Positions 1-64,000 of a stretch of DNA of 64,000 nucleotides are shown here, piece by piece; the first letter of the stretch is position 1, and each line of letters opens with the position of its first letter. The DNA is taken from NCBI GenBank assembly GCA_025517425.1, contig JAOPJY010000001.1, positions 1,102,217 through 1,166,216 on the forward strand, given 5' to 3'. The notes beneath the pieces were generated by a model. That model had not been told where the DNA came from and made no database searches. It saw only the letters and a program-made list of their open reading frames with translations. Origin of the DNA: Halobacteria archaeon AArc-dxtr1. GTDB taxonomy: Archaea > Halobacteriota > Halobacteria > Halobacteriales > Natrialbaceae. The position numbers were made by a program, and so were the translations under genes.

Positions 1-870
1 GCGGTGATCGAGGACTTTCACGAGCGCGGATATACGAACGTCCTCGTTGTCGACGGTGGTTCGACCGACGAGACAGCCGAGATCGCACGCCAACGGGGCG
101 CCCGCGTCTTCACGCAGTCAGGGACCGGAAAGGGACAGGCTGTCCGCGAGGCGGTGAGTTACATCGACGTCCCCTACGTCTTGATGCTCGACGGTGACGG
201 CACGTACGACCCAGCAGACGCAGAGCGGATGCTCGAACCACTTACCCGGGGTTACGAGCACGTGATCGGGAACCGGTTTGCGGACATGGACGACGACGCG
301 ATGCGCGCGTTGAACGGCTTCGGGAACCGGCTCATCAACCGCGCGTTCCGGTTCATTCACGGGGCGCCCTACGACGATATTCTCTCCGGCTATCGTGCGT
401 TCACCACGGACGCCTTCGAGCGACTCTCGCTGGATTCCGACGGCTTCACGATCGAAACCGAACTCGCCGTCGCCTGTGCCAAACACGGCGTCCGGACGAC
501 GGTGATCCCGATCAGCTACGCCGCCAGACCCGAGGATTCGGAGACGAACCTGCATCCGATTCGAGACGGCGGGACGATCATCCTCGCGCTGTACGGACTG
601 GCGAAGACGAGCAACCCGCTGTTTTACTTCGGCAGCCTCGGCGTGTTAGGCGTCCTCGCCGGCGGCGCCGTCGGTGCCTACGTCCTCACGCAGTGGATCT
701 GGTACGGCATCGGCCACGAGATCCTGGCACTGGTCTCGGCGGCCGGCATCTTACTGGGCGTCCAGTTGCTCATCTTCGGCGTGCTCTCGGATATGATCGT
801 CACGCTCCACCGCGAGCAGCGGACGTACTTAGAGCAGGTCACCCGAGAAGTCAACCGCGAGGATGAGTGA
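1..870 (+). CDS. aglJ: AglJ-like dolichol-phosphate glycosyltransferase (5' end outside window)
   Basis: GT-A family 2 glycosyltransferase of the AglJ/DPM1 type, which adds the first sugar to dolichol phosphate for S-layer protein N-glycosylation on the cytoplasmic face of the membrane. The visible protein has VVDGGSTDET, GTGKGQAVREA and the metal-binding DGDGTYDP about 65 residues in, then ILSGYRAF, and ends with two hydrophobic segments (about residues 205-265) that would anchor it. The frame is open at base 1. AglJ proteins normally begin about 25-30 residues earlier with an LPTLNE-type strand, so the N-terminus lies upstream. The GTG at base 4 is probably not the real start. The family is clear; assignment to AglJ rather than another dolichol-phosphate glycosyltransferase is from recalled similarity. 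Confidence 0.85.
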   Translation, partial: AVIEDFHERGYTNVLVVDGGSTDETAEIARQRGARVFTQSGTGKGQAVREAVSYIDVPYVLMLDGDGTYDPADAERMLEPLTRGYEHVIGNRFADMDDDAMRALNGFGNRLINRAFRFIHGAPYDDILSGYRAFTTDAFERLSLDSDGFTIETELAVACAKHGVRTTVIPISYAARPEDSETNLHPIRDGGTIILALYGLAKTSNPLFYFGSLGVLGVLAGGAVGAYVLTQWIWYGIGHEILALVSAAGILLGVQLLIFGVLSDMIVTLHREQRTYLEQVTREVNREDE

Positions 871-899
871 AGGGGTCCCTCGGACCCGTTAGGAACGGT

Positions 900-1229
900 T
901 CAGAACGGCAAGAGCGAGCGGAACTGCTGGACGACGCCGCCGGAGTGTTTCTCTCGGTAGGCCTCGAAAGGGGGATGGAGGGCGTTTAACAGCTGTTGGC
1001 GCGTCTCGAAGCGCTCCTGGTCGACCGCGCCGAGGATCTCCCCGAGGGTGACCTCGTCGCCGTGGACATCGTAGGGAATGCGCTCGTGGCCGAGTTCGGC
1101 CGCGACGTCGTCTGCGGTCGCCGGAAAGGACAGCTCCGAGCGCCGGAGATGGGCGTCGACGGCAGCGATGCCAAAGGCGATGCTCTCGACGTCGTCGGTG
1201 TCGTTGCCCGAAGGGGGACGGACTCCCAT
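900..1229 (-). CDS. Conserved haloarchaeal small protein (DUF5789-like)
   Basis: A 109-residue acidic protein starting MGVRPPSGNDTDDVESIAFG and ending RSLLPF. The sequence alternates predicted helices and has a central TADDVAAELG segment like a small helical regulator domain. It resembles the haloarchaeal family I recall as DUF5789, which has no known function. It lies convergent to the upstream glycosyltransferase gene. No catalytic motif, signal or membrane segment is seen. Haloarchaeal composition on this strand favours it over the overlapping frame on the other strand. Confidence 0.7.
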   Translation of the reverse strand: MGVRPPSGNDTDDVESIAFGIAAVDAHLRRSELSFPATADDVAAELGHERIPYDVHGDEVTLGEILGAVDQERFETRQQLLNALHPPFEAYREKHSGGVVQQFRSLLPF

Positions 1230-1330
1230 AGCTACGCCAGTCTGAGAACTGCGGGCACAAATCAGATGCGGTCGCGAGCAGCCAGTCGCCGCGCCGACAA
1301 TCCTTTTACTGTTCCGCCAGACGAACGGGT

Positions 1331-1540
1331 ATGACCGAGTACACGACCGTCTCGATTCCGCGCGAACTGGCAGACCGAGTCGAAGAGACGATCGACGGCA
1401 CGAGCTTTCAGAGCACCAGCGATCTCGTCCGGTTCCTGCTTCGCAGCATCGTCATCCAGCACCAGCGCAGGGGCGAACTCACGGAAGCCGAGTTCGAGGA
1501 GATCACGGAGCAGTTGAAAGGACTGGGCTACCTGGAGTAA
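1331..1540 (+). CDS. Ribbon-helix-helix (CopG-type) DNA-binding protein
   Basis: A 69-residue protein with the RHH pattern: a short strand TEYTTVSIPRELADRVEE followed by two helices, with TSDLVRFLLRS in the second (residues 1-45). RHH proteins bind DNA as dimers through the N-terminal strand. The C-terminal 20 residues are acidic and may mediate partner binding. There is no toxin-like gene beside it, so a free-standing regulator is more likely than an antitoxin. Its target is unknown. Confidence 0.75.
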   Translation: MTEYTTVSIPRELADRVEETIDGTSFQSTSDLVRFLLRSIVIQHQRRGELTEAEFEEITEQLKGLGYLE

Positions 1541-1571
1541 GCGCGACACGGAACGCAGTCAGCCGAGACAG

Positions 1572-2009
1572 TCAGCCGAAAAACGAGGGATCCGAGAGGG
1601 ACTCCTCTGGCGGTTCGGCGTCGATGATCTCGAGTTCGCGCCGGTCCCCGCGCCGGTCGAACGCGCCGAACGACTCGGGATCGGGCTCCCAGGGCGGGAC
1701 GGCGACGAAGAGCACCTGCGCGAGGTGGTCGCGCTTCGAGACCGACAGCTCGCCGACGGGGTGGGAGATAAACCGGCCCGATGACTGCTGGGCGGGCGTC
1801 GAGAGGTCGACGCCGAAGACGGCGTTCACCGAGTCGCCGATATCCGGGAGGACGAAGTCGGTGAACACGGGCGTCTCCGGGGGCAACCCGTCGGCGCCCG
1901 AGAGCTCGCCGGCGGGCATCGTCTGGACGCCGGTCGAGACGTCGTTCGGGTCGGCGTCGCTGGCGAGGTCGAGTAAGATGTCGACGAGGCCGCGCGTGAC
2001 GTAGACCAC
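1572..2009 (-). CDS. Conserved hypothetical haloarchaeal protein
   Basis: A 145-residue soluble acidic protein from a GTG codon (MVYVTRGLVDILLDLA). It contains PPETPVFTDFVLPD, VNAVFGVDLSTPA and HPVGELSVSKRDHLAQVLFVAVPPWE. The strand/helix pattern at the N-terminus is faintly like a Mov34/JAMM fold, but I see no HxH metal site, so no enzyme activity is proposed. It is convergent to the RHH gene and follows the MBL-like gene on the same strand with a 24-nt gap, so the two may be cotranscribed. Confidence 0.6.
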   Translation of the reverse strand: MVYVTRGLVDILLDLASDADPNDVSTGVQTMPAGELSGADGLPPETPVFTDFVLPDIGDSVNAVFGVDLSTPAQQSSGRFISHPVGELSVSKRDHLAQVLFVAVPPWEPDPESFGAFDRRGDRRELEIIDAEPPEESLSDPSFFG

Positions 2010-2033
2010 AGGGAGAGTACGGGCGGTTCGCAG

Positions 2034-2723
2034 TTAGGTCTTGCTCCGGATCAGATCCCGGAGCGCGCCGGCGTACAGCGACGGCATCCGGCGCCGGGAG
2101 CTGGCGAGAGCGATCTCGAGTGCCGCCGTCGCCTCGTCGTCGATCCCCGCCCCGTGACCGACGAGAATCCGGTCGGGTCGAAAGCCGCCGAGATGCTTCC
2201 GAGGCGGAACCGGGCGGAGCATGGGATGGACGCCGAGGCGCTCGTCACCCGCGAGAAAGTAGTCAGCGGTGCCGACGGACTCCGGGACGACGAGCGTCCT
2301 CGTCTCGGGATCGTAGAGGGCGACTTCCTGCCAGAACCTGCTGTCCCGGAGGACGTGCGCTTCGATCCCGCTTCCGGGGAGTTCGTCGTCGAACCGGGCG
2401 ACTGGTGCGTCAATCTCGTCGGTGACGCCGTCGAAGGAGGCGTGGAGCCAGACTGGCACGTCGTGGCGGTTTGCGATGGCCGCCGAATCGCGCTTGTGGC
2501 GGTCGAGTGTGACGACCACCCCGGCGACCGTACCAAGATCGGCGAGGAAATCGTCGAGTCCGGCCGCGTCAACCGGATCGATCACCCAGACGTCGCCGTC
2601 GACGACGAGGGCGTGACTTGCGCGTTGCATGTGCTCGTCAGGGTGGGCGATCCAGCTGACTCCACCGTCAAAGCGATCAACGACGTCGAAGTCGGTCGCG
2701 GGTTCGTCGACACGAAATGCCAT
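2034..2723 (-). CDS. Metallo-beta-lactamase-fold-like protein lacking the metal motif
   Basis: A 229-residue protein with the outline of an MBL fold: SWIAHPDEHMQRASHALVVD and DVWVIDPVDAAGLDDFLADL near the N-terminus, then VVVTLDRHKRD where active family members carry HxHxDH, and ILVGHGAGI near the C-terminus in place of the late metal His. Only scattered His and Asp remain, so zinc hydrolase chemistry looks lost or altered. The start ATG is at 2723. It may form an operon with the hypothetical gene downstream. The fold call is from the pattern and is moderate. Confidence 0.65.
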   Translation of the reverse strand: MAFRVDEPATDFDVVDRFDGGVSWIAHPDEHMQRASHALVVDGDVWVIDPVDAAGLDDFLADLGTVAGVVVTLDRHKRDSAAIANRHDVPVWLHASFDGVTDEIDAPVARFDDELPGSGIEAHVLRDSRFWQEVALYDPETRTLVVPESVGTADYFLAGDERLGVHPMLRPVPPRKHLGGFRPDRILVGHGAGIDDEATAALEIALASSRRRMPSLYAGALRDLIRSKT

Positions 2724-2880
2724 ACCCGCCCTAGGGACTGGCCAGGCATAAACGTCAGAGTGGAGGCGAACACAGTGTAGAAGCGAGCGTCAGTGGAGAG
2801 GCGAACGCAGCATGGCGGCCAGGCCGTTCAGCCGAGCACCGCCTGATGTTGCCCTGGATCACCCGGTTGGGTCGTGACAG

Positions 2881-3165
2881 TTAGAGCTGGTCGGTATCGA
2901 CGTCGATTCCGGGCGGCGCGACGATCAGAAACCCCCGGAAGTGAACGAGGCTGCCGCCTGACTCTTTGATGTCACGGGCGAAACCCGACGCGAGTTCGTT
3001 GACGTCGCCTTCGACACAGAGGACCAGTACGTTTCCGGTGGAGACGGTCTCGAGCCACGTCTCGGGGTCTGTCGTGCCGTCGAGAATGCCGAGGACCACG
3101 TTCCCCTCGAGTTCTTCGTCGATGTGCTCCTCGACCGCCTGGAGATCGAGGTCGAAGTTGGCCAT
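2881..3165 (-). CDS. Conserved haloarchaeal protein, DUF5779-like
   Basis: A 94-residue protein beginning MANFDLDLQAVEEHIDEELE with GNVVLGILDGTTDPETWLE and VHFRGFLIVAPPGIDVDTDQ. It has a compact alpha/beta pattern and no membrane segment. I chose the ATG at 3165 over the in-frame ATG 27 nt upstream because an AT-rich box (about 3190-3199) lies 25-30 nt before it, the leaderless arrangement. It is divergent from the LarA-like gene. The family is recalled as DUF5779; function unknown. Confidence 0.75.
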   Translation of the reverse strand: MANFDLDLQAVEEHIDEELEGNVVLGILDGTTDPETWLETVSTGNVLVLCVEGDVNELASGFARDIKESGGSLVHFRGFLIVAPPGIDVDTDQL

Positions 3166-3329
3166 GTGTGCTCGCTCGAATCGAGGCGGCAAAAATATTC
3201 CTACTAGAGAACGTCCAGCAGGTCCCCCGTAGCGTTCCAGAACGTGTTCCGAGAAGGGACCGTCCCACCTGCTGTCGCAGCGCTGCCCTCACGGCCACAC
3301 TTATTATCCACACTCGCTACAGCCGAGGT

Positions 3330-4670
3330 ATGTCACAGCCTCTGTCGGCGCGCGGTCTCGCGGTCCCCGAGGAGACGATCCGCGAGGCCTGCGGCGACCC
3401 GCCGCTCCCCGAGTTTGGCGTCATCGAACAGACCTGGGAGACCGATCCCATTCCGCCCGGAAAAATTCGAGAACGCGCCGCCAAAGCAGCCACAGAGCTC
3501 CCGTTTTCGGACATCCCTCCCGGCGGCGAGGTCGCCCTCGGCGTGGGAAGCCGCGGGATCGCGAACCTCCCGGAGATCGTCGCTGGTGTGGTCGACGCCG
3601 TTTCCGAGGCCGGCTACGAGCCGTTCGTCGTGCCGTCGATGGGGAGTCACGGGGGGGCGACGGCTGCCGGCCAGCGGGAGATGCTCGCGGAACTCGGCGT
3701 CACCGAGTCCGCGATCGGCTGTGAGATTCGCTCGAGCATGGACGTCGTCGAAGTCGGGCGGACGCCGGATCGGGACGTGCCCGTCGTGACCGACGCGAAC
3801 GCAGCTGAGGCCGATGCGATCCTTCCGATCAACCGCGTCAAGCCCCACACCGACTTCGACGGGACGGTCGAGAGCGGCCTCTCGAAGATGCTCGTCATCG
3901 GGATGGGTAAACAGCGCGGCGCCCAGATCGCCCACAGGTGGGCCGTCGACTGGTCGTTCCGGCGGATGATCCCCGAGATCACCGATCAGTTACTCGAGGC
4001 GCTCCCGATCGTCGGCGGCGTCGCGATCGTCGAGGACCAACGTGACGATACGGCGCTGATCGAGGGCGTGGCCCCGAGTGGCTTTCTCGACCGCGAAGCG
4101 GAGTTGCTCGAACGCGCCTACGACCTGATGCCGACGCTTCCGTTCGACGAGCTCGACGTGGTCGTCTTCGATCGACAGGGAAAGGAGGTAAGCGGACAGG
4201 GAATGGACACGAACGTGATCGGCCGGCGCCCGTTCGCGATCAACGAGCCCGCACCCGAACAACCGGAGATCAAGCGGATCTACACCCGCGGGCTGACCGA
4301 GAAGACCCACGGAAACGCGATGGGCGTGGGGTCGGCCGACGTCGTCCACGCGGACGTCGCCGCTGAGTTGGATGCGGAGACGACGCTGATCAACGCGCTG
4401 ACGGCGAGTACGATCCGCGGCGTGAAGCTCCCGCCCGTCGTCGAAACCGACCGCGCGGGCCTGATCGCGGCGCTGTCGACGATCGGGGTCGTCGATCCCG
4501 AGACGGTGCGCGTCCTTCGAGCCGCGGACACGATGCACCTCTCGCGGCTGTACGCCTCTCCGGCGTTGGTCGAGGCAGCACGTGAGCGCGACGATCTGCG
4601 GGTAGTCGAAGAGCCGTCGCCGATTGCGTTCGAGGATGGCGAGTTTCGCGCACCGTCGCTGCGCGAGTAA
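3330..4670 (+). CDS. LarA-like (nickel-pincer cofactor type) isomerase family protein
   Basis: A 446-residue protein of the lactate racemase LarA superfamily (older DUF2088). LarA enzymes racemise or epimerise 2-hydroxy acids using a nickel-pincer nucleotide. Visible are VALGVGSRGIANLPEIV, VPSMGSHGGATAAGQ (about residues 100-113), NRVKPHTDF (about 167-175) and HGNAMGVGSADVV (about 327), with conserved His and Lys in family-typical places. The ATG at 3330 is about 26 nt after an AT-rich box at 3301-3308; the open frame extends further upstream but without haloarchaeal character. No larB, larC or larE cofactor gene is nearby. The substrate cannot be told from sequence. Confidence 0.75.
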   Translation: MSQPLSARGLAVPEETIREACGDPPLPEFGVIEQTWETDPIPPGKIRERAAKAATELPFSDIPPGGEVALGVGSRGIANLPEIVAGVVDAVSEAGYEPFVVPSMGSHGGATAAGQREMLAELGVTESAIGCEIRSSMDVVEVGRTPDRDVPVVTDANAAEADAILPINRVKPHTDFDGTVESGLSKMLVIGMGKQRGAQIAHRWAVDWSFRRMIPEITDQLLEALPIVGGVAIVEDQRDDTALIEGVAPSGFLDREAELLERAYDLMPTLPFDELDVVVFDRQGKEVSGQGMDTNVIGRRPFAINEPAPEQPEIKRIYTRGLTEKTHGNAMGVGSADVVHADVAAELDAETTLINALTASTIRGVKLPPVVETDRAGLIAALSTIGVVDPETVRVLRAADTMHLSRLYASPALVEAARERDDLRVVEEPSPIAFEDGEFRAPSLRE

Positions 4671-4789
4671 CGGAGGAACGCGATCGGAGCATCCGCAGCC
4701 ACGAATACGCCCGCAAATCGTATAAGATATCCGTAGATGTGCTCTCAGCAACTCTTCCGGACGAGATCTACCCATGCGACAGCGTCAGC

Positions 4790-4797
4790 TTTATATG
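4790..4797 (+). promoter_or_regulatory. TATA-like box upstream of leuA
   Basis: TTTATATG at 4790-4797, 27-34 nt before the ATG at 4824. This would start transcription at about 4820-4824, giving a leaderless mRNA. The ATG at 4824 is not in the LeuA reading frame (see leuA). Confidence 0.6.
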
Positions 4798-6054
4798 TCC
4801 AGTCGCCCTCGGATCCTGATACCATGTCTACACCAGACACCGGCTCTGAGACCCCTCAGGGCGGTCGAGTTCTTCCAGGGCACGTTAGACTCCACTGACG
4901 AAATCGACGCTGCACGCGTCTTCGATACGACCCTCCGGGACGGCGAGCAGTCGCCCGGCACTTCGTTCTCGTACGACGACAAGCGCCAGATCGCCGCGAT
5001 CCTAGACGAAATGGGGACCCACGTCATCGAGGCCGGCTTCCCCGTCAACTCGGACGCGGAGTTCGAGGCCGTCCGCGACATCGCGTCGTCGACGTCCACG
5101 ACGACCTGTGGTCTGGCCCGCGTCGTCGACGAAGATATCGAGGCGGCGCTGGATTCGGGCGTGGAAATGGTTCACACGTTCGTCAGCACCAGCGACGTCC
5201 AGATCGAAGATTCGATGCACGCCACTCGAGACGAGGTCGTACAGCGCGCAGTCGAGTCGGTCGAGCGTATCACGGAGGCGGGAGCAATCTGTATGTTCTC
5301 GCCGATGGACGCGACGCGAACCGACGAGGCGTTCCTGATGGACGTGATCGAGGCGGTCACGGAGGCAGGAACCGACTGGATCAACATTCCCGACACCACA
5401 GGCGTCGCGACGCCCACGCGGTTCAAGGCCATGATCGAGAAGGTCTGTGCCCACACCGATGCGCGGATCGACGTCCACACCCACGACGACTTCGGACTGG
5501 CCACCGCCAACGCCTTGGCTGGGATCGAAGCCGGTGCGGATCAGGCGCAGGTGTCAGTCAACTCCATCGGCGAGCGAGCGGGCAACGCCGCCTACGAGGA
5601 GTTCGTGATGGCCGTCGAGTCGCTGTATCAGACCGATACGGGGATCGACACGACACGCATCACCGAGCTCTCGAATATCGTCGAGGAGAAAAGCGGGATG
5701 GAGACGCCAGGCAACAAGCCGGTCGTCGGCGAGAACGCCTTCTCCCACGAGAGCGGCATCCACGCCGCCGGCGTCATCGAAAACTCCGATACCTTCGAGC
5801 CCGGCGTCATGACCCCCGAGATGGTCGGCGCCGAGCGCCGGCTGGTCATGGGGAAACACACGGGAACCCACTCCGTGCGTGAGCGCCTGCACGAACTGGG
5901 CTTTGACCCAAGCGAGGAGCAGGTCCGCGCGGTCACGCGCCGGGTCAAAGACTACGGCGCGGAGAAACGTCGGGTCACCGTCGACGACTTAGAGCGCTTC
6001 GCCGAAGAGGCCGACGTCGAGCGCCAGGAGACCCAGGAGGAGGTGCACGTTTAG
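4795..6054 (+). CDS. leuA: 2-isopropylmalate synthase, short form (start uncertain)
   Basis: Condenses acetyl-CoA with 2-oxoisovalerate, the first step of leucine synthesis. Catalytic-domain motifs are clear: [36 protein letters not shown] (metal-binding HxH), SINSIGERAGN-like VSVNSIGERAGNAAYEE and GKHTGTHSVRERL. The protein ends about 45 residues after the catalytic and linker region, so it lacks the C-terminal leucine-binding regulatory domain seen in the paralogue at 39303. Conserved sequence begins EFFQGTLDS near 4867. The in-frame ATGs (4774, 4795) lie before or inside the apparent TATA box at 4790, while the well-placed ATG at 4824 is in another frame that stops at 4898. The start is therefore unresolved; 4795 is a placeholder. 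Confidence 0.9.
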   Translation: MSSRPRILIPCLHQTPALRPLRAVEFFQGTLDSTDEIDAARVFDTTLRDGEQSPGTSFSYDDKRQIAAILDEMGTHVIEAGFPVNSDAEFEAVRDIASSTSTTTCGLARVVDEDIEAALDSGVEMVHTFVSTSDVQIEDSMHATRDEVVQRAVESVERITEAGAICMFSPMDATRTDEAFLMDVIEAVTEAGTDWINIPDTTGVATPTRFKAMIEKVCAHTDARIDVHTHDDFGLATANALAGIEAGADQAQVSVNSIGERAGNAAYEEFVMAVESLYQTDTGIDTTRITELSNIVEEKSGMETPGNKPVVGENAFSHESGIHAAGVIENSDTFEPGVMTPEMVGAERRLVMGKHTGTHSVRERLHELGFDPSEEQVRAVTRRVKDYGAEKRRVTVDDLERFAEEADVERQETQEEVHV

Positions 6055-6113
6055 TCATGTGCGCCTCGTTCGCACGCGATCCCGAGCGTCGGCTGTACCG
6101 GACGATGCGGAAC

Positions 6114-6123
6114 AATTATGTAT
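6114..6123 (+). promoter_or_regulatory. TATA-like promoter of the ilv leader transcript
   Basis: The AT-rich run AATTATGTAT at 6114-6123 is centred about 29 nt upstream of the ATG at 6148. That spacing fits a leaderless transcript beginning at or near that ATG. It lies after leuA, so the ilv-leu genes probably have their own promoter. Confidence 0.5.
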
Positions 6124-6147
6124 CACGAACGAACTACAGAGAGAGTA

Positions 6148-6228
6148 ATGAGGACTCCTGTGCAAGAATCGACCGCTTCGGTCGACAGCAGCACGTCCAT
6201 TTCGCTCGCGATCGTAGGGGCGGCCTAG
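6148..6228 (+). CDS. Putative ilv leader peptide (26 aa)
   Basis: A 26-codon ORF that starts about 29 nt after a TATA-like box and ends TAG at 6228. Its C-terminal part reads SISLAIVGAA, so Ile, Leu, Ile and Val codons cluster just before the stop, and two more Val codons occur earlier. The final codons and the stop lie inside a GC-rich hairpin (6216-6233) followed by a pyrimidine run. It is upstream of ilvB, the first enzyme for Val/Ile/Leu. The layout matches bacterial branched-chain leader peptides. Translation is inferred. Confidence 0.5.
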   Translation: MRTPVQESTASVDSSTSISLAIVGAA

Positions 6229-6245
6229 CCCCTCATACCCCCTCT
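6216..6245 (+). terminator. Hairpin with pyrimidine tract, possible attenuator
   Basis: AGGGGC (6216-6221) pairs perfectly with GCCCCT (6228-6233) over a 6-nt loop and is followed by a C/T-rich stretch ending CTCTTT. The leader-peptide stop codon lies at the loop/right-arm edge. A second CCCC run at 6238-6242 could compete for the same G run, giving an alternative pairing. Function as an attenuator is an inference. Confidence 0.4.
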
Positions 6246-6296
6246 TTGTCCCGTTCGGAACCCGTATCGACCTCACAGCGACCAGCCAGTCAACAC

Positions 6297-6350
6297 ATGA
6301 CCCGACACCACCACTATCGACGCCAGCAGACGGGGGGAGGATCCCAATGA
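6297..6350 (+). CDS. 17-aa mini-ORF coupled to ilvB
   Basis: ATG at 6297 opens a 17-codon frame, MTRHHHYRRQQTGGGSQ, whose TGA overlaps the ilvB ATG as ATGA (6347-6350). The GGAGG of ilvB (6336-6340) lies inside it, 6 nt before the ilvB start. The His/Arg-rich product is unlike the acidic proteome, so any role is probably in translational coupling rather than as a peptide. It may also be chance. Confidence 0.3.
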   Translation: MTRHHHYRRQQTGGGSQ

Positions 6351-8164
6351 GCGAGCGCGCTGCACCGATCTCCTCGTCGAGCGACCCGGACGAACAGCCA
6401 ACAGACCACACAAGCGACGCGGAGGCCGAGACACCGTCGGACGAGGCCGCCGGCATTCCGGAGGACGACCGGACGCCAGTCACGACAGGCGCTGAAGCGG
6501 TCATCCGCGCACTCGAGAACGCGGGCGTCGAGTACGCCTTCGGCGTGCAGGGCGGGGCGATCATGCCCGTCTACGACGCGATCTACGACTCCGAGATCTA
6601 CCACGTGACGATGGCCCACGAGCAGGGGGCCTCGCACGCAGCAGACGCCTACGGAATCGTCGCCGGCGAGCCCGGCATCTGCCTGGCGACTTCGGGCCCG
6701 GGTGCGACCAATCTCGTTACCGGCATCGCGGACGCCGACATGGACTCGGACCCGATGCTGGCGCTGACGGGCCAGGTCCCGACGGAGATGGTGGGCAACG
6801 ACGCCTTCCAGGAGACCGATACGACGGGCGTCACGATGCCGGTCACGAAGAACAATACGTTCGCTGCCGACCCGGACCGCGTCGGCACGGACGTCAGCGA
6901 GGCGTTCGCGCTCGCCCGCGACGGGCGGCCCGGACCGACGCTCGTCGACCTGCCGAAGGACGTTACCCTCTCGGAAACCGACAGCGAACCCGGCGAGCCG
7001 AAAGTCCCCGAGACCGTCGAGGTCCAAGAACGGGCCGATCCGGAGATCGTCGCGGCCGCGGCCGACCGCATCGAGAACTCCCAGAAACCCGCCATGCTGC
7101 TCGGCGGCGGCGTGATCAAAGCCGAAGCCAGCGACGCGTGGCGCGAGTTCGCGATCGAACACGAGATTCCGGTCATCACGACGATGCCCGGGCTGGGCTC
7201 GTTCCCCGAAGACCACGAGCTCTCGATGGAGATGGCCGGCATGCACGGCACCGGCTACGCCAACATGGCCGTCAGCCACTGTGACACGCTGATCGCGGTC
7301 GGAACGCGCTTCGACGACCGCCTGACCGGCGGCATCGAGACGTTCGCGCCCGACGCGGAGGTCATCCACGTCGACATCGATCCGGCAGAAATTTCGAAGA
7401 ACATTCACGCCGATTACCCGCTGATCGGCGACGCCGGCGAGGTCGCAGCCCAGCTTTCCGACGCGGTCACGGAGTCCCCGACGGCCACGAAGTGGCGCGC
7501 CCAGTGCCAGCAGTGGAAATCGGACTACTCGATGGCCTACGAGACGCCCGACGACGAGCCCCTGAAACCGGAGTTCGTCGTCGAGGCCTTGGACGAGGCG
7601 ACGAGCGATCGCGCGATCGTCACCACAGGCGTCGGCCAACACCAGATGTGGGCCTGCCAGTACTGGACCTACACCGAACCTCGGACGTGGGTTTCGAGCC
7701 ACGGGCTGGGGACGATGGGGTATGGCTACCCGGCCGCCGTCGGCGCCCGGCTAGCCGCCGACGACGACCAGGAAGTGATCTGCATCGAGGGCGACGGCTC
7801 GTTCCTGATGACACTCCAGGAACTGGCGGTCGCTGTCCGAGAGAACCTGGATATCACCTGCGTCGTCCTCAACAATCAGTACGTCGGGATGGTTCGCCAG
7901 TGGCAGGACGCCTTCTTCGAGGGGCGACACTCCGCCTCGGAGTACAACTGGTGTCCCGAGTTCGACAAGCTGGCCGAGGCGTTCGGCGCCAAGGGCTTCC
8001 GGATCGACGACTACGACGAGGTCGCCGACACGATCCAGGAGGCACTCGCCTACGACGGGCCGTCGGTGATCGACGCCCACATCGATCCGCAGGCGAACGT
8101 CTACCCGATGGTGCCAAGCGGCGGCGACAACAACCAGTTCGCCCTCTCGGAGGATCAACTATGA
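6347..8164 (+). CDS. ilvB: Acetolactate synthase large subunit
   Basis: TPP-dependent condensation of pyruvate with pyruvate or 2-oxobutyrate, the common step of valine/leucine and isoleucine synthesis. After an acidic, probably disordered 45-residue N-terminus come the pyrimidine-binding domain with the catalytic Glu in AHEQGASHAADAY (about residue 91), the central FAD-type domain, and the pyrophosphate domain with GDGSF (about 481) followed by NNQYVGMV, the TPP motif. At 605 residues it is slightly longer than usual because of the N-terminal extension. The start is supported by GGAGG at 6336. It heads ilvB-ilvN-ilvC-leuC-leuD and is probably controlled by the upstream leader region. Confidence 0.96.
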   Translation: MSERAAPISSSSDPDEQPTDHTSDAEAETPSDEAAGIPEDDRTPVTTGAEAVIRALENAGVEYAFGVQGGAIMPVYDAIYDSEIYHVTMAHEQGASHAADAYGIVAGEPGICLATSGPGATNLVTGIADADMDSDPMLALTGQVPTEMVGNDAFQETDTTGVTMPVTKNNTFAADPDRVGTDVSEAFALARDGRPGPTLVDLPKDVTLSETDSEPGEPKVPETVEVQERADPEIVAAAADRIENSQKPAMLLGGGVIKAEASDAWREFAIEHEIPVITTMPGLGSFPEDHELSMEMAGMHGTGYANMAVSHCDTLIAVGTRFDDRLTGGIETFAPDAEVIHVDIDPAEISKNIHADYPLIGDAGEVAAQLSDAVTESPTATKWRAQCQQWKSDYSMAYETPDDEPLKPEFVVEALDEATSDRAIVTTGVGQHQMWACQYWTYTEPRTWVSSHGLGTMGYGYPAAVGARLAADDDQEVICIEGDGSFLMTLQELAVAVRENLDITCVVLNNQYVGMVRQWQDAFFEGRHSASEYNWCPEFDKLAEAFGAKGFRIDDYDEVADTIQEALAYDGPSVIDAHIDPQANVYPMVPSGGDNNQFALSEDQL

Positions 8165-8220
8165 CTGTTGGACAAACGCCATCCACCCGCACACGAACCA
8201 CACGGAGGTGGTTCGCATGA
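8161..8220 (+). CDS. 19-aa bridging mini-ORF between ilvB and ilvN
   Basis: An ORF of 19 codons, [19 protein letters not shown], that starts in the ATGA overlapping the ilvB stop (8161-8164) and ends in the ATGA overlapping the ilvN start (8217-8220). It exactly fills the ilvB-ilvN gap, keeping ribosomes translating across it. The product is basic and Thr/Arg-rich, unlike haloarchaeal proteins. The same design occurs between pstS and pstC. A coupling role is inferred. Confidence 0.35.
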   Translation: MTVGQTPSTRTRTTRRWFA

Positions 8221-8882
8221 CAGGAGGATTAGACGGACCAGCACCCGAAGAGCGTCCGGTTCCCCAGGGTCGACGAACACCGCAGGGTGTCCGAATCGAT
8301 CCCGAGGTCGAGGCCCAGTACGAGTCTCGGCGCACGGTCATCTCGGTGCTCGTCGAGCACGAGCCCGGGGTGTTAGCGGAGGTCTCCGGCCTCTTCTCTC
8401 GACGCCAGTTCAACATCGAGAGCCTCACCGTCGGTCCCACGGAAGACGAGAGTCGCGCGCGAATCACGCTCGTCGTCGAGGAGACCGACCCCGGAATCGA
8501 CCAGATCAAGCGCCAGCTCCGGAAGCTGGTGCCGGTCGAGACCGTCCGCGAACTGGAGTCAGACGCGATGCGACGGGAGCTCGCGCTGATCAAGGTCAAC
8601 GCGACGCGGCCAGACCGGGTTGCCGCGATCGCAGACATGTACGGCGGCAAGAGCGTCGACGCGAGCCCGGAGACGGCGACGATCGAGCTCACCGGCTCGC
8701 GCCAGAAGATCGATGCGGCGATCGAATCGTTCGGGCAGTTCGGCATCCGCGAAATTTCGCGGACGGGCGTCACCGCGTTGGCCCGTGGCACGTCGGACAC
8801 CGCTCGCGAGACCACGCCGGAAGAATCGACACAGACACAAGAGACCAACGCGGCGATGCAAACACACGCAGACGATGACTGA
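8217..8882 (+). CDS. ilvN: Acetolactate synthase small (regulatory) subunit
   Basis: Regulatory partner of IlvB, conferring feedback by valine. It has an N-terminal ACT domain (about residues 38-110) containing [20 protein letters not shown] and [13 protein letters not shown], and a C-terminal ALS_ss domain (about 115-190) with [19 protein letters not shown]. At 221 residues it has the usual length plus polar tails at both ends; the last 25 residues are Thr/Gln-rich. The ATG at 8217 is preceded by GGAGG at 8204-8208, preferred over the GTG at 8208. Its 3' end overlaps ilvC by 8 nt. Confidence 0.94.
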
Positions 8883-9924
8883 AGACTTCACCACCGAGAT
8901 CTATTACGACAGCGACGTAGACGAATCGTATCTGGCAAACACCACGGTCGCGGTCTTAGGCTACGGCAGCCAGGGCCACGCCCACGCGCTGAACCTCCAC
9001 GAGAGCGGCGTCGACGTGATCGTCGGCCTGCGCGAGAGCTCCGCGTCCTGGGACGCCGCCGAGGAGGACGGGCTCACGGTCGCGACGCCGGCAGAGGCGT
9101 GTTCGGAAGCCGAGGTCATCTCCGTGCTCGTCCCCGACACCGTCCAGCCGGCGGTCTACGAGAACGCGATCGAGCCGAACCTAGAAGACGGCGACACGCT
9201 CCAGTTCGCCCACGGCTTTAACATCCACTACAACCAGATTCAGCCGCCCGAACACGTCGACGTGACGATGATCGCGCCGAAGTCGCCGGGCCACCTCGTC
9301 CGCCGTAACTACGAGAACGGCGAGGGGACCCCGGGACTGCTCGCGGTCTACCAGGACGCGACCGGCGACGCCGAAGGACGCGCGCTGGCGTACGGAAAGG
9401 GAATCGGTTGTACTCGCGCGGGCGTCGTCAAGACGACGTTCAAAGAGGAGACCGAAACCGACCTCTTCGGCGAGCAGGCTGTCCTCTGTGGCGGCATCGC
9501 CGAGCTGATCAAGGTCGGCTACGAGACGCTGGTCGACGCCGGCTACAGCCCGGAGATGGCCTACTTCGAGTGCATGAACGAGATGAAGCTCATCGTCGAC
9601 CTCATGTACGAAGGTGGACTCGGCGCGATGTGGGACTCGGTTTCTGACACCGCCGAGTACGGCGGGCTGACCCGTGGTGACGACATTATCGACGACCAGG
9701 TCCGAGCCAACATGGAAGAGACCCTCCGGCAGGTCCAGGAAGGCGAGTTCGCCACCGAGTGGATCGCCGAGAACCAGGCCAACCGGCCCGTCTACACGCA
9801 GCTGAACGAGGCCGAGAAGAACCACGAGATCGAGGACGTCGGCGAGCGTCTCCGCGCGCTGTTCGCCTGGGAGGGTGAGGAGACGGAGAGCGACGACGAG
9901 AAAACGCGCGTCCAGGCCGACTGA
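8875..9924 (+). CDS. ilvC: Ketol-acid reductoisomerase, class I
   Basis: Converts acetolactate and acetohydroxybutyrate to the dihydroxy acids with NADPH and Mg. The 349-residue length is typical of the short class I enzyme. The Rossmann motif [13 protein letters not shown] is near the N-terminus, [10 protein letters not shown] follows, and the C-terminal knotted domain shows [17 protein letters not shown] with the metal-binding acidic residues. The start overlaps ilvN (ATGACTGA), and leuC follows after 6 nt, so this is one operon. Confidence 0.96.
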
Positions 9925-9930
9925 TAACCG

Positions 9931-11352
9931 ATGAGCGAGGGAACACTCTACGACAAGGTGTGGGATCGCCACACTGTGACGACGCTGCCGACCGGACAGG
10001 ACCAGCTGTTCGTCGGCCTCCACCTCATCCACGAGGTAACGAGTCCGCAGGCGTTCGGGATGCTGCGAGAACGCGACCTCGAAGTCGCCTACCCAGAACT
10101 CACCCACGCGACGGTCGACCACATCGTGCCGACGGCGGACCAGTCCCGACCGTACAAGGAAGACGCCGCCGAGCGGATGATGTCTGAACTCGAAGAGAAC
10201 GTCCGCGAGGCGGGGATCGAGTTCTCGGACCCCGACAGCGGCGACCAGGGGATCGTCCACGTCGTCGGCCCGGAGCAGGGACTCACCCAGCCCGGGAAGA
10301 CGATCGTCTGTGGCGACTCCCACACCTCCACGCACGGCGCATTCGGCGCGCTCGCGTTCGGAATCGGTACCAGCCAGATCCGAGACGTGCTCGCGACGGG
10401 CACCATCGCGATGGAGAAACAGAAGGTCCGTAAGATCCAGGTCGACGGCGAACTCGGCGAGGGCGTCGAGGCCAAAGACATCATCCTGGAGATCATCCGC
10501 CGACTCGGCACCGAGGGCGGCGTCGGATACGTCTACGAGTACGCCGGCTCCGCGATCGAGAACCTCGGGATGGAGGGCCGGATGTCGATCTGTAACATGT
10601 CGATCGAGGGTGGCGCCCGCGCGGGCTACGTCAACCCCGACGAGACCACCTACGAGTGGCTCGAAGAGACCGACTACTTCCAGGAGAACCCCGAGAAGTT
10701 CGACGAGCTCAAACCCTACTGGGAGTCGATTCGCTCCGACGCCGACGCCGAGTACGACGACGTCGTCACGATCGACGCCGACGAGCTCGAGCCCGTCGTT
10801 ACGTGGGGGACGACCCCCGGTCAGGGAGTCGGCATCACGGAGCCGATTCCGGCGCCCGAAGACCTGCCCGAGGACAAGCAGGAGACCGCCCGACGCGCCC
10901 AGGAGCACATGCGCGTCGAGCCCGGCGAGACGATGGACGGCTACGAGATCGACGTCGCCTTCCTCGGCTCCTGTACGAACGCCCGCCTGCCCGACCTACG
11001 CCGCGCGGCGAAGATCGTCGAGGGGCAGCAGGTCCACGAGGACGTCCGCGCGATGGTCGTCCCCGGCAGCCAGCGCGTCCAAGCCACTGCCGAGAAAGAG
11101 GGGCTCAAAGACACCTTCGAGGAGGCCGGCTTCGAGTGGCGAAACGCCGGCTGTTCGATGTGTCTGGGCATGAACGAAGACCAACTCGAGGGCGACGAGG
11201 CCTGTGCCTCCTCCTCGAACCGGAACTTCATCGGCCGCCAGGGATCGAAAGACGGGCGCACCGTCCTGATGAACCCACGGATGGTCGCCGCGGCGGCGAT
11301 CTCCGGAGAGGTCACTGACGTGCGCGACCTCAAGGAGGTGAGTCTGGTATGA
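9931..11352 (+). CDS. leuC: 3-isopropylmalate dehydratase large subunit
   Basis: Aconitase-family subunit that isomerises 2- to 3-isopropylmalate with LeuD. Three Fe-S cysteine positions are visible: [10 protein letters not shown] (about residue 348) and [11 protein letters not shown] (about 408 and 411). [20 protein letters not shown] is the family signature. At 473 residues it is the full-length LeuC type rather than the shorter archaeal HACN form. It follows ilvC by 6 nt and overlaps leuD by ATGA. Confidence 0.95.
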
Positions 11353-12032
11353 GCCGCGAGGATGAGCGAAGCGAATCCTCGGAACGAGGGAGCGGTGGAA
11401 CCGCGACCGAGGAGATTCCGTCGGTCGAGTCCGTCTCCGGAACGGGCATCCCGATCCGGGGCAACGACATCGACACCGACCAGATCATCCCGGCCCGCTT
11501 CATGAAGGTCGTCACCTTCGACGGACTGGGCGAGTTCGCGTTCTTCGACGTCCGCTTTGACGACGAGGACAACCAGAAAGACCACCCCATGAACGAGGAT
11601 CGGTTTCAGGACTCCTCGGTGATGGTCGTCAACAGCAACTTCGGCTGTGGCTCCTCGCGCGAGCACGCTCCCCAGGCCCTGATGCGTTGGGGTATCGACG
11701 CGATCATCGGCGAGAGCTTCGCCGAGATTTTCGCGGGGAACTGTCTGGCGCTCGGTATCCCGACCGTGACGGCCGACAGCGAGACGATCCAGGAACTGCA
11801 GACGTGGGTCGAGGACAACCCCGACGCGGAACTCGACATCGACGTCGACGCCGAGACCGTCACGTATGGTGACGAGACGATCGACGTCACCGTCGACGAG
11901 GCCCAGCGCAAGGCCTTAGTCGAGGGTGTCTGGGACACGACCGCGCTGATGAAAGCCAACGCGGGCGAGGTCCAGAAGAAGGCAGCGGAGCTTCCCTACG
12001 TCGAGGACGCGACGGTTCCGGACGCAGAATAG
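11349..12032 (+). CDS. leuD: 3-isopropylmalate dehydratase small subunit
   Basis: Swivelling-domain partner of LeuC. It shows [16 protein letters not shown] (about residues 36-51) and [18 protein letters not shown] (about 94-111), the substrate-binding loop. At 227 residues it has an extra polar N-terminus of about 30 residues ([16 protein letters not shown]), common in haloarchaea. ATGA overlap with leuC implies coupling. No leuB follows, although leucine synthesis requires isopropylmalate dehydrogenase; it must be elsewhere or supplied by another enzyme. Confidence 0.95.
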
Positions 12033-12115
12033 CGAGCCAACCGGGAATTTTGCGGCGATCAGTCCCGATTTGCGGGGGAACAGATATATTGTGGTTGCCG
12101 GCCGTAGCTACGTGT

Positions 12116-12325
12116 ATGCCGGAACACTGCCCCCACTGTGGCGAACTCGTCAACGCGGTCCGAAAGAACCCAGACGACGGACGCCCCTACGAAGTGTGGC
12201 AATGTGCGGACTGTGATGAGGAGTGGCGCCACCCCGAGGAGACAGTGTTGAACCGCGACCTGGACTTCAGCGCGAATAAGAACCAGGTGTCACGGCGGGA
12301 TGCAGACACCGACCAGACCTGGTAA
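12116..12325 (+). CDS. Small zinc-ribbon protein
   Basis: A 69-residue protein with two CxxC pairs, EHCPHCGELVNA and VWQCADCDEEW, spaced to form one zinc ribbon in the first 40 residues; the rest is polar. The ATG at 12116 lies about 30 nt after a TATA-like CAGATATATT (12081-12090), so it is probably leaderless and separate from leuD. Such proteins may bind nucleic acid or other proteins. No specific function can be assigned. Confidence 0.75.
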   Translation: MPEHCPHCGELVNAVRKNPDDGRPYEVWQCADCDEEWRHPEETVLNRDLDFSANKNQVSRRDADTDQTW

Positions 12326-12436
12326 GCGCGTCGAATGCGATCACGACGTCGGCCGACTCCGGCGCCAGAACGGAAAGAGCAGGGCCGAAGCCCCGAGTAA
12401 GACAAGGTTTTTAACGATTTGAACCAAGCAGCAGGT

Positions 12437-13627
12437 ATGAGAACCGGAGTGTGGCTGGTGGGGGCACGAGGCAACGTCGCGACCGTCTCGATGGTGGGCG
12501 CGCGAGCGATCGCTCGCGGCGTTACCGATACGACCGGAATGGTTACCGCCCGGGAGCCGATGGCGTCGCTCGACCTGCCGGCAGTCGACGACCTCGTCTT
12601 CGGCGGCCACGACATTAGAACGCAGAGCATCGAACAGACCGCAGAGGAGGCGAACGAGGGCGGCGGGGTCCCGAACCGGGCGACGCTCGAGGCGGTCCGC
12701 GAGGACCTCCGAGAGATCGACGAGCGCGTCAACATCGGGACGGCCCAGCGCTGCGGGCAGGTCGTCGAGGAGATTTCGGATGAGACGACCGACGAAGAAA
12801 CCGTCGAGTCGATCGTGGCCCAGATCCGGGAGGACTACGCCGACTTCGCCGAGCAGGAAGACCTCGACCGCGTCATCGTCGTCAACGTCGCCTCGACGGA
12901 GCCGCCGATCGCCGACGCCGCAAAGTACGACACACTCGACGCCTTCGAGACGGCGATCGAGGAAGACGACCGGGAACTGCCCGCGAGCACGCTTTACGCC
13001 TACGCTGCGCTCGTCGACGGCCATCCGTTCATCAACTTCACGCCGAGTACCGGGACCGCGCTGGGCGGCCTGGAGGAACTCGCCGAGACGAACAACGTCC
13101 CCCACATGGGTCGAGACGGCAAGACCGGCGAGACGCTCGTGAAGTCGGCGCTCGCGCCGATGTTCGCCGGCCGAAACCTGCAGGTACTCTCCTGGGAGGG
13201 GCACAACATTCTCGGCAACCAGGACGGACTCGTCTTGGAAGACGACGCGAACAAGGCGGGCAAGATCGAGAGCAAGGGAAGCCTCTTAGAGGAGATACTG
13301 GGCTACGAGACCCACAACGCGGTGCGGATCGACTACACGCCCTCGCTTGGCGACTGGAAGACCGCCTGGGATCACATCCACTTCCAGGGATTTCTCGACA
13401 CCAAGATGAAGATGCAGTTTACCTGGGAGGGCTCCGACTCCGCGCTTGCCGCCCCCCTCGTCTTAGATCTGGTCCGTCTCGTGGCGTTCGCCGACGAGCA
13501 CGGCGAGGGCGGGAGTCAGCCACAGCTCGCTTCCTTCTTCAAATCACCTCAGGGAGTCGACGACCACGACCTCTCCCGCCAGTTCCAGCGGTTGTACGAT
13601 TACGCCGACCACCACCTCGATCGATAA
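12437..13627 (+). CDS. ino1: Inositol-3-phosphate synthase
   Basis: NAD-dependent cyclisation of glucose-6-phosphate to inositol phosphate, used in archaea for inositol lipids and solutes. The N-terminal MRTGVWLVGARGNVATVSMV is the NAD-binding Rossmann strand. The catalytic domain has NFTPSTGTALGGL, GRDGKTGETLVKSALAPMF and SWEGHNILGNQDG. It is 396 residues, the shorter archaeal type. The ATG at 12437 follows a TTTTTAAC box about 28 nt upstream. It is monocistronic, followed by a long non-coding gap. Confidence 0.92.
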   Translation: MRTGVWLVGARGNVATVSMVGARAIARGVTDTTGMVTAREPMASLDLPAVDDLVFGGHDIRTQSIEQTAEEANEGGGVPNRATLEAVREDLREIDERVNIGTAQRCGQVVEEISDETTDEETVESIVAQIREDYADFAEQEDLDRVIVVNVASTEPPIADAAKYDTLDAFETAIEEDDRELPASTLYAYAALVDGHPFINFTPSTGTALGGLEELAETNNVPHMGRDGKTGETLVKSALAPMFAGRNLQVLSWEGHNILGNQDGLVLEDDANKAGKIESKGSLLEEILGYETHNAVRIDYTPSLGDWKTAWDHIHFQGFLDTKMKMQFTWEGSDSALAAPLVLDLVRLVAFADEHGEGGSQPQLASFFKSPQGVDDHDLSRQFQRLYDYADHHLDR

Positions 13628-14255
13628 TCGCCAGTTCGCGGGTACGATCGTCGAGACAGTCGGCAATGGACTGTGGTATCGCGATTTCAGGGTAGGAAAT
13701 CGAGTGAACAACCAGTGGCAACTACGACTCGAGACCGTCGACCGTGTACCACCCTACAGCCCACATAATTCCCGTTCGAGCGTGCTCGACGAACGATTCT
13801 TCCTTCCAGCTCTCGTGGGTGTGTCCGCTCGTGGGACAATGACGCGCGCGAGAGAGACACACACCTCGAGCGGTTCGAATTGTGGTCGAAACCGCCTGCA
13901 GAACGGCATCGATGGGGGCTCGATCGGTCAGCCAATGATTACTCGGCCAGAGAGTAGAGACGCAAACGGTGGGGAGACCGTGAGCGATACTCCCTCGGCG
14001 GAGCAAAGTTGTTCATCCGTGAGAAACCATGCCGTAATTGAGTGCAGGAGGTGCCAAATGGGGACGACAGATAGCATACCGAGTCAGAAGGCTGTCGTAT
14101 TTTCAGTAGAAAAGTGTGCCGATCTGCTCGAAACAGGCACAGCTAGAAAGACGATAATTTCGGGGTAACACGACGTAACTATCCGATTGAGCGTCTGCAG
14201 ATACCATTGGATATGAATAATTTTTTATGGTGGGAGTGGCATCTGGGTTAGTGTA
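13628..14255. other. 628-nt stretch with no convincing gene
   Basis: Open frames exist on both strands but their products are rich in Ser, Arg and Cys and lack the acidic bias of real genes here. A minus-strand frame ending at 13722 finishes with a more protein-like stretch (WKEESFVEHARTGIMWAVGW) that could be a decayed gene. The 3' end holds an AT-rich box at about 14216-14227 that fits the promoter of the BMP lipoprotein gene. No tRNA, repeat or strong hairpin was found by eye. Confidence 0.5.
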
Positions 14256-15374
14256 ATGTCCCGCAGGACAGACGCACGCAACGGTTCCGCAGATTCGAAC
14301 AGTACGACCACGTCGGTCGATCGACGTACCGTCCTCCGCACGGGGGCAGCAAGTGCAGCAGCCATCAGTGGGATGGCGCTGGCCGGCTGTATCGGTGGCG
14401 GCGGCGATGGCGACCAGGTCGCGATCATCTCGAGCCCAGCAGGCTTCGGTGACCAGGCGTTCAACGACAACGCTCGCAGCGGACTCGAAGAGGCAGCTGA
14501 CGACTTCGGTTTCGAACTCAACGACGTCGAGGCGACGGACGAGACGGAGTACGAGTCCCAGCAGGCAGACCTCGCCGAGACGGAAGACTATGACCTCATC
14601 GTGATGGTCGGCGAGCAGCACCTCGACCCCCTCGAGACCAACGCCGACGAGTACCCAGATCAGTACTGGATGCTGATCAACAACCACGTCGAGGGCGCCG
14701 ACAACGTCTCGGGATGGATCGAGATGAACAACGAGATGTCGTTCCTCGCCGGCGTCGCAGCGGCAACGCTCACCCACGAGGATATCTCGGAGAACGACAG
14801 CGAGACCGACCCTGACGAGAGCATCGTCGGCTTCGCTGGCGGTGAGGACATCCCGCTGATCAACGCGTTCGAGGAGTCCTACAAGGAAGGTGTCGAGTGG
14901 GTCGACAGCGACATCGAAGTGCTCGACGGCTACGGTGGCAGCTTCTCCGACCCTGACGGCGTCAACAACGTCGCAGAGTCACAGTTCGACGAGGGCGCAG
15001 ACATCGTCTGGCACGCCGCCGCCGCAGCCGGCGCCGGCGCGTTCAGCGCTGCCCAAGACAACGGCCGCTTCGCACTGGGCGTCGACGACGACCAGTCGGT
15101 CTCGAGCGAGGAGTACTCCGACGTCATCCTCGGCTCGGCGATCAAAGCACTCAACCAGGCAACCTACGACGTTGCCGAAGCCGTCTACGAGGACGACTGG
15201 GACTCGATGTCGGGCGAGCAGAATCTGAGTCTCGAGAACGAGGGTATCGACTTCATCACCGGCCAGGACTTCGAGGACGTCGATCTCGGAGATCTCGACG
15301 ACAACATTCAGCAGGCGAAAGACGAGTTCGCGGAAGGCGAAATCGAACTCAGCTGCGGACCGACCAGCTGCTAA
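14256..15374 (+). CDS. BMP-family lipoprotein, nucleoside ABC transporter substrate-binding protein
   Basis: Extracytoplasmic solute receptor of the Bmp/PnrA family, which binds purine and other nucleosides. The N-terminus has a Tat motif (VDRRTVLRTG, residues 22-30) and the lipobox ALAGC with Cys45. The mature part starts with VAIISSPAGFGDQAFNDNA, the typical first strand and ligand loop, and has the two-lobe periplasmic binding protein pattern (FAGGEDIPL, VWHAAAAAGAGAF, LGVDDDQS). At 372 residues it is normal length. It leads the importer cluster with the ATPase 54 nt downstream. Confidence 0.93.
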   Translation: MSRRTDARNGSADSNSTTTSVDRRTVLRTGAASAAAISGMALAGCIGGGGDGDQVAIISSPAGFGDQAFNDNARSGLEEAADDFGFELNDVEATDETEYESQQADLAETEDYDLIVMVGEQHLDPLETNADEYPDQYWMLINNHVEGADNVSGWIEMNNEMSFLAGVAAATLTHEDISENDSETDPDESIVGFAGGEDIPLINAFEESYKEGVEWVDSDIEVLDGYGGSFSDPDGVNNVAESQFDEGADIVWHAAAAAGAGAFSAAQDNGRFALGVDDDQSVSSEEYSDVILGSAIKALNQATYDVAEAVYEDDWDSMSGEQNLSLENEGIDFITGQDFEDVDLGDLDDNIQQAKDEFAEGEIELSCGPTSC

Positions 15375-15428
15375 CCGACTCCGTCCTCTTTCAGATCGTA
15401 TTTATGGGAGCATTTCAAAGGGAGCATC

Positions 15429-17000
15429 ATGGCTACGAGTAACGAACCGCCCGCGGTCGAACTCGAAGGAATCACGAAGACCTTCGGAGACGTCGTGGCG
15501 AACAACGAGGTCGATCTCACCCTTGAGAAGGGGTCGATCCACGCGCTCCTCGGCGAGAACGGTTCCGGGAAGACGACGCTGATGAGCGTCCTCTACGGGC
15601 TGTACGACCAGGACTCGGGATCGATTTCCGTCAACGGAGAGCCCCTGACAGTTGACTCTCCGCGTGACGCGATGGATGCCGGGATCGGGATGATCCACCA
15701 GCACTTCCAGCTGGTCAAACCGATGACCGTGCTTCAGAACATCGTTCTGGGGAACGAGCCAACGGAAGGCGGATTCGTCGACGAGGCAGATGCCGCAGCT
15801 GACATCGAAGAGATCTGTTCTCGCTACGGATTCAACGCCGACGAGTACCTCCACACGCCGGTCGAGGAACTCGACCTCGGCACGCGCCAGCGTGTCGAAA
15901 TTATCAAAAGTCTCTACCGCGGCGCCGAGATCCTGATTCTCGACGAACCGACAGCGGTCCTCACGCCCCAGGAGGTCGATGGGCTGATGGAGGTTATGAA
16001 CGACCTCAGAGACGACGGGCGGTCGCTCATCTTCATCTCTCACAAGCTAGACGAGGCACTCGAGATGGCCGACGACATCACCGTCTTGCGCGACGGAAAC
16101 GACGTGGGAACCGTCAAGGCCAGCGAAAGCGACGAGAACGAACTGGCGAAGATGATGGTCGGACGCGAAGTGCTGTTCGACCGACTCGAACGAGAGACAA
16201 CGAGTGGGTCGCCGGTTCTCGAGGTCGACGACCTCTACATGCGCGACGACCGCGACCTGGAGAAGGTTCGCGACGTCGACCTGACAGTTCGCGAGGGCGA
16301 AATCCTCGGTATTGCCGGCGTCCAGGGGAACGGACAGACCGAACTCGTCGAAGCGATCACCGGCCTTCGTTCGGTCGAATCGGGTACGGTCCAGTACCAC
16401 GGCGAGGACATCACCGAGATGAGCCGGCGGGATCGGATCGAAGAAGGAATCGCGTACATCCCGGAAGACCGACACACGGAAGGGCTCGTTCTCGAGTACG
16501 ATCTGGTAAAGAACGCGCTGCTGGGGAACCAGACGATCGAGCCCTACGCCAATGGCTCGTGGCTCGACTGGGATGCGGTACAGGAGCACGCAGAGGAAAT
16601 CATCGAGGAGTTTGACGTCCAGCCGCCGAACGCGGCGGCACAGTCCTCGTCGCTGTCCGGCGGGAACCAGCAGAAGTTCATCGTCGGCCGCGAGATCGGA
16701 CACGATCCAGACGTGATGGTCGCCTCTCACCCGACCCGAGGCGTAGACATTGGATCGATCGAGTTCATTCACAACCGTCTTATCGAACTCCGCGATGCGG
16801 GACTCGGGATCATCATGGTCTCCTCGAAGCTCGAGGAGATCCAGAAGCTCTCGGACCGCGTCGCCGTGATGTACGAGGGTGAATTCGTCGACGTGGTCGA
16901 CCCAGAAGCGGTAACCGAGCGCGATCTCGGTCTGCTGATGGCCGGCCACCAGCTCGAGGAGACAGACACGGCCGAAAGCGAAGAGGGGGTGCAGGCATGA
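15429..17000 (+). CDS. BMP-type ABC transporter ATP-binding protein (tandem NBD)
   Basis: Tandem-domain ATPase of the nucleoside/sugar (CUT2/YufO) class. The first domain has Walker A GENGSGKTT (about residues 40-48), Q-loop region IHQHFQLV and Walker B ILILDEPTAVLTPQE. The second has GVQGNGQTELV in place of Walker A, signature LSGGNQQKF and VMVASHPTRGVDIGSI, where the usual Walker B acidic residues are replaced, as is common for the second half in this family. Length 523. The 3' end overlaps the first permease by ATGA, so the complex is cotranslated. Confidence 0.93.
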   Translation: MATSNEPPAVELEGITKTFGDVVANNEVDLTLEKGSIHALLGENGSGKTTLMSVLYGLYDQDSGSISVNGEPLTVDSPRDAMDAGIGMIHQHFQLVKPMTVLQNIVLGNEPTEGGFVDEADAAADIEEICSRYGFNADEYLHTPVEELDLGTRQRVEIIKSLYRGAEILILDEPTAVLTPQEVDGLMEVMNDLRDDGRSLIFISHKLDEALEMADDITVLRDGNDVGTVKASESDENELAKMMVGREVLFDRLERETTSGSPVLEVDDLYMRDDRDLEKVRDVDLTVREGEILGIAGVQGNGQTELVEAITGLRSVESGTVQYHGEDITEMSRRDRIEEGIAYIPEDRHTEGLVLEYDLVKNALLGNQTIEPYANGSWLDWDAVQEHAEEIIEEFDVQPPNAAAQSSSLSGGNQQKFIVGREIGHDPDVMVASHPTRGVDIGSIEFIHNRLIELRDAGLGIIMVSSKLEEIQKLSDRVAVMYEGEFVDVVDPEAVTERDLGLLMAGHQLEETDTAESEEGVQA

Positions 17001-18118
17001 GCGGCGAAGAACGGTCGATGCTCGACCGTGCGGCAGACGTCATGCTCAACGCGTCGGTCATCGAGCGGCTGCTCATCGCGACCGCGTCGACGGGGCTTGC
17101 CCTGCTCATTGGCTTGATTATCGTCGCGGTAGCGGGCTACGATCCGCTTCAGTTCCTGAACAATCTAATCGTCGGCGCGTTCGGCGACATGCGGTCGATC
17201 TCACAGACGCTGCGATTTACCACCTTGTTCATACTGGCCGGCGTCGCCGTCGCGGTGGCGTTCCGGGCCGGTGTGTTCAACATCGGTGTCCAGGGCCAAC
17301 TGATCATGGGCGGCATCGCGTGCGTCCTGTCGATCCTCTGGCTCGCGCCGTTCCTGCCGAACGGGCAGGTCGGCGGCGTCGTGCTGATGCTGATCGGAAC
17401 CATCGCGGCGATCGTCGCCGGTGGACTCTACGGCGCCCTGCCCGGTGCGATGAAAGCCTACGCAGGCGCGAACGAGATCATCACGACGATTATGCTGAAT
17501 TTCATCGCCATCGGGGTCGTTGGATGGGCGGTCAGCGGACCGCTTCGCCCGGAGGGAACCGGCGCAGTGCGAACCGAGCGGCTTCCCGACAACGTCGGGT
17601 TCCCGACGATCGTCTCGGCGGACTCGTCGTTCTCGGTCATCGGGCTCGCAATCGCGCTCGGGACTGTGATCCTGATCTACGTGTTGATGACCCGAACCAG
17701 CTTCGGTTACGATATGGTGACGAGCGGCTACCAGCGCAGCGCAGCGAGCTATTCGGGCGTCGACGCCAAACAGACGATCGTCGCGACCATGACGCTGTCT
17801 GGAATGATCGCCGGCCTCGCAGGCGCGGTCTTCGCAATAATGGTCCAGGGATACTACGTCGATCCGGCGGGCATTCACACCTACGGGTTCGACGCGATCG
17901 CGATCAGTCTCCTGGCGGCGAACAACCCGATCGGCGTCGTCCCCGCCGCACTGCTGTTCGGCGGGCTAAACGGTGCGACGTCGACGATTCAGATCGCCAG
18001 CGACGTTCCCGTACAGCTGATCGAAGGGATTGTCGGTCTCGTCGTGCTGTTCGTCGCAGCCCCGGAGCTGTTCCGAATGATTGCAGAGCGAACGGGTCTC
18101 GGAGGTGAGAAACGATGA
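16997..18118 (+). CDS. BMP-type ABC transporter permease 1
   Basis: Inner-membrane channel subunit of the BPD_transp_2 (LivM/RbsC-like) family, 373 residues, with eight to ten hydrophobic segments. Characteristic stretches are FRAGVFNIGVQGQLIMGG, YAGANEIITTIMLNFIAIG and AISLLAANNPIGVVPAALLFG. Its position directly after the ATPase and before a second permease matches the NupP/YufP order. Both junctions are ATGA overlaps. Confidence 0.92.
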   Translation: MSGEERSMLDRAADVMLNASVIERLLIATASTGLALLIGLIIVAVAGYDPLQFLNNLIVGAFGDMRSISQTLRFTTLFILAGVAVAVAFRAGVFNIGVQGQLIMGGIACVLSILWLAPFLPNGQVGGVVLMLIGTIAAIVAGGLYGALPGAMKAYAGANEIITTIMLNFIAIGVVGWAVSGPLRPEGTGAVRTERLPDNVGFPTIVSADSSFSVIGLAIALGTVILIYVLMTRTSFGYDMVTSGYQRSAASYSGVDAKQTIVATMTLSGMIAGLAGAVFAIMVQGYYVDPAGIHTYGFDAIAISLLAANNPIGVVPAALLFGGLNGATSTIQIASDVPVQLIEGIVGLVVLFVAAPELFRMIAERTGLGGEKR

Positions 18119-19128
18119 GTGTCGCGACCTACACTGCAAAGCGAAGCGTTCAGATCGGTGGGCTCGCGATCGTCATCGCACTTGGTAGCATGGCGGTTCT
18201 CACCGCGATGGGATATCCGCTGCTGACGACCGGTTTTGTCGGTCGATCCTTCCAGGCGGCGACGCCGATCGCAATCGCTGCAATCGGCGGCCTGTACGCC
18301 GAAAAGAGCGGTGTGTTCAACATCGGTCTCGACGGGTTCATGATCATCGGTGCGATCATGGCCGCAGTGGTTATGTACACCCTCGGCGGAACGGGTGCCA
18401 GCCAGGGACAGCTCCTCGCGGCGGTTCTCGGCGCTGTCGTGGTCGCGACGGTACTGGCCGTCCTCTTCGCTGTGATCCTGATCCGCTACCAGGCGGACCA
18501 GATCGTGGCGGGACTCGGTGTCTGGTTCATCGGACTCGGGTTCGCACCCTTCCTCTCGTCGGTGATTTGGGGCAGTGTGAACCGAACGGGAATGACGTCG
18601 ATCAGCAACCCGGTTCCCGGAGTGAGCTTCTCGCCGTTCGTGATCCTCGGGATCATCGCCGTCGTGGCAGCCTGGTTCTTCCTCTACCGAACCCGGTATG
18701 GGTACTGGATCCAGGCGGCCGGTGAGAACCCCGAAGCGCTCGATACGGCGGGAATCGACGTCAACCGCGTCCGGTACGCGACCGTGATCTTCTCGGGCGC
18801 GATGGCCGGGCTCGGTGGGGCAATTGTGCTGGCCCACGCGGGTAGCTGGGTCGGAACTGGAGAAACAATGGTCGACGGTCGCGGTTGGATCGCGATCGTC
18901 TCGTACCTGTTCGGAAACTACAACCCGCTCGGAGCAGGGGCCGCGGCGCTCCTGTTCGGTGCGCTGGACATGCTGAACGTCCAGTTCCAGGCCGCGAACT
19001 TCGACGACTTCATTTCGAGTCGGCTGGTCAATCTGCTCCCGTATGTCGGCGTCCTCGTCGTGCTTACGGCTGCTGGGACGACCCGAATGCCGTCGGCAGT
19101 CGGGGAACCCTACGAGAGCGAAGACTAA
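18115..19128 (+). CDS. BMP-type ABC transporter permease 2
   Basis: Second BPD_transp_2 permease, 337 residues, the NupQ/YufQ-like partner. It shows YAEKSGVFNIGLDGFMIIGA near the N-terminus, the QADQIVAGLGVWFIGLG helix, and the C-terminal SYLFGNYNPLGAGAAALLFG. Multiple hydrophobic helices fill the protein. It is the last gene of the importer operon and is followed by a convergent small gene. Confidence 0.92.
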   Translation: MSVATYTAKRSVQIGGLAIVIALGSMAVLTAMGYPLLTTGFVGRSFQAATPIAIAAIGGLYAEKSGVFNIGLDGFMIIGAIMAAVVMYTLGGTGASQGQLLAAVLGAVVVATVLAVLFAVILIRYQADQIVAGLGVWFIGLGFAPFLSSVIWGSVNRTGMTSISNPVPGVSFSPFVILGIIAVVAAWFFLYRTRYGYWIQAAGENPEALDTAGIDVNRVRYATVIFSGAMAGLGGAIVLAHAGSWVGTGETMVDGRGWIAIVSYLFGNYNPLGAGAAALLFGALDMLNVQFQAANFDDFISSRLVNLLPYVGVLVVLTAAGTTRMPSAVGEPYESED

Positions 19129-19213
19129 CCGAATCGGATTTTTGTTATTTTCAATCGCGACCAGTGAGCCGACGGCTCGTCGTGGGGAACGGAGTGCTGT
19201 AGGAGAAGAGCGG

Positions 19214-19426
19214 TTACGTTACGCGAAAGGAACTGCTGTCGGACTCCTCGTCGTCCTCGGGTTCGTCGTAGCGCTTTCGGCCCGTGATCGTCACGGTCGC
19301 CTCCAGATCGTCTGTATCCGCCCAAGGGCTGTCGTAGGCGGTGAGTTCGACGTCAGTGACGTCCCATCCGTCCGCTTCGAGCAGTTCGACGAGTCGGCGC
19401 TGGTCTGCGAGCATGTCCTCGTCCAT
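19214..19426 (-). CDS. Small conserved acidic protein, function unknown
   Basis: A 70-residue protein starting MDEDMLADQRRLVELLEADG with a compact alpha/beta pattern (WDVTDVELTAY, LEATVTITGRKRY) and an acidic tail (DEPEDDEESDSSS). It is convergent to the transporter operon and divergent from moaA. There are no metal or catalytic motifs. Acidic composition and clean reading on this strand support coding. Confidence 0.6.
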   Translation of the reverse strand: MDEDMLADQRRLVELLEADGWDVTDVELTAYDSPWADTDDLEATVTITGRKRYDEPEDDEESDSSSFRVT

Positions 19427-19547
19427 ACAAGATCGTCACGCCACGCGCACCGGTATGTCTTGTGCCCACCCGAAGAGAAACCACAATCAGTTACGAATCG
19501 TCGAGAGAGGCCCGCGTCTTTAAGCAGATTCGTCTACAAGAGAGGGT

Positions 19548-20567
19548 ATGCTCACCGATGAGTTCGGGCGCGAGGTGACGGGGATCCGCGTCTCGCTCAC
19601 CGACCGGTGTAACTTCGACTGTGTCTACTGTCACAACGAGGGGTTAGGTGACACGCGGGGGCCACTGGAACCCCAGGACGACGAGATGGAGACTGACGAG
19701 GTCGTTCGAGTGCTCGAGGTCGCAGCTGAAGAAGACGTCGAGGCAGTCAAGTTTACCGGCGGCGAGCCGATGTTGCGAGACGATCTCGCGGAGATCATCG
19801 CCCGGACGCCGGACTCGATGGACGTCTCGATGACGACAAACGGAACATTCCTCCCTGGACGGGCACAGGAACTCGTCGACGCCGGACTAGAGCGGGTAAA
19901 CGTCTCACAGGACGCACTCGATCCGCAGGATTTTGCCGCGATAACCCAAAGCGGAGCCTACGATCGGGTGCTCGAAGGCGTCGACGCGGCCCTCGAAGCC
20001 GGACTCGATCCCGTGAAGCTGAACATGGTCGTCTTCGAGCACACGGCTGGGTACGTCCCCGAGATGGTCGACCACGTCGCCGAGAATCCGGGGCTCCAGT
20101 TGCAGCTGATCGAGTACATGCCGGAGCTGACCGGCCGTCCGGAGTGGAACATCGAGATCGAGCGCGTCCACGACTGGCTGGCCGAGCAGGCTACCGAGAT
20201 AGAACACCGGGAGATGCACGATCGAAAGCGATACTGGATCGGCGGGAGTGCCGACTCGTCGGATCGGTCCGGCGGCATGGTCGAGATCGTCGACCCCGTC
20301 GAGAACCCGACGTTCTGTGCGAACTGCCATCGCGTACGGGTTACCCACGACGGGTATCTCAAGGGCTGTCTGAACCGCAACGACGACCTCAAACCGATGG
20401 GCCAGATGACGAAATCGGAGATTCGGACGGCATTTCGCGAGGTCGTCGCGAATCGCGTCCCGTTCTACGGGGAGTACATGGTTCAAAACGCCGACGGAGA
20501 GTGGGAGGTAAACGAAGCGTATCTCGAGGAGGAGCCGTCGCGGATGAATTCGACAGCCGACGACTGA
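19548..20567 (+). CDS. moaA: GTP 3',8-cyclase
   Basis: Radical SAM enzyme for the first step of molybdopterin synthesis. The N-terminal cluster motif is Cys21, Cys25 and Cys28 in [27 protein letters not shown] is the GGE SAM-binding motif. The C-terminal 4Fe-4S cluster that binds GTP is in [19 protein letters not shown] (about residues 256-275). At 339 residues it is normal length. The usual C-terminal GG pair is absent; the tail is acidic. The start at 19548 is about 28 nt after an AT-containing stretch at 19518-19525. No other moa gene is adjacent. Confidence 0.93.
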
Positions 20568-20571
20568 GAGG

Positions 20572-22239
20572 TCAGCTCGATGCGGACGCGGCTGGCAGCG
20601 AGAGCGTAACGATCGATCCTCTGGGCTCGTTTTCCGCGAACGTTAGCGACGCCGATGAGAGCGAGGCGGTCCAGCGAACCAGCCAGAGCCCCAGTCCGCT
20701 GCCGTGATCGAGCTGGGTCTCCACCCGGGTGGCAGTAGCGGTCCGCTCCGCGTGGGGGACGCCGGGGCCATTGTCCGCGACGTGGATGTGAACGCGGTCG
20801 TCCGTCGCTTCGAGACTGAGAGTGACCCGTGGCTCCCGATCGTTGTGTACCACCGCGTTCTCGACGAGTTCGGCCAGTGCCTGCTCGAAGAGCTCGATAT
20901 CTGCGACGCGCACATCCGGAAGCGAGTCGGCTCCCGATTCCCCGGGGAACTCGATCACTGCGTTAGGAAACCGTTCGCGTGCGTCAGCCACGACCGTTGT
21001 GACGACGACAACCGGCGAGACGGTGTCGACCTCGGCGGTCGAGTTGATCGTTCGCTCGACGCGGCGGGCCTTGTCTGCGAACTCGACGACGCGATCAATG
21101 CGCTCTCTGGCACGCGCAACGTGCTCGTCGGCTCGTGCTGGCTGGTCGTCGAGCAGATCGAGGTGGCCAGCGGCAACGTTCATTTCGTTTCGGATATTGT
21201 GTCGCAGAATCCGATTGAGGACGCTGATACGCTGTTCGCGCTCGACGGTTTCGGTGATATCGTTGAGGTACACGATGCGGCCGACCGTCCGGTTTCGGTC
21301 GTCTGTCAGGGGGGTTGTCCGGGTCCGAAACTGTCGCTGGTCGCCGTCGATTTTCGCGGAGAGCTGGTCGTTGTCGGGTGCAACCACGTCGGGAAAGACG
21401 TCGGCTGCGGGCTGGTTCAACTCGAGGCCGCCGAGGACGGCGGTGGCAGTTTGGTTGTAGTCTCTGATCTGCCCGTCCGGTCCGACGACGACGACGCCGT
21501 CGTCGAGTTCGTCGACCAGCAGATTCCGGGCAACCGGCCGAATCTCTAACATCTCAAAGTGAAAGAGCGCCAGCGCGAACGCGAGTCCGGAGATCGCGAA
21601 CGCGGTCGTCGTCAGATCGACGGTAAGAAACGGGACGAGATTGAGGTTGATGCCGGCGTTTACCGTGAGCGGAACGAGTCCGCCAAAAAAGATCAGCGTC
21701 GCCTGTTTCCGATAGAGCATGCCCGAGCGGACGACGACGGTAGCCAGCACGGCCAAACTGAGGGTGATGAGGAGATACGAGTAGCCGAGGTGAACCCAAA
21801 ACCATGGTCCGAACTCCGGGGTGAAAACGGCGGCGTCGCCGACGGTAGTGACCTCGTGAGCGGTCCAGAACAGCCCGTGGGCCGGGTTCGTCCACACGAT
21901 CGCAAGCGTCGTGAGGGGAACGATCGCGAGCGCGGCGTAGATCCGGCGAGTGAGCCAGTGGTTGTAGCCGGCAAACGTAAGCGCGAGGACGAAGTACGCG
22001 GTCGGTAGCAAGACGATTCCCAGATACTGTACCTGCTGCCAGAAGACGACGTGGTCGACAGTCGAGTAACCGATCCCGATCCCGTGAGGGATCGCCCACA
22101 GTACGGCGGCGAGCATCGAGACCGCAAGCGGCCAGGCCATCGGATCGGGCCGGTGGCGCAACGCCTCGACTGCGACAAGCATCGCGACGAGTGCGCCACC
22201 GAAGATGAGCATCGAGATCGGAGAGAACGTCCAACTCAT
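20572..22239 (-). CDS. Membrane histidine kinase: 7TM sensor, PAS, HisKA, HATPase
   Basis: A 555-residue sensor kinase. About 220 N-terminal residues form seven hydrophobic helices of the histidine-kinase 7TM type. A PAS domain follows (LDDGVVVVGPDGQIRDYNQT to IVYLNDITE), then the H-box ILRHNIRNEMNV (about residue 345), N-box ALAELVENAVVHND, and ATP-lid motifs DNGPGVP and GSGLGLWLV. No receiver domain or partner regulator is next to it. The ATG at 22239 is about 31 nt after a TTTATA box (22266-22273 on the other strand), preferred over the GTG at 22251. The signal is unknown. It is convergent with moaA, whose stop lies 4 nt away. Confidence 0.9.
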   Translation of the reverse strand: MSWTFSPISMLIFGGALVAMLVAVEALRHRPDPMAWPLAVSMLAAVLWAIPHGIGIGYSTVDHVVFWQQVQYLGIVLLPTAYFVLALTFAGYNHWLTRRIYAALAIVPLTTLAIVWTNPAHGLFWTAHEVTTVGDAAVFTPEFGPWFWVHLGYSYLLITLSLAVLATVVVRSGMLYRKQATLIFFGGLVPLTVNAGINLNLVPFLTVDLTTTAFAISGLAFALALFHFEMLEIRPVARNLLVDELDDGVVVVGPDGQIRDYNQTATAVLGGLELNQPAADVFPDVVAPDNDQLSAKIDGDQRQFRTRTTPLTDDRNRTVGRIVYLNDITETVEREQRISVLNRILRHNIRNEMNVAAGHLDLLDDQPARADEHVARARERIDRVVEFADKARRVERTINSTAEVDTVSPVVVVTTVVADARERFPNAVIEFPGESGADSLPDVRVADIELFEQALAELVENAVVHNDREPRVTLSLEATDDRVHIHVADNGPGVPHAERTATATRVETQLDHGSGLGLWLVRWTASLSSASLTFAENEPRGSIVTLSLPAASASS

Positions 22240-22424
22240 CTCGTCGCTCACTTCACAAACGGAGATTATAAAACAGGGAGATTGTCAGGTCAGACTGGTG
22301 AACGGCGACCGTCCCCAGACGGGCTTTCGTTGCCCTTAAGTACCCCACACTGGTAGCAATCAGTGCGATACGTGTAGGGGACCGATCCCCGAGTCCAGAT
22401 GGGCGACGATAGAGTACACGCGGT

Positions 22425-22507
22425 GTCGTGGTAGCCAAGCGGCCCAAGGCGCATGGTTGCTAACCATGTGGCGTCAAGCCTCCGGGGTTCAAATCCCCGC
22501 CACGACG
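22425..22507 (+). tRNA. tRNA-Ser(GCT)
   Basis: Acceptor GTCGTGG pairs with CCACGAC. The D-arm is TAGCCAAGCGG, the anticodon loop TTGCTAA carries GCT, the variable arm is long as in class II tRNAs, and the T-arm is GGGGTTCAAATCCCC. The discriminator is G, fitting serine. CCA is not encoded. It sits just upstream of the S13 operon. Confidence 0.95.
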
Positions 22508-22569
22508 TCGGACAATCACAGCGTGCGTGGACAGCCAGTACACGCGCACATCAGATCGAATACACACAC

Positions 22570-23082
22570 ATGAGCGAGGAAGAACCTCAGGAACAGGAGG
22601 ACGACGATCTTCAGTACTTCGTCCGCATCGGTCAGACCGACCTCGACGGCACCAAGTCCGTCGAGCGGTCGCTGTCCGAGCTGAACGGGGTCGGTCGACG
22701 GACCGCCCGGATCATCGCGGAGGAAGCGGGCGTAGATCGGACGGCGACGTTCGGTGCGCTCGACGAAGACGTCATCGACGAGGTCGTCAGCCACGTCGAA
22801 GCGTACGCCGACGAAGTGCCCGAGTGGCTCACCAACCGCCAGCGGGACTTCTACACCGGCGAGACGACCCACGAGATCGGTAACGACCTCCAGTTGACCC
22901 GACAGCACGACATCAACCGGATGAAGATGATCGACTCCTACAAGGGCGCCCGTCACAAGCGCGGCCAGAAGGTCCGCGGACAGCGCACCAAGTCCACCGG
23001 CCGAACGGAGGGCACCATCGGAGTCAACGTCGAAGAGATCCGCGAAGAGGAAGCAGCCGAAGCGGCGGAGGATGACGAATAA
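22570..23082 (+). CDS. rps13: 30S ribosomal protein S13
   Basis: A 170-residue archaeal uS13. After an acidic N-terminus it has [19 protein letters not shown], the helix-hairpin-helix-like [14 protein letters not shown], and the basic C-terminal [18 protein letters not shown] that reaches the subunit interface. An extra acidic tail is haloarchaeal. The ATG at 22570 is chosen because conserved sequence starts soon after it. It begins the S13-S4-S11-RpoD operon; its stop overlaps the rps4 start by 1 nt (TAATG). Confidence 0.95.
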
Positions 23083-23603
23083 TGGCACTCGGAAGTAACA
23101 CCAAACAGTACGAGACGCCGAATCATCCCTACCAGGGCGAGCGAATCGCCAGCGAGCACTCGCTGCTCGACCGCTACGGCTTAAAGAACAAAGAAGAGCT
23201 CTGGCGTGCCCAGTCCCAGCTTCGCTCCTACCGGCGCGAGGCCCGTGACCTGCTCGCCCAGCCCCAGGACGAGGACACCGTCGTCCGCCGACGCGAGGAG
23301 TTCCTCGGTCGGCTCAAGCGCGTCGGGTACTTGGACGAGGGCGACGAGCTCGGCGACGTCCTCGCACTCGAGATCGAAGACGTCCTCGAACGGCGACTGC
23401 AGACGGTCGCCTACCGCAAGGGACTCGCGAACACGCCCCAGCAGGCCCGACAGTTCATCACCCACGGCCACGTGATCGTCGGCGAGAGTCGCCACCGTAT
23501 CCCGTCGTACGTCGTCGACATCGACGAGGAGGATCTCGTGGCGTTCGAGGAGAACAGTCCGCTTGCGGACGAGCTCCACCCAGCACGAGCGGAGGAACAA
23601 TAA
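23082..23603 (+). CDS. rps4: 30S ribosomal protein S4
   Basis: Archaeal uS4, 173 residues, a primary 16S rRNA binder and assembly initiator. It starts [20 protein letters not shown] and contains the S4 RNA-binding domain (about residues 100-165) with [18 protein letters not shown] and [20 protein letters not shown]. It overlaps rps13 by 1 nt and is followed by rps11 after 1 nt. Confidence 0.96.
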
Positions 23604-23604
23604 C

Positions 23605-23994
23605 ATGAGTCAGGACGACGAGAAGTGGGGAATCGCCCACGTGCACGCATCGTTCAACAACACCATCATGACCGTCACGGACCTCACGGGTGCCGAAACG
23701 ATCGTGAAGTCCTCCGGCGGGACCGCGGTCAAGCAAAACCGCGACGAGGCATCGCCGTACGCGGCCATGCAGATGGCCGAGTCGGTCGCCGACGAGATCA
23801 AAGCCGCCGGCATCACGGGTCTTCACGTCCACGTTCGCGGCCCGGGCGGCAACCTCCAGAAGTCCCCCGGTCCTGGCGCACAGGCGACGATCCGCGCACT
23901 CGCCCGCGCCGGTATCGAGATCGGGCGCATCGAGGACGTCACGCCGATCCCACACGACGGATCGCGCGCACCGAAAGGTAAGGGCGGCTACTAG
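23605..23994 (+). CDS. rps11: 30S ribosomal protein S11
   Basis: Archaeal uS11, 129 residues. Recognisable are [60 protein letters not shown] and the basic [11 protein letters not shown] tail that contacts 16S rRNA near the platform. It is tightly packed between rps4 and rpoD. Confidence 0.96.
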
Positions 23995-23995
23995 C

Positions 23996-24748
23996 ATGAC
24001 CGCAGAGTACGACGTCGAGTTCGTCGAACGCGGGGATCGGGAGGCACGGTTCCTGGTCCGCGGGGTCACACCCGCGTTCGCCAACGGCATCCGTCGCGCG
24101 ATGGTCGCCGACGTGCCGACGATGGCGATCGACACCGTTCGGTTCGTCGAAAACTCGTCGGTGATGTTCGACGAGCAACTCGCCTTACGGCTCGGGCTGG
24201 TTCCGCTGACGACGCCGCCGGAAGGCGAGTTCGTCGAGGACGACGTCGTCACGCTCTCGATCGACGTGTCCGGTCCGGGAACCGCGTATTCGGGCGATCT
24301 CGTCTCGAGTGACGAGTTGGTCCAGCCCGCAGACGAGAACGTCCCGATCATCAATCTCAAGGACGGACAGCGTCTCGAGGCCGAGGCCGACGCCGTACTG
24401 GACCGCGGGAAAGATCACGCCAAACATCAGGGCGGCGTGGCCGTCGGCTACCGACATCTCCAGCGAGTGACCGTCGACGGCGATCTCCCCGAGTTCGAAG
24501 ACGAGGAGTCCCGCATCGTTCGCGGCGTGATCGAGGACGAGGACGGCGAGCTGGTACCGACCAGTGAGTTCGACCACGACCTCACGGAGCGATACCCCGG
24601 GAAGAATGTGCAGGTCGAAGACGTCCCAAACGCCTTCGTCTTCCACGTCGAGACCGACGGCTCGTTCACCGTCTCTGAACTGGTCACGCGAGCCGCCGAC
24701 TCGATCGAGCGCCGCGCGACCGAACTCGAGGACGCAGTACAGCTATAA
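23996..24748 (+). CDS. rpoD: DNA-directed RNA polymerase subunit D (Rpo3)
   Basis: Archaeal counterpart of bacterial alpha and eukaryotic Rpb3, 250 residues, which nucleates polymerase assembly with subunit L. It shows [40 protein letters not shown] and [10 protein letters not shown]. The insert domain between about residues 150 and 200 lacks the cysteines that bind Fe-S in some archaea, as is usual in haloarchaea. It is last in the S13 operon. Confidence 0.95.
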
Positions 24749-24884
24749 CGACCGATGACCCGTCACCCGACTCCCACGACGATGGCCGCCGACGCCGGAT
24801 CCCACGAGATCGGCGTGCCGACGCCGCCCACAACTGGGCGAATCGAAAGGGGTTTTACGGGGCGACGGGTAGGGAGAAGTGCGA

Positions 24885-24969
24885 GCAGGGATAGCCAAGT
24901 CAGGCCAACGGCGCAGCGTTCAGGGCGCTGTCTCGTAGGAGTCCGCAGGTTCAAATCCTGCTCCCTGCA
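24885..24969 (+). tRNA. tRNA-Leu(CAG)
   Basis: Acceptor GCAGGGA pairs with TCCCTGC. The anticodon stem-loop CAGCG-TTCAGGG-CGCTG gives CAG. There is a long variable arm, T-arm GCAGGTTCAAATCCTGC and discriminator A, typical of leucine. CCA is not encoded. A TTTTAC box at about 24852-24857 lies about 30 nt upstream. It separates rpoD from rpl18e. Confidence 0.95.
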
Positions 24970-25031
24970 TCACTTCTCCAACCGTGGATTCGTCTCACAG
25001 ACGAGCCACACCGCAGTATATCGAGGACACA

Positions 25032-25385
25032 ATGAGTAGTAAAACCAATCCGAGGCTCAACGATCTCATCGCCGAGTTGAAGTCCACGTCCCGACAGCGG
25101 GGCGCGGACGTCTGGCATGATATCGCGGATCGGCTCGAGAAGCCCCGTTCCAGCCACGCAGAGGTGAATCTGGGGCGGATCGAACGATACGCACGCGAGG
25201 AAGAGACCGTCGTCGTTCCCGGCAAGGTGCTGGGTTCCGGCGCGCTACAGAAAAACGTCACCGTCGCCGCCGTCGACTTCTCGTCGTCGGCAGAGACGAA
25301 GATCGAACAGGTCGGTGAGTCGGTACCGCTCGAGCAGCTGCTCGAGGACAACCCCGACGGATCCGGCGTCCGGGTGATTGCATGA
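25032..25385 (+). CDS. rpl18e: 50S ribosomal protein L18e
   Basis: Archaeal/eukaryotic eL18, 117 residues. It starts [20 protein letters not shown] and has [20 protein letters not shown] and [19 protein letters not shown]. The ATG at 25032 is used because conserved sequence begins there. It overlaps rpl13 by ATGA and opens the L18e-L13-S9-RpoN-RpoK-Eno-S2 cluster. Confidence 0.95.
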
Positions 25386-25831
25386 GTTACGCAGAGTTCG
25401 ACGCAGACGTCGTCGTCGACGCCCGCGACTGTATCCTGGGACGCGTCGCCAGCGAGGTCGCCCAGCGCGCCCTGGCAGGCGAGCGCGTCGCCATCGTCAA
25501 CGCCGAAGACGCCGTCATTACCGGCGACAAGGAGGATATCTTCGAAACGTACCGAACGCGTCTCCAGCTCGGCTCCGATCGCGGCCCGGTCTACCCGAAG
25601 CGACCGGACACGATCTTCAAGCGTGCCGTCCGTGGCATGCTGCCGTACAAGAAGACCCGCGGCCGCGAGGCGCTCTCTGGCGTCCGCGTCTACGTCGGCA
25701 ACCCCTACGAGGGTGACGACGAGCGCGAGGCCGAGGTCCTGCCGGATACCTCCCTGGATCGACTCTCGAACATTCGCTTCGTGCACTTACACGAGGTCTC
25801 CGAACAGTTAGGTGCTAACGTTACATGGTAA
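25382..25831 (+). CDS. rpl13: 50S ribosomal protein L13
   Basis: Archaeal uL13, 149 residues. It has [20 protein letters not shown], the conserved [15 protein letters not shown] segment and [18 protein letters not shown]. It overlaps rpl18e (ATGA) and rps9 (7 nt), so it is translationally coupled on both sides. Confidence 0.95.
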
Positions 25832-26223
25832 CGAACACAAGTGGCAAGAAGAAGACCGCCGTCGCCCGCGCGACCGTCAGCGAGGGTGAAGGCCGCGTCC
25901 GAATCAACTCCCAGCCGGTCGAGCTGGTCGAGCCCGAAATGTCGCGGCTCAAGATGCTCGAACCGTTCCGCATCGCCGGCGAGGAGCTTCGCGGCGAGAT
26001 GGACATCGACGTCAGCGTCGAGGGTGGCGGCATCAGCGGACAGGCAGACGCCGTCCGTACGGCAATCGCCCGCGGCATCGTCCAGCACACCAACGACGCC
26101 GAACTCCGCGACGCCTACCTGGAGTTCGACCGCTCGCTGCTGGTCAACGACGTCCGCCAGTCCGAACCCAAAAAGTGGGGCGGCCCCGGCGCACGGGCCC
26201 GCTACCAGAAGTCCTACCGCTGA
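25825..26223 (+). CDS. rps9: 30S ribosomal protein S9
   Basis: Archaeal uS9, 132 residues. [20 protein letters not shown] is the N-terminus, [17 protein letters not shown] the core, and [17 protein letters not shown] the C-terminal tail that contacts P-site tRNA. The start lies inside the end of rpl13. rpoN follows after 12 nt. Confidence 0.95.
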
Positions 26224-26235
26224 GGTGAACAACGT

Positions 26236-26430
26236 ATGATGGTACCGGTCCGGTGTTTCACGTGCGGTAACGTCGTCGGCGAGCACTGGGAAGCGTTCGA
26301 CGAGCGAGCCAACCAGGGCGAGGAAGACCCTCAGGAGGTCTTAGACGAGCTCGGCGTCGACCGTTACTGCTGCCGACGGATGCTCGTGAGCCACACCGAC
26401 CTCGTTGACGTCGTCTCACCCTACCAGTAA
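26236..26430 (+). CDS. rpoN: DNA-directed RNA polymerase subunit N (Rpo10)
   Basis: Small zinc-binding polymerase subunit, homologue of Rpb10, 64 residues. [14 protein letters not shown] and [16 protein letters not shown] carry the CxxC...CC zinc site. It bridges subunits D and L in the assembly platform. Two ATGs are in tandem at the start. The stop overlaps the rpoK start (TAATG). Confidence 0.96.
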
Positions 26431-26609
26431 TGCAACAAGAACACCACAACCGATACGAGAAGGCCCGGATCCTCGGCGCACGAGCGCTGCAGGTCTCCTA
26501 CGGAGCGCCGGTCCTGATCGAAACGGACCAGACGGAACCGATCCTGGTGGCCGCCGAGGAGTACGATGCCGGCGCGCTGCCGTTTACCGTCAAGCGAGGG
26601 AACACGTAA
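26430..26609 (+). CDS. rpoK: DNA-directed RNA polymerase subunit K (Rpo6)
   Basis: A 59-residue homologue of Rpb6/omega that clamps the largest subunit. Reading from the ATG at 26430 gives [20 protein letters not shown] followed by [11 protein letters not shown] and [19 protein letters not shown]; the [14 protein letters not shown] helix and GAPVLIE are family hallmarks. It is very short but sits in the conserved RpoN-RpoK-Eno order, overlapping rpoN by 1 nt and abutting eno (TAAATG). Confidence 0.94.
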
Positions 26610-27815
26610 ATGACGCTCATCACCGACGTTCGACTGCGCCGCATCGTCGACTCGCGGGGGAACCCGACGGTCGAAGCCGACGTCGTCACCGAAAGCGGTG
26701 GCTTCGGTCGGGCAGCGGCGCCATCCGGCGCCAGCACCGGCGAGTACGAAGCGATCGAACGCCCAGCAGAAGAGGCGATTGCCGCCGCACGCGAACACGC
26801 CGTCCCCCGACTCGTCGGGGAGGCCTACGCGGGCAACCAGCGCGAAGTCGACGGAATCCTTCGGGCGGCCGACGGCACCGACGACTTCTCGCAGATCGGC
26901 GCCAACAGCGCCGTCGCGATCTCGATGGCCGCTGCGAAGGCGGGCGCCGACGTGCTGGGTGCGCCGCTGTTCCAGCACTTGGGCGGCACCTTCCGCGGAC
27001 AGAACTTCCCGATCCCACTCGGGAACGTCGTCGGCGGCGGCGAACACGCCGCAGACGCGACCGACATTCAGGAGTTCCTCTCCGCACCAGTCGGCGCACC
27101 GAGCGTCGAGGACGCCGTCTTCGCGAACGCCGCGGTCCACGACCGCGTCGCCGATCTGCTCGCAGAGCGCGACGTCGCCTGCGGCAAGGGCGACGAGGGC
27201 GCGTGGGCGCCGTCGATCGACGACGACGAGGCGTTCGAGATCGTCGACGAGGCGGTCTCACAGGTTGCCGACGAGGTCGGCTTCGAGATCCGATTCGGCC
27301 TCGACGTCGCGGCCGCAGAGATGTACGACGCCGAAGCGGGCGTCTACGAGTACAGCGACACGACCTGTAACGCAGACGAGCAGATCGAGTACATCGCGAG
27401 TCTGATTGACGAGTACGATCTCGCCTACGTCGAGGACCCCCTAGACGAGAACGACTACGACGGGTTCGCAGAGCTGACCGACAGAGTGAGCGGTGACACG
27501 CTCATCTGTGGGGACGACCTGTTCGTCACCAACACCGACCGACTCGCCGACGGCATCGAGCGCGGCGCGGCCAACAGTATCCTGATCAAACCAAACCAGA
27601 TCGGGACGCTGACGGACGCCTTCGACGCGATCGAGCTCGCCGGCGAGAACGGCTACGACTCGGTCGTCTCCCACCGCTCGGGCGAGACCGAGGACGCGAC
27701 CATCGCACACCTCGCCGTGGCGACCGACGCACCGTTTATCAAGACCGGCGCAGTCGGCGGCGAGCGAACCGCCAAGTTGAACGAACTCATCAGAATCGCA
27801 GACGATGCCACATGA
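26610..27815 (+). CDS. eno: Enolase
   Basis: Phosphopyruvate hydratase, interconverting 2-phosphoglycerate and PEP in the cytoplasm. The 401-residue protein has [12 protein letters not shown], the mobile loop [36 protein letters not shown], the catalytic-Lys region [12 protein letters not shown] and [18 protein letters not shown]. It abuts rpoK and overlaps rps2 by ATGA; this mixing of glycolysis and ribosome genes is conserved in haloarchaea. Confidence 0.96.
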
Positions 27816-28576
27816 CTGACAACGACGCACAACAGGAAGGGCTCGACGCCGCCGAGGCGGAGATCGACGAGGAGCCGGCCGAGGGGGCCGGTCCCGCCGC
27901 CGATCCCGCCGAGGACGTCGAGCCGGTAGCCGACGAACAGGACGACGAGACCGACGCGGGCCCGACTCTCGACGACGACGTAATGTCCGACGAGGAAGCG
28001 GACCTGCTGATCCCCGTCGAGGACTACCTCGGCGCGGGGGTCCACATCGGGACCCAGCAAAAGACCAAGGACATGGAGCGGTTCATCCACCGCGTCCGAA
28101 CCGACGGGCTCTACGTCCTTGACGTCTCGAAGACCGACGGCCGCATCCGCACGGCCGCGGACTTCCTCGCGAACTACGCGCCCGAGCAGATCCTCGTGAC
28201 CTCCTCGCGCCAGTACGGTCGGTTCCCGGCCGAGAAGTTCGCCGAGGCAGTCGGCGCTCGCGCCCGCACCGGCCGGTTCATCCCGGGCACGCTGACCAAC
28301 CCCAAGTACGACGGCTACATCGAGCCCGACGTCGTCGTCGTCACGGACCCGATCGGCGACGCGCAGGCCGTCAAGGAGGCCATCACGGTCGGGATCCCAG
28401 TCATCGCGATGTGTGACTCGAACAACCAAGTCAGCAACGTCGACCTCGTCGTCCCGACGAACAACAAGGGTCGCAAGGCCCTCTCGGTCGTCTACTGGCT
28501 GCTCGCCAACGAAGTCCTCGATCGGCGCGGTGCGGAGCCGTCGTACTCGCTCGAGGACTTCGAGAGTATGGTCTAA
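27812..28576 (+). CDS. rps2: 30S ribosomal protein S2
   Basis: Archaeal uS2, 254 residues. The first 50-60 residues are a highly acidic extension ([18 protein letters not shown]), a haloarchaeal feature. The core has [51 protein letters not shown] and [17 protein letters not shown]. It ends the L18e-S2 cluster. Confidence 0.95.
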
Positions 28577-28712
28577 CCCGGAATTCGAATCGCGTTTTCT
28601 CTGCAGACTCGCGCTCGCTCAGAGAGATCCGTGTGCGCTGCGTAAGAACAGCCACCGCCAGCATTCCACGACAGAGTGAAAAGACTACGTACCGGTCGTC
28701 CGAACTGGGAAC

Positions 28713-28838
28713 ATGATCAACCGTCTGTTCGAGTTCGAAGAGGAGCAGGTTCCGCCGGCGGTCGTCGTCGCGGTCGGAATCTTACTCTCGATTTTTGCGC
28801 TGGGAGCGATGTACCGAGTCGTCGGGCTGCTCGTTTGA
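28713..28838 (+). CDS. 41-aa single-span membrane peptide
   Basis: The ATG at 28713 opens 41 codons. The N-terminus is polar and acidic (MINRLFEFEEEQVPP), followed by one hydrophobic segment (AVVVAVGILLSIFALGAMY) and the tail RVVGLLV. The pattern fits a one-helix membrane peptide with its acidic end in the cytoplasm. It lies between rps2 and the convergent thiR. Small membrane peptides of this type are common in haloarchaea; function unknown. Confidence 0.5.
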   Translation: MINRLFEFEEEQVPPAVVVAVGILLSIFALGAMYRVVGLLV

Positions 28839-28885
28839 TCGCCATCTACTGATCACACGCAGTCCGTAGTCGTCTCGGAGCCGCG

Positions 28886-29809
28886 TCAGGACGACGCCTG
28901 GGCGAGCAGCGACTCGACCAGCGTAGCCGCCTCGGCAGCCGTCTCCGCGAAGACGTACGTTGCTGGTTCGATGCCGAACGCGCCACGGTGGTAGACGATC
29001 GCCGGAACGGCACCGCGGTCGGCAAAGCGCTCTCGCAGGTGTTCGCGGCGGTCTTCGTAGTCCGGGTCGAACTCGAGCGGGTCGATACCGAGCGATCGGG
29101 CGGTCTCGAGAATCGCGTCGTCAGTGGCGACGTTGACCGCTCCGCGAATCTCGGGGTCGGCCTCTCGGGCCGCAAGTAACGCCATGGCGACGTGCTTGGA
29201 GGCGCCGAACTCGGGATTGGCCGGGATCTCGATGCGACCGCCCATAGCGTAGATGCGTCCGGGGATCGCGGCAACGTCGGTCTCATCCGTTGCCTCGGGC
29301 AGGCACATCCCGACGTTCGTCCCGACGTTAGGGATGGCGTCGGCCATTCCAGGAATCGCGGCGAGCGTCCGGGCGGCCCCGCGGACGTTCGCGAGGACGT
29401 CGCGCTCGGCGCGCACGTCCGGGTCGAGTCCGCGAACGCAGAGGTCACAGCTCAGTCCCTGGAGTTCGGGCATCTCCTCTTCGTGGAGTTCGCAGATCGG
29501 CCCTCGATCCTCGAGCGTGCGGACGAGTGCCAGGAGTTCGGCCAGCGCGTCGTAGCCGTCCATCTCGCCGGTATCGAGCCCCTCCGCGATGCGCTCGACA
29601 GTCGCCCGGGTCTCGGGGTCGTCGCGAAAGCGCTTCTCGCCGACGTCGTCGGCGCCGACGTACTTACTGACCGCAGCCTGGGTGACACCGAGGTTGGCTG
29701 CGATCTCCTGTTGGGTCATGCCGCGGTCGGCGAGTCGAGTCGCGAGCATCGCCCGAACCGTAGGCAGGAATCGCTCGACGACGAGCTCGCTGGGCAAGAC
29801 GAGAGACAT
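28886..29809 (-). CDS. thiR: ThiR-like regulator: HTH plus ThiN-type domain
   Basis: A 307-residue protein. The N-terminus has a helix-turn-helix (RGMTQQEIAANLGVTQAAVSK, about residues 30-50). A CxxC-like segment (LSCDLCVRGLD) follows, then a C-terminal domain of about 170 residues with PNVGTNVGMCLPEATDETDV, IPGRIYAMGGRIEIPANPEF and ASKHVAMALLAARE, matching the ThiN thiamine-phosphate synthase fold. In haloarchaea this architecture is the thiamine-responsive repressor ThiR. The ATG at 29809 is preferred to upstream in-frame starts that lack haloarchaeal composition. Divergent from the mevalonate kinase gene. No thiamine gene is in the window. Confidence 0.8.
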   Translation of the reverse strand: MSLVLPSELVVERFLPTVRAMLATRLADRGMTQQEIAANLGVTQAAVSKYVGADDVGEKRFRDDPETRATVERIAEGLDTGEMDGYDALAELLALVRTLEDRGPICELHEEEMPELQGLSCDLCVRGLDPDVRAERDVLANVRGAARTLAAIPGMADAIPNVGTNVGMCLPEATDETDVAAIPGRIYAMGGRIEIPANPEFGASKHVAMALLAAREADPEIRGAVNVATDDAILETARSLGIDPLEFDPDYEDRREHLRERFADRGAVPAIVYHRGAFGIEPATYVFAETAAEAATLVESLLAQASS

Positions 29810-30013
29810 ACGACCGCGTTGGGGTGAGGTCGGCTTAAGTCCGGCTACAGCGATCGGGCGAGACGAAACTGCCAGGGCATGTGAGGACCGTGGGAGGGAG
29901 TCCGCGACGAGGGGCCGCGAGAGTGGCAGTGAGAGCCGCGAGTGTGCGCAGAGAGGTCGCAAGTGCGGGCGCGAGAAGATAGCTATTAACCGCCCTCGAA
30001 CGAACGGCCGGAT

Positions 30014-31000
30014 ATGACACGCTCTTCGGCCCCCGGTAAAGTCTATCTCTTCGGGGAGCACGCGGTTGTGTACGGCGAGCCGGCGGTCCCCTGCGCGATC
30101 GAGCGGCGCGCTCGTGTCGGCGTGCGCCAGCGAAGCGACGACAAGCTGCGCGTCCACGCCGAGGATCTAAGTCTCGACGGCTTTACCGTCGAGTACGGGC
30201 GCCAGCCCGACGAACACCCGGACGTCGACGTCTCGGAGTCGCTGGTGCGTGCGGCGACGGGCTACGTCGACGAGGCGATCGCACAGGTTCGGGACGTAAC
30301 CGGGGCGACCGACGTCGGGTTCGACGTGACGATCGAGAGCGAGATCCCGCTTGGAGCCGGGCTGGGTTCTTCGGCGGCTGTGGTCGTCGCGGCGATTGAC
30401 GCGGCAACGCGAGAGCTCGGCGCCACCCTGGAGGCCGACGAACTCGCCGAGCGCGCGTTTCGAACCGAACACGCCGTCCAGGACGGACAGGCCTCGCGTG
30501 CGGATACGTTCTGCTCGGCGACCGGCGGCGCGGTCAGAGTCGAGGGGGACAACTGCAAGGCGATCGAGGCGCCGGATCTCCCGCTGGTCATCGGCTTCGA
30601 CGGTGGAGCCGGCGATACGGGCGAACTCGTGGCCGGAGTCCGGCGGCTCCGCGAAGAGTACGACTTCGCCGCCGACACCGTCGGCGCGATCGGCGATATC
30701 GTCGGCGACGGAGAGGATGCGCTCGCGACGAACGATCTCGAGGAGGTCGGCCGGCTGATGGATTTCAACCACGGCCTGCTCTCGGCACTCGGCGTCTCCT
30801 CGCGCTCGCTGGACGCGATGGTCTGGGCGGCCAGAGGGGCGGGTGCCTACGGCGCGAAGCTGACCGGGGCGGGCGGTGGCGGCTGCATCGTCGCGCTCGA
30901 CCCACACGAGGAAGTAGAGACGGCACTGTCGTACACGCCGGGCTGTGAGGAGGCGTTTCGCGCCGAGCTGGCCGAGGAGGGGGTGCGACAGCTCGAATGA
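30014..31000 (+). CDS. mvk: Mevalonate kinase
   Basis: GHMP-family kinase that phosphorylates mevalonate to mevalonate-5-phosphate for isoprenoid lipids. It has APGKVYLFGEHAVVYGEPAV at the N-terminus, the ATP-binding PLGAGLGSSAAVVVAA (about residue 115) and LTGAGGGGCIVAL near the C-terminus. At 328 residues it is normal length. It overlaps the isopentenyl phosphate kinase gene by ATGA. Confidence 0.95.
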   Translation: MTRSSAPGKVYLFGEHAVVYGEPAVPCAIERRARVGVRQRSDDKLRVHAEDLSLDGFTVEYGRQPDEHPDVDVSESLVRAATGYVDEAIAQVRDVTGATDVGFDVTIESEIPLGAGLGSSAAVVVAAIDAATRELGATLEADELAERAFRTEHAVQDGQASRADTFCSATGGAVRVEGDNCKAIEAPDLPLVIGFDGGAGDTGELVAGVRRLREEYDFAADTVGAIGDIVGDGEDALATNDLEEVGRLMDFNHGLLSALGVSSRSLDAMVWAARGAGAYGAKLTGAGGGGCIVALDPHEEVETALSYTPGCEEAFRAELAEEGVRQLE

Positions 31001-31737
31001 TCGTCTGTAAACTGGGCGGGAGCGTCATCACCGACAAGGATCGTGCCGAAACGCTCGACGGGCCCGCACTGGACCGGGCAGCCGAGGCGATCGCCGAGGC
31101 GCATGCAGCGGGCCGGGACGATCTCGTGCTCGTCCACGGCGGCGGGAGCTTCGGCCACCACGCAGCCAGCGAGCACGGCGTGACGACAGAGAGCGGCACG
31201 CACGACGAGACCGCAGTGATCGAGATCCACGGCGCGATGACGACGCTGAACGAGTTCGTCCTCTCGCGGCTGCACGAGCGGGACGTTCCGGCGGTTCCGG
31301 TACACCCATTCTCGGCGGCGAGCCGAGACGCGGAGGGGGCGCTGTCGCTCCCGACGCAACAGGTCGCGACGTTGGTCGCAGAGGGGTTCGTCCCGGTCTT
31401 GCACGGCGATCTGGTTGCCCACGCAGGCCACGGGGCGACCGTCGTCAGCGGCGACGAACTCGTCGCGGCGCTCGCGGCCGATCTGGGCGCCGAGCGCGTC
31501 GGTCTCTGCTCTACGGTCCCGGGCGTGCTCGACGACTCGGGGGCGGTCGTCGAGCGCATTGACTCCTTCGAGGCCGTCGCAGACGTCCTCGGCGAGAGTG
31601 AGTCGACGGACGTGACGGGCGGAATGGCTGCGAAGGTCGCCGCACTGCTCGAACTCGAGGCATCGGCGTCGATCTTCGGGCTCGAGGAGTTGGCGGCGTT
31701 CTTGGGCGGCGAGAGTCCGGGAACGACGCTCGTCTAA
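30997..31737 (+). CDS. ipk: Isopentenyl phosphate kinase
   Basis: Amino-acid-kinase-fold enzyme that phosphorylates isopentenyl phosphate to IPP, the last step of the archaeal mevalonate pathway. Visible are KLGGSVITDKD, LVLVHGGGSFGHHAASEHG with the His that marks IPK, and GDLVAHAGHGATVVSGDEL and DVTGGMAAKVAALLELE. Length 246. Coupling to mvk by ATGA supports the alternative pathway through isopentenyl phosphate. Confidence 0.95.
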   Translation: MIVCKLGGSVITDKDRAETLDGPALDRAAEAIAEAHAAGRDDLVLVHGGGSFGHHAASEHGVTTESGTHDETAVIEIHGAMTTLNEFVLSRLHERDVPAVPVHPFSAASRDAEGALSLPTQQVATLVAEGFVPVLHGDLVAHAGHGATVVSGDELVAALAADLGAERVGLCSTVPGVLDDSGAVVERIDSFEAVADVLGESESTDVTGGMAAKVAALLELEASASIFGLEELAAFLGGESPGTTLV

Positions 31738-31986
31738 CCGAGCGACGGGAGCTGTCGAACCCACTGCGTTTTTAACACTTGGGCGTGTAGGGCCACGTAG
31801 CGAGACCCGCGGGCAAGTGCATCCCTCGTCGCGGCGGTGTCGCGACCCGGGTCGACGGGCGGACCGTCGGCTCGGAGGATGCATAGCGGGATGGCCGACG
31901 CGCCGAGAGACGCAGGGGCCGAGCGAAACCGGGAGTCCGCGGACCGTTTCGATGAGAGTCCACACGCGGCTTTCAGTGCTACAACC

Positions 31987-33339
31987 ATGGAAATCGAAAT
32001 TGCAACCATTGGCGGATACGAGGAAGTCGGACGGCAGATGACTGCCGTCCGCGCCGGGAACGACGTCGTCATCTTCGACATGGGTCTGAACCTCTCGCAG
32101 GTTCTCATCCACGACAACGTCGAGACCGAGCGGATGCACAGCTTAGACTTGATCGACATGGGCGCGATCCCCGACGACCGGATCATGTCCGACCTGGAAG
32201 GCGACGTCCAGGCCATCGTGCCGACCCACGGTCACTTAGACCACATCGGTGCCATCTCGAAGCTGGCCCACCGGTACAACGCCCCAATCGTCGCGACGCC
32301 GTTTACGATCGAACTCGTCAAACAGCAGATTGAAGGCGAGCAGAAGTTCGGTGTCGAAAACGACCTGGTGAAGATGGACGCCGGCGAGACGATGTCCATC
32401 GGCGACTCCGGACAGGTCGAACTCGAGTTCGTCAACGTCACTCACTCGATCATCGACGCGATCAATCCGGTCCTCCACACCCCGGAAGGTGCCGTCGTCT
32501 ACGGACTGGACAAACGGATGGACCATACGCCAGTCATCGGCGACCCGATCGACATGAAGCGCTTCCGTGAGATCGGTCGCGAGGGCGAGGGTGTCCTCTG
32601 TTACATCGAAGACTGTACGAACGCCAACAAGAAGGGGCGCACGCCCTCCGAAAACGTCGCCCGCGAACACCTCCGGGACGTCCTCTACAGCATGGAGGAC
32701 TACGACGGCGGGATCGTTGCAACGACGTTCTCGAGTCACATCTCGCGCGTGACGAGCCTCGTTGAGTTCGCGAAAGACATCGGTCGCCAGCCCGTCTTGC
32801 TGGGCCGATCGATGGAGAAGTACTCCGGCACCGCAGAACGACTTGACTTCGTCGACTTCCCCTCGGACCTGGGGATGTTCGGCCACCGAAAGTCCGTCGA
32901 CCGCACGTTCAAGCGGATCATGAACGAGGGCAAAGAGGACTACCTGCCGGTCGTCACCGGCCACCAGGGCGAGCCCCGCGCGATGCTCACCCGGATGGCC
33001 CGCGGCGAGACGCCCTACGAGCTAGACGAAGGCGACAAGGTCGTCTTCTCGGCGCGCGTGATTCCGGAGCCGACCAACGAGGGACAGCGCTACCAGGCCG
33101 AGCGACTGCTCGGCATGCAGGGCGCTCGCGTCTACGACGACATCCACGTCTCTGGGCACCTGAACCAGGAGGGTCACTACAAGATGCTAGACGCGCTCCA
33201 GCCCCAGAATATCATCCCGGCCCACCAGGACCTGAAGGGCCTGTCGGGCTACGTCAAGCTCTGTGAGGGCGAGGGCTACGAGCTAGGCCGCGACGTCCAC
33301 GTCACGCGCAACGGCAACCTGATCCAGCTCGTCGACTGA
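31987..33339 (+). CDS. rnj: Ribonuclease J (archaeal beta-CASP family)
   Basis: 5'-3' exoribonuclease of the metallo-beta-lactamase/beta-CASP family, 450 residues. Metal motifs are [12 protein letters not shown] (HxHxDH, about residue 80) and later His positions in [15 protein letters not shown] and SGHLNQEGH. The beta-CASP domain includes [16 protein letters not shown] and [11 protein letters not shown]. The start [18 protein letters not shown] at 31987 matches the family; upstream in-frame codons exist but are weakly protein-like. It sits between IPK and the prenyl synthase, a known haloarchaeal arrangement. Confidence 0.93.
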
Positions 33340-33340
33340 T

Positions 33341-34396
33341 ATGACGTCTCCCAAGACACGAGAGGAGACGGTTCTCGAGGCCGTTCGCGAGCGCCGCGAG
33401 CTGGTCAACGAGGCGATTCCGGAGGCGCTGCCGATACAGCGACCCGAACGTCTCTACGAGGCCTCACGATACCTGCTCGACGCGGGCGGGAAACGCCTCC
33501 GGCCGACCGTGTTACTCACGACCGCAGAGGCACTCGCCGACGTCGAGCCGCTGACGACCGACTACCAGCAGTTTCCGACACTCGACGAAGGCGCGGGAAC
33601 CGTAGACATAATGGACGCCGCCGTCAGCGTCGAGGTCATCCAGTCGTTTACGCTCATCCACGACGACATTATGGACGACGACGACCTGCGACGGGGCGTC
33701 CCCGCCGTCCACAAGGAGTACGACCTCGAGACGGCGATCCTCGCGGGCGATACGCTCTACTCGAAGGCGTTCGAGATCATGCTCGATTCGGGTGCCGACC
33801 CCGAACGAACCGTCGAAGCGCTCGACATCCTCGCAACGACCTGCACGCAGATCTGTGAGGGCCAGTCTCTCGACGTCACCTTCGAGGAGCGCACCGACGT
33901 GACACCCGAGGAGTATCTCGAGATGGTCGAGCAAAAGACCGCCGTGCTCTATGCCGCCGCTGCGAGCCTGCCAGCAGTGTTGCTGGGCGCAGACGACAAG
34001 ACCATCGACGCACTGCACGGTTACGGGCTCGATATCGGCCGTGCGTTCCAGATTCACGACGACGTGCTCGATCTGACGGTCCCGAGCGAGAAACTCGGCA
34101 AACAACGTGGCAGCGACTTAGTCGAGAACAAACAGACGCTGATCACCGTTCACGCCCGCAACGAGGGCGTCGACATCGAGGGATTAGTCGACACGAACGA
34201 CGTCGACGCCGTCACCGAGGCCGAAATCGACGAGGCAGTCGCGGCCCTCGAAGAGGTCGGCTCGATCCGGTATGCAAACGAGTTCGCACGCGAGCTCGTC
34301 GAAGACGGAAAGCAGCGACTCGACGTGCTTCCGGACAACGAGGCGCGCGACCTGTTGCTGACGCTTGCGGACTACCTGATCGAACGGGGCTACTGA
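33341..34396 (+). CDS. idsA: Geranylgeranyl/farnesyl diphosphate synthase
   Basis: Trans-prenyltransferase making C15/C20 chains for archaeal ether lipids. The first aspartate-rich motif is IHDDIMDDDDLRRG (about residue 105) and the second IHDDVLDLT (about 240). GGKRLRPTVL and LAGDTLYSKAFEIML are also typical. 351 residues. It starts 1 nt after the RNase J stop and is the last gene of the lipid-precursor cluster. Confidence 0.95.
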   Translation: MTSPKTREETVLEAVRERRELVNEAIPEALPIQRPERLYEASRYLLDAGGKRLRPTVLLTTAEALADVEPLTTDYQQFPTLDEGAGTVDIMDAAVSVEVIQSFTLIHDDIMDDDDLRRGVPAVHKEYDLETAILAGDTLYSKAFEIMLDSGADPERTVEALDILATTCTQICEGQSLDVTFEERTDVTPEEYLEMVEQKTAVLYAAAASLPAVLLGADDKTIDALHGYGLDIGRAFQIHDDVLDLTVPSEKLGKQRGSDLVENKQTLITVHARNEGVDIEGLVDTNDVDAVTEAEIDEAVAALEEVGSIRYANEFARELVEDGKQRLDVLPDNEARDLLLTLADYLIERGY

Positions 34397-34420
34397 GCGC
34401 TGTCGGTCGGGCCGACCGTT

Positions 34421-35911
34421 TTATTCGACGGATAGTTCGACGACGAAGGCGGCACCGCCCAGGTCAGCGTCTTCGACCCAGATCTCACCACCGTACCGAC
34501 CGAGCAGCGTCGAGACGAGGTAGAGCCCGATCCCGGTCCCGTCGCTTCGGTCGCCCTTCTCGCGCTTATAAAAGATTTCCTCGCGCCGAGACTCGGGCAC
34601 ACCGGGCCCGTTGTCGGCAATGCGAACGGTGACGACGTCATCAGTGGTCTCGGCTGAGATGGTGACGACCGGTATCTCGGTGTCGTTGTGCTGGATGGCA
34701 TTTTCGAGGAGGTTTCTGAACACCGCCCCGAGCAGCCCGTCAGCACGAACCCCGACGTCTGGCAGAAATCCGGCGACGGAGACGTCGGCGTTCGGATGAG
34801 CGGATCGGATCTCGCGAAGTTGTTGTGTGAGGACGCCAGAGAGGGGAATCCGATGACTGGTCGTCGCCGACTCCGCCATTTCGGCGGCCAGTTCGCGTGC
34901 CGTCTGGGTGAGCGTGATCGCGTTCTCGGCGCTCTCGATGATCGTCTCGAGGTACGATACCCCCTCATCGTCGACGTGTTCGGTCGCAAGCTCGGCGTAC
35001 GCCTGGATGAGTTGGAGGTCGTTTCGAATGTCGTGGCGCACAACCTCGTTTAACAGTTCGAGGTTGTTGCGCTGGGCTTCGAGTTGTCGCTCGTACTCTT
35101 TGAGTTCGGTTACGTCCCGGGCGTACGCGAGAACGGCCGTTTCGTCCGTGCCAACCGGCTCGTAGGGGATCTTGGTCGTCTGGAGAATACGCGTCTCACC
35201 AGCGTCTGTCGTGATCGTCTCCTCGACTCGCTCCATCGGTTCGCCGGACTCGATCACCGACAGATCGTCGGCTCTGAACTTCGCTGCCGTCTCCTCGTCC
35301 ACGCCGATCTCTCGATCCGTTTTTCCCTCCATCTCTTCGGGGGTACAGCCGTGCATCGACGCGAATGCCTCGTTTGCGAGCAGAAACTCGCCCCCACGGT
35401 TCTTCGCGAGCAGCAGGTCGGGAATCAGATCGACGATCTGGCGAAACTCCGCGACGGTTAACTGGTGGGTCGGATCCGTCTTGGCTCGCCGGCGGGAGAT
35501 CGCGACGATCCACGCGGTCGACTGAGCAGCAGACAGCGGGACGAAGCGCGTGTACCAGTGGCCGTCGACGTCGGCTGTTCCGGGAACGCCCTCGTACTCG
35601 ACCGAATCGCCGCGTTCGATACACCGACGGCAGTTCGAGACGATCGCAGAGCCCCTCTCCGCACCGAACAGTGCAGTCGGATCACGGCTGTGGCCTGCCC
35701 CGCGGGCCAATCCAGCGAGGTCCCGATACTGTTCGTTGGTCGCCGCGACTGTGACGTCGGGCTCGTCGTCGGTGGTGACAGCGAACAGAACCAGTGCCTC
35801 TGGGCCCGCCAGTGCCAGCTGATCACTCCCGAGAAAGATGTCTCGGTCTGCGGATCGGCCGTCAACACAGCCACGGGAGGACTGTGACGCCGACCAGTCC
35901 CGATTATCCAT
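34421..35911 (-). CDS. Cytoplasmic PAS histidine kinase
   Basis: A 496-residue soluble sensor kinase. A divergent N-terminal PAS-like region (about residues 20-150) is followed by a PAS/PAC (LIPDLLLAKNRGGEFLLANE to LAYARDVTELKEYE), a coiled linker, the H-box VVRHDIRNDLQLI, N-box NLLENAIQHND, and DNGPGVPESRREEIFY with GTGIGLYLV. No transmembrane segments are seen, so it senses an internal signal. The ATG at 35911 is about 30 nt after an AT-rich promoter region (35935-35950). It is divergent from gltX. Confidence 0.9.
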   Translation of the reverse strand: MDNRDWSASQSSRGCVDGRSADRDIFLGSDQLALAGPEALVLFAVTTDDEPDVTVAATNEQYRDLAGLARGAGHSRDPTALFGAERGSAIVSNCRRCIERGDSVEYEGVPGTADVDGHWYTRFVPLSAAQSTAWIVAISRRRAKTDPTHQLTVAEFRQIVDLIPDLLLAKNRGGEFLLANEAFASMHGCTPEEMEGKTDREIGVDEETAAKFRADDLSVIESGEPMERVEETITTDAGETRILQTTKIPYEPVGTDETAVLAYARDVTELKEYERQLEAQRNNLELLNEVVRHDIRNDLQLIQAYAELATEHVDDEGVSYLETIIESAENAITLTQTARELAAEMAESATTSHRIPLSGVLTQQLREIRSAHPNADVSVAGFLPDVGVRADGLLGAVFRNLLENAIQHNDTEIPVVTISAETTDDVVTVRIADNGPGVPESRREEIFYKREKGDRSDGTGIGLYLVSTLLGRYGGEIWVEDADLGGAAFVVELSVE

Positions 35912-36060
35912 ACCATCTATCAATCAGCCATAGTAAAATAGTATTTGATTTATAGTCGATAAATAGTGACGGGGTGGTGAGTGATGGGATCACGTCCAAA
36001 CTCCGAGGCGGCACCACAACATCGCGGACGTTTTGGTCCGGGCGAGAGTACGGCAGACCA

Positions 36061-37809
36061 ATGGACGAGGATCTTCGCGAACGCGTCGAGCGCGAGGCAG
36101 AGAAGCACGCGCTGTTGAACGCGGTCAAACACGAGAGCGACGCCGACGTCGGTGCGATCATGGGGCCACTGATGGGCGACAACCCCGACTTCCGGCCCCA
36201 CGGCGGCGAGATTCCGGGCGTCGTCGGCGGCGTCGTCGGGCGGGTAAACGACCTCGCGTACGCCGACAAGCGCGAGCGACTCGAAGAGCTGGCACCCGAG
36301 GAGCTCGCCGACATCGAAGCCGAGGACGAGGAAGACGAGTACGATCTCCCCTCGCTTCCCGGCGTTTCGGAGCCGGATGACGAGGCAGCCGACGCGGACG
36401 AGGACGTGCGGATGCGCGTCGCACCCAACCCGAACGGGCCGTGGCACGTCGGCCATGCCCGCATGCCCGCAGTCATCGGCAGCTACAGAGAGCGATACGA
36501 CGGCTGGTTCTGCGTCCGTTTCGACGACACAGATCCCGAGACGAAACGTCCGGATCTCGACGCCTACGACGCCATCCTCGAGGATCTCGGCTATCTCGGC
36601 TTCGAGCCCGACGACGTCTACCGGGCGAGCGATCGCCTCGAAACCTACTACGACCACGCCCGCGAGTTGATCGAACTGGGCGGCGCCTACACCTGCTCCT
36701 GTTCGGGCGAGGAGTTCTCGGAGCTGAAGAATTCGGGCGAGGCCTGTCCCCACCGCGACAAGGACGTAGAGACCGTCCGCTCTGAGTTCGAGGCCATGAT
36801 CGACGGCGAGTACGAGAGCGGAGAGATGGTCCTGCGCGTAAAAACCGACATCACGCACAAGAACCCCGCCCTCCGGGACTGGGTGGCCTTCCGGATGATC
36901 GACACTCCCCACCCTCGCGAGGCGGCCGCCGACTACCGCTGCTGGCCCATGCTCGACTTCCAGTCAGGCGTCGACGATCACCTGCTGGGAATCAGCCACA
37001 TCATCCGCGGTATCGACCTCCAGGACTCTGCAAAGCGCCAGCGGTTCGTCTACGACTATTTCGACTGGGAGTACCCCGAAGTAGTCCACTGGGGCCACGT
37101 GCAGGTAGACGCCTACGACGTCAAAATGAGTACCTCAACCATCGCCGAGCTGATCGACGCCGGCGAGTTAGACGGCTGGGACGATCCACGCGCACCCACC
37201 CTGCAGAGCCTGCGCCAACGGGGAATCCGCGGCGACGCGATCGTCGAGGCGATGACCGGCCTCGGCACCTCCACGACCGACGTCGACCTCGCGATGAGTA
37301 CGATCTACGCGAACAACCGCGATCTAATCGACGAGGAGACTGACCGCCGATTCCTGGTCCGTGATGGCGTCGAGGTCCCCCTCGGCGGCTCGCCACCGGA
37401 CGAAGCGAACCCGCCGCTACACCCCAACCACGAGGACCGCGGTGTCCGCGAGATTCCCGTCTCGGACGCGGTCCTGATCGAGGAGGGAGACCTCCCCGAC
37501 CCCGAGGACCGCATCTGGCTCAAGGGACTGGGCTGTTTCCAGTACACCCGCAATGCGTTGCAGTACACCGGCGACGACATCGACGTCGTTCGCGAGGGTG
37601 ACGTCGACGTGATCCACTGGGTGCCAGCCCGCGAGAGCGTGTCCGTTCGCCTTCGGACGATGGAGGGAGACGTCTTCGGCCACGCAGAGCCCGGCGTCGC
37701 CGACCTCACAGACGCTGTCGTCCAGTTCGAGCGCGTCGGCTTCGCCCGAATCGAAGGGGCAGACGAAAAGTCGGATGCGGAGTTGGTTGCGTACTACGCC
37801 CACCCCTGA
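36061..37809 (+). CDS. gltX: Glutamyl-tRNA synthetase, archaeal type
   Basis: Class I synthetase, 582 residues, of the archaeal/eukaryotic GluRS-GlnRS branch. After an acidic N-terminal domain of about 115 residues come the HIGH-type motif NPNGPWHVGHARM and the KMSKS-type motif YDVKMSTSTI; the C-terminal anticodon region is beta-rich. In archaea this enzyme is usually non-discriminating and also charges tRNA-Gln for later amidation. The ATG at 36061 is favoured over the 29-codon in-frame extension upstream. Single-gene transcript. Confidence 0.94.
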   Translation: MDEDLRERVEREAEKHALLNAVKHESDADVGAIMGPLMGDNPDFRPHGGEIPGVVGGVVGRVNDLAYADKRERLEELAPEELADIEAEDEEDEYDLPSLPGVSEPDDEAADADEDVRMRVAPNPNGPWHVGHARMPAVIGSYRERYDGWFCVRFDDTDPETKRPDLDAYDAILEDLGYLGFEPDDVYRASDRLETYYDHARELIELGGAYTCSCSGEEFSELKNSGEACPHRDKDVETVRSEFEAMIDGEYESGEMVLRVKTDITHKNPALRDWVAFRMIDTPHPREAAADYRCWPMLDFQSGVDDHLLGISHIIRGIDLQDSAKRQRFVYDYFDWEYPEVVHWGHVQVDAYDVKMSTSTIAELIDAGELDGWDDPRAPTLQSLRQRGIRGDAIVEAMTGLGTSTTDVDLAMSTIYANNRDLIDEETDRRFLVRDGVEVPLGGSPPDEANPPLHPNHEDRGVREIPVSDAVLIEEGDLPDPEDRIWLKGLGCFQYTRNALQYTGDDIDVVREGDVDVIHWVPARESVSVRLRTMEGDVFGHAEPGVADLTDAVVQFERVGFARIEGADEKSDAELVAYYAHP

Positions 37810-37902
37810 AACGGAACGCGGGTGATTCGAAGGTGTAGCGGCTAGTAGGCGTGTGAACCAGTCATCGAAGCAACTATTCAGGAGTAGAGGAGGTTTGACA
37901 AT

Positions 37903-38121
37903 ATGGATGCCGGTAATTCGACCGCAAGAAAGGGGCTCGGTTTTATTTTCGTCTTCGCACTTCTTGTAGTTCTGTTACTAACCACTAGAGGCATTATCGG
38001 AGGTATCTATGGGAACCTTTCTAATGCAAACAGGGTGGTTGGGATATTATTCCTCATAATTGTAAGTTCAATCCCTTTTTGGATTGTTTACCGGTACTTT
38101 GATTCTCGGGATAAAGAGTGA
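37903..38121 (+). CDS. Small two-span membrane protein, atypical composition
   Basis: A 72-residue protein with a short polar start (MDAGNSTARK) and two hydrophobic helices, LGFIFVFALLVVLLLTT and GILFLIIVSSIPFWIVY, ending YFDSRDKE. The DNA is clearly less GC-rich than its neighbours and the codons are less biased, which suggests acquisition from elsewhere or relaxed constraint. It is isolated between gltX and the HNH gene. No family is recognised. Confidence 0.55.
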   Translation: MDAGNSTARKGLGFIFVFALLVVLLLTTRGIIGGIYGNLSNANRVVGILFLIIVSSIPFWIVYRYFDSRDKE

Positions 38122-38156
38122 ACTACCTGAACTGACCACTACCAACCGTGTCGCAG

Positions 38157-38672
38157 TCACTCCTGATCGCGGCGCTCCGCAGCCGACTCGAAGCCGAACT
38201 CCGCCTGTTCGCGGCCGCGGCGTTGTTCTCGTGCTGCGATCGCTTCGGGGTCTGGCGCAGCGTCGTCGTCTAAGCGCGCCCAGGAGTTGTGGACCTTGGC
38301 GTGACACCACCGGCAGACGAAGACGGTGATCTCGTGGCTGTCTTCACCGTCGTAGGAGAGGTGGTGCTCTTCAAGCAGCGGACGCTCCGCGGAGAGTCCC
38401 GCCCGGCGCTCTGCCAGCCCGCAGCGGACGCACTCGTGATCGTGATTGCGCGATCGAAAGTGCGAGCAGTCGGCCCAGCCGTCGTCTGTCTCGGAATCTG
38501 CGATCGGACACGCGTAGTCGTCGGCAGCGCGCTCGCGAGCGAACTCGGGGTCGTGTTGGCCGTGTTCGACGGCGTAGCGACAGCGGCCGTCGTCGGTCAG
38601 GTGATCACAGCGCTCGACGAACGCGTAGGGGTCGTCGACGCCGACCGAGGTGCCGTTTGGCGTCCGCTCCAT
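38157..38672 (-). CDS. HNH endonuclease-like zinc protein
   Basis: A 171-residue acidic protein. Two groups of Cys and His appear: CDHLTDDGRCRYAVEHG with CPIADSETDDGWADCSHF in the first 80 residues, and HECVRCGLAERR, LEEHHLSYDG and VCRWCHAKVH, an HNH-type arrangement (CxxC, HH, CxxCH) at about 80-130. The C-terminus is Glu/Arg-rich. It may be a nuclease or a structural zinc protein; no restriction or mobile partner is nearby. Divergent from the DUF192 gene. Confidence 0.75.
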   Translation of the reverse strand: MERTPNGTSVGVDDPYAFVERCDHLTDDGRCRYAVEHGQHDPEFARERAADDYACPIADSETDDGWADCSHFRSRNHDHECVRCGLAERRAGLSAERPLLEEHHLSYDGEDSHEITVFVCRWCHAKVHNSWARLDDDAAPDPEAIAAREQRRGREQAEFGFESAAERRDQE

Positions 38673-38816
38673 GTCGATCGCGCTTCGGTCGCCACGATAG
38701 TTAACTCTCGCGTCGGCGCTGTGGACACGATGTCACAGCCTCGAACTGTGGTACAATGGGGGTGCCAGTCCGCGCTCAGCGGGAGATTTTTGGGAGCCCC
38801 CTGCGAATCCCGGCCC

Positions 38817-39167
38817 GTGAAGGTGGTCCACGAATCGGACGACGGCGAGCAGATCATCGCGAGCAAAGCCGAGACGGCAGACGGGATCCTCACCCAGGGG
38901 CTGGGGCTGATGTTTCGGCGCTCGCTTCCGGCGGAGTACGCACTCGCCTTCCGGTTCGATCGGGCCAAGACCCGGAGCATCCACATGCTGTTCGTCTTCG
39001 TTCCACTCGACGTCATCTGGGTTCGCGAGGGGGTCGTCGAACGAGTCGAGCGACTGGCACCGTGGCGCGGGTTCGCGCGGGCGGAGGCGGATCTGATCCT
39101 CGAACTGCCTGCGGGCGCGGCTGCAGGCGTGAGCGCCGGCGACCGTATTCGGCTCGAGGAAGCGTGA
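38817..39167 (+). CDS. DUF192 family protein
   Basis: A 116-residue protein from a GTG codon (KVVHESDDGEQIIASKAETA). It has LTQGLGLMFRRSLPAEYALA, MLFVFVPLDVIWVREG and RAEADLILELPAGAAAG, the DUF192 beta-barrel signature. The frame is open upstream with an ATG at 38731, but that part is Ser/Arg-rich and unlike the family, so the GTG is chosen. Function of the family is unsettled. Confidence 0.75.
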   Translation: MKVVHESDDGEQIIASKAETADGILTQGLGLMFRRSLPAEYALAFRFDRAKTRSIHMLFVFVPLDVIWVREGVVERVERLAPWRGFARAEADLILELPAGAAAGVSAGDRIRLEEA

Positions 39168-39235
39168 CCGCCGACGGCCGGTCGCATTCCCAACCGGCGG
39201 GTTTAAGGTTACGGTCTCCATTAGAGGCAGGTACG

Positions 39236-39325
39236 ATGGCACGAGATACACTCTCAACGCCGTACGCCGAGGATAGAGGAAGTCGGGGCGACCCGGCTGG
39301 GCGTGAAATTCCGCGACGACACTGA
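39236..39325 (+). CDS. 29-codon upstream ORF before the LeuA-family gene
   Basis: ATG at 39236 lies about 30 nt after a TTTAAG box (39199-39206), the spacing of a leaderless start. It encodes 29 residues beginning MARDTLSTPYAEDRG and stops at 39325, overlapping the GTG used for the downstream synthase in another frame. It may regulate translation of that gene or be fortuitous. Confidence 0.3.
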   Translation: MARDTLSTPYAEDRGSRGDPAGREIPRRH

Positions 39326-40874
39326 TCGCAGTTCATCACTCTTGCCTGTAACGCATTCACCCGCCGAGACGATCGACCCCGACCGTACCGTCCGCCTGCT
39401 CGATACGACCCTTCGTGACGGCGAACAAGCCCCCGGCATCTCGCTGTCTCCGGACGAGAAAGTCGAGATCGCCCGCGCCTTAGACCGCACCGGCGCTTCG
39501 GTCATCGAGGCCGGCAGCGCCTGTACGGGCGCAGGCGAGCGACAGGCGATCTCGCGGGTGACCGATTTAGAGCTCGACGCGCGCGTAACGAGCTTCTGTC
39601 GCGGTCTCAAGACGGACATCGATCTCGCACTCGAGTGTGACGTCGACGGCATCCACCTCGTCGTTCCCGCGAGCGACCGCCACGTCGAGGACAAGGTCGG
39701 CACCTCCCGCGAGGAGAACGTCGAGCGGACGGCTGAACTCGTCTCCTACGCCAAAGACCAGGGGCTGTGGGTCGAGGTCATCGGCGAGGACGGCTCGCGG
39801 GCCGATCTGGACTATCTGGAGACCCTTATGCAAGCCGCCCTCGAGGCTGGCGCCGACCGAACCTGCTTTGCCGACACGGTCGGCCACACCGGCCCGGAGC
39901 GCACCGCCGAAGCCGTCTCCCGACTGGCCGAACTGGGTCCCGTAAGCGCTCACACCCACGACGACCTCGGGCTGGGCGTCGCAAACGCGCTCGCGGCGAT
40001 CTCCGCGGGCGCAGACCTGGTCCACTGCACCGTCAACGGGTTGGGCGAACGCGCGGGCAACGTCGCCCTAGAGGAGGTCGCGATCGCGTTAGAGCACGTC
40101 TACAATGTCGAAACCGTGGAGTTGACGGAGCTGTACGACCTCTCACAGCTCGTCTCACGAGCGACGGGCGTCGCGCTCCCACCGAACAAGGCGGTCGTCG
40201 GCGAGAACGCCTTCACCCACGAGAGCGGTATCCACACCGACGGAACGTTAAAAGACGACAAGATGTACGAGCCGTACCCACCCGAAACGGTGGGACGCGA
40301 GCGCCGACTCGCGCTTGGCAAACACACCGGTCGCGCGGGCGTCCGAGCTGCCTTAGAAGAGCACGATGTCGCAGCCGACGAAGACGAGGTTGCTGAGATC
40401 GCCCAGCGAGTGACTCAACTTGGCGACCGGGGTCGGCGCGTCACGGACGCCGACCTGCTTGCTGTCGCCGAGGACGTCACCGGCGACGAGCACGATCGCG
40501 TCGTGGAGCTGGTCGACCTCGCAGCGACGAGCGGTGGACCGGTCCCGACCGCCAGCGTCCGGCTGGACGTAGCCGGCGAGGAGCGCGTCGCAAGCGGCAC
40601 GGGATCGGGGCCCGTCGACGCCGCAGTGTCGGCGGTCAGAACCGCGCTGGGCTCCGCAGCCGACGCCGAGTTAGAGGCTTATCAGGTCGACGCCGTCACC
40701 GGCGGCACCGACGCGATCGTCACCGTCGAGGTGACGATGAGCCGCGACGACCGCACTGTGACGGTCGCCAGAAGCGAAGCCGACATCACACGCGCCAGCG
40801 TCGAAGCAATGGTCGACGCACTGGACCGACTGCTGGAGTCGGACGCACAGGCACTCGCACCGGCAGACGACTGA
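39303..40874 (+). CDS. LeuA-family synthase with regulatory domain ((R)-citramalate or 2-isopropylmalate synthase)
   Basis: A 523-residue DRE-TIM enzyme. The catalytic barrel has [36 protein letters not shown] and [16 protein letters not shown], and [13 protein letters not shown] follows. From about residue 390 it has the LeuA dimerisation/effector domain ([20 protein letters not shown] to the end), which the short paralogue at 4795 lacks. In haloarchaea this type is usually the citramalate synthase that makes 2-oxobutyrate for isoleucine from pyruvate, but sequence alone does not separate it from LeuA. The start is GTG 39303 or TTG 39342; neither has a Shine-Dalgarno. Confidence 0.88.
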
Positions 40875-40899
40875 GTTGGCTTGCGAATCGCCGCCCGGA

Positions 40900-41097
40900 T
40901 CACTCGAAGTACTTTTTCGAGATGACGCCCCGCGGGTCGAGTATGTAGACCGCCGCCAGGAACAGCGCCAGCACGACGACGAACAGCCGCGCTACGTCGC
41001 CGACCGAGTCCGGTACACCGGGCTCTAACGTGATCGCCATCAAGCCGGCGACGACGATCCAGATCGCGCCAATCACCAGTCGTTGTCGGTCGTCCAT
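40900..41097 (-). CDS. Small two-span membrane protein
   Basis: A 65-residue protein: MDDRQRLVIGAIWIVVAGLM gives the first helix, ARLFVVVLALFLAAVYIL the second, and the tail is DPRGVISKKYFE. The short acidic linker (EPGVPDSVGD) would sit outside and both ends in the cytoplasm. It is convergent with the LeuA-family gene. Function unknown. Confidence 0.65.
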   Translation of the reverse strand: MDDRQRLVIGAIWIVVAGLMAITLEPGVPDSVGDVARLFVVVLALFLAAVYILDPRGVISKKYFE

Positions 41098-41264
41098 ACC
41101 GAGGCTTCGGGTCGAGTGAGGAGAATCGTTCGGATTTCAGATGAGAGGATATTGCAGAGATACTGCGAGCCGAGCGGTTCGAACAAACGAAATGGATCTA
41201 CCGACTCACAGGGTGGGGCACTCTCACGGCGAACAGTTATGAACTAGCCAGCGGTTGTCGGCGT

Positions 41265-41459
41265 ATGCGAATCGTAGTTAACCAGTCGACAAAAACTGTA
41301 CACAAACCGTCATGTGGCGACAGCATTCATCCAGCGATCTGCGGCGCGTTGTGGCACGTTCCGGAAGACCAGATCAGCGTTACGACGGATGGCGAACTCG
41401 CGTCGACCCACGAGTTCGATCAGTGCGGGCGGTGTTTCGAGGGCGCTGGCGGGTACTGA
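41265..41459 (+). CDS. Small Cys/His protein, function unknown
   Basis: A 64-residue protein with HKPSCGDSIHPAICGALWH and a C-terminal CGRCF, so four Cys and several His could bind a metal. The ATG at 41265 is about 28 nt after a TTATGAAC box. No other recognisable motif; the reading frame is intact and moderately acidic. Confidence 0.5.
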   Translation: MRIVVNQSTKTVHKPSCGDSIHPAICGALWHVPEDQISVTTDGELASTHEFDQCGRCFEGAGGY

Positions 41460-41562
41460 GTACCGGCGTGTTCGAGCCGGAGTGAGTGGTGGTGGTTTTG
41501 CCTGCGTTTGCACACAGAGTCATCTTCTACTGAAAGGGTGAACAGCCCGTAGCGGAGAACAC

Positions 41563-41886
41563 ATGGTACTCATTGTTGGCAGCGAGGACAGTGCAGAAGC
41601 ACCAGGCGAATCGGTCGTCATCGAACACGAGTACGATGCGGAAACGCCGGCGAGCATCGCGGTCGTACAGGCGATCTGTGCACTCGAAGATGTCGATCCA
41701 GTCGAGATGACACGGGAGCTCGGTATCACCCTCTACGAGCAGATCGATCCGGAGGCACTCGACGCGATGCTCGCAGATGGCACCGGAACCGGAGAGGTCG
41801 TCATCTCGTTTGCGCTCGTCAACAGCGAAACGTACCGGGTGCAGGTTGCAGACACGGGAACAGTCGTCGTCTATCGAGAATCCTGA
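41563..41886 (+). CDS. HalOD1-type output domain protein
   Basis: A 107-residue protein matching the haloarchaeal output domain HalOD1: TPASIAVVQAICALEDVDPV, LGITLYEQIDPEALDAMLAD and VVISFALVNSETYRVQVADT. This domain occurs alone or at the end of response regulators in haloarchaea and is thought to act in signalling. No kinase or receiver is adjacent. Confidence 0.75.
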   Translation: MVLIVGSEDSAEAPGESVVIEHEYDAETPASIAVVQAICALEDVDPVEMTRELGITLYEQIDPEALDAMLADGTGTGEVVISFALVNSETYRVQVADTGTVVVYRES

Positions 41887-41971
41887 TCGCACGCAGTATT
41901 ACGGTGGTGTTCAACGAGCGGTCTCGATATCCAGAAGGAGACGCTACGCTCGCCGTGTTGTTCGCGTAAAA

Positions 41972-41992
41972 CGCCGAGAGGGAGATTTGAAC
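41972..41992 (-). repeat. Partial copy of tRNA-Ser(CGA) 3' end
   Basis: Twenty-one bases identical to 42107-42127, the discriminator, acceptor 3' strand and part of the T-arm of the adjacent tRNA-Ser. The flank on the tRNA-distal side is also similar over about 30 bases (41943-41971 versus 42077-42106). The T-arm part pairs with an inverted copy at 42034-42045. Confidence 0.8.
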
Positions 41993-42053
41993 AACGTCCA
42001 GACGTGCTCGCTTCGCTGCGCGCGACTGGTCTCGTTCAAACTCCCCTGTATCG

Positions 42054-42105
42054 TTTTCAGCAGCACGAACGACTCGCTACGCTCGCCGTCTTGTGCTGCT
42101 GAAAA
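42054..42105. repeat. 13-bp perfect inverted repeat next to tRNA-Ser 3' end
   Basis: TTTTCAGCAGCAC (42054-42066) and its exact reverse complement (42093-42105) enclose 26 bases containing CTCGCTACGCTCGCC. The right arm ends 1 nt before the tRNA gene. On the tRNA strand this would form a strong hairpin directly after the tRNA. Confidence 0.85.
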
Positions 42106-42106
42106 G

Positions 42107-42191
42107 CGCCGAGAGGGAGATTTGAACTCCCGAGTCCGTGGGGACAGCAGATTTCGAATCTGCCGCCTTGGCCGGGCTAGGCTATCTCGGC
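42107..42191 (-). tRNA. tRNA-Ser(CGA)
   Basis: On the minus strand, acceptor GCCGAGA pairs with TCTCGGC. The anticodon stem-loop GCAGA-TTCGAAA-TCTGC carries CGA. There is a long variable arm, T-arm GGGAGTTCAAATCTCCC and discriminator G. CCA is not encoded. Confidence 0.95.
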
Positions 42192-42328
42192 TCAACGTAG
42201 AGTACCGCAGTGACGTTTTTACCCGTTTCGATTCCGGCCGGCTCTGACCCGACGACGGCGTCCACCCTGGCGAGTGAGTCTCGGGGAAACCGACTCGTCG
42301 GAAGCGAAGGATATCGACAGAGAACTCG

Positions 42329-45022
42329 TTATCCGGTGTTCTTCATCCCGGCGGCGATTCCCTTGACGGTCAGGCGCAGGGTTCGTTCCTCGACGTCGGT
42401 TCGGTGGGTTCGGTCGAGGAGGTAGGTCTGAAGCTCGTTCAGTGGATCGACATACGGATTCCGTCGCTCGAGATTCTCGCCGAGCCAGTCGCGGGTGTGG
42501 AGCTCGTCGCGCTGGCCGATCTCGGTGATCAGATCGGTGGCGCGGTCGTACTCGTCGGTCAGACGGGGGAAGAACGTCTCCCGGAGATCCTCGTCGGCGA
42601 GGTCAGCGTAATCGGCGGCGATCTCGAGGTCGGTTCGAGAGAGCGAGAGGGCGGCGTTGTCGAGGGTCGTCTGGAAGAACGCCCAGTCGTCGTACATCTG
42701 CTGGAGCGTCTCCATGGAGCCGCCGTCATCGAGGTAGGCGTCGATACCGGAGGCGATCGTGTACCAGCCCGGGAGGATGCACCGCGACTGGGTCCAGGAG
42801 AAGACCCACGGAATCGCACGCAGATCTTCGACGGTCCGCTCGCCGGAACGTGAGGCAGGACGCGAACCGAGGTCTAAGTTCTCGATGACGGAGATTGGCG
42901 TCGCTTGCTCGAAGTACTCGACGAAGCCCTCGGACTCGAGGAGGTCTCGATACTCCGTCCGGGCGGCGTTTGCCATCGTCTCCATGGCCTCCATCCACTC
43001 CTCGGGGATGTCCTCTTCGGGCTGGCGAATCGAGTACAGCCGCGATCGGAGTTGGGCGTTTAGCATCTGCTCGATGTTTCGCTCGGCGATGCGTGGATTG
43101 CCGTACTTTTCGGCGATCGCCTCGCCCTGCTCGGTGAACTTGACCTGGCCGGTGATCGTGTTGTTCGGCAAGGCGAGCAGCGCCTCGTTCATCGGGCCGC
43201 CGCCCCGCGAGATCGAGCCGCCGCGGCCGTGGAACAGCCGCATCGTCACGTCGTAGTCATCACAGATCTCGCCGAGTCGGCGCTGGTTCTTGTACAGCGA
43301 CCAGTTCGCCGCCAGGAAGCCGTTTTCTTTGTTCGAGTCGGAGTAGCCGAGCATGATCTCCTGGGTCTGGCCGCGGGCCTCGAGAGCCTGGCTGTAGGCC
43401 TCGTTTTCGAAGAGCGTCCCCATGATCCGACGGGCGCCCGAGAGGGCGTACTCGGTCTCGAGCAGGGGCACGATGTCGATCCCGCAGTGTTCGGGCAGGG
43501 AGACGACGCCGGCCTGATCGGCGAGGAAGAGGACTTCCATGACGTGACTCGGCTCGTCGTTCATCGAGATGCAGTAGGTGTCGATCGCCTCGACGCCGTA
43601 CTCGGTCTGCCAGTCTCCAAGGTTGGCGAACAGCCCGAACACTTTCTGAGCGTCCTCGGAGACGTCGTCCTGGACCGCCTCCAGATCGATGATCGGCTCG
43701 TCTTGGAGGATCGCGTCGGTGAGCAGTTCGACGCGCTCGTCCTCCGAAAGCGATCGGTAGTCGATGTCCTCCTGTTCGAGCGCCTCCGCGATCGCGCCGG
43801 TGTGTTTGGCCTGGTGTTGGCGCAGGTCGAGACTCGCCAGCGAGAAGCCAAAGGTCGACACCTGCCGGCGCAGAGGATCGACGTGGGCGTCGACGACCGA
43901 CCCCGCGCTGTTCTCGCGAAGACTCTCGGCGAGTACGTCCAAGTCGGCGCGCAGCTCATCGGCGTCCTCGTAGCCGCCCGGTCGGACGTCACCGACGCGC
44001 TCTAAGCGCTCGCGCATCAGCTTTAGCTTCTGGCGGTAGGGCTCACCCGGATAGCGTTCCTCGGCGGTCTTCGCGCTCCCGGGGAGTCGATCCTGGTCGC
44101 GCTCTAAGCTCTCCTGGAATGCGCCGTTGGCGTCGATTCGGCTCCCGTCCTGGCTCAGGACACCAGAGAGGCGTTTTAACTGCTCTCGGTAGCGGTCGAG
44201 GATGACTCGGCGCTGGCGTTCTAACGTGTTCGCCGTTACCTCGGGGGTGACGAAGGGGTTCCCGTCGCGGTCGCTGCCAGCCCACGAGCGGAACTCGAAG
44301 AGTTTGGGGATGTCGACGCTCTCACCGACTTCGTCCTCGACGGCGACGGTGAGCTCGTCGTAGACCTCGCCGACGACGTCGAACAGCGTGTTCTCTAAGT
44401 ACCACTGGACGTTTCGGGCCTCGTCTTCGACCTCGGGCTGGCGCTTGCGGACCTGGGGGGTCTGCCAGAGGCTCGTAACCTCGGCGTCGACGTCGCGCCA
44501 GACCTGTTCGCGCTCCTTGTCGGTCAGCAAGCGCTCGTCCAGTGTTTCGAGGTGGTTCGCGACCGACCGGAGCTTGGCCTTGACCGTTTTACGCCGCGCC
44601 TCGGTCGGGTGGGCGGTGAACGTCGGCTCGATGAGGACGTCGTCTAAAATTTGGCGTACCGTCTCCATGTCCTCCTCGGCGAGTTCCTCGGCGGCTGTCT
44701 CTAAGCTATCCTCGAGAGTTCCCTCCTGGGACCCCTCGCGAATCGAGCGGACACGCTCGCGCTCCTCGGCTAAGTTGATCAACTCGAAATAGGTGGTGAA
44801 CGCGCGGGCGACGATCCGCTGTTGGTTCGGCGAGAGGTTCGCGAGCGTGTTCGCCAACTGCTCACGAGAGTCGAGTTCGCCGTCACGGTAGGCGATCGAC
44901 GACTGGCGAGCAGATTCAACCGTCTCGAACGACCGTCGCGAGGTCTGTTCTTTGAGGACGTCTCCGAGCAGCGCCCCCAGTTCGCGTACATCCTGCCGGA
45001 CGTCCCTGTTGTGTAAACTCAT
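42329..45022 (-). CDS. ppc: Phosphoenolpyruvate carboxylase
   Basis: Adds bicarbonate to PEP to give oxaloacetate, an anaplerotic reaction. The 897-residue protein has the bacterial-type signatures FTAHPTEARRKTVKAKL (catalytic His), EIMLGYSDSNKENGFLAANW (Lys/Arg active site), FHGRGGSISRGGGP and the C-terminal GMKNTG. The ATG at 45022 (MSLHNRDVRQDVRELG) is chosen over the extension upstream, which lacks conservation. It pairs functionally with the malic enzyme gene at 50405 at the PEP-pyruvate-C4 node. Monocistronic. Confidence 0.96.
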   Translation of the reverse strand: MSLHNRDVRQDVRELGALLGDVLKEQTSRRSFETVESARQSSIAYRDGELDSREQLANTLANLSPNQQRIVARAFTTYFELINLAEERERVRSIREGSQEGTLEDSLETAAEELAEEDMETVRQILDDVLIEPTFTAHPTEARRKTVKAKLRSVANHLETLDERLLTDKEREQVWRDVDAEVTSLWQTPQVRKRQPEVEDEARNVQWYLENTLFDVVGEVYDELTVAVEDEVGESVDIPKLFEFRSWAGSDRDGNPFVTPEVTANTLERQRRVILDRYREQLKRLSGVLSQDGSRIDANGAFQESLERDQDRLPGSAKTAEERYPGEPYRQKLKLMRERLERVGDVRPGGYEDADELRADLDVLAESLRENSAGSVVDAHVDPLRRQVSTFGFSLASLDLRQHQAKHTGAIAEALEQEDIDYRSLSEDERVELLTDAILQDEPIIDLEAVQDDVSEDAQKVFGLFANLGDWQTEYGVEAIDTYCISMNDEPSHVMEVLFLADQAGVVSLPEHCGIDIVPLLETEYALSGARRIMGTLFENEAYSQALEARGQTQEIMLGYSDSNKENGFLAANWSLYKNQRRLGEICDDYDVTMRLFHGRGGSISRGGGPMNEALLALPNNTITGQVKFTEQGEAIAEKYGNPRIAERNIEQMLNAQLRSRLYSIRQPEEDIPEEWMEAMETMANAARTEYRDLLESEGFVEYFEQATPISVIENLDLGSRPASRSGERTVEDLRAIPWVFSWTQSRCILPGWYTIASGIDAYLDDGGSMETLQQMYDDWAFFQTTLDNAALSLSRTDLEIAADYADLADEDLRETFFPRLTDEYDRATDLITEIGQRDELHTRDWLGENLERRNPYVDPLNELQTYLLDRTHRTDVEERTLRLTVKGIAAGMKNTG

Positions 45023-45117
45023 ACCGGATCGGTACGCGCGCCACGTCAAAAATCCATTGCACTGGGACGGTCTCCGACGATAAATCATGCTGCCGGCAAA
45101 CTGGGCCGCGAAACCGA

Positions 45118-45504
45118 TCAGGCTGCAGCGATCACTTCGATCTCGACGCCGATATCGATCGGGAGATCCGCGACTTCGACGGCGCTTCGGGCCGGGAACG
45201 GATCGCTCATGTACTCCGCGTAGACCTCGTTAACGGCGTCGTACGTGTCCATATCGGTGACGAAGACGGTCGCTTTGAGCACGTCGTCCAAAGATGCACC
45301 CGCGGCCTGCAGGACGATCTCGATGTTCTCGAGTGTTCTGGCGGTCTGTTCTCTGATGTCGTCGCCGACGATCTCATCGGTCTCGGGGTCAACGGGACCC
45401 TGGCCCGAAACGTAGATCGTGTCTCCGTGGCGGACCGCCTGCGAGAACGGACCGATACTACCTGGTGCGTCGTCGGTCGCGATTTCTTCCATCGACATGT
45501 GCAT
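45118..45504 (-). CDS. ridA: RidA family protein
   Basis: Reactive-enamine/imine deaminase that clears 2-aminoacrylate and related intermediates made by PLP enzymes. A 128-residue trimer-forming fold: GPFSQAVRHGDTIYVSGQGP, VLKATVFVTDMDTYDAVNEV and FPARSAVEVADLP, where the Arg is the active-site residue. Three ATGs are close together; the first (45504) lies about 26 nt after an AT-rich TTACAATA box, so it is kept. Relevant to this genome segment because it protects branched-chain biosynthesis. Confidence 0.93.
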   Translation of the reverse strand: MHMSMEEIATDDAPGSIGPFSQAVRHGDTIYVSGQGPVDPETDEIVGDDIREQTARTLENIEIVLQAAGASLDDVLKATVFVTDMDTYDAVNEVYAEYMSDPFPARSAVEVADLPIDIGVEIEVIAAA

Positions 45505-45573
45505 CTTCGGGGTTTCGTGGGGTCCGTATTGTAAGTAGGTGATAGAACGAGCGGCAGCGTCACGCCAGCCAGG

Positions 45574-46689
45574 TCAGTCGGTAAACACTGGCAGCGGGCG
45601 CAGTTTGCGCAAGTCGTCAGCGTCGCGTCGGGCGCGTCCGGATCGTGATTTGCGGCCCCCACCGCCACGGCCGCCGTCACCACCACGGAGCAGCCGATAC
45701 CCCGCGTACAGCGCGAGCGCTCCGAGCCCGAGACCCGCAGTCCGTCTGGAGGGAAGGCGTCGCTGGACGAGCGTTGTGTAGAGACTCGTCTCGGCGACGT
45801 GGCCCTCGTACTCGCCGCGCTCCTCGAGATCTCCGGATGGTTCGTCGAGGGCGTCGGTTCCACGCTCGGCGTCAGGGCGTTCCGTCCGCTGCTGTCGGCT
45901 AAAGACCGTCCGCATGAGTGTATCCATCAGTCCCGAGGCATGCTGTCCGAGCACCGCGAGCTGTTTGCCGCCGGCGCCGACGGTCACCTCCCGCTGTGGG
46001 CGCTCTGCAGCGTCGAGGATCGCGCGGGCGACCGTCTCCGGCGCGTAGATCGGCGGTGGCAGCGTCGCCTCCTCATTCATGTAGTTACGCGCGTGCTGGG
46101 GATACGGCGTGTCGATCGAGCCCGGCTTGACGAGCGTCACCGAGATCGGCGCACCCTCGTCTTCGAGTTCCATCCGCAGCGTGTCGGTGAACGCCTTGAC
46201 GGCGTGTTTCGACGCCGAGTAGCTGCCCTGCAACATGAGAGCGCGCTCGGAGACGACGCTCCCGATGTTGATGATCGCGCCGCCGCGCCCGCGCAGATGC
46301 GCTACGGCCTCGAGCGAGCCGTAGACGACGCCCCAGACGTTGGTCTCGAACTGCTCGCGCATGTCCTCGACTGGCACGTCCGTCAGTTTGCCGTAGATGG
46401 AGACCGCGGCGCCGTTCACCCAGGTGTCGAAGCCGCCGTAGGCGTCCTCGGCGACGGCCGCGATCTCTCTGACGGCGTCGCGGTCGCCGACGTCGGCGAC
46501 AACGTACTCCACGTCGCCGCCCTCGGCCTCGGTCTCCTCGGCCAGCTCCCGCAGGGCGTCCTCGCTTCGCGCGGCGAGGACGAGTCGCGCGCCGCGTTCG
46601 GCGGCCATCCGCGCAGTCGAGAGGCCGATGCCGGAGGAGGCGCCGGTGATGACGATCACTTGCTCGTCGATGGGGCGTAGGTCAGGCAC
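45574..46689 (-). CDS. Short-chain dehydrogenase with membrane-anchor tail
   Basis: A 371-residue SDR starting at GTG. The NAD(P) motif VIVITGASSGIG is at residues 11-22, NGAA and INIGSVVSERALMLQGSYSA lead to the catalytic YSASK (about 155-159). After the normal 250-residue domain the protein continues with a polar, acidic segment, a hydrophobic stretch (AGLGLGALALYAGYRLL) and a Gly/Arg-rich tail, so it is probably anchored to the membrane. Substrate unknown. It lies 128 nt after the Gfo/Idh gene, on the same strand. Confidence 0.88.
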   Translation of the reverse strand: MPDLRPIDEQVIVITGASSGIGLSTARMAAERGARLVLAARSEDALRELAEETEAEGGDVEYVVADVGDRDAVREIAAVAEDAYGGFDTWVNGAAVSIYGKLTDVPVEDMREQFETNVWGVVYGSLEAVAHLRGRGGAIINIGSVVSERALMLQGSYSASKHAVKAFTDTLRMELEDEGAPISVTLVKPGSIDTPYPQHARNYMNEEATLPPPIYAPETVARAILDAAERPQREVTVGAGGKQLAVLGQHASGLMDTLMRTVFSRQQRTERPDAERGTDALDEPSGDLEERGEYEGHVAETSLYTTLVQRRLPSRRTAGLGLGALALYAGYRLLRGGDGGRGGGGRKSRSGRARRDADDLRKLRPLPVFTD

Positions 46690-46817
46690 TGTGGAACAAC
46701 TCCGTGCGGGTCGGAGGGCCAGGATGACCTTGCCGGCGCGGCCTGTATTCGCTGGGACGGGGTCGCAGTCGCAGGAAGCAAAACGGTTCGAAGAAGGTCG
46801 AAACGGACGGTCTGGGG

Positions 46818-48071
46818 CTAGTCGTCGCCGGCCATTCCGGATGGGGACGGATCGAACTCGCCGCGGGCCGGCTCCGGGACGTACTCCTCCAGATCGACGT
46901 CGTCGAAGGCAACGCGCTCGCCGCGCTCGGCCGAGAGGTACGACGCCATGCAGAGTTCGACGATCTCGAGCCCGTCGTAGAGGTCCTCGCTCGCGTTCTC
47001 GCCGTTTCGGAACGCCGAGACGACGTGGCGGTTCTGATCCAGATAGCCGTAGGTCGTCACCTCGTCCGGGATGACGGCCATCTCGCCCTGGCCGGCCTGT
47101 TGTTTCTCGACGACGTAGCCGGTGTCGTCTTCGACCTCGCTCGAGAAGAAGACGTTGACGCCCGAGTCGAGCGTGTTGATATTTCCGGAGTACTCCGGGC
47201 CGAGCAGTTCGATGGTGATACGCAGCCCCTTTCCGACGAAACACCAGGAGTTCGTCGACTCGGCGACGACGACCTCGCCGTCGTCGGTTTCGTAGAAGAC
47301 GGTGGCGTGGGCGTAGTCCTCCGTGGGCTCGGCCTGGAAGTCGACGTCGAAATCCTCGGCGAGCCGGTCGGCGTACTCGTCGCGGGTCCACTTCAGCGTC
47401 GAGAGGTCACAGCTCACGGCGAGGGGGGTGAGATCGTCGCCGGTTTCGGCCTCGAGTAAGTGCTTGTTGACCTTGTGGCAGTGACACATCATGTCGCTCA
47501 AGACGCCGCCGCCCTGCTTGTCGCCCTGCCAGAACCACGCCGAGTGCGGCCCGGCGTGCTCCTCGGCCGAGCGCGCGAGGTAGGGCCGGCCCGTGGCCTC
47601 GGCGCTGTCCCAGAGGAGGTCCTTGATCTTCGCGATGCCGGGCATGAACACCTGATTCTCGAGATAGGCGTGGTTGACGTCGATCGACTCGATCAGGTCG
47701 ACGACCTCCTGCGCTTCCGCGAGGTTGCGCGCGAGGGGCTTCTCGATAGCGATGCCGTCCAGATCGGCGCCGTCCTCGACGGCCTCGACGACCGCCTCGA
47801 TCGTCTCGAGGCGGGTGAAGTTCGGGCTGGTTATCCAGAGCGCGTCGACGTCCGGATCGCGCGTCAACTCGCCGACCGACTCGTGGACCGTCGGATCCCC
47901 ACACTCGTACCCGCGGAGCTTCTCCGCGAGGGCTTCGGCCTTGCTCCGAGTCGGGTTCATTACGCCCGCTGCGTGAGCGTGTCGGATCCCGCGCAGCGTC
48001 TCCGAGTGGAACGTGTCGGTGATGAAGCCGGCGCCGACGAAACCGATGCCCAGTGAATCATTCGCTGGCAT
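46818..48071 (-). CDS. Gfo/Idh/MocA family oxidoreductase
   Basis: NAD(P)-dependent sugar or polyol dehydrogenase type, 417 residues. The Rossmann N-terminus is LGIGFVGAGFITDTFHSE; IAIEKPLARNLAEAQEVVD holds the EKP motif with the catalytic Lys. SDMMCHCHKVNKHLLEAETG provides the later metal/acid-base region. The C-terminal half is the beta-sheet substrate domain. The ATG at 48071 is about 29 nt after a TTTATATTATC box (48094-48108), so the mRNA is probably leaderless. The substrate is not predictable. Confidence 0.9.
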   Translation of the reverse strand: MPANDSLGIGFVGAGFITDTFHSETLRGIRHAHAAGVMNPTRSKAEALAEKLRGYECGDPTVHESVGELTRDPDVDALWITSPNFTRLETIEAVVEAVEDGADLDGIAIEKPLARNLAEAQEVVDLIESIDVNHAYLENQVFMPGIAKIKDLLWDSAEATGRPYLARSAEEHAGPHSAWFWQGDKQGGGVLSDMMCHCHKVNKHLLEAETGDDLTPLAVSCDLSTLKWTRDEYADRLAEDFDVDFQAEPTEDYAHATVFYETDDGEVVVAESTNSWCFVGKGLRITIELLGPEYSGNINTLDSGVNVFFSSEVEDDTGYVVEKQQAGQGEMAVIPDEVTTYGYLDQNRHVVSAFRNGENASEDLYDGLEIVELCMASYLSAERGERVAFDDVDLEEYVPEPARGEFDPSPSGMAGDD

Positions 48072-48093
48072 GTGCTCGGAGATCTGTCCGCAT

Positions 48094-48108
48094 CGATAAT
48101 ATAAATAC
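48094..48108 (-). promoter_or_regulatory. TATA-like box of the Gfo/Idh gene
   Basis: On the minus strand TATTTATATTATC lies about 23-37 nt before the ATG at 48071. It is the most AT-rich stretch in this area and the spacing is that of a leaderless haloarchaeal promoter. Confidence 0.6.
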
Positions 48109-48167
48109 TGCAACTGGCAGCCCGGCGCGAGCGGTGGATTGGATTCGAGAAGGTCGGTTGGCGGGTT

Positions 48168-48187
48168 CGCGGGACAGAATTCGAATC
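48168..48187 (-). repeat. Diverged copy of tRNA-Leu 3' end
   Basis: CGCGGGACAGAATTCGAATC differs from the 3' end of tRNA-Leu(TAG) at two positions. A GATTCGA at about 48142-48148 could pair with its TCGAATC, echoing the arrangement of the intact copy at 48406. Confidence 0.5.
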
Positions 48188-48359
48188 AGGGAGGTCGCAG
48201 CACGCTGCTCCCAGAGTTGGTACAAGACCCACTGCAATACACACCAGTCAACTGTCGGCAAACGAGCGGTTCGGAGAACCCGAGTGAAGCCGTTCACCGA
48301 GCGCTACGCGCTCGGGCCAAGCGACGACCGTAGGGAGGAGTGCAGTGCTTTTGGTCCAG

Positions 48360-48400
48360 CTTTTGCCGAGGGCTGACGCAGTCAGCCCGCAGAGCAAAAG
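48360..48400. repeat. Long imperfect hairpin
   Basis: CTTTTGC (48360-48366) pairs with GCAAAAG (48394-48400), and inside it GGGCTGAC pairs with GTCAGCCC over a GCA loop (48370-48388). Adjacent upstream sequence (GCAGTGCTTTTGGTCCAGC) looks like a dispersed haloarchaeal repeat; a related segment follows the malic enzyme gene at about 52660-52704. Confidence 0.65.
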
Positions 48401-48405
48401 GTGGA

Positions 48406-48427
48406 TGCGCGGGACAGGATTCGAACC
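48406..48427 (-). repeat. Perfect 22-base copy of tRNA-Leu(TAG) 3' end
   Basis: Identical to 48517-48538, from the discriminator base through the acceptor 3' strand into the T-arm. Its T-arm bases 48416-48425 have an exact inverted copy at 48466-48475, forming a 10-bp stem around a spacer with TTCGCTTCGCTCA. Confidence 0.85.
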
Positions 48428-48484
48428 ACAGTCGTTCCGTTCGCTTCGCTCACTTCACTCCTTGATTCGAATCCTTTTGCGATA

Positions 48485-48514
48485 GCTGTCGCTCGCGGAA
48501 TTGCTCGCGACAGC
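48485..48514. repeat. Inverted repeat abutting tRNA-Leu 3' end
   Basis: GCTGTCGC (48485-48492) and GCGACAGC (48507-48514) form an 8-bp stem over a 14-nt loop, 2 nt from the tRNA 3' end. The position matches the hairpin beside tRNA-Ser(CGA). Confidence 0.7.
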
Positions 48515-48516
48515 AA

Positions 48517-48598
48517 TGCGCGGGACAGGATTCGAACCTGCGGACCCCTACGGGACAGCGTCCTAAGCGCTGCGCCGTTACCACTTGGCTACCCGCGC
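48517..48598 (-). tRNA. tRNA-Leu(TAG)
   Basis: On the minus strand, acceptor GCGCGGG pairs with CCCGCGC (TCCCGCGC at the 3' end), anticodon stem-loop CAGCG-CTTAGGA-CGCTG carries TAG, the variable arm is long, the T-arm is GCAGGTTCGAATCCTGT and the discriminator is A. CCA is not encoded. Confidence 0.94.
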
Positions 48599-48660
48599 TC
48601 AACACAGCGTACCGTCGATTCGAGTAAGAAGCTGTCGATCCGACCGAGTCTCTCTGCGCC

Positions 48661-48837
48661 TCAGTCGTGGGCCAGGGGCTCTTCGGGCGACCAGTCGGGT
48701 GGGACGATGAAGGTAACGTGCTCCGAGTCACGCAGCTGGTGGAGCTCTGCGGCCTGCTCGGCCATCGACCGGTCCCGGTACGGTAGCTCGAGACCGCATC
48801 CGGTACAGACGAGCTTGCAGGTTACCCTGGATGACAT
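48661..48837 (-). CDS. Small CxxC protein
   Basis: A 58-residue protein: MSSRVTCKLVCTGCGLELPY with a Cys group near the start, DRSMAEQAAELHQLRDSEH, and the acidic end DWSPEEPLAHD. The single CxxC plus a further Cys and a His could bind zinc. The ATG at 48837 gives the conserved-looking start. It faces the TFB-like gene. Function unknown. Confidence 0.6.
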   Translation of the reverse strand: MSSRVTCKLVCTGCGLELPYRDRSMAEQAAELHQLRDSEHVTFIVPPDWSPEEPLAHD

Positions 48838-49010
48838 AGGAACGTGACCGCGGACTGGAGACGGACACACGTGAACTACGGAGGGGCGAGTCGAGCTTTA
48901 GTAATCGTGACTTACAGAGGCTGACGGGGGACTGTCGGGAAGTGCTGACAGCGCGAGGTCGGATCGTGAACGTACGGACGTTTATCCCGCATTGGACACT
49001 ACAACTGGGT

Positions 49011-49319
49011 ATGCACAGCGCGAGAGACCGGGTCGAGCACGAGGCCTGGCTCGACGAGCTCGAAGTGATCGCCGACAGACTCGGTCTGTCTACCGACGCG
49101 CGATCGTGTGCGGCCGAGCTATTCCTCTCTGACGTTCCCGAGGCCGACCGATCGAAACGAGCGGTCCTCGCGGCCAGTGTCTACGCCGGGTCGCTGGTTG
49201 CTGGAGAGGGCTGCACACAGGGACGTGTGGCCGAGGCGTCCGACGTCTCGCGGCTGTCGATCCAGCAGCGCTGGAAGGACCTGCTCGAGAGTGCCGGACT
49301 GGAGCCGCCGGGCTGGTAG
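49011..49319 (+). CDS. TFB-like single cyclin-fold protein
   Basis: A 102-residue protein that looks like one cyclin repeat of transcription factor B: RLGLSTDARSCAAELFLSDV, RAVLAASVYAGSLVAGEG and TQGRVAEASDVSRLSIQQRW with a helix-turn-helix-like end. It lacks the N-terminal zinc ribbon, B-finger and the second repeat, so it cannot act as a normal initiation factor; it may bind DNA or modulate TFB. The ATG at 49011 is 30 nt after a TTTATCC box (48981-48987). Confidence 0.75.
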   Translation: MHSARDRVEHEAWLDELEVIADRLGLSTDARSCAAELFLSDVPEADRSKRAVLAASVYAGSLVAGEGCTQGRVAEASDVSRLSIQQRWKDLLESAGLEPPGW

Positions 49320-49340
49320 ACCCGAGACAACTGCGCCGTG

Positions 49341-49673
49341 CTACGGTCGAACGTACCCGTAGCCATCGGCTTGGAGTCGGGTGACCTCGACGGCGCCTTC
49401 CGGGACCGTCTCGACTCCCTCGACGAGATCGGAATCCGCGAGTCCGCGGCCGTCGAGGGTGTTCTCGCAAGCCTTCACCGCGACATCATCGTCGAGTAGC
49501 GCACGAACCGTGTCCTCGTTCTCGCCGCCTGCTTTGATCGCGCCGATTCCGTCGGCCTGGACGACGAGTACGATGTCGTCGATTTCCTCGTCCGCCAAGA
49601 GGTTCTCGGCAATCGCGAAGGCGGTTCGCTGTTCGGTCTCGTCGCCGGAGGGGACGTGAATAACGCTCTGCAT
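49341..49673 (-). CDS. DsrE family protein
   Basis: A 110-residue protein with the DsrE/DsrF-like alpha/beta fold: [40 protein letters not shown] and [20 protein letters not shown], which has the Cys position of the family. Such proteins take part in sulfur transfer or unknown redox roles. The ATG at 49673 is chosen because conserved sequence begins there. It is convergent with the TFB-like gene. Confidence 0.82.
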
Positions 49674-49789
49674 ACACCGTTCTGGGACGAGCGGTGTGGA
49701 GTACCTACTGCTTGCGAGAGCGGCGGCGATCGAACAGGCTCGGAGGAGGGGTGTATCGGCCACTCTGCAGCAGAGCCGTCGTGTGTCGG

Positions 49790-50272
49790 TCACTCGCCGT
49801 CCGACTGCGTCCCGTCGAGCACTGCTCCGTGTTCGTCGATCTCGCCGTTGACGATTCGAGTACTCGAGATGATGTCGCCGTCGTCGGCGACGACGTGCGG
49901 AACGACGACGATATCGAGGGCGTCGTGGCCGCGTTCACGCCTGATCTCGTTAATTCGGTGGCCGCCGTCGACGGTTTCCGGCGAGACGACCAGATAGTCG
50001 AACTGAGATTCGGTCGCGATACCGGTCGGTTCGTGGAGCGGTCGGATTTCGAACGCCCGGTCGTACTCCTCGGCGAAGGATGCGAGTTCGGTCTCGAGAC
50101 GACGCTCCCGGCGCTCGTAGGACGACACCGGGCGATCCTCGTGGCGCGTTTTCGGGGCGAGCTCGTCGCTCGTCAGGCCGACGGTCACGTCGCCGAGTTC
50201 GAACGCTCGATCGAAGAGGCGGCGGTGACCGTCGTGGACGGGGTCGAATGTCCCACCGAGCGCGACGTCCAT
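49790..50272 (-). CDS. coaD: Phosphopantetheine adenylyltransferase, archaeal type
   Basis: Transfers AMP to 4'-phosphopantetheine to make dephospho-CoA. The 160-residue nucleotidyltransferase starts [20 protein letters not shown], whose HxGH is the catalytic motif, and has [20 protein letters not shown] and the ISSTRI motif near the C-terminus. Archaeal PPAT is the distinct, eukaryote-like family. It is divergent from the malic enzyme gene with about 130 nt between. Confidence 0.93.
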
Positions 50273-50404
50273 ACCCCGGCACACTGGCGCGGTCCGTATA
50301 AACCAGTCGGAACGAAACGTTCGAAACGCCGATACCGATGGCTTCGACGACCGTCGAACGCCCCGTTCGCATCGCTTTTGGTGGTGGGCGGGAGTACGTG
50401 TCAC

Positions 50405-52657
50405 ATGGGACTTGACGAGGACGCCCTCGAGTATCACCGGACGGATCCGCCCGGGAAAATCGAGATTTCGACGACGAAACCGACGAACACCCAACGAGAC
50501 CTCTCGCTTGCGTACTCGCCGGGTGTGGCCGCTCCGTGTCTGGCGATCGACGACGACGAAACCGACGCGTACAGCTACACGGCAAAGGGGAACCTGGTCG
50601 GAGTCGTCTCGAACGGATCGGCCGTCCTCGGCCTCGGTGACATCGGCGCACAGGCGTCGAAGCCGGTAATGGAAGGGAAAGGGGTCCTGTTCAAACGCTT
50701 CGCCGACATCGACGTCTTCGACATCGAACTCGACGAGGCCGACCCCGACGAGCTGATCCGGGCGATCACGATGATGGAGCCCACCTTCGGCGGAATCAAC
50801 TTAGAGGACATCAAAGCCCCCGAGTGTTTCGTCATCGAAGAGCGCCTGCGCGAGGAGATGGACATCCCGGTCTTTCACGACGACCAGCACGGCACCGCGA
50901 TCATCTCCGGGGCCGCGCTGTTGAACGCCGTCGACGTCGCTGACAAGCAGATCGAGGAGCTGAAAATCGTCTTCTCCGGTGCGGGGGCGAGCGCGCTGGC
51001 TACCGCCGAGTTCTACGTCTCGCTAGGGGCGCGCCGGGAGAATATCTTCATGTGCGACTCGACAGGGATCATCACGGAACAGCGCGTCGAGAACGACGAG
51101 ATCAACGAGTACAAGCGCGCGTTCGCCCAGGACGTTTCCGAAGGCGACCTGTCGGACGCACTCGAGGGCGCCGACGTCTTCGTCGGGCTCTCGGTCGGCG
51201 GCCTCGTCGACGAGGAGATGGTCCGCTCGATGGGAGCCGATCCCATCATCTTCGCGATGGCCAACCCCGATCCGGAGATCGGCTACGAGCAGGCGAAAGC
51301 GGCCCGCGAGGACACCGTCATCATGGCTACCGGCCGCTCTGACTACCCAAACCAGGTCAACAACGTGCTCGGCTTCCCCTTCATCTTCCGTGGCGCGTTG
51401 GACGTCCGGGCGACGGGAATCACCGAGTCGATGAAGGTCGCTGCCGCGGAGGCGCTCGCGGAACTGGCCCGCGAAGACGTACCTGACGCCGTCGTCAAGG
51501 CCTACGGCGACGAACCGCTGCAGTACGGTCCGGAATACATCATCCCGAAGCCGGTCGATCCGCGGGTGTTGTTCCGGGTTGCTCCAGCCGTCGCGCAGGC
51601 CGCGATGGACGCCGGAGCCGCGCGAACCGAGATCGACCTCGACGCCTACGAAGAACAGCTCGAGGCGCGCCTCGGAAAGTCTCGCGAGATGATGCGGGTC
51701 GTCCTGAACAAAGCAAAGAGCGACCCGAAGACGGTCGCACTCGCAGAGGGCGAGAACGAGAAGATGATCCGTGCGGCCTACCAGCTCGAAGAGGAAGGGA
51801 TCGCCGACCCGGTTCTGATCGGCGACGAGAGCGACATCCGGAAGACGGCGGCCAATCTCGGGCTCGACTTCGCGCCCGAGGTTGCCGATCCGACGGCCGA
51901 CGGCGAGGGGTACGCCGAGCGGCTGTACGAGCTACGCCAGCGCAAGGGCATCACGCGAACGGAGGCGAGCGAGTTGATCGAGCGCGACACCAACTACTTC
52001 GGCAGCGTGATGGTCGAACGCGGCGACGCCGACGCGTTCCTGACGGGACTCTCTCACCACTACCCCTCGGCGCTCCGGCCGCCCCTGCAAGTGGTCGGAA
52101 CGGCCGAGGACGTCGACTACGCCGCCGGCGTCTACCTGCTGACGTTCAAAAACCGGGTCGTCTTCGTCGCCGACGCGACGGTCAACCAGGACCCCGACGA
52201 GGAGGTCCTCGCGGAGATCACGAAACAGACCGCCAAACTCGCCCGGCGATTCAACGTCGAGCCCCGCGCCGCCTTACTCTCGTACTCGAACTTCGGCAGC
52301 GTCGACAACGCAGACACCCGGAAGCCGCGGACGGCGGCCCGGCGTCTGCAAGACGACCCCGAGGCCGACTTCCCGGTCGACGGCGAGATGCAGGCCGACA
52401 CCGCTGTCGTCGAGGACATCCTCACAGGTACGTACGACTTCGCCGAACTCGAGGAACCCGCGAACGTGCTCGTCTTCCCGAACTTAGAGTCGGGCAACAT
52501 CGGCTACAAGCTGCTCCAGCGGCTGGGCGGCGCCGACGCGATCGGCCCAATGCTGGTCGGGATGGACGAGCCGGTTCACGTCCTCCAGCGTGGCGACGAG
52601 GTCAAAGACATCGTCAATCTGGCGGGCGTGGCGGTCGTCGACGCCCAGCAGGAGTAA
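50405..52657 (+). CDS. maeB: NADP-type malic enzyme fused to phosphotransacetylase-like domain
   Basis: A 750-residue two-domain protein. Residues 1 to about 425 are malic enzyme, oxidatively decarboxylating malate to pyruvate: [55 protein letters not shown] and the Rossmann [17 protein letters not shown]. From about 428 ([20 protein letters not shown]) the rest resembles phosphate acetyltransferase, a regulatory domain in MaeB enzymes. The ATG at 50405 starts [20 protein letters not shown]. It supplies pyruvate or NADPH from C4 acids, complementing the carboxylase gene at 42329. Confidence 0.95.
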
Positions 52658-52659
52658 GA

Positions 52660-52704
52660 TCCGCGAGCGTAGCGAGCGGCTTTTTAGTGGAGATTTTTGC
52701 GCAC
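52660..52704. repeat. Possible dispersed-repeat fragment after maeB
   Basis: GCGAGCGTAGCGAGCGGC is followed by TTTTTAGTGGAGATTTTTGC. The T-rich blocks and spacing resemble the segment at 48346-48366, suggesting two members of a small haloarchaeal intergenic repeat family. Similarity is by eye only. Confidence 0.35.
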
Positions 52705-52794
52705 CATCTGTGAACCCCAAATCGCGCCCCGAAGCTTGCGAAACCGGGACACTTTTGGACGGAGCGTGCTTCGCCTTGCAGCAAGATCCCCCAC

Positions 52795-54198
52795 ATGCGA
52801 CCCTCTGAACGGCCCGTTTCGGCCACAGACGCGATCGCTGACCGACTTTCACGACGACGGCTACTCCAGGCGACAGGGGTTGGCGCTGCCGCTTCCCTGG
52901 CGGGCTGTACGCTCGACGCAGACGGCGACTTGGGCCGGCCCGACTGTCCCGCCGACCTCCCCGCACTCCCCGAAGACGGTAGTCACCCCGACGAGGACGT
53001 AACGATGTGGCGCCGCGGCCTCCAGCGGTGGGGGTACTACCCCGACGAGACCGTGCCGGAGTCGGTGAGCGTGAACTGGTCGTTTCCGATCAACTACGTC
53101 GGCCACACCGCGGCGAAGGCGAGTCCGGTGCCGACGCCGGACGGCGAGACGATCGTCTTCGCGGGCGACACTGGCCTCGTCGAGGGGTACACCCCCGATG
53201 GGCGCCGTCGGTGGTCGACCCAGACGGGCGCGACGAGCCTCGGCTTTCATGGGTCGGCGACGATCGTCGACGGGATCGTCTACATCGGCGGCTACGACGG
53301 CGATCTCTACGCAATCGAGGCCGACACCGGCGACATGGTCTGGCGCACGCGCAGTCACGAACTCGACGGGACGCTCGCGATCGGCTCGAGCCCGGCGTAC
53401 TACGACGGGACGCTGTACGTGGTTGCCGAGTACGGCAGCCCCTCCTCGGGGGCACTGTGGGCGATCGACCCCGAGACCGGCTCGCCGGTCTGGAAGGACG
53501 ACGACATCTGGGGCCAGCCCCACCCATCGGCGACGTTCGACTTCGAGACCGAACGGATCGTGACGGGGTCGAACGACGGCGTCGTCTACTGCTGGGAGTA
53601 CCCCTGTTTAGAGCGGGCGTGGACGTTCCAGGCTGGGCCGGAGGGTGGCCCCGAGGGCGAGGAGAAAGCCGGCGGCGAGTTCAACTTGGGCGCGGAGATC
53701 AAGGGGACGGCGCCGGCCTACGACGGACGCGTCTACGTCGGCTCCTGGGACGGCTTCTTCTACTGTCTCGATCTGGAAGACGGTGAGGAGCTGTGGTCGT
53801 TCGAGACAGGCCGGGTCATCATGTCGAACCCGGCGATCGATCCGGAGACGGGAGTCGTCTACATGGGAAGCGACGACAGCACCGTCTACGCACTCGACGC
53901 CGAAACCGGCGAGGAACTGTGGTCCGAGACCGTCAACGGCCGGGTGATCGGCTCGCTTACAGTGACCGAGAACGCGGTGCTGGTAGGCTCGTACGACGCG
54001 CATCTCTACGCACTCGACAAGGAGACCGGAGAGCGGTTCTGGCGCGTGGAAAACCGTGGACGAGTGACGAGCGCGGCCGTCCCCGTCGACGGCCAGATCT
54101 ACTACGCCGAGCGTGGGGTCATCGAGGGCCACTACGACGACGAGGTCGACGAAGAACTCCTCGCACCCGGGCACGCCTACTGTCTGGTCGAGGAGTGA
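52795..54198 (+). CDS. Tat lipoprotein with PQQ-type beta-propeller
   Basis: A 467-residue secreted lipoprotein. The Tat motif SRRRLLQAT (residues 19-27) precedes the lipobox LAGC with Cys38. The mature protein is a repeat of about 40-residue blades such as GYDGDLYAIEADTGDMVW, SDDSTVYALDAETGEELW and SYDAHLYALDKETGERFW, characteristic of PQQ-like propellers. No PQQ-binding or catalytic site is evident, so it may act as a binding or scaffold protein on the outer membrane face. Single gene. Confidence 0.88.
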   Translation: MRPSERPVSATDAIADRLSRRRLLQATGVGAAASLAGCTLDADGDLGRPDCPADLPALPEDGSHPDEDVTMWRRGLQRWGYYPDETVPESVSVNWSFPINYVGHTAAKASPVPTPDGETIVFAGDTGLVEGYTPDGRRRWSTQTGATSLGFHGSATIVDGIVYIGGYDGDLYAIEADTGDMVWRTRSHELDGTLAIGSSPAYYDGTLYVVAEYGSPSSGALWAIDPETGSPVWKDDDIWGQPHPSATFDFETERIVTGSNDGVVYCWEYPCLERAWTFQAGPEGGPEGEEKAGGEFNLGAEIKGTAPAYDGRVYVGSWDGFFYCLDLEDGEELWSFETGRVIMSNPAIDPETGVVYMGSDDSTVYALDAETGEELWSETVNGRVIGSLTVTENAVLVGSYDAHLYALDKETGERFWRVENRGRVTSAAVPVDGQIYYAERGVIEGHYDDEVDEELLAPGHAYCLVEE

Positions 54199-54298
54199 CC
54201 GACCGGCGCCAGTCGAAGCGTTCGTTCGCCGACGACAGGCGAGCCAGCCCCGACGCCGAAAGAGTGCATTCAAGTAGCTACCGGGTTTCCGTGGGAGT

Positions 54299-54673
54299 AT
54301 GAACGATCACGGACGCTCCACCCGAAAACGCACGGGCGGTCGACTGAAGGATACTCGAAACCGACGCAAACACCAGCTCGGACGCCACCCTGCAGAGACG
54401 CAGGTCGGCGAGCCCCGATTCCGCACCGTCGACGTGCGTGGGAACGGCGAAAAGACCCGCGCGCTGGCGACGAACGTGGCCACCGTCAACACGGGCGGCG
54501 AGGCGGTCACCACCGAGATCGCCGACGTCGTCGAAAACGACGCCAACCCCAACTACGTCCGCCGAAACATCGTCACCAAGGGTGCCGTCATCGAGACCGG
54601 CGAGGGAACGGCTCGCGTGACCTCCCGACCCGGCCAGTCCGGCCAGGTCAACGCCGTCCTGCTCGACGACTGA
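54299..54673 (+). CDS. rps8e: 30S ribosomal protein S8e
   Basis: Archaeal/eukaryotic eS8, 124 residues: RSTRKRTGGRLKDTRNRRKH, QLGRHPAETQVGEPRFRTVD, VRRNIVTKGAVIETGEGTAR and SRPGQSGQVNAVLLDD. The start ATG is at 54299. It stands alone. Confidence 0.95.
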   Translation: MNDHGRSTRKRTGGRLKDTRNRRKHQLGRHPAETQVGEPRFRTVDVRGNGEKTRALATNVATVNTGGEAVTTEIADVVENDANPNYVRRNIVTKGAVIETGEGTARVTSRPGQSGQVNAVLLDD

Positions 54674-54781
54674 GCGATTTTCGCTGCGGATAGTGGCGCC
54701 GAACGTGTTCTAGCGTCGCTTCTATGATCCTCGGGATAGGAAGTCGACAATTCCACCCAAGAGCTCCCCTTGGAAGAAGAC

Positions 54782-55777
54782 TCAGGGACGTGGCGCCGCC
54801 TTCTGGAGCGCCGTTTCGGCGATGTTGCCGCCGTAGTCTGCGCTTCGGGACAGGGAGTCGACGATGAGGCCGAGCGATTGGGCCTGCAACGGATCGAGCT
54901 CGCGGAGCATGTCGTCGATCGTCCGGGTGTGTTGGTCGATCTCGAGGACCGACTCGCGAGCGCTGTGTCCCAACCGGTTTGCCTCCTCGCTCTCTTCGGC
55001 AAAGAGCGCGTCCATCGAGCGCTCTAAGACGCCAGCAGCGTCTTCCTGGAGGGCAACGAGGGCGTCGGCGACGTCCGCGGGAATCTCCTCGAGTTTGAGC
55101 GCCAGCTTGCTGATCTTGACCGCGTGGTCGGCGACGCGCTCGAGTTGGCGCGCGCTCGAGTGATAGTCGAAACAGTCCTCGCGAGGGACACCGAGTTCCT
55201 CGGCCGCGCGTGGCGAGCGCAACGTCGCCCGAAAGATGCGCGAGACGACCAGCCAGAGGCGGTCGACGTCGTCGTCGCGCTGGACGACGTCGTGGGCGAT
55301 GTCGTCGTCGTTCTCGACGAGGGCGACGACCGCGTCTTGGAGCATCGACGCGGCGATCAGCCGCATCCGGGAGACGGCGTTGACGATCGACAGCTCGGAG
55401 GAGTCGAGTAAGTCCTGGATGACGACGCTGTCTGTCGTCTCCTCGAGGACCTCGACGCCGACCAGCCCCTGCGTCGCGGCCCGGATCGTGCTTCGCTGAT
55501 CGGTCGTGACGCGAGCGGCCTCGAGACGGATGATATCGAACCCGCTTACGTACATCGTCATGACGGCGCGCATGAGGCGTTCACCCTCGAGATCGGTCAC
55601 GTCGAGGGTCCCCTCCTGGCGGTTGGTCTCCGAGCGCGGGGTCAACAGGAGGGCGTCGTCCTCCGGGTAGAATTCGACGGTGCTTCCGGCAGAAACGTCG
55701 TTGTCAGTCGCCCACTCTTTTGGCAGCGAGACGGTGTATGTAGAGCCACCAGTCACCTGGACCTTTCGCGTCTCCAT
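54782..55777 (-). CDS. Phosphate regulator: AbrB domain plus PhoU domains
   Basis: A 331-residue protein. The first 45-50 residues are a SpoVT/AbrB DNA-binding domain (RKVQVTGGSTYTVSLPKEWA, AGSTVEFYPEDDALLL); the remaining 280 hold two PhoU-like helical repeats (ARQLERVADHAVKISKLALK, SRSADYGGNIAETALQK). PhoU proteins sense the Pst transporter state. The ATG at 55777 is about 27 nt after a TATATTG box (55801-55808). It is divergent from pstS over an AT-rich region with two palindromes, suggesting that it binds that region and controls pst and itself. The binding is inferred. Confidence 0.88.
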   Translation of the reverse strand: METRKVQVTGGSTYTVSLPKEWATDNDVSAGSTVEFYPEDDALLLTPRSETNRQEGTLDVTDLEGERLMRAVMTMYVSGFDIIRLEAARVTTDQRSTIRAATQGLVGVEVLEETTDSVVIQDLLDSSELSIVNAVSRMRLIAASMLQDAVVALVENDDDIAHDVVQRDDDVDRLWLVVSRIFRATLRSPRAAEELGVPREDCFDYHSSARQLERVADHAVKISKLALKLEEIPADVADALVALQEDAAGVLERSMDALFAEESEEANRLGHSARESVLEIDQHTRTIDDMLRELDPLQAQSLGLIVDSLSRSADYGGNIAETALQKAAPRP

Positions 55778-55800
55778 ACCGGCGGGTTTGAGCCCACCAC

Positions 55801-55808
55801 CATATATT
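55801..55808 (-). promoter_or_regulatory. TATA-like box of the AbrB-PhoU gene
   Basis: On the minus strand TCAATATATG lies about 24-31 nt before the ATG at 55777, indicating a leaderless transcript. Confidence 0.6.
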
Positions 55809-55862
55809 GATCGAAATCTATGTACTCGAGGACCATACGGGGCGTTGGAGGGGGTTAGCGCA

Positions 55863-55880
55863 GTATATACAGCTATATAC
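55863..55880. promoter_or_regulatory. Palindrome GTATATA-N4-TATATAC in the pho intergenic region
   Basis: GTATATA (55863-55869) and TATATAC (55874-55880) are perfect inverted arms around CAGC. A third related TATATA-like stretch follows at about 55884-55890. It lies upstream of the AbrB-PhoU promoter and may be an operator. Confidence 0.55.
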
Positions 55881-55933
55881 TACGATATAGACCCAGTATA
55901 AATTTCGTGCTAAGCAGTTCTCTAGTGCACAAA

Positions 55934-55966
55934 TATATATCTCCATTTCCTATGTAGAGATATATA
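55934..55966. promoter_or_regulatory. 10-bp inverted repeat upstream of the pstS promoter
   Basis: TATATATCTC (55934-55943) and GAGATATATA (55957-55966) are perfect inverted arms with a 13-nt spacer. The right arm ends 15 nt before the TATA-like box at 55981-55989. Position and symmetry fit a phosphate-response operator bound by a dimer or tetramer. Confidence 0.6.
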
Positions 55967-55980
55967 GAGAACATAGTAGC

Positions 55981-55989
55981 GTATTTAGA
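55981..55989 (+). promoter_or_regulatory. TATA-like box of pstS
   Basis: GTATTTAGA at 55981-55989 is about 25-33 nt before the ATG at 56014, which favours that ATG over the upstream TTG at 56002. Confidence 0.55.
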
Positions 55990-56013
55990 CGGGTCGGCTC
56001 CTTGTCCCAGGTG

Positions 56014-57054
56014 ATGGGAACACAGCCGAGAGCCGGAGGCGGCCGGGGGCGCTCGCGTCGGCGCGTCTTACTCGGCGTCGCAGGCGCGGCGACGGCCGGC
56101 CTGGCCGGCTGTATCACTCGAGGAGAGGACAGCGGCCTGCAGGGAGAGATCGTTATCGACGGCTCGAACACGCTGTTGCCAAACAGCGCACTGGTGGCTG
56201 AGCTATTCTCGTGGGAGAACAACCAGGTCGAGATTCCGGTCCGCGGGTCCGGAACCGGCGCCGGCTTCCAGCAGTTCTGTCGCGGCGAGACAGACCTCCA
56301 GAACGCGAGTCGTGATATCGCCGACGACGAACTGGAGCTCTGTGAGGAAACCGGCGTCGAGTGGTTCAGACTCGAGGTGGTCCGTGACGGGATCGCGATG
56401 ATGAAACACCCCGACAACGACTGGTGTGACTGCCTTACCACCGAGCAACTGGGCGCACTCTGGGAGCGAAACTCGTCTGTCGAGACGTGGCGAGATCTCG
56501 CCGAGATCGGCGATGAGACGCCCGAGAACGCCGAGGAGTGGCCCGACGAGGTGATTTCGCTGTACGGCCGGGACTCCGCCTCGGGAACGTTCGACTACTT
56601 CACCGAGGAGATCACCGGCTCCGTCGGCAACATCCGCGGCGACTACAGCGGAACTCCGGACACGAACGCGATCATCCGTGGCGTCCGCGGCAATCGACAC
56701 GCAATCGGGTTCGGCGGCGCCGGCTACTACTACGAGAACGAGGACGATCTTGATCTGATCGCCGTCGACAACGGCGACGGATGCATCTATCCCAGGGCAG
56801 AGACGATTGAGGACGGCAGCTACAGTCCCCTTTCTCGGCCGATGTACCTCTACGTTCGCGAGGATGCCCTCGAACGCGAGGCAGTCCGGGAGTTTCTGCG
56901 ATTCTACCTCGACAACACACAGGAGACCGCCCGAGACGTCGGTTTCTACGCCATCGAGGACGAGACGATCGCAGAACAACACGCGAAACTCGACGAGTTG
57001 ATCGGAGTGGACGAACCGCAAGCGGAAGACGAACCGACCGAGGAGGACGAATGA
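56014..57054 (+). CDS. pstS: Phosphate-binding lipoprotein PstS
   Basis: Extracellular phosphate receptor of the Pst ABC importer, 346 residues. Tat motif SRRRVLLGV (residues 14-22) and lipobox LAGC with Cys33. The mature protein begins IVIDGSNTLLPNSALVAELF, the usual first strand and phosphate loop, and has FRVRGSGTGAGFQQFCRGET-like and YGRDSASGTFDYF segments. It is the first gene of pstSCAB, downstream of the palindromic promoter region. Induction by phosphate limitation is expected from the family. Confidence 0.94.
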   Translation: MGTQPRAGGGRGRSRRRVLLGVAGAATAGLAGCITRGEDSGLQGEIVIDGSNTLLPNSALVAELFSWENNQVEIPVRGSGTGAGFQQFCRGETDLQNASRDIADDELELCEETGVEWFRLEVVRDGIAMMKHPDNDWCDCLTTEQLGALWERNSSVETWRDLAEIGDETPENAEEWPDEVISLYGRDSASGTFDYFTEEITGSVGNIRGDYSGTPDTNAIIRGVRGNRHAIGFGGAGYYYENEDDLDLIAVDNGDGCIYPRAETIEDGSYSPLSRPMYLYVREDALEREAVREFLRFYLDNTQETARDVGFYAIEDETIAEQHAKLDELIGVDEPQAEDEPTEEDE

Positions 57055-57116
57055 ACACGAACGTCGCATCTATCGAACAGTCCGCGAACCCGACGGACAC
57101 TCACAGCCACCGATGA
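57051..57116 (+). CDS. 21-aa bridging mini-ORF between pstS and pstC
   Basis: Starts in the ATGA that overlaps the pstS stop (57051-57054) and ends in the ATGA that overlaps the pstC start (57113-57116), exactly filling the gap. The peptide begins MNTNVASIEQSANPTD. pstC has no Shine-Dalgarno, so termination-reinitiation through this frame could supply its translation. Same design as 8161-8220. Confidence 0.4.
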   Translation: MNTNVASIEQSANPTDTHSHR

Positions 57117-58036
57117 GCACGGAACCGATCGATTTGAGCCGAGACACCAACAGTGTCGGCAGCGTCGTCGACAGGGCCGCGAAGTGGATCTTCTTCTCGT
57201 GTGCGCTCGTCACCGTCCTGACGACCCTCGCGATCATCCTGGTGTTAGTCGACGGCGCAATCGACTTCTTCGCGCACGTTTCGATCGTCGAGTACCTGAC
57301 CACGACCGAGTGGAACCCCCGCGCCGCCGAGAACCCGAGCTTCGGCGTGTTGCCGCTGGTCTGGGGGACTCTCGTCATCACTGTCGGCTCGGCGCTGATC
57401 GCCATCCCAGTCGGCACGCTGACGGCGATCTACCTCTCCGAGTACGCCGACGAGCGCGTCCGACGGACGATCAAACCGACGCTCGAGGTCCTCGCGGGAA
57501 TCCCGACGATCGTCTACGGCTTCTTCGCGCTCTCGTTTATTACGCCGATTATCCAGTACTTCCACCCGGGCGTGGGAACGTTCAACGCCCTCTCGGGAGC
57601 GATCGTCGTCGGCGTCATGATCATCCCGATGGTGTCGTCGATCTCCGAGGACGCGATGAGCTCGGTGCCGGACTCGCTTCGGAACGCCGCCTACGGACTC
57701 GGCGCGACGAAGTTCGAGGTCTCGACCCAGGTCGTCCTGCCCGCGTCGCTGTCGGGTATTCTCGCCGCCTACATCCTCGCGATCTCGCGGGCGATCGGCG
57801 AGACGATGGCCGTCACCCTCGCTGTCGGAATGTTGCCCCAGATCACCGCCAGTCCCTTTGCTGAGATGCAGACGATGACGGCGTACATGGTCGAGATCGG
57901 GACCGGTGACGCCTCCGTCGGCTCCGTCGGCTACATGAGCCTGTTTGCAATCGGGCTCACGCTGTTCCTGATGACGTTCACGATGAACGTCGGGAGCATG
58001 TGGGTTCAGTCACGCTACCGGGAGGAGTACCAATGA
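57113..58036 (+). CDS. pstC: Phosphate ABC transporter permease PstC
   Basis: Inner-membrane channel subunit, 307 residues, six hydrophobic helices. [20 protein letters not shown] is near the start; the ABC-coupling loop is [16 protein letters not shown]-like ([20 protein letters not shown]) with [16 protein letters not shown]. It overlaps pstA by ATGA. Confidence 0.94.
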
Positions 58037-58968
58037 GCGCGGAAACCGCAGACGACGGCTTCGCGGTCGACGATGCCTCGATCCGCCGGATGCGTCTCTA
58101 CGGTCGCATCTTCCTCGGTCTCTGTATCGCGGCGACGATGGTCGGAATCGTCGCACTCGTCGCACTGGTGTACGACGTGGTCGCCGAGGCCTGGGGCTGG
58201 CTCACCTGGGAGTTCCTGACCCACCCGCCGTCGTATCTGGTCGAACACTACAATCCGTCGAACTACGGGGACCTACCGACGGGGCCGGGCGGAATCTACC
58301 CGGCGCTCGTGGGGTCGATCTACCTCATCGTCCTCACCGCGATCTTCACGCTGGTACTGGGCGTCGGCGCCGCGATCTACCTAGAGGAGTACGCCGCTGA
58401 GACGCGGTTCACCCAGTTCATCGAGGCAAACATCGCGAACCTCGCAGGCGTCCCGTCGATCGTCTACGGACTGCTCGGGTTGGCGCTGTTCGTCCGCGCG
58501 ATCGGTGCGGGGGCGAGCCTGCTCGCGGGCGCGCTGACGCTAACGCTGCTGATCCTGCCGATCGTCATCGTCCAGACCCAGGAGTCCCTGCGGGCGGTGC
58601 CGGACTCGATGCGCCGGGCTTCCTACGGTGCGGGCGCGACGAAGTGGCAGACGATCCGAAACGTCGTCCTGCCGGAGGCGATCCCGGGTGTCATGACCGG
58701 GATCATCCTCTCGCTGTCCCGCGCGATCGGCGAGACGGCGCCGATCATCATGGTCGGGGCGGCGACGTCGATGTTCGCGCCGCCGAGTATCACAGACCCC
58801 ACCGGCTCGTTCGCCGCGATGCCGATGCAGATCTTCGAGTGGGCGAAAGCACCGGAAGGTGACTTCCAGCACGTCGCGGCGGCTGGGATCATCGTCCTGC
58901 TGAGCGTCCTGTTGCTCATGAACGCGACCGCGATCTACATCCGAAATAAGTACGACCGCCGCGCCTGA
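58033..58968 (+). CDS. pstA: Phosphate ABC transporter permease PstA
   Basis: Second channel subunit, 311 residues, six hydrophobic helices. It has [20 protein letters not shown], the coupling loop [20 protein letters not shown] and [20 protein letters not shown]. Overlaps pstC by ATGA; pstB follows after 6 nt. Confidence 0.94.
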
Positions 58969-58974
58969 TTACCA

Positions 58975-59934
58975 ATGACCCGAAAGACACCACCAAACCG
59001 AACCACCAACGATCGTCCCACAACAGGTAACTGCCCGGGCCGCGAGGGTTCGACAACGGCCATGCTTCCAGACGGCGGTACGGAGACGGTCCCGCAATCG
59101 CAGGCGGTGTCCACAGACGAGTCGGATGCACGCGACTCGATGTGGGACCGAACCGACGAGCCCGACGACAGCACCCGTGTCGACGACGCGGTCATCCAGT
59201 CTCGTAATCTCGACGTCTACTACGGCGAGACCCAGGCGCTACAGGGGATCGACATGGACATCCCCGAGACCAAAGTGACCGCCCTGATCGGCCCCTCGGG
59301 CTGTGGAAAGTCGACGTTCCTGCGCTCGATCAACCGGATGAACGACCTGATCGACGTCGCCAACGTCGACGGGGAGCTCTTCTTCCATGGCAAGAACGTC
59401 TACGACGAGGACGTCGATCCCGTCGCGCTCCGACGGAAGATCGGGATGGTGTTCCAGAAGCCAAACCCGTTCCCAAAGAGTATCTTCGAGAACGTCGCCT
59501 ACGGGCTGCGCGTCCAGGGCAAAGACGACGACGTCGAGCGGAAGGTTCGACAGGCACTGGATCGGGCAGCGCTGCTCGACGAGGTCGATGGCCGACTCGA
59601 CGAGTCCGGCCTCGACCTCTCTGGCGGGCAACAACAGCGCCTCTGCATCGCGCGGGCGATCGCCCCCGACCCGGAGGTGTTGCTCATGGACGAACCCGCG
59701 AGCGCGCTCGACCCCGTCGCGACCTCCCAGATTGAGGATCTGGTCGAGGAGTTAGCCGAGGAGTACACCGTCGTCATCGTCACCCACAACATGCAGCAAG
59801 CGGCCCGCATCTCCGATAAGACCGCAGTCTTCCTCACCGGCGGCGACCTCGTCGAGTTCGACGATACCAACAAGATCTTCAACAACCCAGAGAACCAGCG
59901 CGTCGAAGATTACATCACCGGCAAGTTCGGGTGA
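58975..59934 (+). CDS. pstB: Phosphate ABC transporter ATP-binding protein PstB
   Basis: ATPase energising Pst, 319 residues. The first 75 residues are a polar, Thr/Asp-rich extension seen in haloarchaeal PstB; the start could be at a later in-frame ATG. Walker [10 protein letters not shown] (about residue 104), Q-loop [13 protein letters not shown], signature [16 protein letters not shown] (about 215) and Walker [13 protein letters not shown] (about 236) are intact. It closes the operon. Confidence 0.94.
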
Positions 59935-60095
59935 AGCCAGATCGTCGATTTCGCGATGGAGTTCGGTATGACCAGTTCTCTATGTGTACACCGTTGCTCA
60001 CCCCAGTCAGCGTGTCGCCTGCCCGTAACGGGACTCGCCTCGCGGAACTAGCCGCGGGCACAAGCTATATCTTCGCCCGGCCAGGTCGGTGAAAT

Positions 60096-60767
60096 ATGGC
60101 CAGAAAATCGTTCGAAGAACAACTCACGGCGCTCCGCGAGGACGTCTGCTACATGGGCGAGGTCGTGATGGAACGGCTTCGCATGGGCCTCGACGCGCTC
60201 CAGCGTAAGGACCGCGAACTCGCCCGGGAAGTAATCGAGGGCGACGGCGAGGTCAACCGGATGTACCTCGATCTAGAGCAGCAGTGTGTCGATCTACTCG
60301 CCCTCCAACAGCCCGTGGCGAGCGATCTGCGCTTTATCGCCGCCTCGTTCAAGATCATCACGGACCTAGAACGGATCGCAGATCTCGCGGTCAACGTCGG
60401 CGAGTACACCTTAGAAGCCGAGCGCGATCGGTTTCCCGACGTCGACGTACAAGCGATGGGCGAACTCACGCTCGTGATGGTCGAAGATGCGATCGACGCC
60501 TACGACAGTGAGGACATCGACATGTGTTACGACCTCTCGACGCGCGACGACGACTTAGACGGCTTTGCCGAGCGAGCCAGCGAGATCGTCGTCCGTGATC
60601 TGATCGAGCGCGAACTCGAGACCCAAGAGGAAGTCGAATCCCTGTTACAAGACGTCTCGAGGCTCTTGCTGACGATTCGGGATCTAGAGCGTGTCGGCGA
60701 TCACGCCGTGAATATCGCGGCTCGAACGCTCTACATGGTCGAAAGCGACGACGAACTTATCTACTGA
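60096..60767 (+). CDS. phoU: Phosphate transport regulator PhoU
   Basis: A 223-residue protein made of two PhoU three-helix repeats, each with the metal-binding E/D pattern (LRFIAASFKIITDLERIADL, LLLTIRDLERVGDHAVNIAA). PhoU inhibits Pst when phosphate is plentiful. It has its own TATA-like AGCTATATC box (60063-60071) about 29 nt before the ATG at 60096, so it can be made apart from pstSCAB, unlike the AbrB-PhoU protein upstream. Confidence 0.93.
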   Translation: MARKSFEEQLTALREDVCYMGEVVMERLRMGLDALQRKDRELAREVIEGDGEVNRMYLDLEQQCVDLLALQQPVASDLRFIAASFKIITDLERIADLAVNVGEYTLEAERDRFPDVDVQAMGELTLVMVEDAIDAYDSEDIDMCYDLSTRDDDLDGFAERASEIVVRDLIERELETQEEVESLLQDVSRLLLTIRDLERVGDHAVNIAARTLYMVESDDELIY

Positions 60768-60801
60768 GCGTCGAACCTAACGCTTGGCCACAACTCTCGT
60801 G

Positions 60802-61524
60802 CTATCCGACAATTCCGAGGACGCCGTCGGTCTCGCCATCGTCGGCTGACGAGTTGTGCTCCTCATCGGTCGTCGCGTCCTCGTGAGCGTCTTCGTCGAC
60901 ACCAGCCATCAACTCGAGAATGAGGGGCTCTTCCTGCGAGCGGAGTTGTCGCGGGTAGACGCCGATCGTCACGAGCAGATCGTCGTCGGTCTGGACGGCC
61001 TCGCTGACGTGTAGGTACACCTGGAGGCTCTGTCCCTCGAACACCGCGTCCGCGGTGAACCGGGTCTGCGTCGTCGATTGATCGAGAATCTCGACGGTAT
61101 CGGATGTATCTTCTTCGACGTTTCCGATCTCGTCGTAGTTATCCTCGACGAGTTCGATCAGTTCTGCCGCAGACATATCCTCGACAGGGTTGAAATTCCG
61201 GCCGAGGAGCCCGATCTGGGGTGTCGTGAGGACCATGAACATCGCACCGCGTGCCTCTCCGAGTATTCCCATATCGATCGTCTTCTCGTGTTCGGTCACG
61301 TAGTTCGTCGCGCTCACTTCTGAGGAGAGCGGGCCGGCGCCAACGTCTCGGTCGACGACGACATCGTCGATGCCCGTCTGTCGGTAGCCGGTCTCGTCAC
61401 GAGCCTGGACATCGACGCCAGCAGGTGACGCCTCGTGCTCGTCCATGCCGACGAGTCCGAGACAACCGGCCAGACCAGCCAGTCCGGCGGCCCCACACCC
61501 CGCGAGGAGACTCCGTCGATTCAT
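60802..61524 (-). CDS. DUF6517-like Tat lipoprotein
   Basis: A 240-residue protein starting MNRRSLLAGCGAAGLAGLAG with Cys21 as lipobox Cys and a minimal RR Tat motif. The mature part is acidic with GYRQTGIDDVVVDRDVG, MFMVLTTPQIGLLGRNFNPV and YDEIGNVEEDT, and a Glu/Asp/Ser-rich tail. The ATG at 61524 lies about 27 nt after a CATATG box; longer starts at 61551 and 61599 are less likely. It resembles the haloarchaeal family recalled as DUF6517. Function unknown. Confidence 0.78.
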   Translation of the reverse strand: MNRRSLLAGCGAAGLAGLAGCLGLVGMDEHEASPAGVDVQARDETGYRQTGIDDVVVDRDVGAGPLSSEVSATNYVTEHEKTIDMGILGEARGAMFMVLTTPQIGLLGRNFNPVEDMSAAELIELVEDNYDEIGNVEEDTSDTVEILDQSTTQTRFTADAVFEGQSLQVYLHVSEAVQTDDDLLVTIGVYPRQLRSQEEPLILELMAGVDEDAHEDATTDEEHNSSADDGETDGVLGIVG

Positions 61525-61615
61525 TGAGGAAGAAATTGACCGTCGGTTCATATGAGTTTGTTGGCTGCCGGAAGAAGCGTGAGAACGAACTGTCAGCACA
61601 ACCTAGCGACGTGGC

Positions 61616-61975
61616 TCAGGATCGGTCAGGGACGCGGGTCAACAGCTGTGCCGTATCGAAGACGTTCCGGGTCTCGACGAGGACGGTCGCGGCCTCCCTG
61701 AGGGTGAACTCGGCGTCGATCGACGAGCCGTGACACCGCACATATAACTCGAGCCACCCGTTCATCGCACCGCGGAGTGCGTCGAGTTCAGCCGACGAAA
61801 ACGGAACCAGCCGCCCGCCGGTCCGGGCTTCGACGTAGAGCCAGACGGCGGGTCCGACTCCCTCACGGAGGTACGTATCGGCGGCGGTGGGCGTCGCCGT
61901 CTCGGGATCGAACGTCTCGCGGTCACGCTGAGCGCGGCGGGCCAGTGCCGCGATCTGGGAGCCGTAGCAGTTCAT
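61616..61975 (-). CDS. Conserved hypothetical haloarchaeal protein
   Basis: A 119-residue soluble protein: MNCYGSQIAALARRAQRDRE, YLREGVGPAVWLYVEARTGG, ELDALRGAMNGWLELYVRCH and REAATVLVETRNVFDTAQLL. It is mainly helical by pattern with no recognised motif. It lies 21 nt after fixC on the same strand, so it is probably the last gene of the ETF operon. Confidence 0.6.
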   Translation of the reverse strand: MNCYGSQIAALARRAQRDRETFDPETATPTAADTYLREGVGPAVWLYVEARTGGRLVPFSSAELDALRGAMNGWLELYVRCHGSSIDAEFTLREAATVLVETRNVFDTAQLLTRVPDRS

Positions 61976-61996
61976 GGATTCGCGGCTACCGGCCCG

Positions 61997-63673
61997 TCAC
62001 CCCTCGCGGTACTCGACGCCCTTGCCGCCGCGGGGGTGTTCCCACTCGGTCTCGGCGACGATCGCGCAGGTGCCACACTCGATGCAGGGCTGGGTGTCCA
62101 AGCTAACGACGGTCTCTTCCGTGCCGTTAGTCGAGACGGTCTCTGCCCGATAGCAGCCGCCGCCGAAGTCCTCGGCGCTGACGGGGCAGGCGGCGACGGC
62201 CGCCCCGCTGGCTTCGACGGAGTCCTCAACGAGTCGGATGTGGGGGTTCCCGACGTCTGTATCGTACGTGAGGTCTCCGATCCGTTCCTCGAGGGAGGGG
62301 GGTTCGACCTCGTTCTCCCAGTGGATTGTCCGGCCGTGTTGCTCGCCGATCACCGCCGGGAGTGTGACGTAGCCGGTCTGTGCGTCCGGCAGCATCGAGA
62401 CGAGAAACGGCGAGTTGTACGCCCGACGAAGCAGCCGCTTCGAGAGCGGATTGCCGACCGCGAGGCCGCCGACTCGTGACTCGAGGACCGTATCAACCGC
62501 CCTCGTGACGAGGTCGCGCTCGCCGACGGTCTTTGCGAGGTCGTACCGTCGCGGCCGGAGTTTCGCCATCGTCCCAGAGTCCTCGAGAGACGCCGCGTAC
62601 TGGCGCCCTGCGGCCTCGGGATCGGTGTTGCCGCGGGTGCTCGCGAAGGCGTCGGCCGCGAGCGCGCCCGCGGTCACGGCGTGGTTCATCCCCTTGATGA
62701 TCGGCCCCTGGGCCTGCATCTGGCCAGCGGCGTCGCCAACGAGGACGAGCCGATCCCGGTAGGGCTCGCGGTGGGCGACCTTCTTCGAGTCCGGGACGAG
62801 CTTCGCGGCGTACTCGCGCTCGTCGTACTCGCCGCGGAACCACTGGGCGAGCAAGGGGTGAGTGAGCAGGGCGTCGAGCAGCTCGTGCGGTTCGGCCTCC
62901 TGCTCGACGAGACTATCCAGGTGGAAGACGGTCCCGACCGACAGACTGTCCTCGTTCGTATAGAGGAAGCCGCCGCCCCGAACGTCGGAGAAGAGATCGC
63001 CCGAGAAGAGATGGGCGACGCCCTGGTCGGAGTCGACGTCGAAGCGCTCTTCGATCGCCTCGGGATCCATCTCGACGGTCGCTTTGACGCCCTGGAACCA
63101 CTCGTCTGGTTCCTCCCAATTCATCAGGCCGGCGTCGCGGGCGAGTTCGGAGTTGACCCCGTCGGCCGCGACGATCAGATCGGCCGTGATCGGGTCGAGT
63201 TCGTCGCAAGTCACGCCGACGATCTCACCGTTTTCTCTGAGCAGGCCGTTGACCCGCACCTCGGTGAGGACGCCCCCGCCCGTCTCGCTGGTTTTCTCGT
63301 GGACGCGCTTCTCGAGCCAGGAGTCCATCTGCCGGCGGAGGACGGCGTCGCACCAGTCGGTGTCGTGTTCGTGGAGATCGGTCAGATCGTACGTTTTGAC
63401 CGTGTTTCCGGCGACGTTGTGGATGTAGTAGTCGGTGACGGGGCGCTCTGCGGCCACCTCGCGGAAGTCGGGAAAGAGGTCGTCGATCGCGTACGGCGCC
63501 GACTCCTCGGCGTAGATCAGGCCGCCAGAGACGTTCTTCGAGCCGGCCTCGACGCCGCGCTCTAAGACGAGCGTCTCGACGCCGTGGTCTGCCAGGCGGG
63601 CCGCCGCCGCGGCCCCGCCGGGACCACAGCCGACGACGATCGCCTCGTAGTGCTCGTAGCCGCCATCAGTCAT
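61997..63673 (-). CDS. fixC: ETF dehydrogenase FixC with C-terminal FixX-like ferredoxin domain
   Basis: Electron-transfer-flavoprotein:quinone oxidoreductase type flavoprotein, 558 residues. FAD motif AIVVGCGPGGAAAAARLADH at the N-terminus, VLVGDAAGQMQAQGPIIKGM the second FAD motif. The last 90 residues carry PVSAEDFG, PCIECGTCAIVAETEWEHP, a FixX-like region with a reduced set of cysteines, so FixX is fused. The ATG at 63673 overlaps the fixB stop by ATGA. It passes electrons from ETF to the membrane quinone pool or, in bifurcating systems, to ferredoxin. Confidence 0.92.
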   Translation of the reverse strand: MTDGGYEHYEAIVVGCGPGGAAAAARLADHGVETLVLERGVEAGSKNVSGGLIYAEESAPYAIDDLFPDFREVAAERPVTDYYIHNVAGNTVKTYDLTDLHEHDTDWCDAVLRRQMDSWLEKRVHEKTSETGGGVLTEVRVNGLLRENGEIVGVTCDELDPITADLIVAADGVNSELARDAGLMNWEEPDEWFQGVKATVEMDPEAIEERFDVDSDQGVAHLFSGDLFSDVRGGGFLYTNEDSLSVGTVFHLDSLVEQEAEPHELLDALLTHPLLAQWFRGEYDEREYAAKLVPDSKKVAHREPYRDRLVLVGDAAGQMQAQGPIIKGMNHAVTAGALAADAFASTRGNTDPEAAGRQYAASLEDSGTMAKLRPRRYDLAKTVGERDLVTRAVDTVLESRVGGLAVGNPLSKRLLRRAYNSPFLVSMLPDAQTGYVTLPAVIGEQHGRTIHWENEVEPPSLEERIGDLTYDTDVGNPHIRLVEDSVEASGAAVAACPVSAEDFGGGCYRAETVSTNGTEETVVSLDTQPCIECGTCAIVAETEWEHPRGGKGVEYREG

Positions 63674-64000
63674 CGTCACCACCCCCGTCGGCGGCGGCTT
63701 CGAGCTGTAACTCGCCGGATTCGACGGCCGCCGTCAGCTGCGGAAGGACCTCGAAGAGGTCGCCCTTGAGGAAGTAGTCGGAGACGTCCCGGATGCGGGC
63801 GTCGGGATCGGTGTTGATCGAGACGATGGTGTCGGACTGGTCCATACCGACCTTGTGCTGGACCGCGCCGGAGACGCCCGCGGCGATGTAGAGATCGGGT
63901 GCGACGACCTGGCCCGTCTCGCCGATCTGGCGTTCCTCCTTCGAGTACTGTTCGACGTGGCCCTCGAACTGGTAGGCAGAGGTGACGATCCCTCGGGTGA
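63670..64000 (-). CDS. fixB: Electron transfer flavoprotein alpha subunit, C-terminal part
   Basis: The 3' part of an ETF alpha/FixB gene; the 5' part lies beyond the window. The visible end has TSAYQFEGHVEQYSKEERQI, VAPDLYIAAGVSGAVQHKVG, SDTIVSINTDPDARIRDVSD and YFLKGDLFEVLPQL, the FAD-binding C-terminal domain. Stop TGA at 63672-63670 overlaps the fixC ATG. fixA would be expected further along the minus-strand upstream side. Confidence 0.92.

Follow-up and report, generated by a model that had tools for sequence, protein, structure and literature searches.

Leader-peptide attenuation is a textbook bacterial mechanism that needs tight coupling of transcription and translation, and Archaea carry a eukaryote-like polymerase and termination factors. 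In the E. coli pyrBI and ampC leaders the ribosome directly blocks the terminator hairpin, and in E. coli pheST a Phe-rich leader peptide precedes the phenylalanyl-tRNA synthetase gene. The systems closest to the locus described here are the bacterial ilv attenuators, i.e., those of E. coli ilvGMEDA and ilvBN and of Corynebacterium glutamicum ilvBNC (PMC11857589), in which a short ORF with Ile and Val codons is located directly before the operon and finishes at a GC-rich hairpin with a pyrimidine tract behind it.

We have found these shared elements upstream of ilvB in the haloarchaeon AArc-dxtr1, within a stretch of 64,000 nucleotides of its genome (the window from here on). The differences from the bacterial ilv attenuators are the archaeal host, a short ORF (ORF1) that is probably near-leaderless instead of starting at a ribosome-binding site, a single hairpin with the stop codon in it, where the bacterial leaders have a terminator and an antiterminator hairpin in competition, the low number of control codons, a second upstream ORF (ORF2) apparently coupled to ilvB and a different termination machinery. 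Like in pyrBI and ampC, a ribosome on the hairpin, and not an alternative fold, would prevent termination, but here the signal would come from ribosomes that stall on cognate codons, like in trp and ilv, whereas theirs is the speed of coupling or general translation.

The leader upstream of ilvB

The gene leuA ends at position 6054 of the window and the ATG of ilvB is located at 6347. Downstream of the leader the operon order is ilvB, then ilvN, ilvC, leuC and leuD. The features are the following:

6116..6120, + strand, TATA-like box TTATG, the proposed promoter of the leader (32 nt from the ATG, as in 66/78 relatives)
6148..6228, + strand, leader ORF1, MRTPVQESTASVDSSTSISLAIVGAA*, 26 codons plus TAG (frame kept in 78/78, with 13 lengths)
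6199..6216, + strand, control-codon stretch ATT TCG CTC GCG ATC GTA (Ile, Leu, Ile, Val)
6211-6213 (Ile) and 6214-6216 (Val, GTA), + strand, the conserved control codons (Ile in 77/78, GTA in 78/78)
6216..6233, + strand, hairpin AGGGGC/GCCCCT, containing the stop codon of ORF1 (from pairing probability and paired changes in relatives)
6233..6247, + strand, G-poor, C/U-rich tract, the proposed termination zone (from the G content over 78 loci)
6297..6350, + strand, ORF2, MTRHHHYRRQQTGGGSQ*, with its TGA overlapping the ilvB start as ATGA (from the frame of upstream ATGs)
6347..8164, + strand, ilvB, acetolactate synthase large subunit, the first gene proposed to be controlled

A sequence-only reading of this stretch had described a TATA-like box, a 26-codon ORF and a perfect 6-bp hairpin overlapping its end and followed by a C/T run. 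The box and the ORF were confirmed, with TTATG 32 nt before the ATG at 6148, and the hairpin and the run are present base for base, the stop codon TAG (6226-6228) being located inside the perfect 6-bp hairpin. The 3' end of ORF1 reads ATT TCG CTC GCG ATC GTA GGG GCG GCC TAG, and TCATACCCCCTCTTTG follows the hairpin. The transcript that carries ORF1 is probably near-leaderless.

Conservation of ORF1 and of its control codons

We have compared the window with 80 named haloarchaeal ilvB loci. All 81 have a short ORF that runs in frame into the hairpin, an arrangement that is therefore not due to chance, and the short ORF of the sequence-only reading is thus conserved among relatives. Numbers over 78 loci refer to those in which a TATA-like box could be recognised at a suitable distance from the ATG, this distance being 32 nt in 66 of them. 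The first ATG with this spacing was in frame with the Ile-Val codons in 78/78, and the distance from ATG to GTA took 13 different values, always whole codons. No stop interrupts the leader frame between both points in any of the 78 loci, and the same is true of the +2 frame, while in the +1 frame 60 of the loci have stops. The identity of the ORF1 stop varies (TAG, TAA or TGA) and it is found inside the hairpin, usually in its loop, in 69/78. It is located 3-4 codons past the GTA in 69 loci and 8 codons past in the other 9, and the loci without a loop stop tend to have one extra G-C pair there. These data, i.e., a short upstream ORF with its frame, start and stop kept, point to a predicted translation of ORF1, as in an attenuator.

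The body of the leader is poorly conserved, variable in length and rich in A, R, S and T, and its dN/dS (0.68) indicates a weak coding constraint on the residues. This is what would be expected if the frame and the end of the ORF matter more than the peptide. The leader peptides do not constitute folded domains. ORF1 typically ends in Ile-Val-Gly, Val-Gly being nearly invariant in the leaders of both ilvB and valS (see below).

Ile, Leu and Val had all been proposed as control residues. Ile and Val stand, with the last Ile (position -1) in 77/78 loci and the Val codon GTA (position 0) in 78/78, and so the codons kept among relatives are those of these two; Leu is not conserved. The share of Ile was 36% of the residues at positions -4 to 0 versus 0.9% in the leader body, and swaps between ATT and ATC occur among loci. 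In the ilvB genes themselves GTA makes up 0.4% of the Val codons and ATT 6% of the Ile codons, and such rare Ile and Val codons suit a sensing site. The invariant GTA and the frequent T before the ATT could reflect a requirement of the RNA rather than codon sensing. As predicted for an attenuator, the putative control codons match the amino acids of the pathway (Ile and Val for ilvB).

Hairpin and downstream tract

The predicted pairing probability of the hairpin was 0.97 in the window leader, with a mean of 0.96 over the 78 leaders. The typical ilvB hairpin is GGGGC/GCCCC, and most of its columns are invariant in ilvB and provide no evidence on structure, so that the structural evidence comes from paired changes. 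The fourth pair changes from G-C to C-G in some valS leaders and the fifth from C-G to U-A, indicating that the hairpin, like the ORF, is conserved among relatives. In two genomes (L267 and L269) a hairpin of another sequence (GGGCC/GGCCC) appears at the same place, over a peptide that ends IRVRAAPAH*. The 5' arm starts within a few nt of the conserved Ile and Val codons, a placement in which the position of a ribosome would affect the hairpin.

Over the 78 loci G makes up 6-7% of the 16 nt behind the hairpin, and mostly at least 17% further on. The tract is C-rich with few long T runs, unlike a textbook terminator. We noticed no conserved antiterminator fold at ilvB, where the hairpin dominates the predicted folding. 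The alternative pairing with a second CCCC run put forward in the sequence-only reading is not supported, the run (6239-6243) being found in a minority of loci only, as judged by eye.

The second upstream ORF

Of the 84 ATGs located between the hairpin and ilvB, 79 share the frame of ORF2, which closes with a TGA overlapping the start of ilvB (ATGA). Taking only the first ATG of each locus, 68 of the 69 loci with an ATG in this interval have it in the ORF2 frame. It must be considered that the ATGA of ilvB supplies the TGA by itself, so only the frame of the upstream ATG is informative in these counts. The same arrangement was found at valS in 53/63, mostly with a conserved end, ..RRRPxRAVRA*. 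This pattern suggests that ilvB and valS are translated by coupling to ORF2. ORF2 is located about 60 nt beyond the region of the hairpin and the tract, and no conserved pairing with ORF1 was noticed.

Distribution among Halobacteria

A covariance model (R1) built from the alignment of ilvB leaders (A1) matched 378 of the 394 Halobacteria genomes, from 82 of 86 genera, although a few of the matches could be valS leaders. Among the 16 genomes without a match, 7 carry a diverged ilvB leader, two of a single genus (g64; L276 and L281) have ilvB without a visible leader, a natural loss, and in four (L282-L285) ilvB is close behind another gene and the leader is absent. The remaining misses were two genomes without a true ilvB and one with a cut contig. 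In about 243 other genomes of the phylum sample, outside the Halobacteria, there was one weak match (G515), on a different contig than its ilvB.

An orphan leader was also found (L129), ending LIVGV* over a perfect hairpin of the GGGGT..ACCCC type, with neither ilvB nor valS within 1.5 kb downstream. Across the 11 genomes scanned for it, the strict hairpin GGGGCNNNNTAGCCCC appeared at ilvB, at valS and in one unrelated match (L207). As a leader finder, the generic pattern GTAGGGGN{4,10}CCCC was rejected, as it gave mostly noise with control counts similar or higher.

Leaders at aminoacyl-tRNA synthetase genes

In many genomes R1 gave a second match upstream of valS (valyl-tRNA synthetase), corresponding to homologous leaders. 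These end VFVGA, VRVGA or VVVGA with Val always present, and Ile was found among the last ten residues of 1/32 valS leaders versus 78/78 ilvB leaders. The valS model (R2) matched 60/195 genomes. The majority belong to the same family as AArc-dxtr1, and a few of the matches are ilvB leaders. In the window's own genome the valS locus (L188, C2 near 260463) has lost ORF1 and the hairpin and has kept the downstream leader sequence and ORF2, i.e., it is a natural partial deletion.

A transcription-start map of Haloferax volcanii revealed uORFs within the long 5' UTRs of pheS and trpS that were left uninterpreted (PMC4983044), and for this reason the pheS and trpS loci were examined here. The sizes given were 26 aa before pheS (HVO_2948) and 23 aa before trpS (HVO_A0127) (PMC4983044, Table 2). 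The Phe and Trp leaders described below are at the same genes and have the same sizes, but there they were presented as small proteins, with no attenuation, and ilvB and valS are not in the table.

The pheS and trpS2 leaders were found by F or W patterns and their codon content is thus partly circular, which applies to the 24 of 30 pheS loci with a match, nearly all ending GFGFFFAR or alike, as well as to the second type of trpS (trpS2), where short ORFs encoding W-R-W or as many as four Trp were detected in essentially all 20 loci. Their position, the promoter box, the covarying stems and the match to the published uORF sizes are not circular. One of the pheS matches (L301), on the opposite strand, looks spurious. 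The pheS leader of the window's own genome (L298) ends GLGFFTAR. At pheS a covarying helix can form between the Phe codons and the beginning of the ORF, and the Trp ORF is mostly inside a covarying stem, GTCCGCTC/GAGCGGAC. Both leaders are folded differently from those of ilvB and valS. The trpS2 leader was clear also in 2/3 plasmid records. In Haloferax mediterranei it is MVSTSHANCWRWHAFREVDSIAV, with 23 aa and 2703 Da, and the H. volcanii table gives 23 aa and 2743 Da. Like the E. coli pheST leader, the haloarchaeal GFGFFFAR leader is Phe-rich, but the sequences and folds are unrelated and belong to different domains of life.

Two other conserved elements were observed at these genes. Downstream of the Phe leader (loci L298-L322) there is a hairpin, CGGTGGA .. 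GGCGAAACCG, whose internal loop is conserved and which hardly varies across genera, and between the Trp leader and the gene (L327-L346, L357 and L358) a conserved tract similar to GCTCACTCGCTTTCTC.

A leader of this kind was not found in the upstream regions of ileS and leuS, both of which look near-leaderless themselves, and at trpC there was no Trp leader with a promoter-like box. Over the four genes a cognate-codon rule emerges from the predicted leaders, Ile and Val at ilvB, Val at valS, Phe at pheS and Trp at trpS2. The reading of the stretch as an ilv attenuator gains support, at the level of sequence, from its relatives and from the cognate-codon leaders at valS, pheS and trpS2, and the negative controls ileS, leuS and trpC also speak in its favour.

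Proposed mechanism and alternatives

We consider it likely that this archaeal stretch serves the ilvBNC(-leu) operon as a ribosome-mediated attenuator. In the comparisons above it has the short ORF, the control codons and the hairpin placement of a bacterial leader-peptide attenuator, and it would work like one. Codon sensing is strongly supported by the conservation described. The start of transcription, the termination in the tract, the dependence on starvation, the sign of the response and the factor involved are inferred.

In this mechanism the near-leaderless transcript would open with ORF1. With an ample supply of charged Ile- and Val-tRNA, the ribosome would complete ORF1 and depart, the GGGGC/GCCCC hairpin would form behind the RNA polymerase, and transcription would stop in the C/U-rich tract, probably aided by the archaeal termination factor FttA (aCPSF1). 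If either Ile- or Val-tRNA becomes scarce, the ribosome would stall on the rare Ile and Val codons a few nt 5' of the hairpin arm, and its footprint would hold the hairpin open (and may exclude FttA), so that the polymerase reads through. ORF2, by its ATGA overlap, would then couple translation into ilvB. With a typical ribosome footprint and the distances observed, a ribosome stalled with the last Ile or Val codon in its A site would cover the 5' arm, and no alternative fold would be needed. Transcription in Haloferax volcanii terminates at T stretches and, with a value of 59% in the single case tested, at a hairpin (PMC7237163). The ribosome and FttA have been hypothesised to be mutually exclusive competitors on the elongation complex (PMC11616081).

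The same stalling sensor could have a translational or mRNA-stability output, in which what changes is the access of ribosomes to ORF2, and then to ilvB, with no termination. This we judge unlikely, even if the ATGA overlap of ORF2 is conserved at both ilvB and valS and the tract is not a clear T-run terminator, given that a G-poor C/U tract is conserved directly behind the hairpin and that ORF2 lies about 60 nt further on with no conserved ORF1 pairing noticed. As for nascent-peptide arrest, where an IVGA(x) C-terminus would stall the ribosome, maybe helped by a small cofactor molecule (a free amino acid, for instance), we consider it very improbable. The near invariance of Val-Gly in the ilvB and valS leaders would fit, but these residues are dictated by the GTAGGG of the hairpin region, the residues at the end of the pheS and trpS2 leaders are quite unlike them, and in L267 and L269 VRAAPAH replaces VGA over a rebuilt hairpin, which argues against it. 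C-terminal residues conserved independently of the RNA structure, as in TnaC- or SecM-like arrest peptides, were not found in these leaders.

There are also two readings in which the ribosome would not be the sensor. The conserved sequence might be a site where a regulatory protein binds the DNA or the RNA, the ORF being incidental. Both TATTGTAGGGGC and the hairpin are strongly conserved at the nucleotide level, which would agree with this. The frame and start are kept, however, despite swaps of stop (TAG/TAA/TGA) and Ile (ATT/ATC) codons, some relatives have unrelated hairpin sequences, and the cognate-codon rule extends over four genes, leaving such a site extremely improbable. Neither do we give practically any credit to ORF1 being a small functional protein acting in trans. 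Nearly all genomes of the class keep this ORF, but what is conserved are the codons at the hairpin and not the variable A/R/S/T-rich body.

Returning to the ribosome-mediated attenuator, salt-loving archaea probably sense the shortage of amino acids through stalled ribosomes, as indicated by the tiny ORFs with matching codons that overlap RNA hairpins. A wider proposal, to which we attach a moderate likelihood, is that four or more genes would each be controlled through cognate codons by a set of haloarchaeal attenuators with near-leaderless ORFs and archaeal termination, the second uORF handing ribosomes on at ilvB and valS. If true, this would be the first documented attenuation of the trp/ilv type outside bacteria. 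The near-universal ilvB leader and the three synthetase leaders make archaeal attenuation directly testable in Haloferax volcanii. The leader would moreover serve as a natural reporter for transcription-translation coupling and for the ribosome-FttA competition (hypothesised in PMC11616081).

Relation to described haloarchaeal leaders

In the open-access literature, which was the scope of our search, we found no archaeal leader-peptide attenuator, the papers that came up being bacterial or unrelated. HVO_1508 we take to be the tag of the Haloferax ilvB. The literature on Haloferax ilvB (HVO_1508) and valS and a 2025 Ribo-seq paper contained nothing on attenuation. With Rfam 15, there were no matches at the gathering score to the window leader or to 11 leader loci of ilvB, valS, pheS and trpS2, T-box and leuA-Halobacteria included.

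The leuA-Halobacteria RNA (Rfam RF03001) has a match elsewhere in the window, at 39262-39314. It is likewise haloarchaeal and located before a gene of leucine-pathway type, but differs in sequence and structure and has no match at 6114-6245. This match sits wholly inside a 29-codon ORF (39236-39325), upstream of a second leuA-like gene, and the ORF starts about 35 nt past a TTTAA box. RF03001 itself may be, or overlap, a translated leader.
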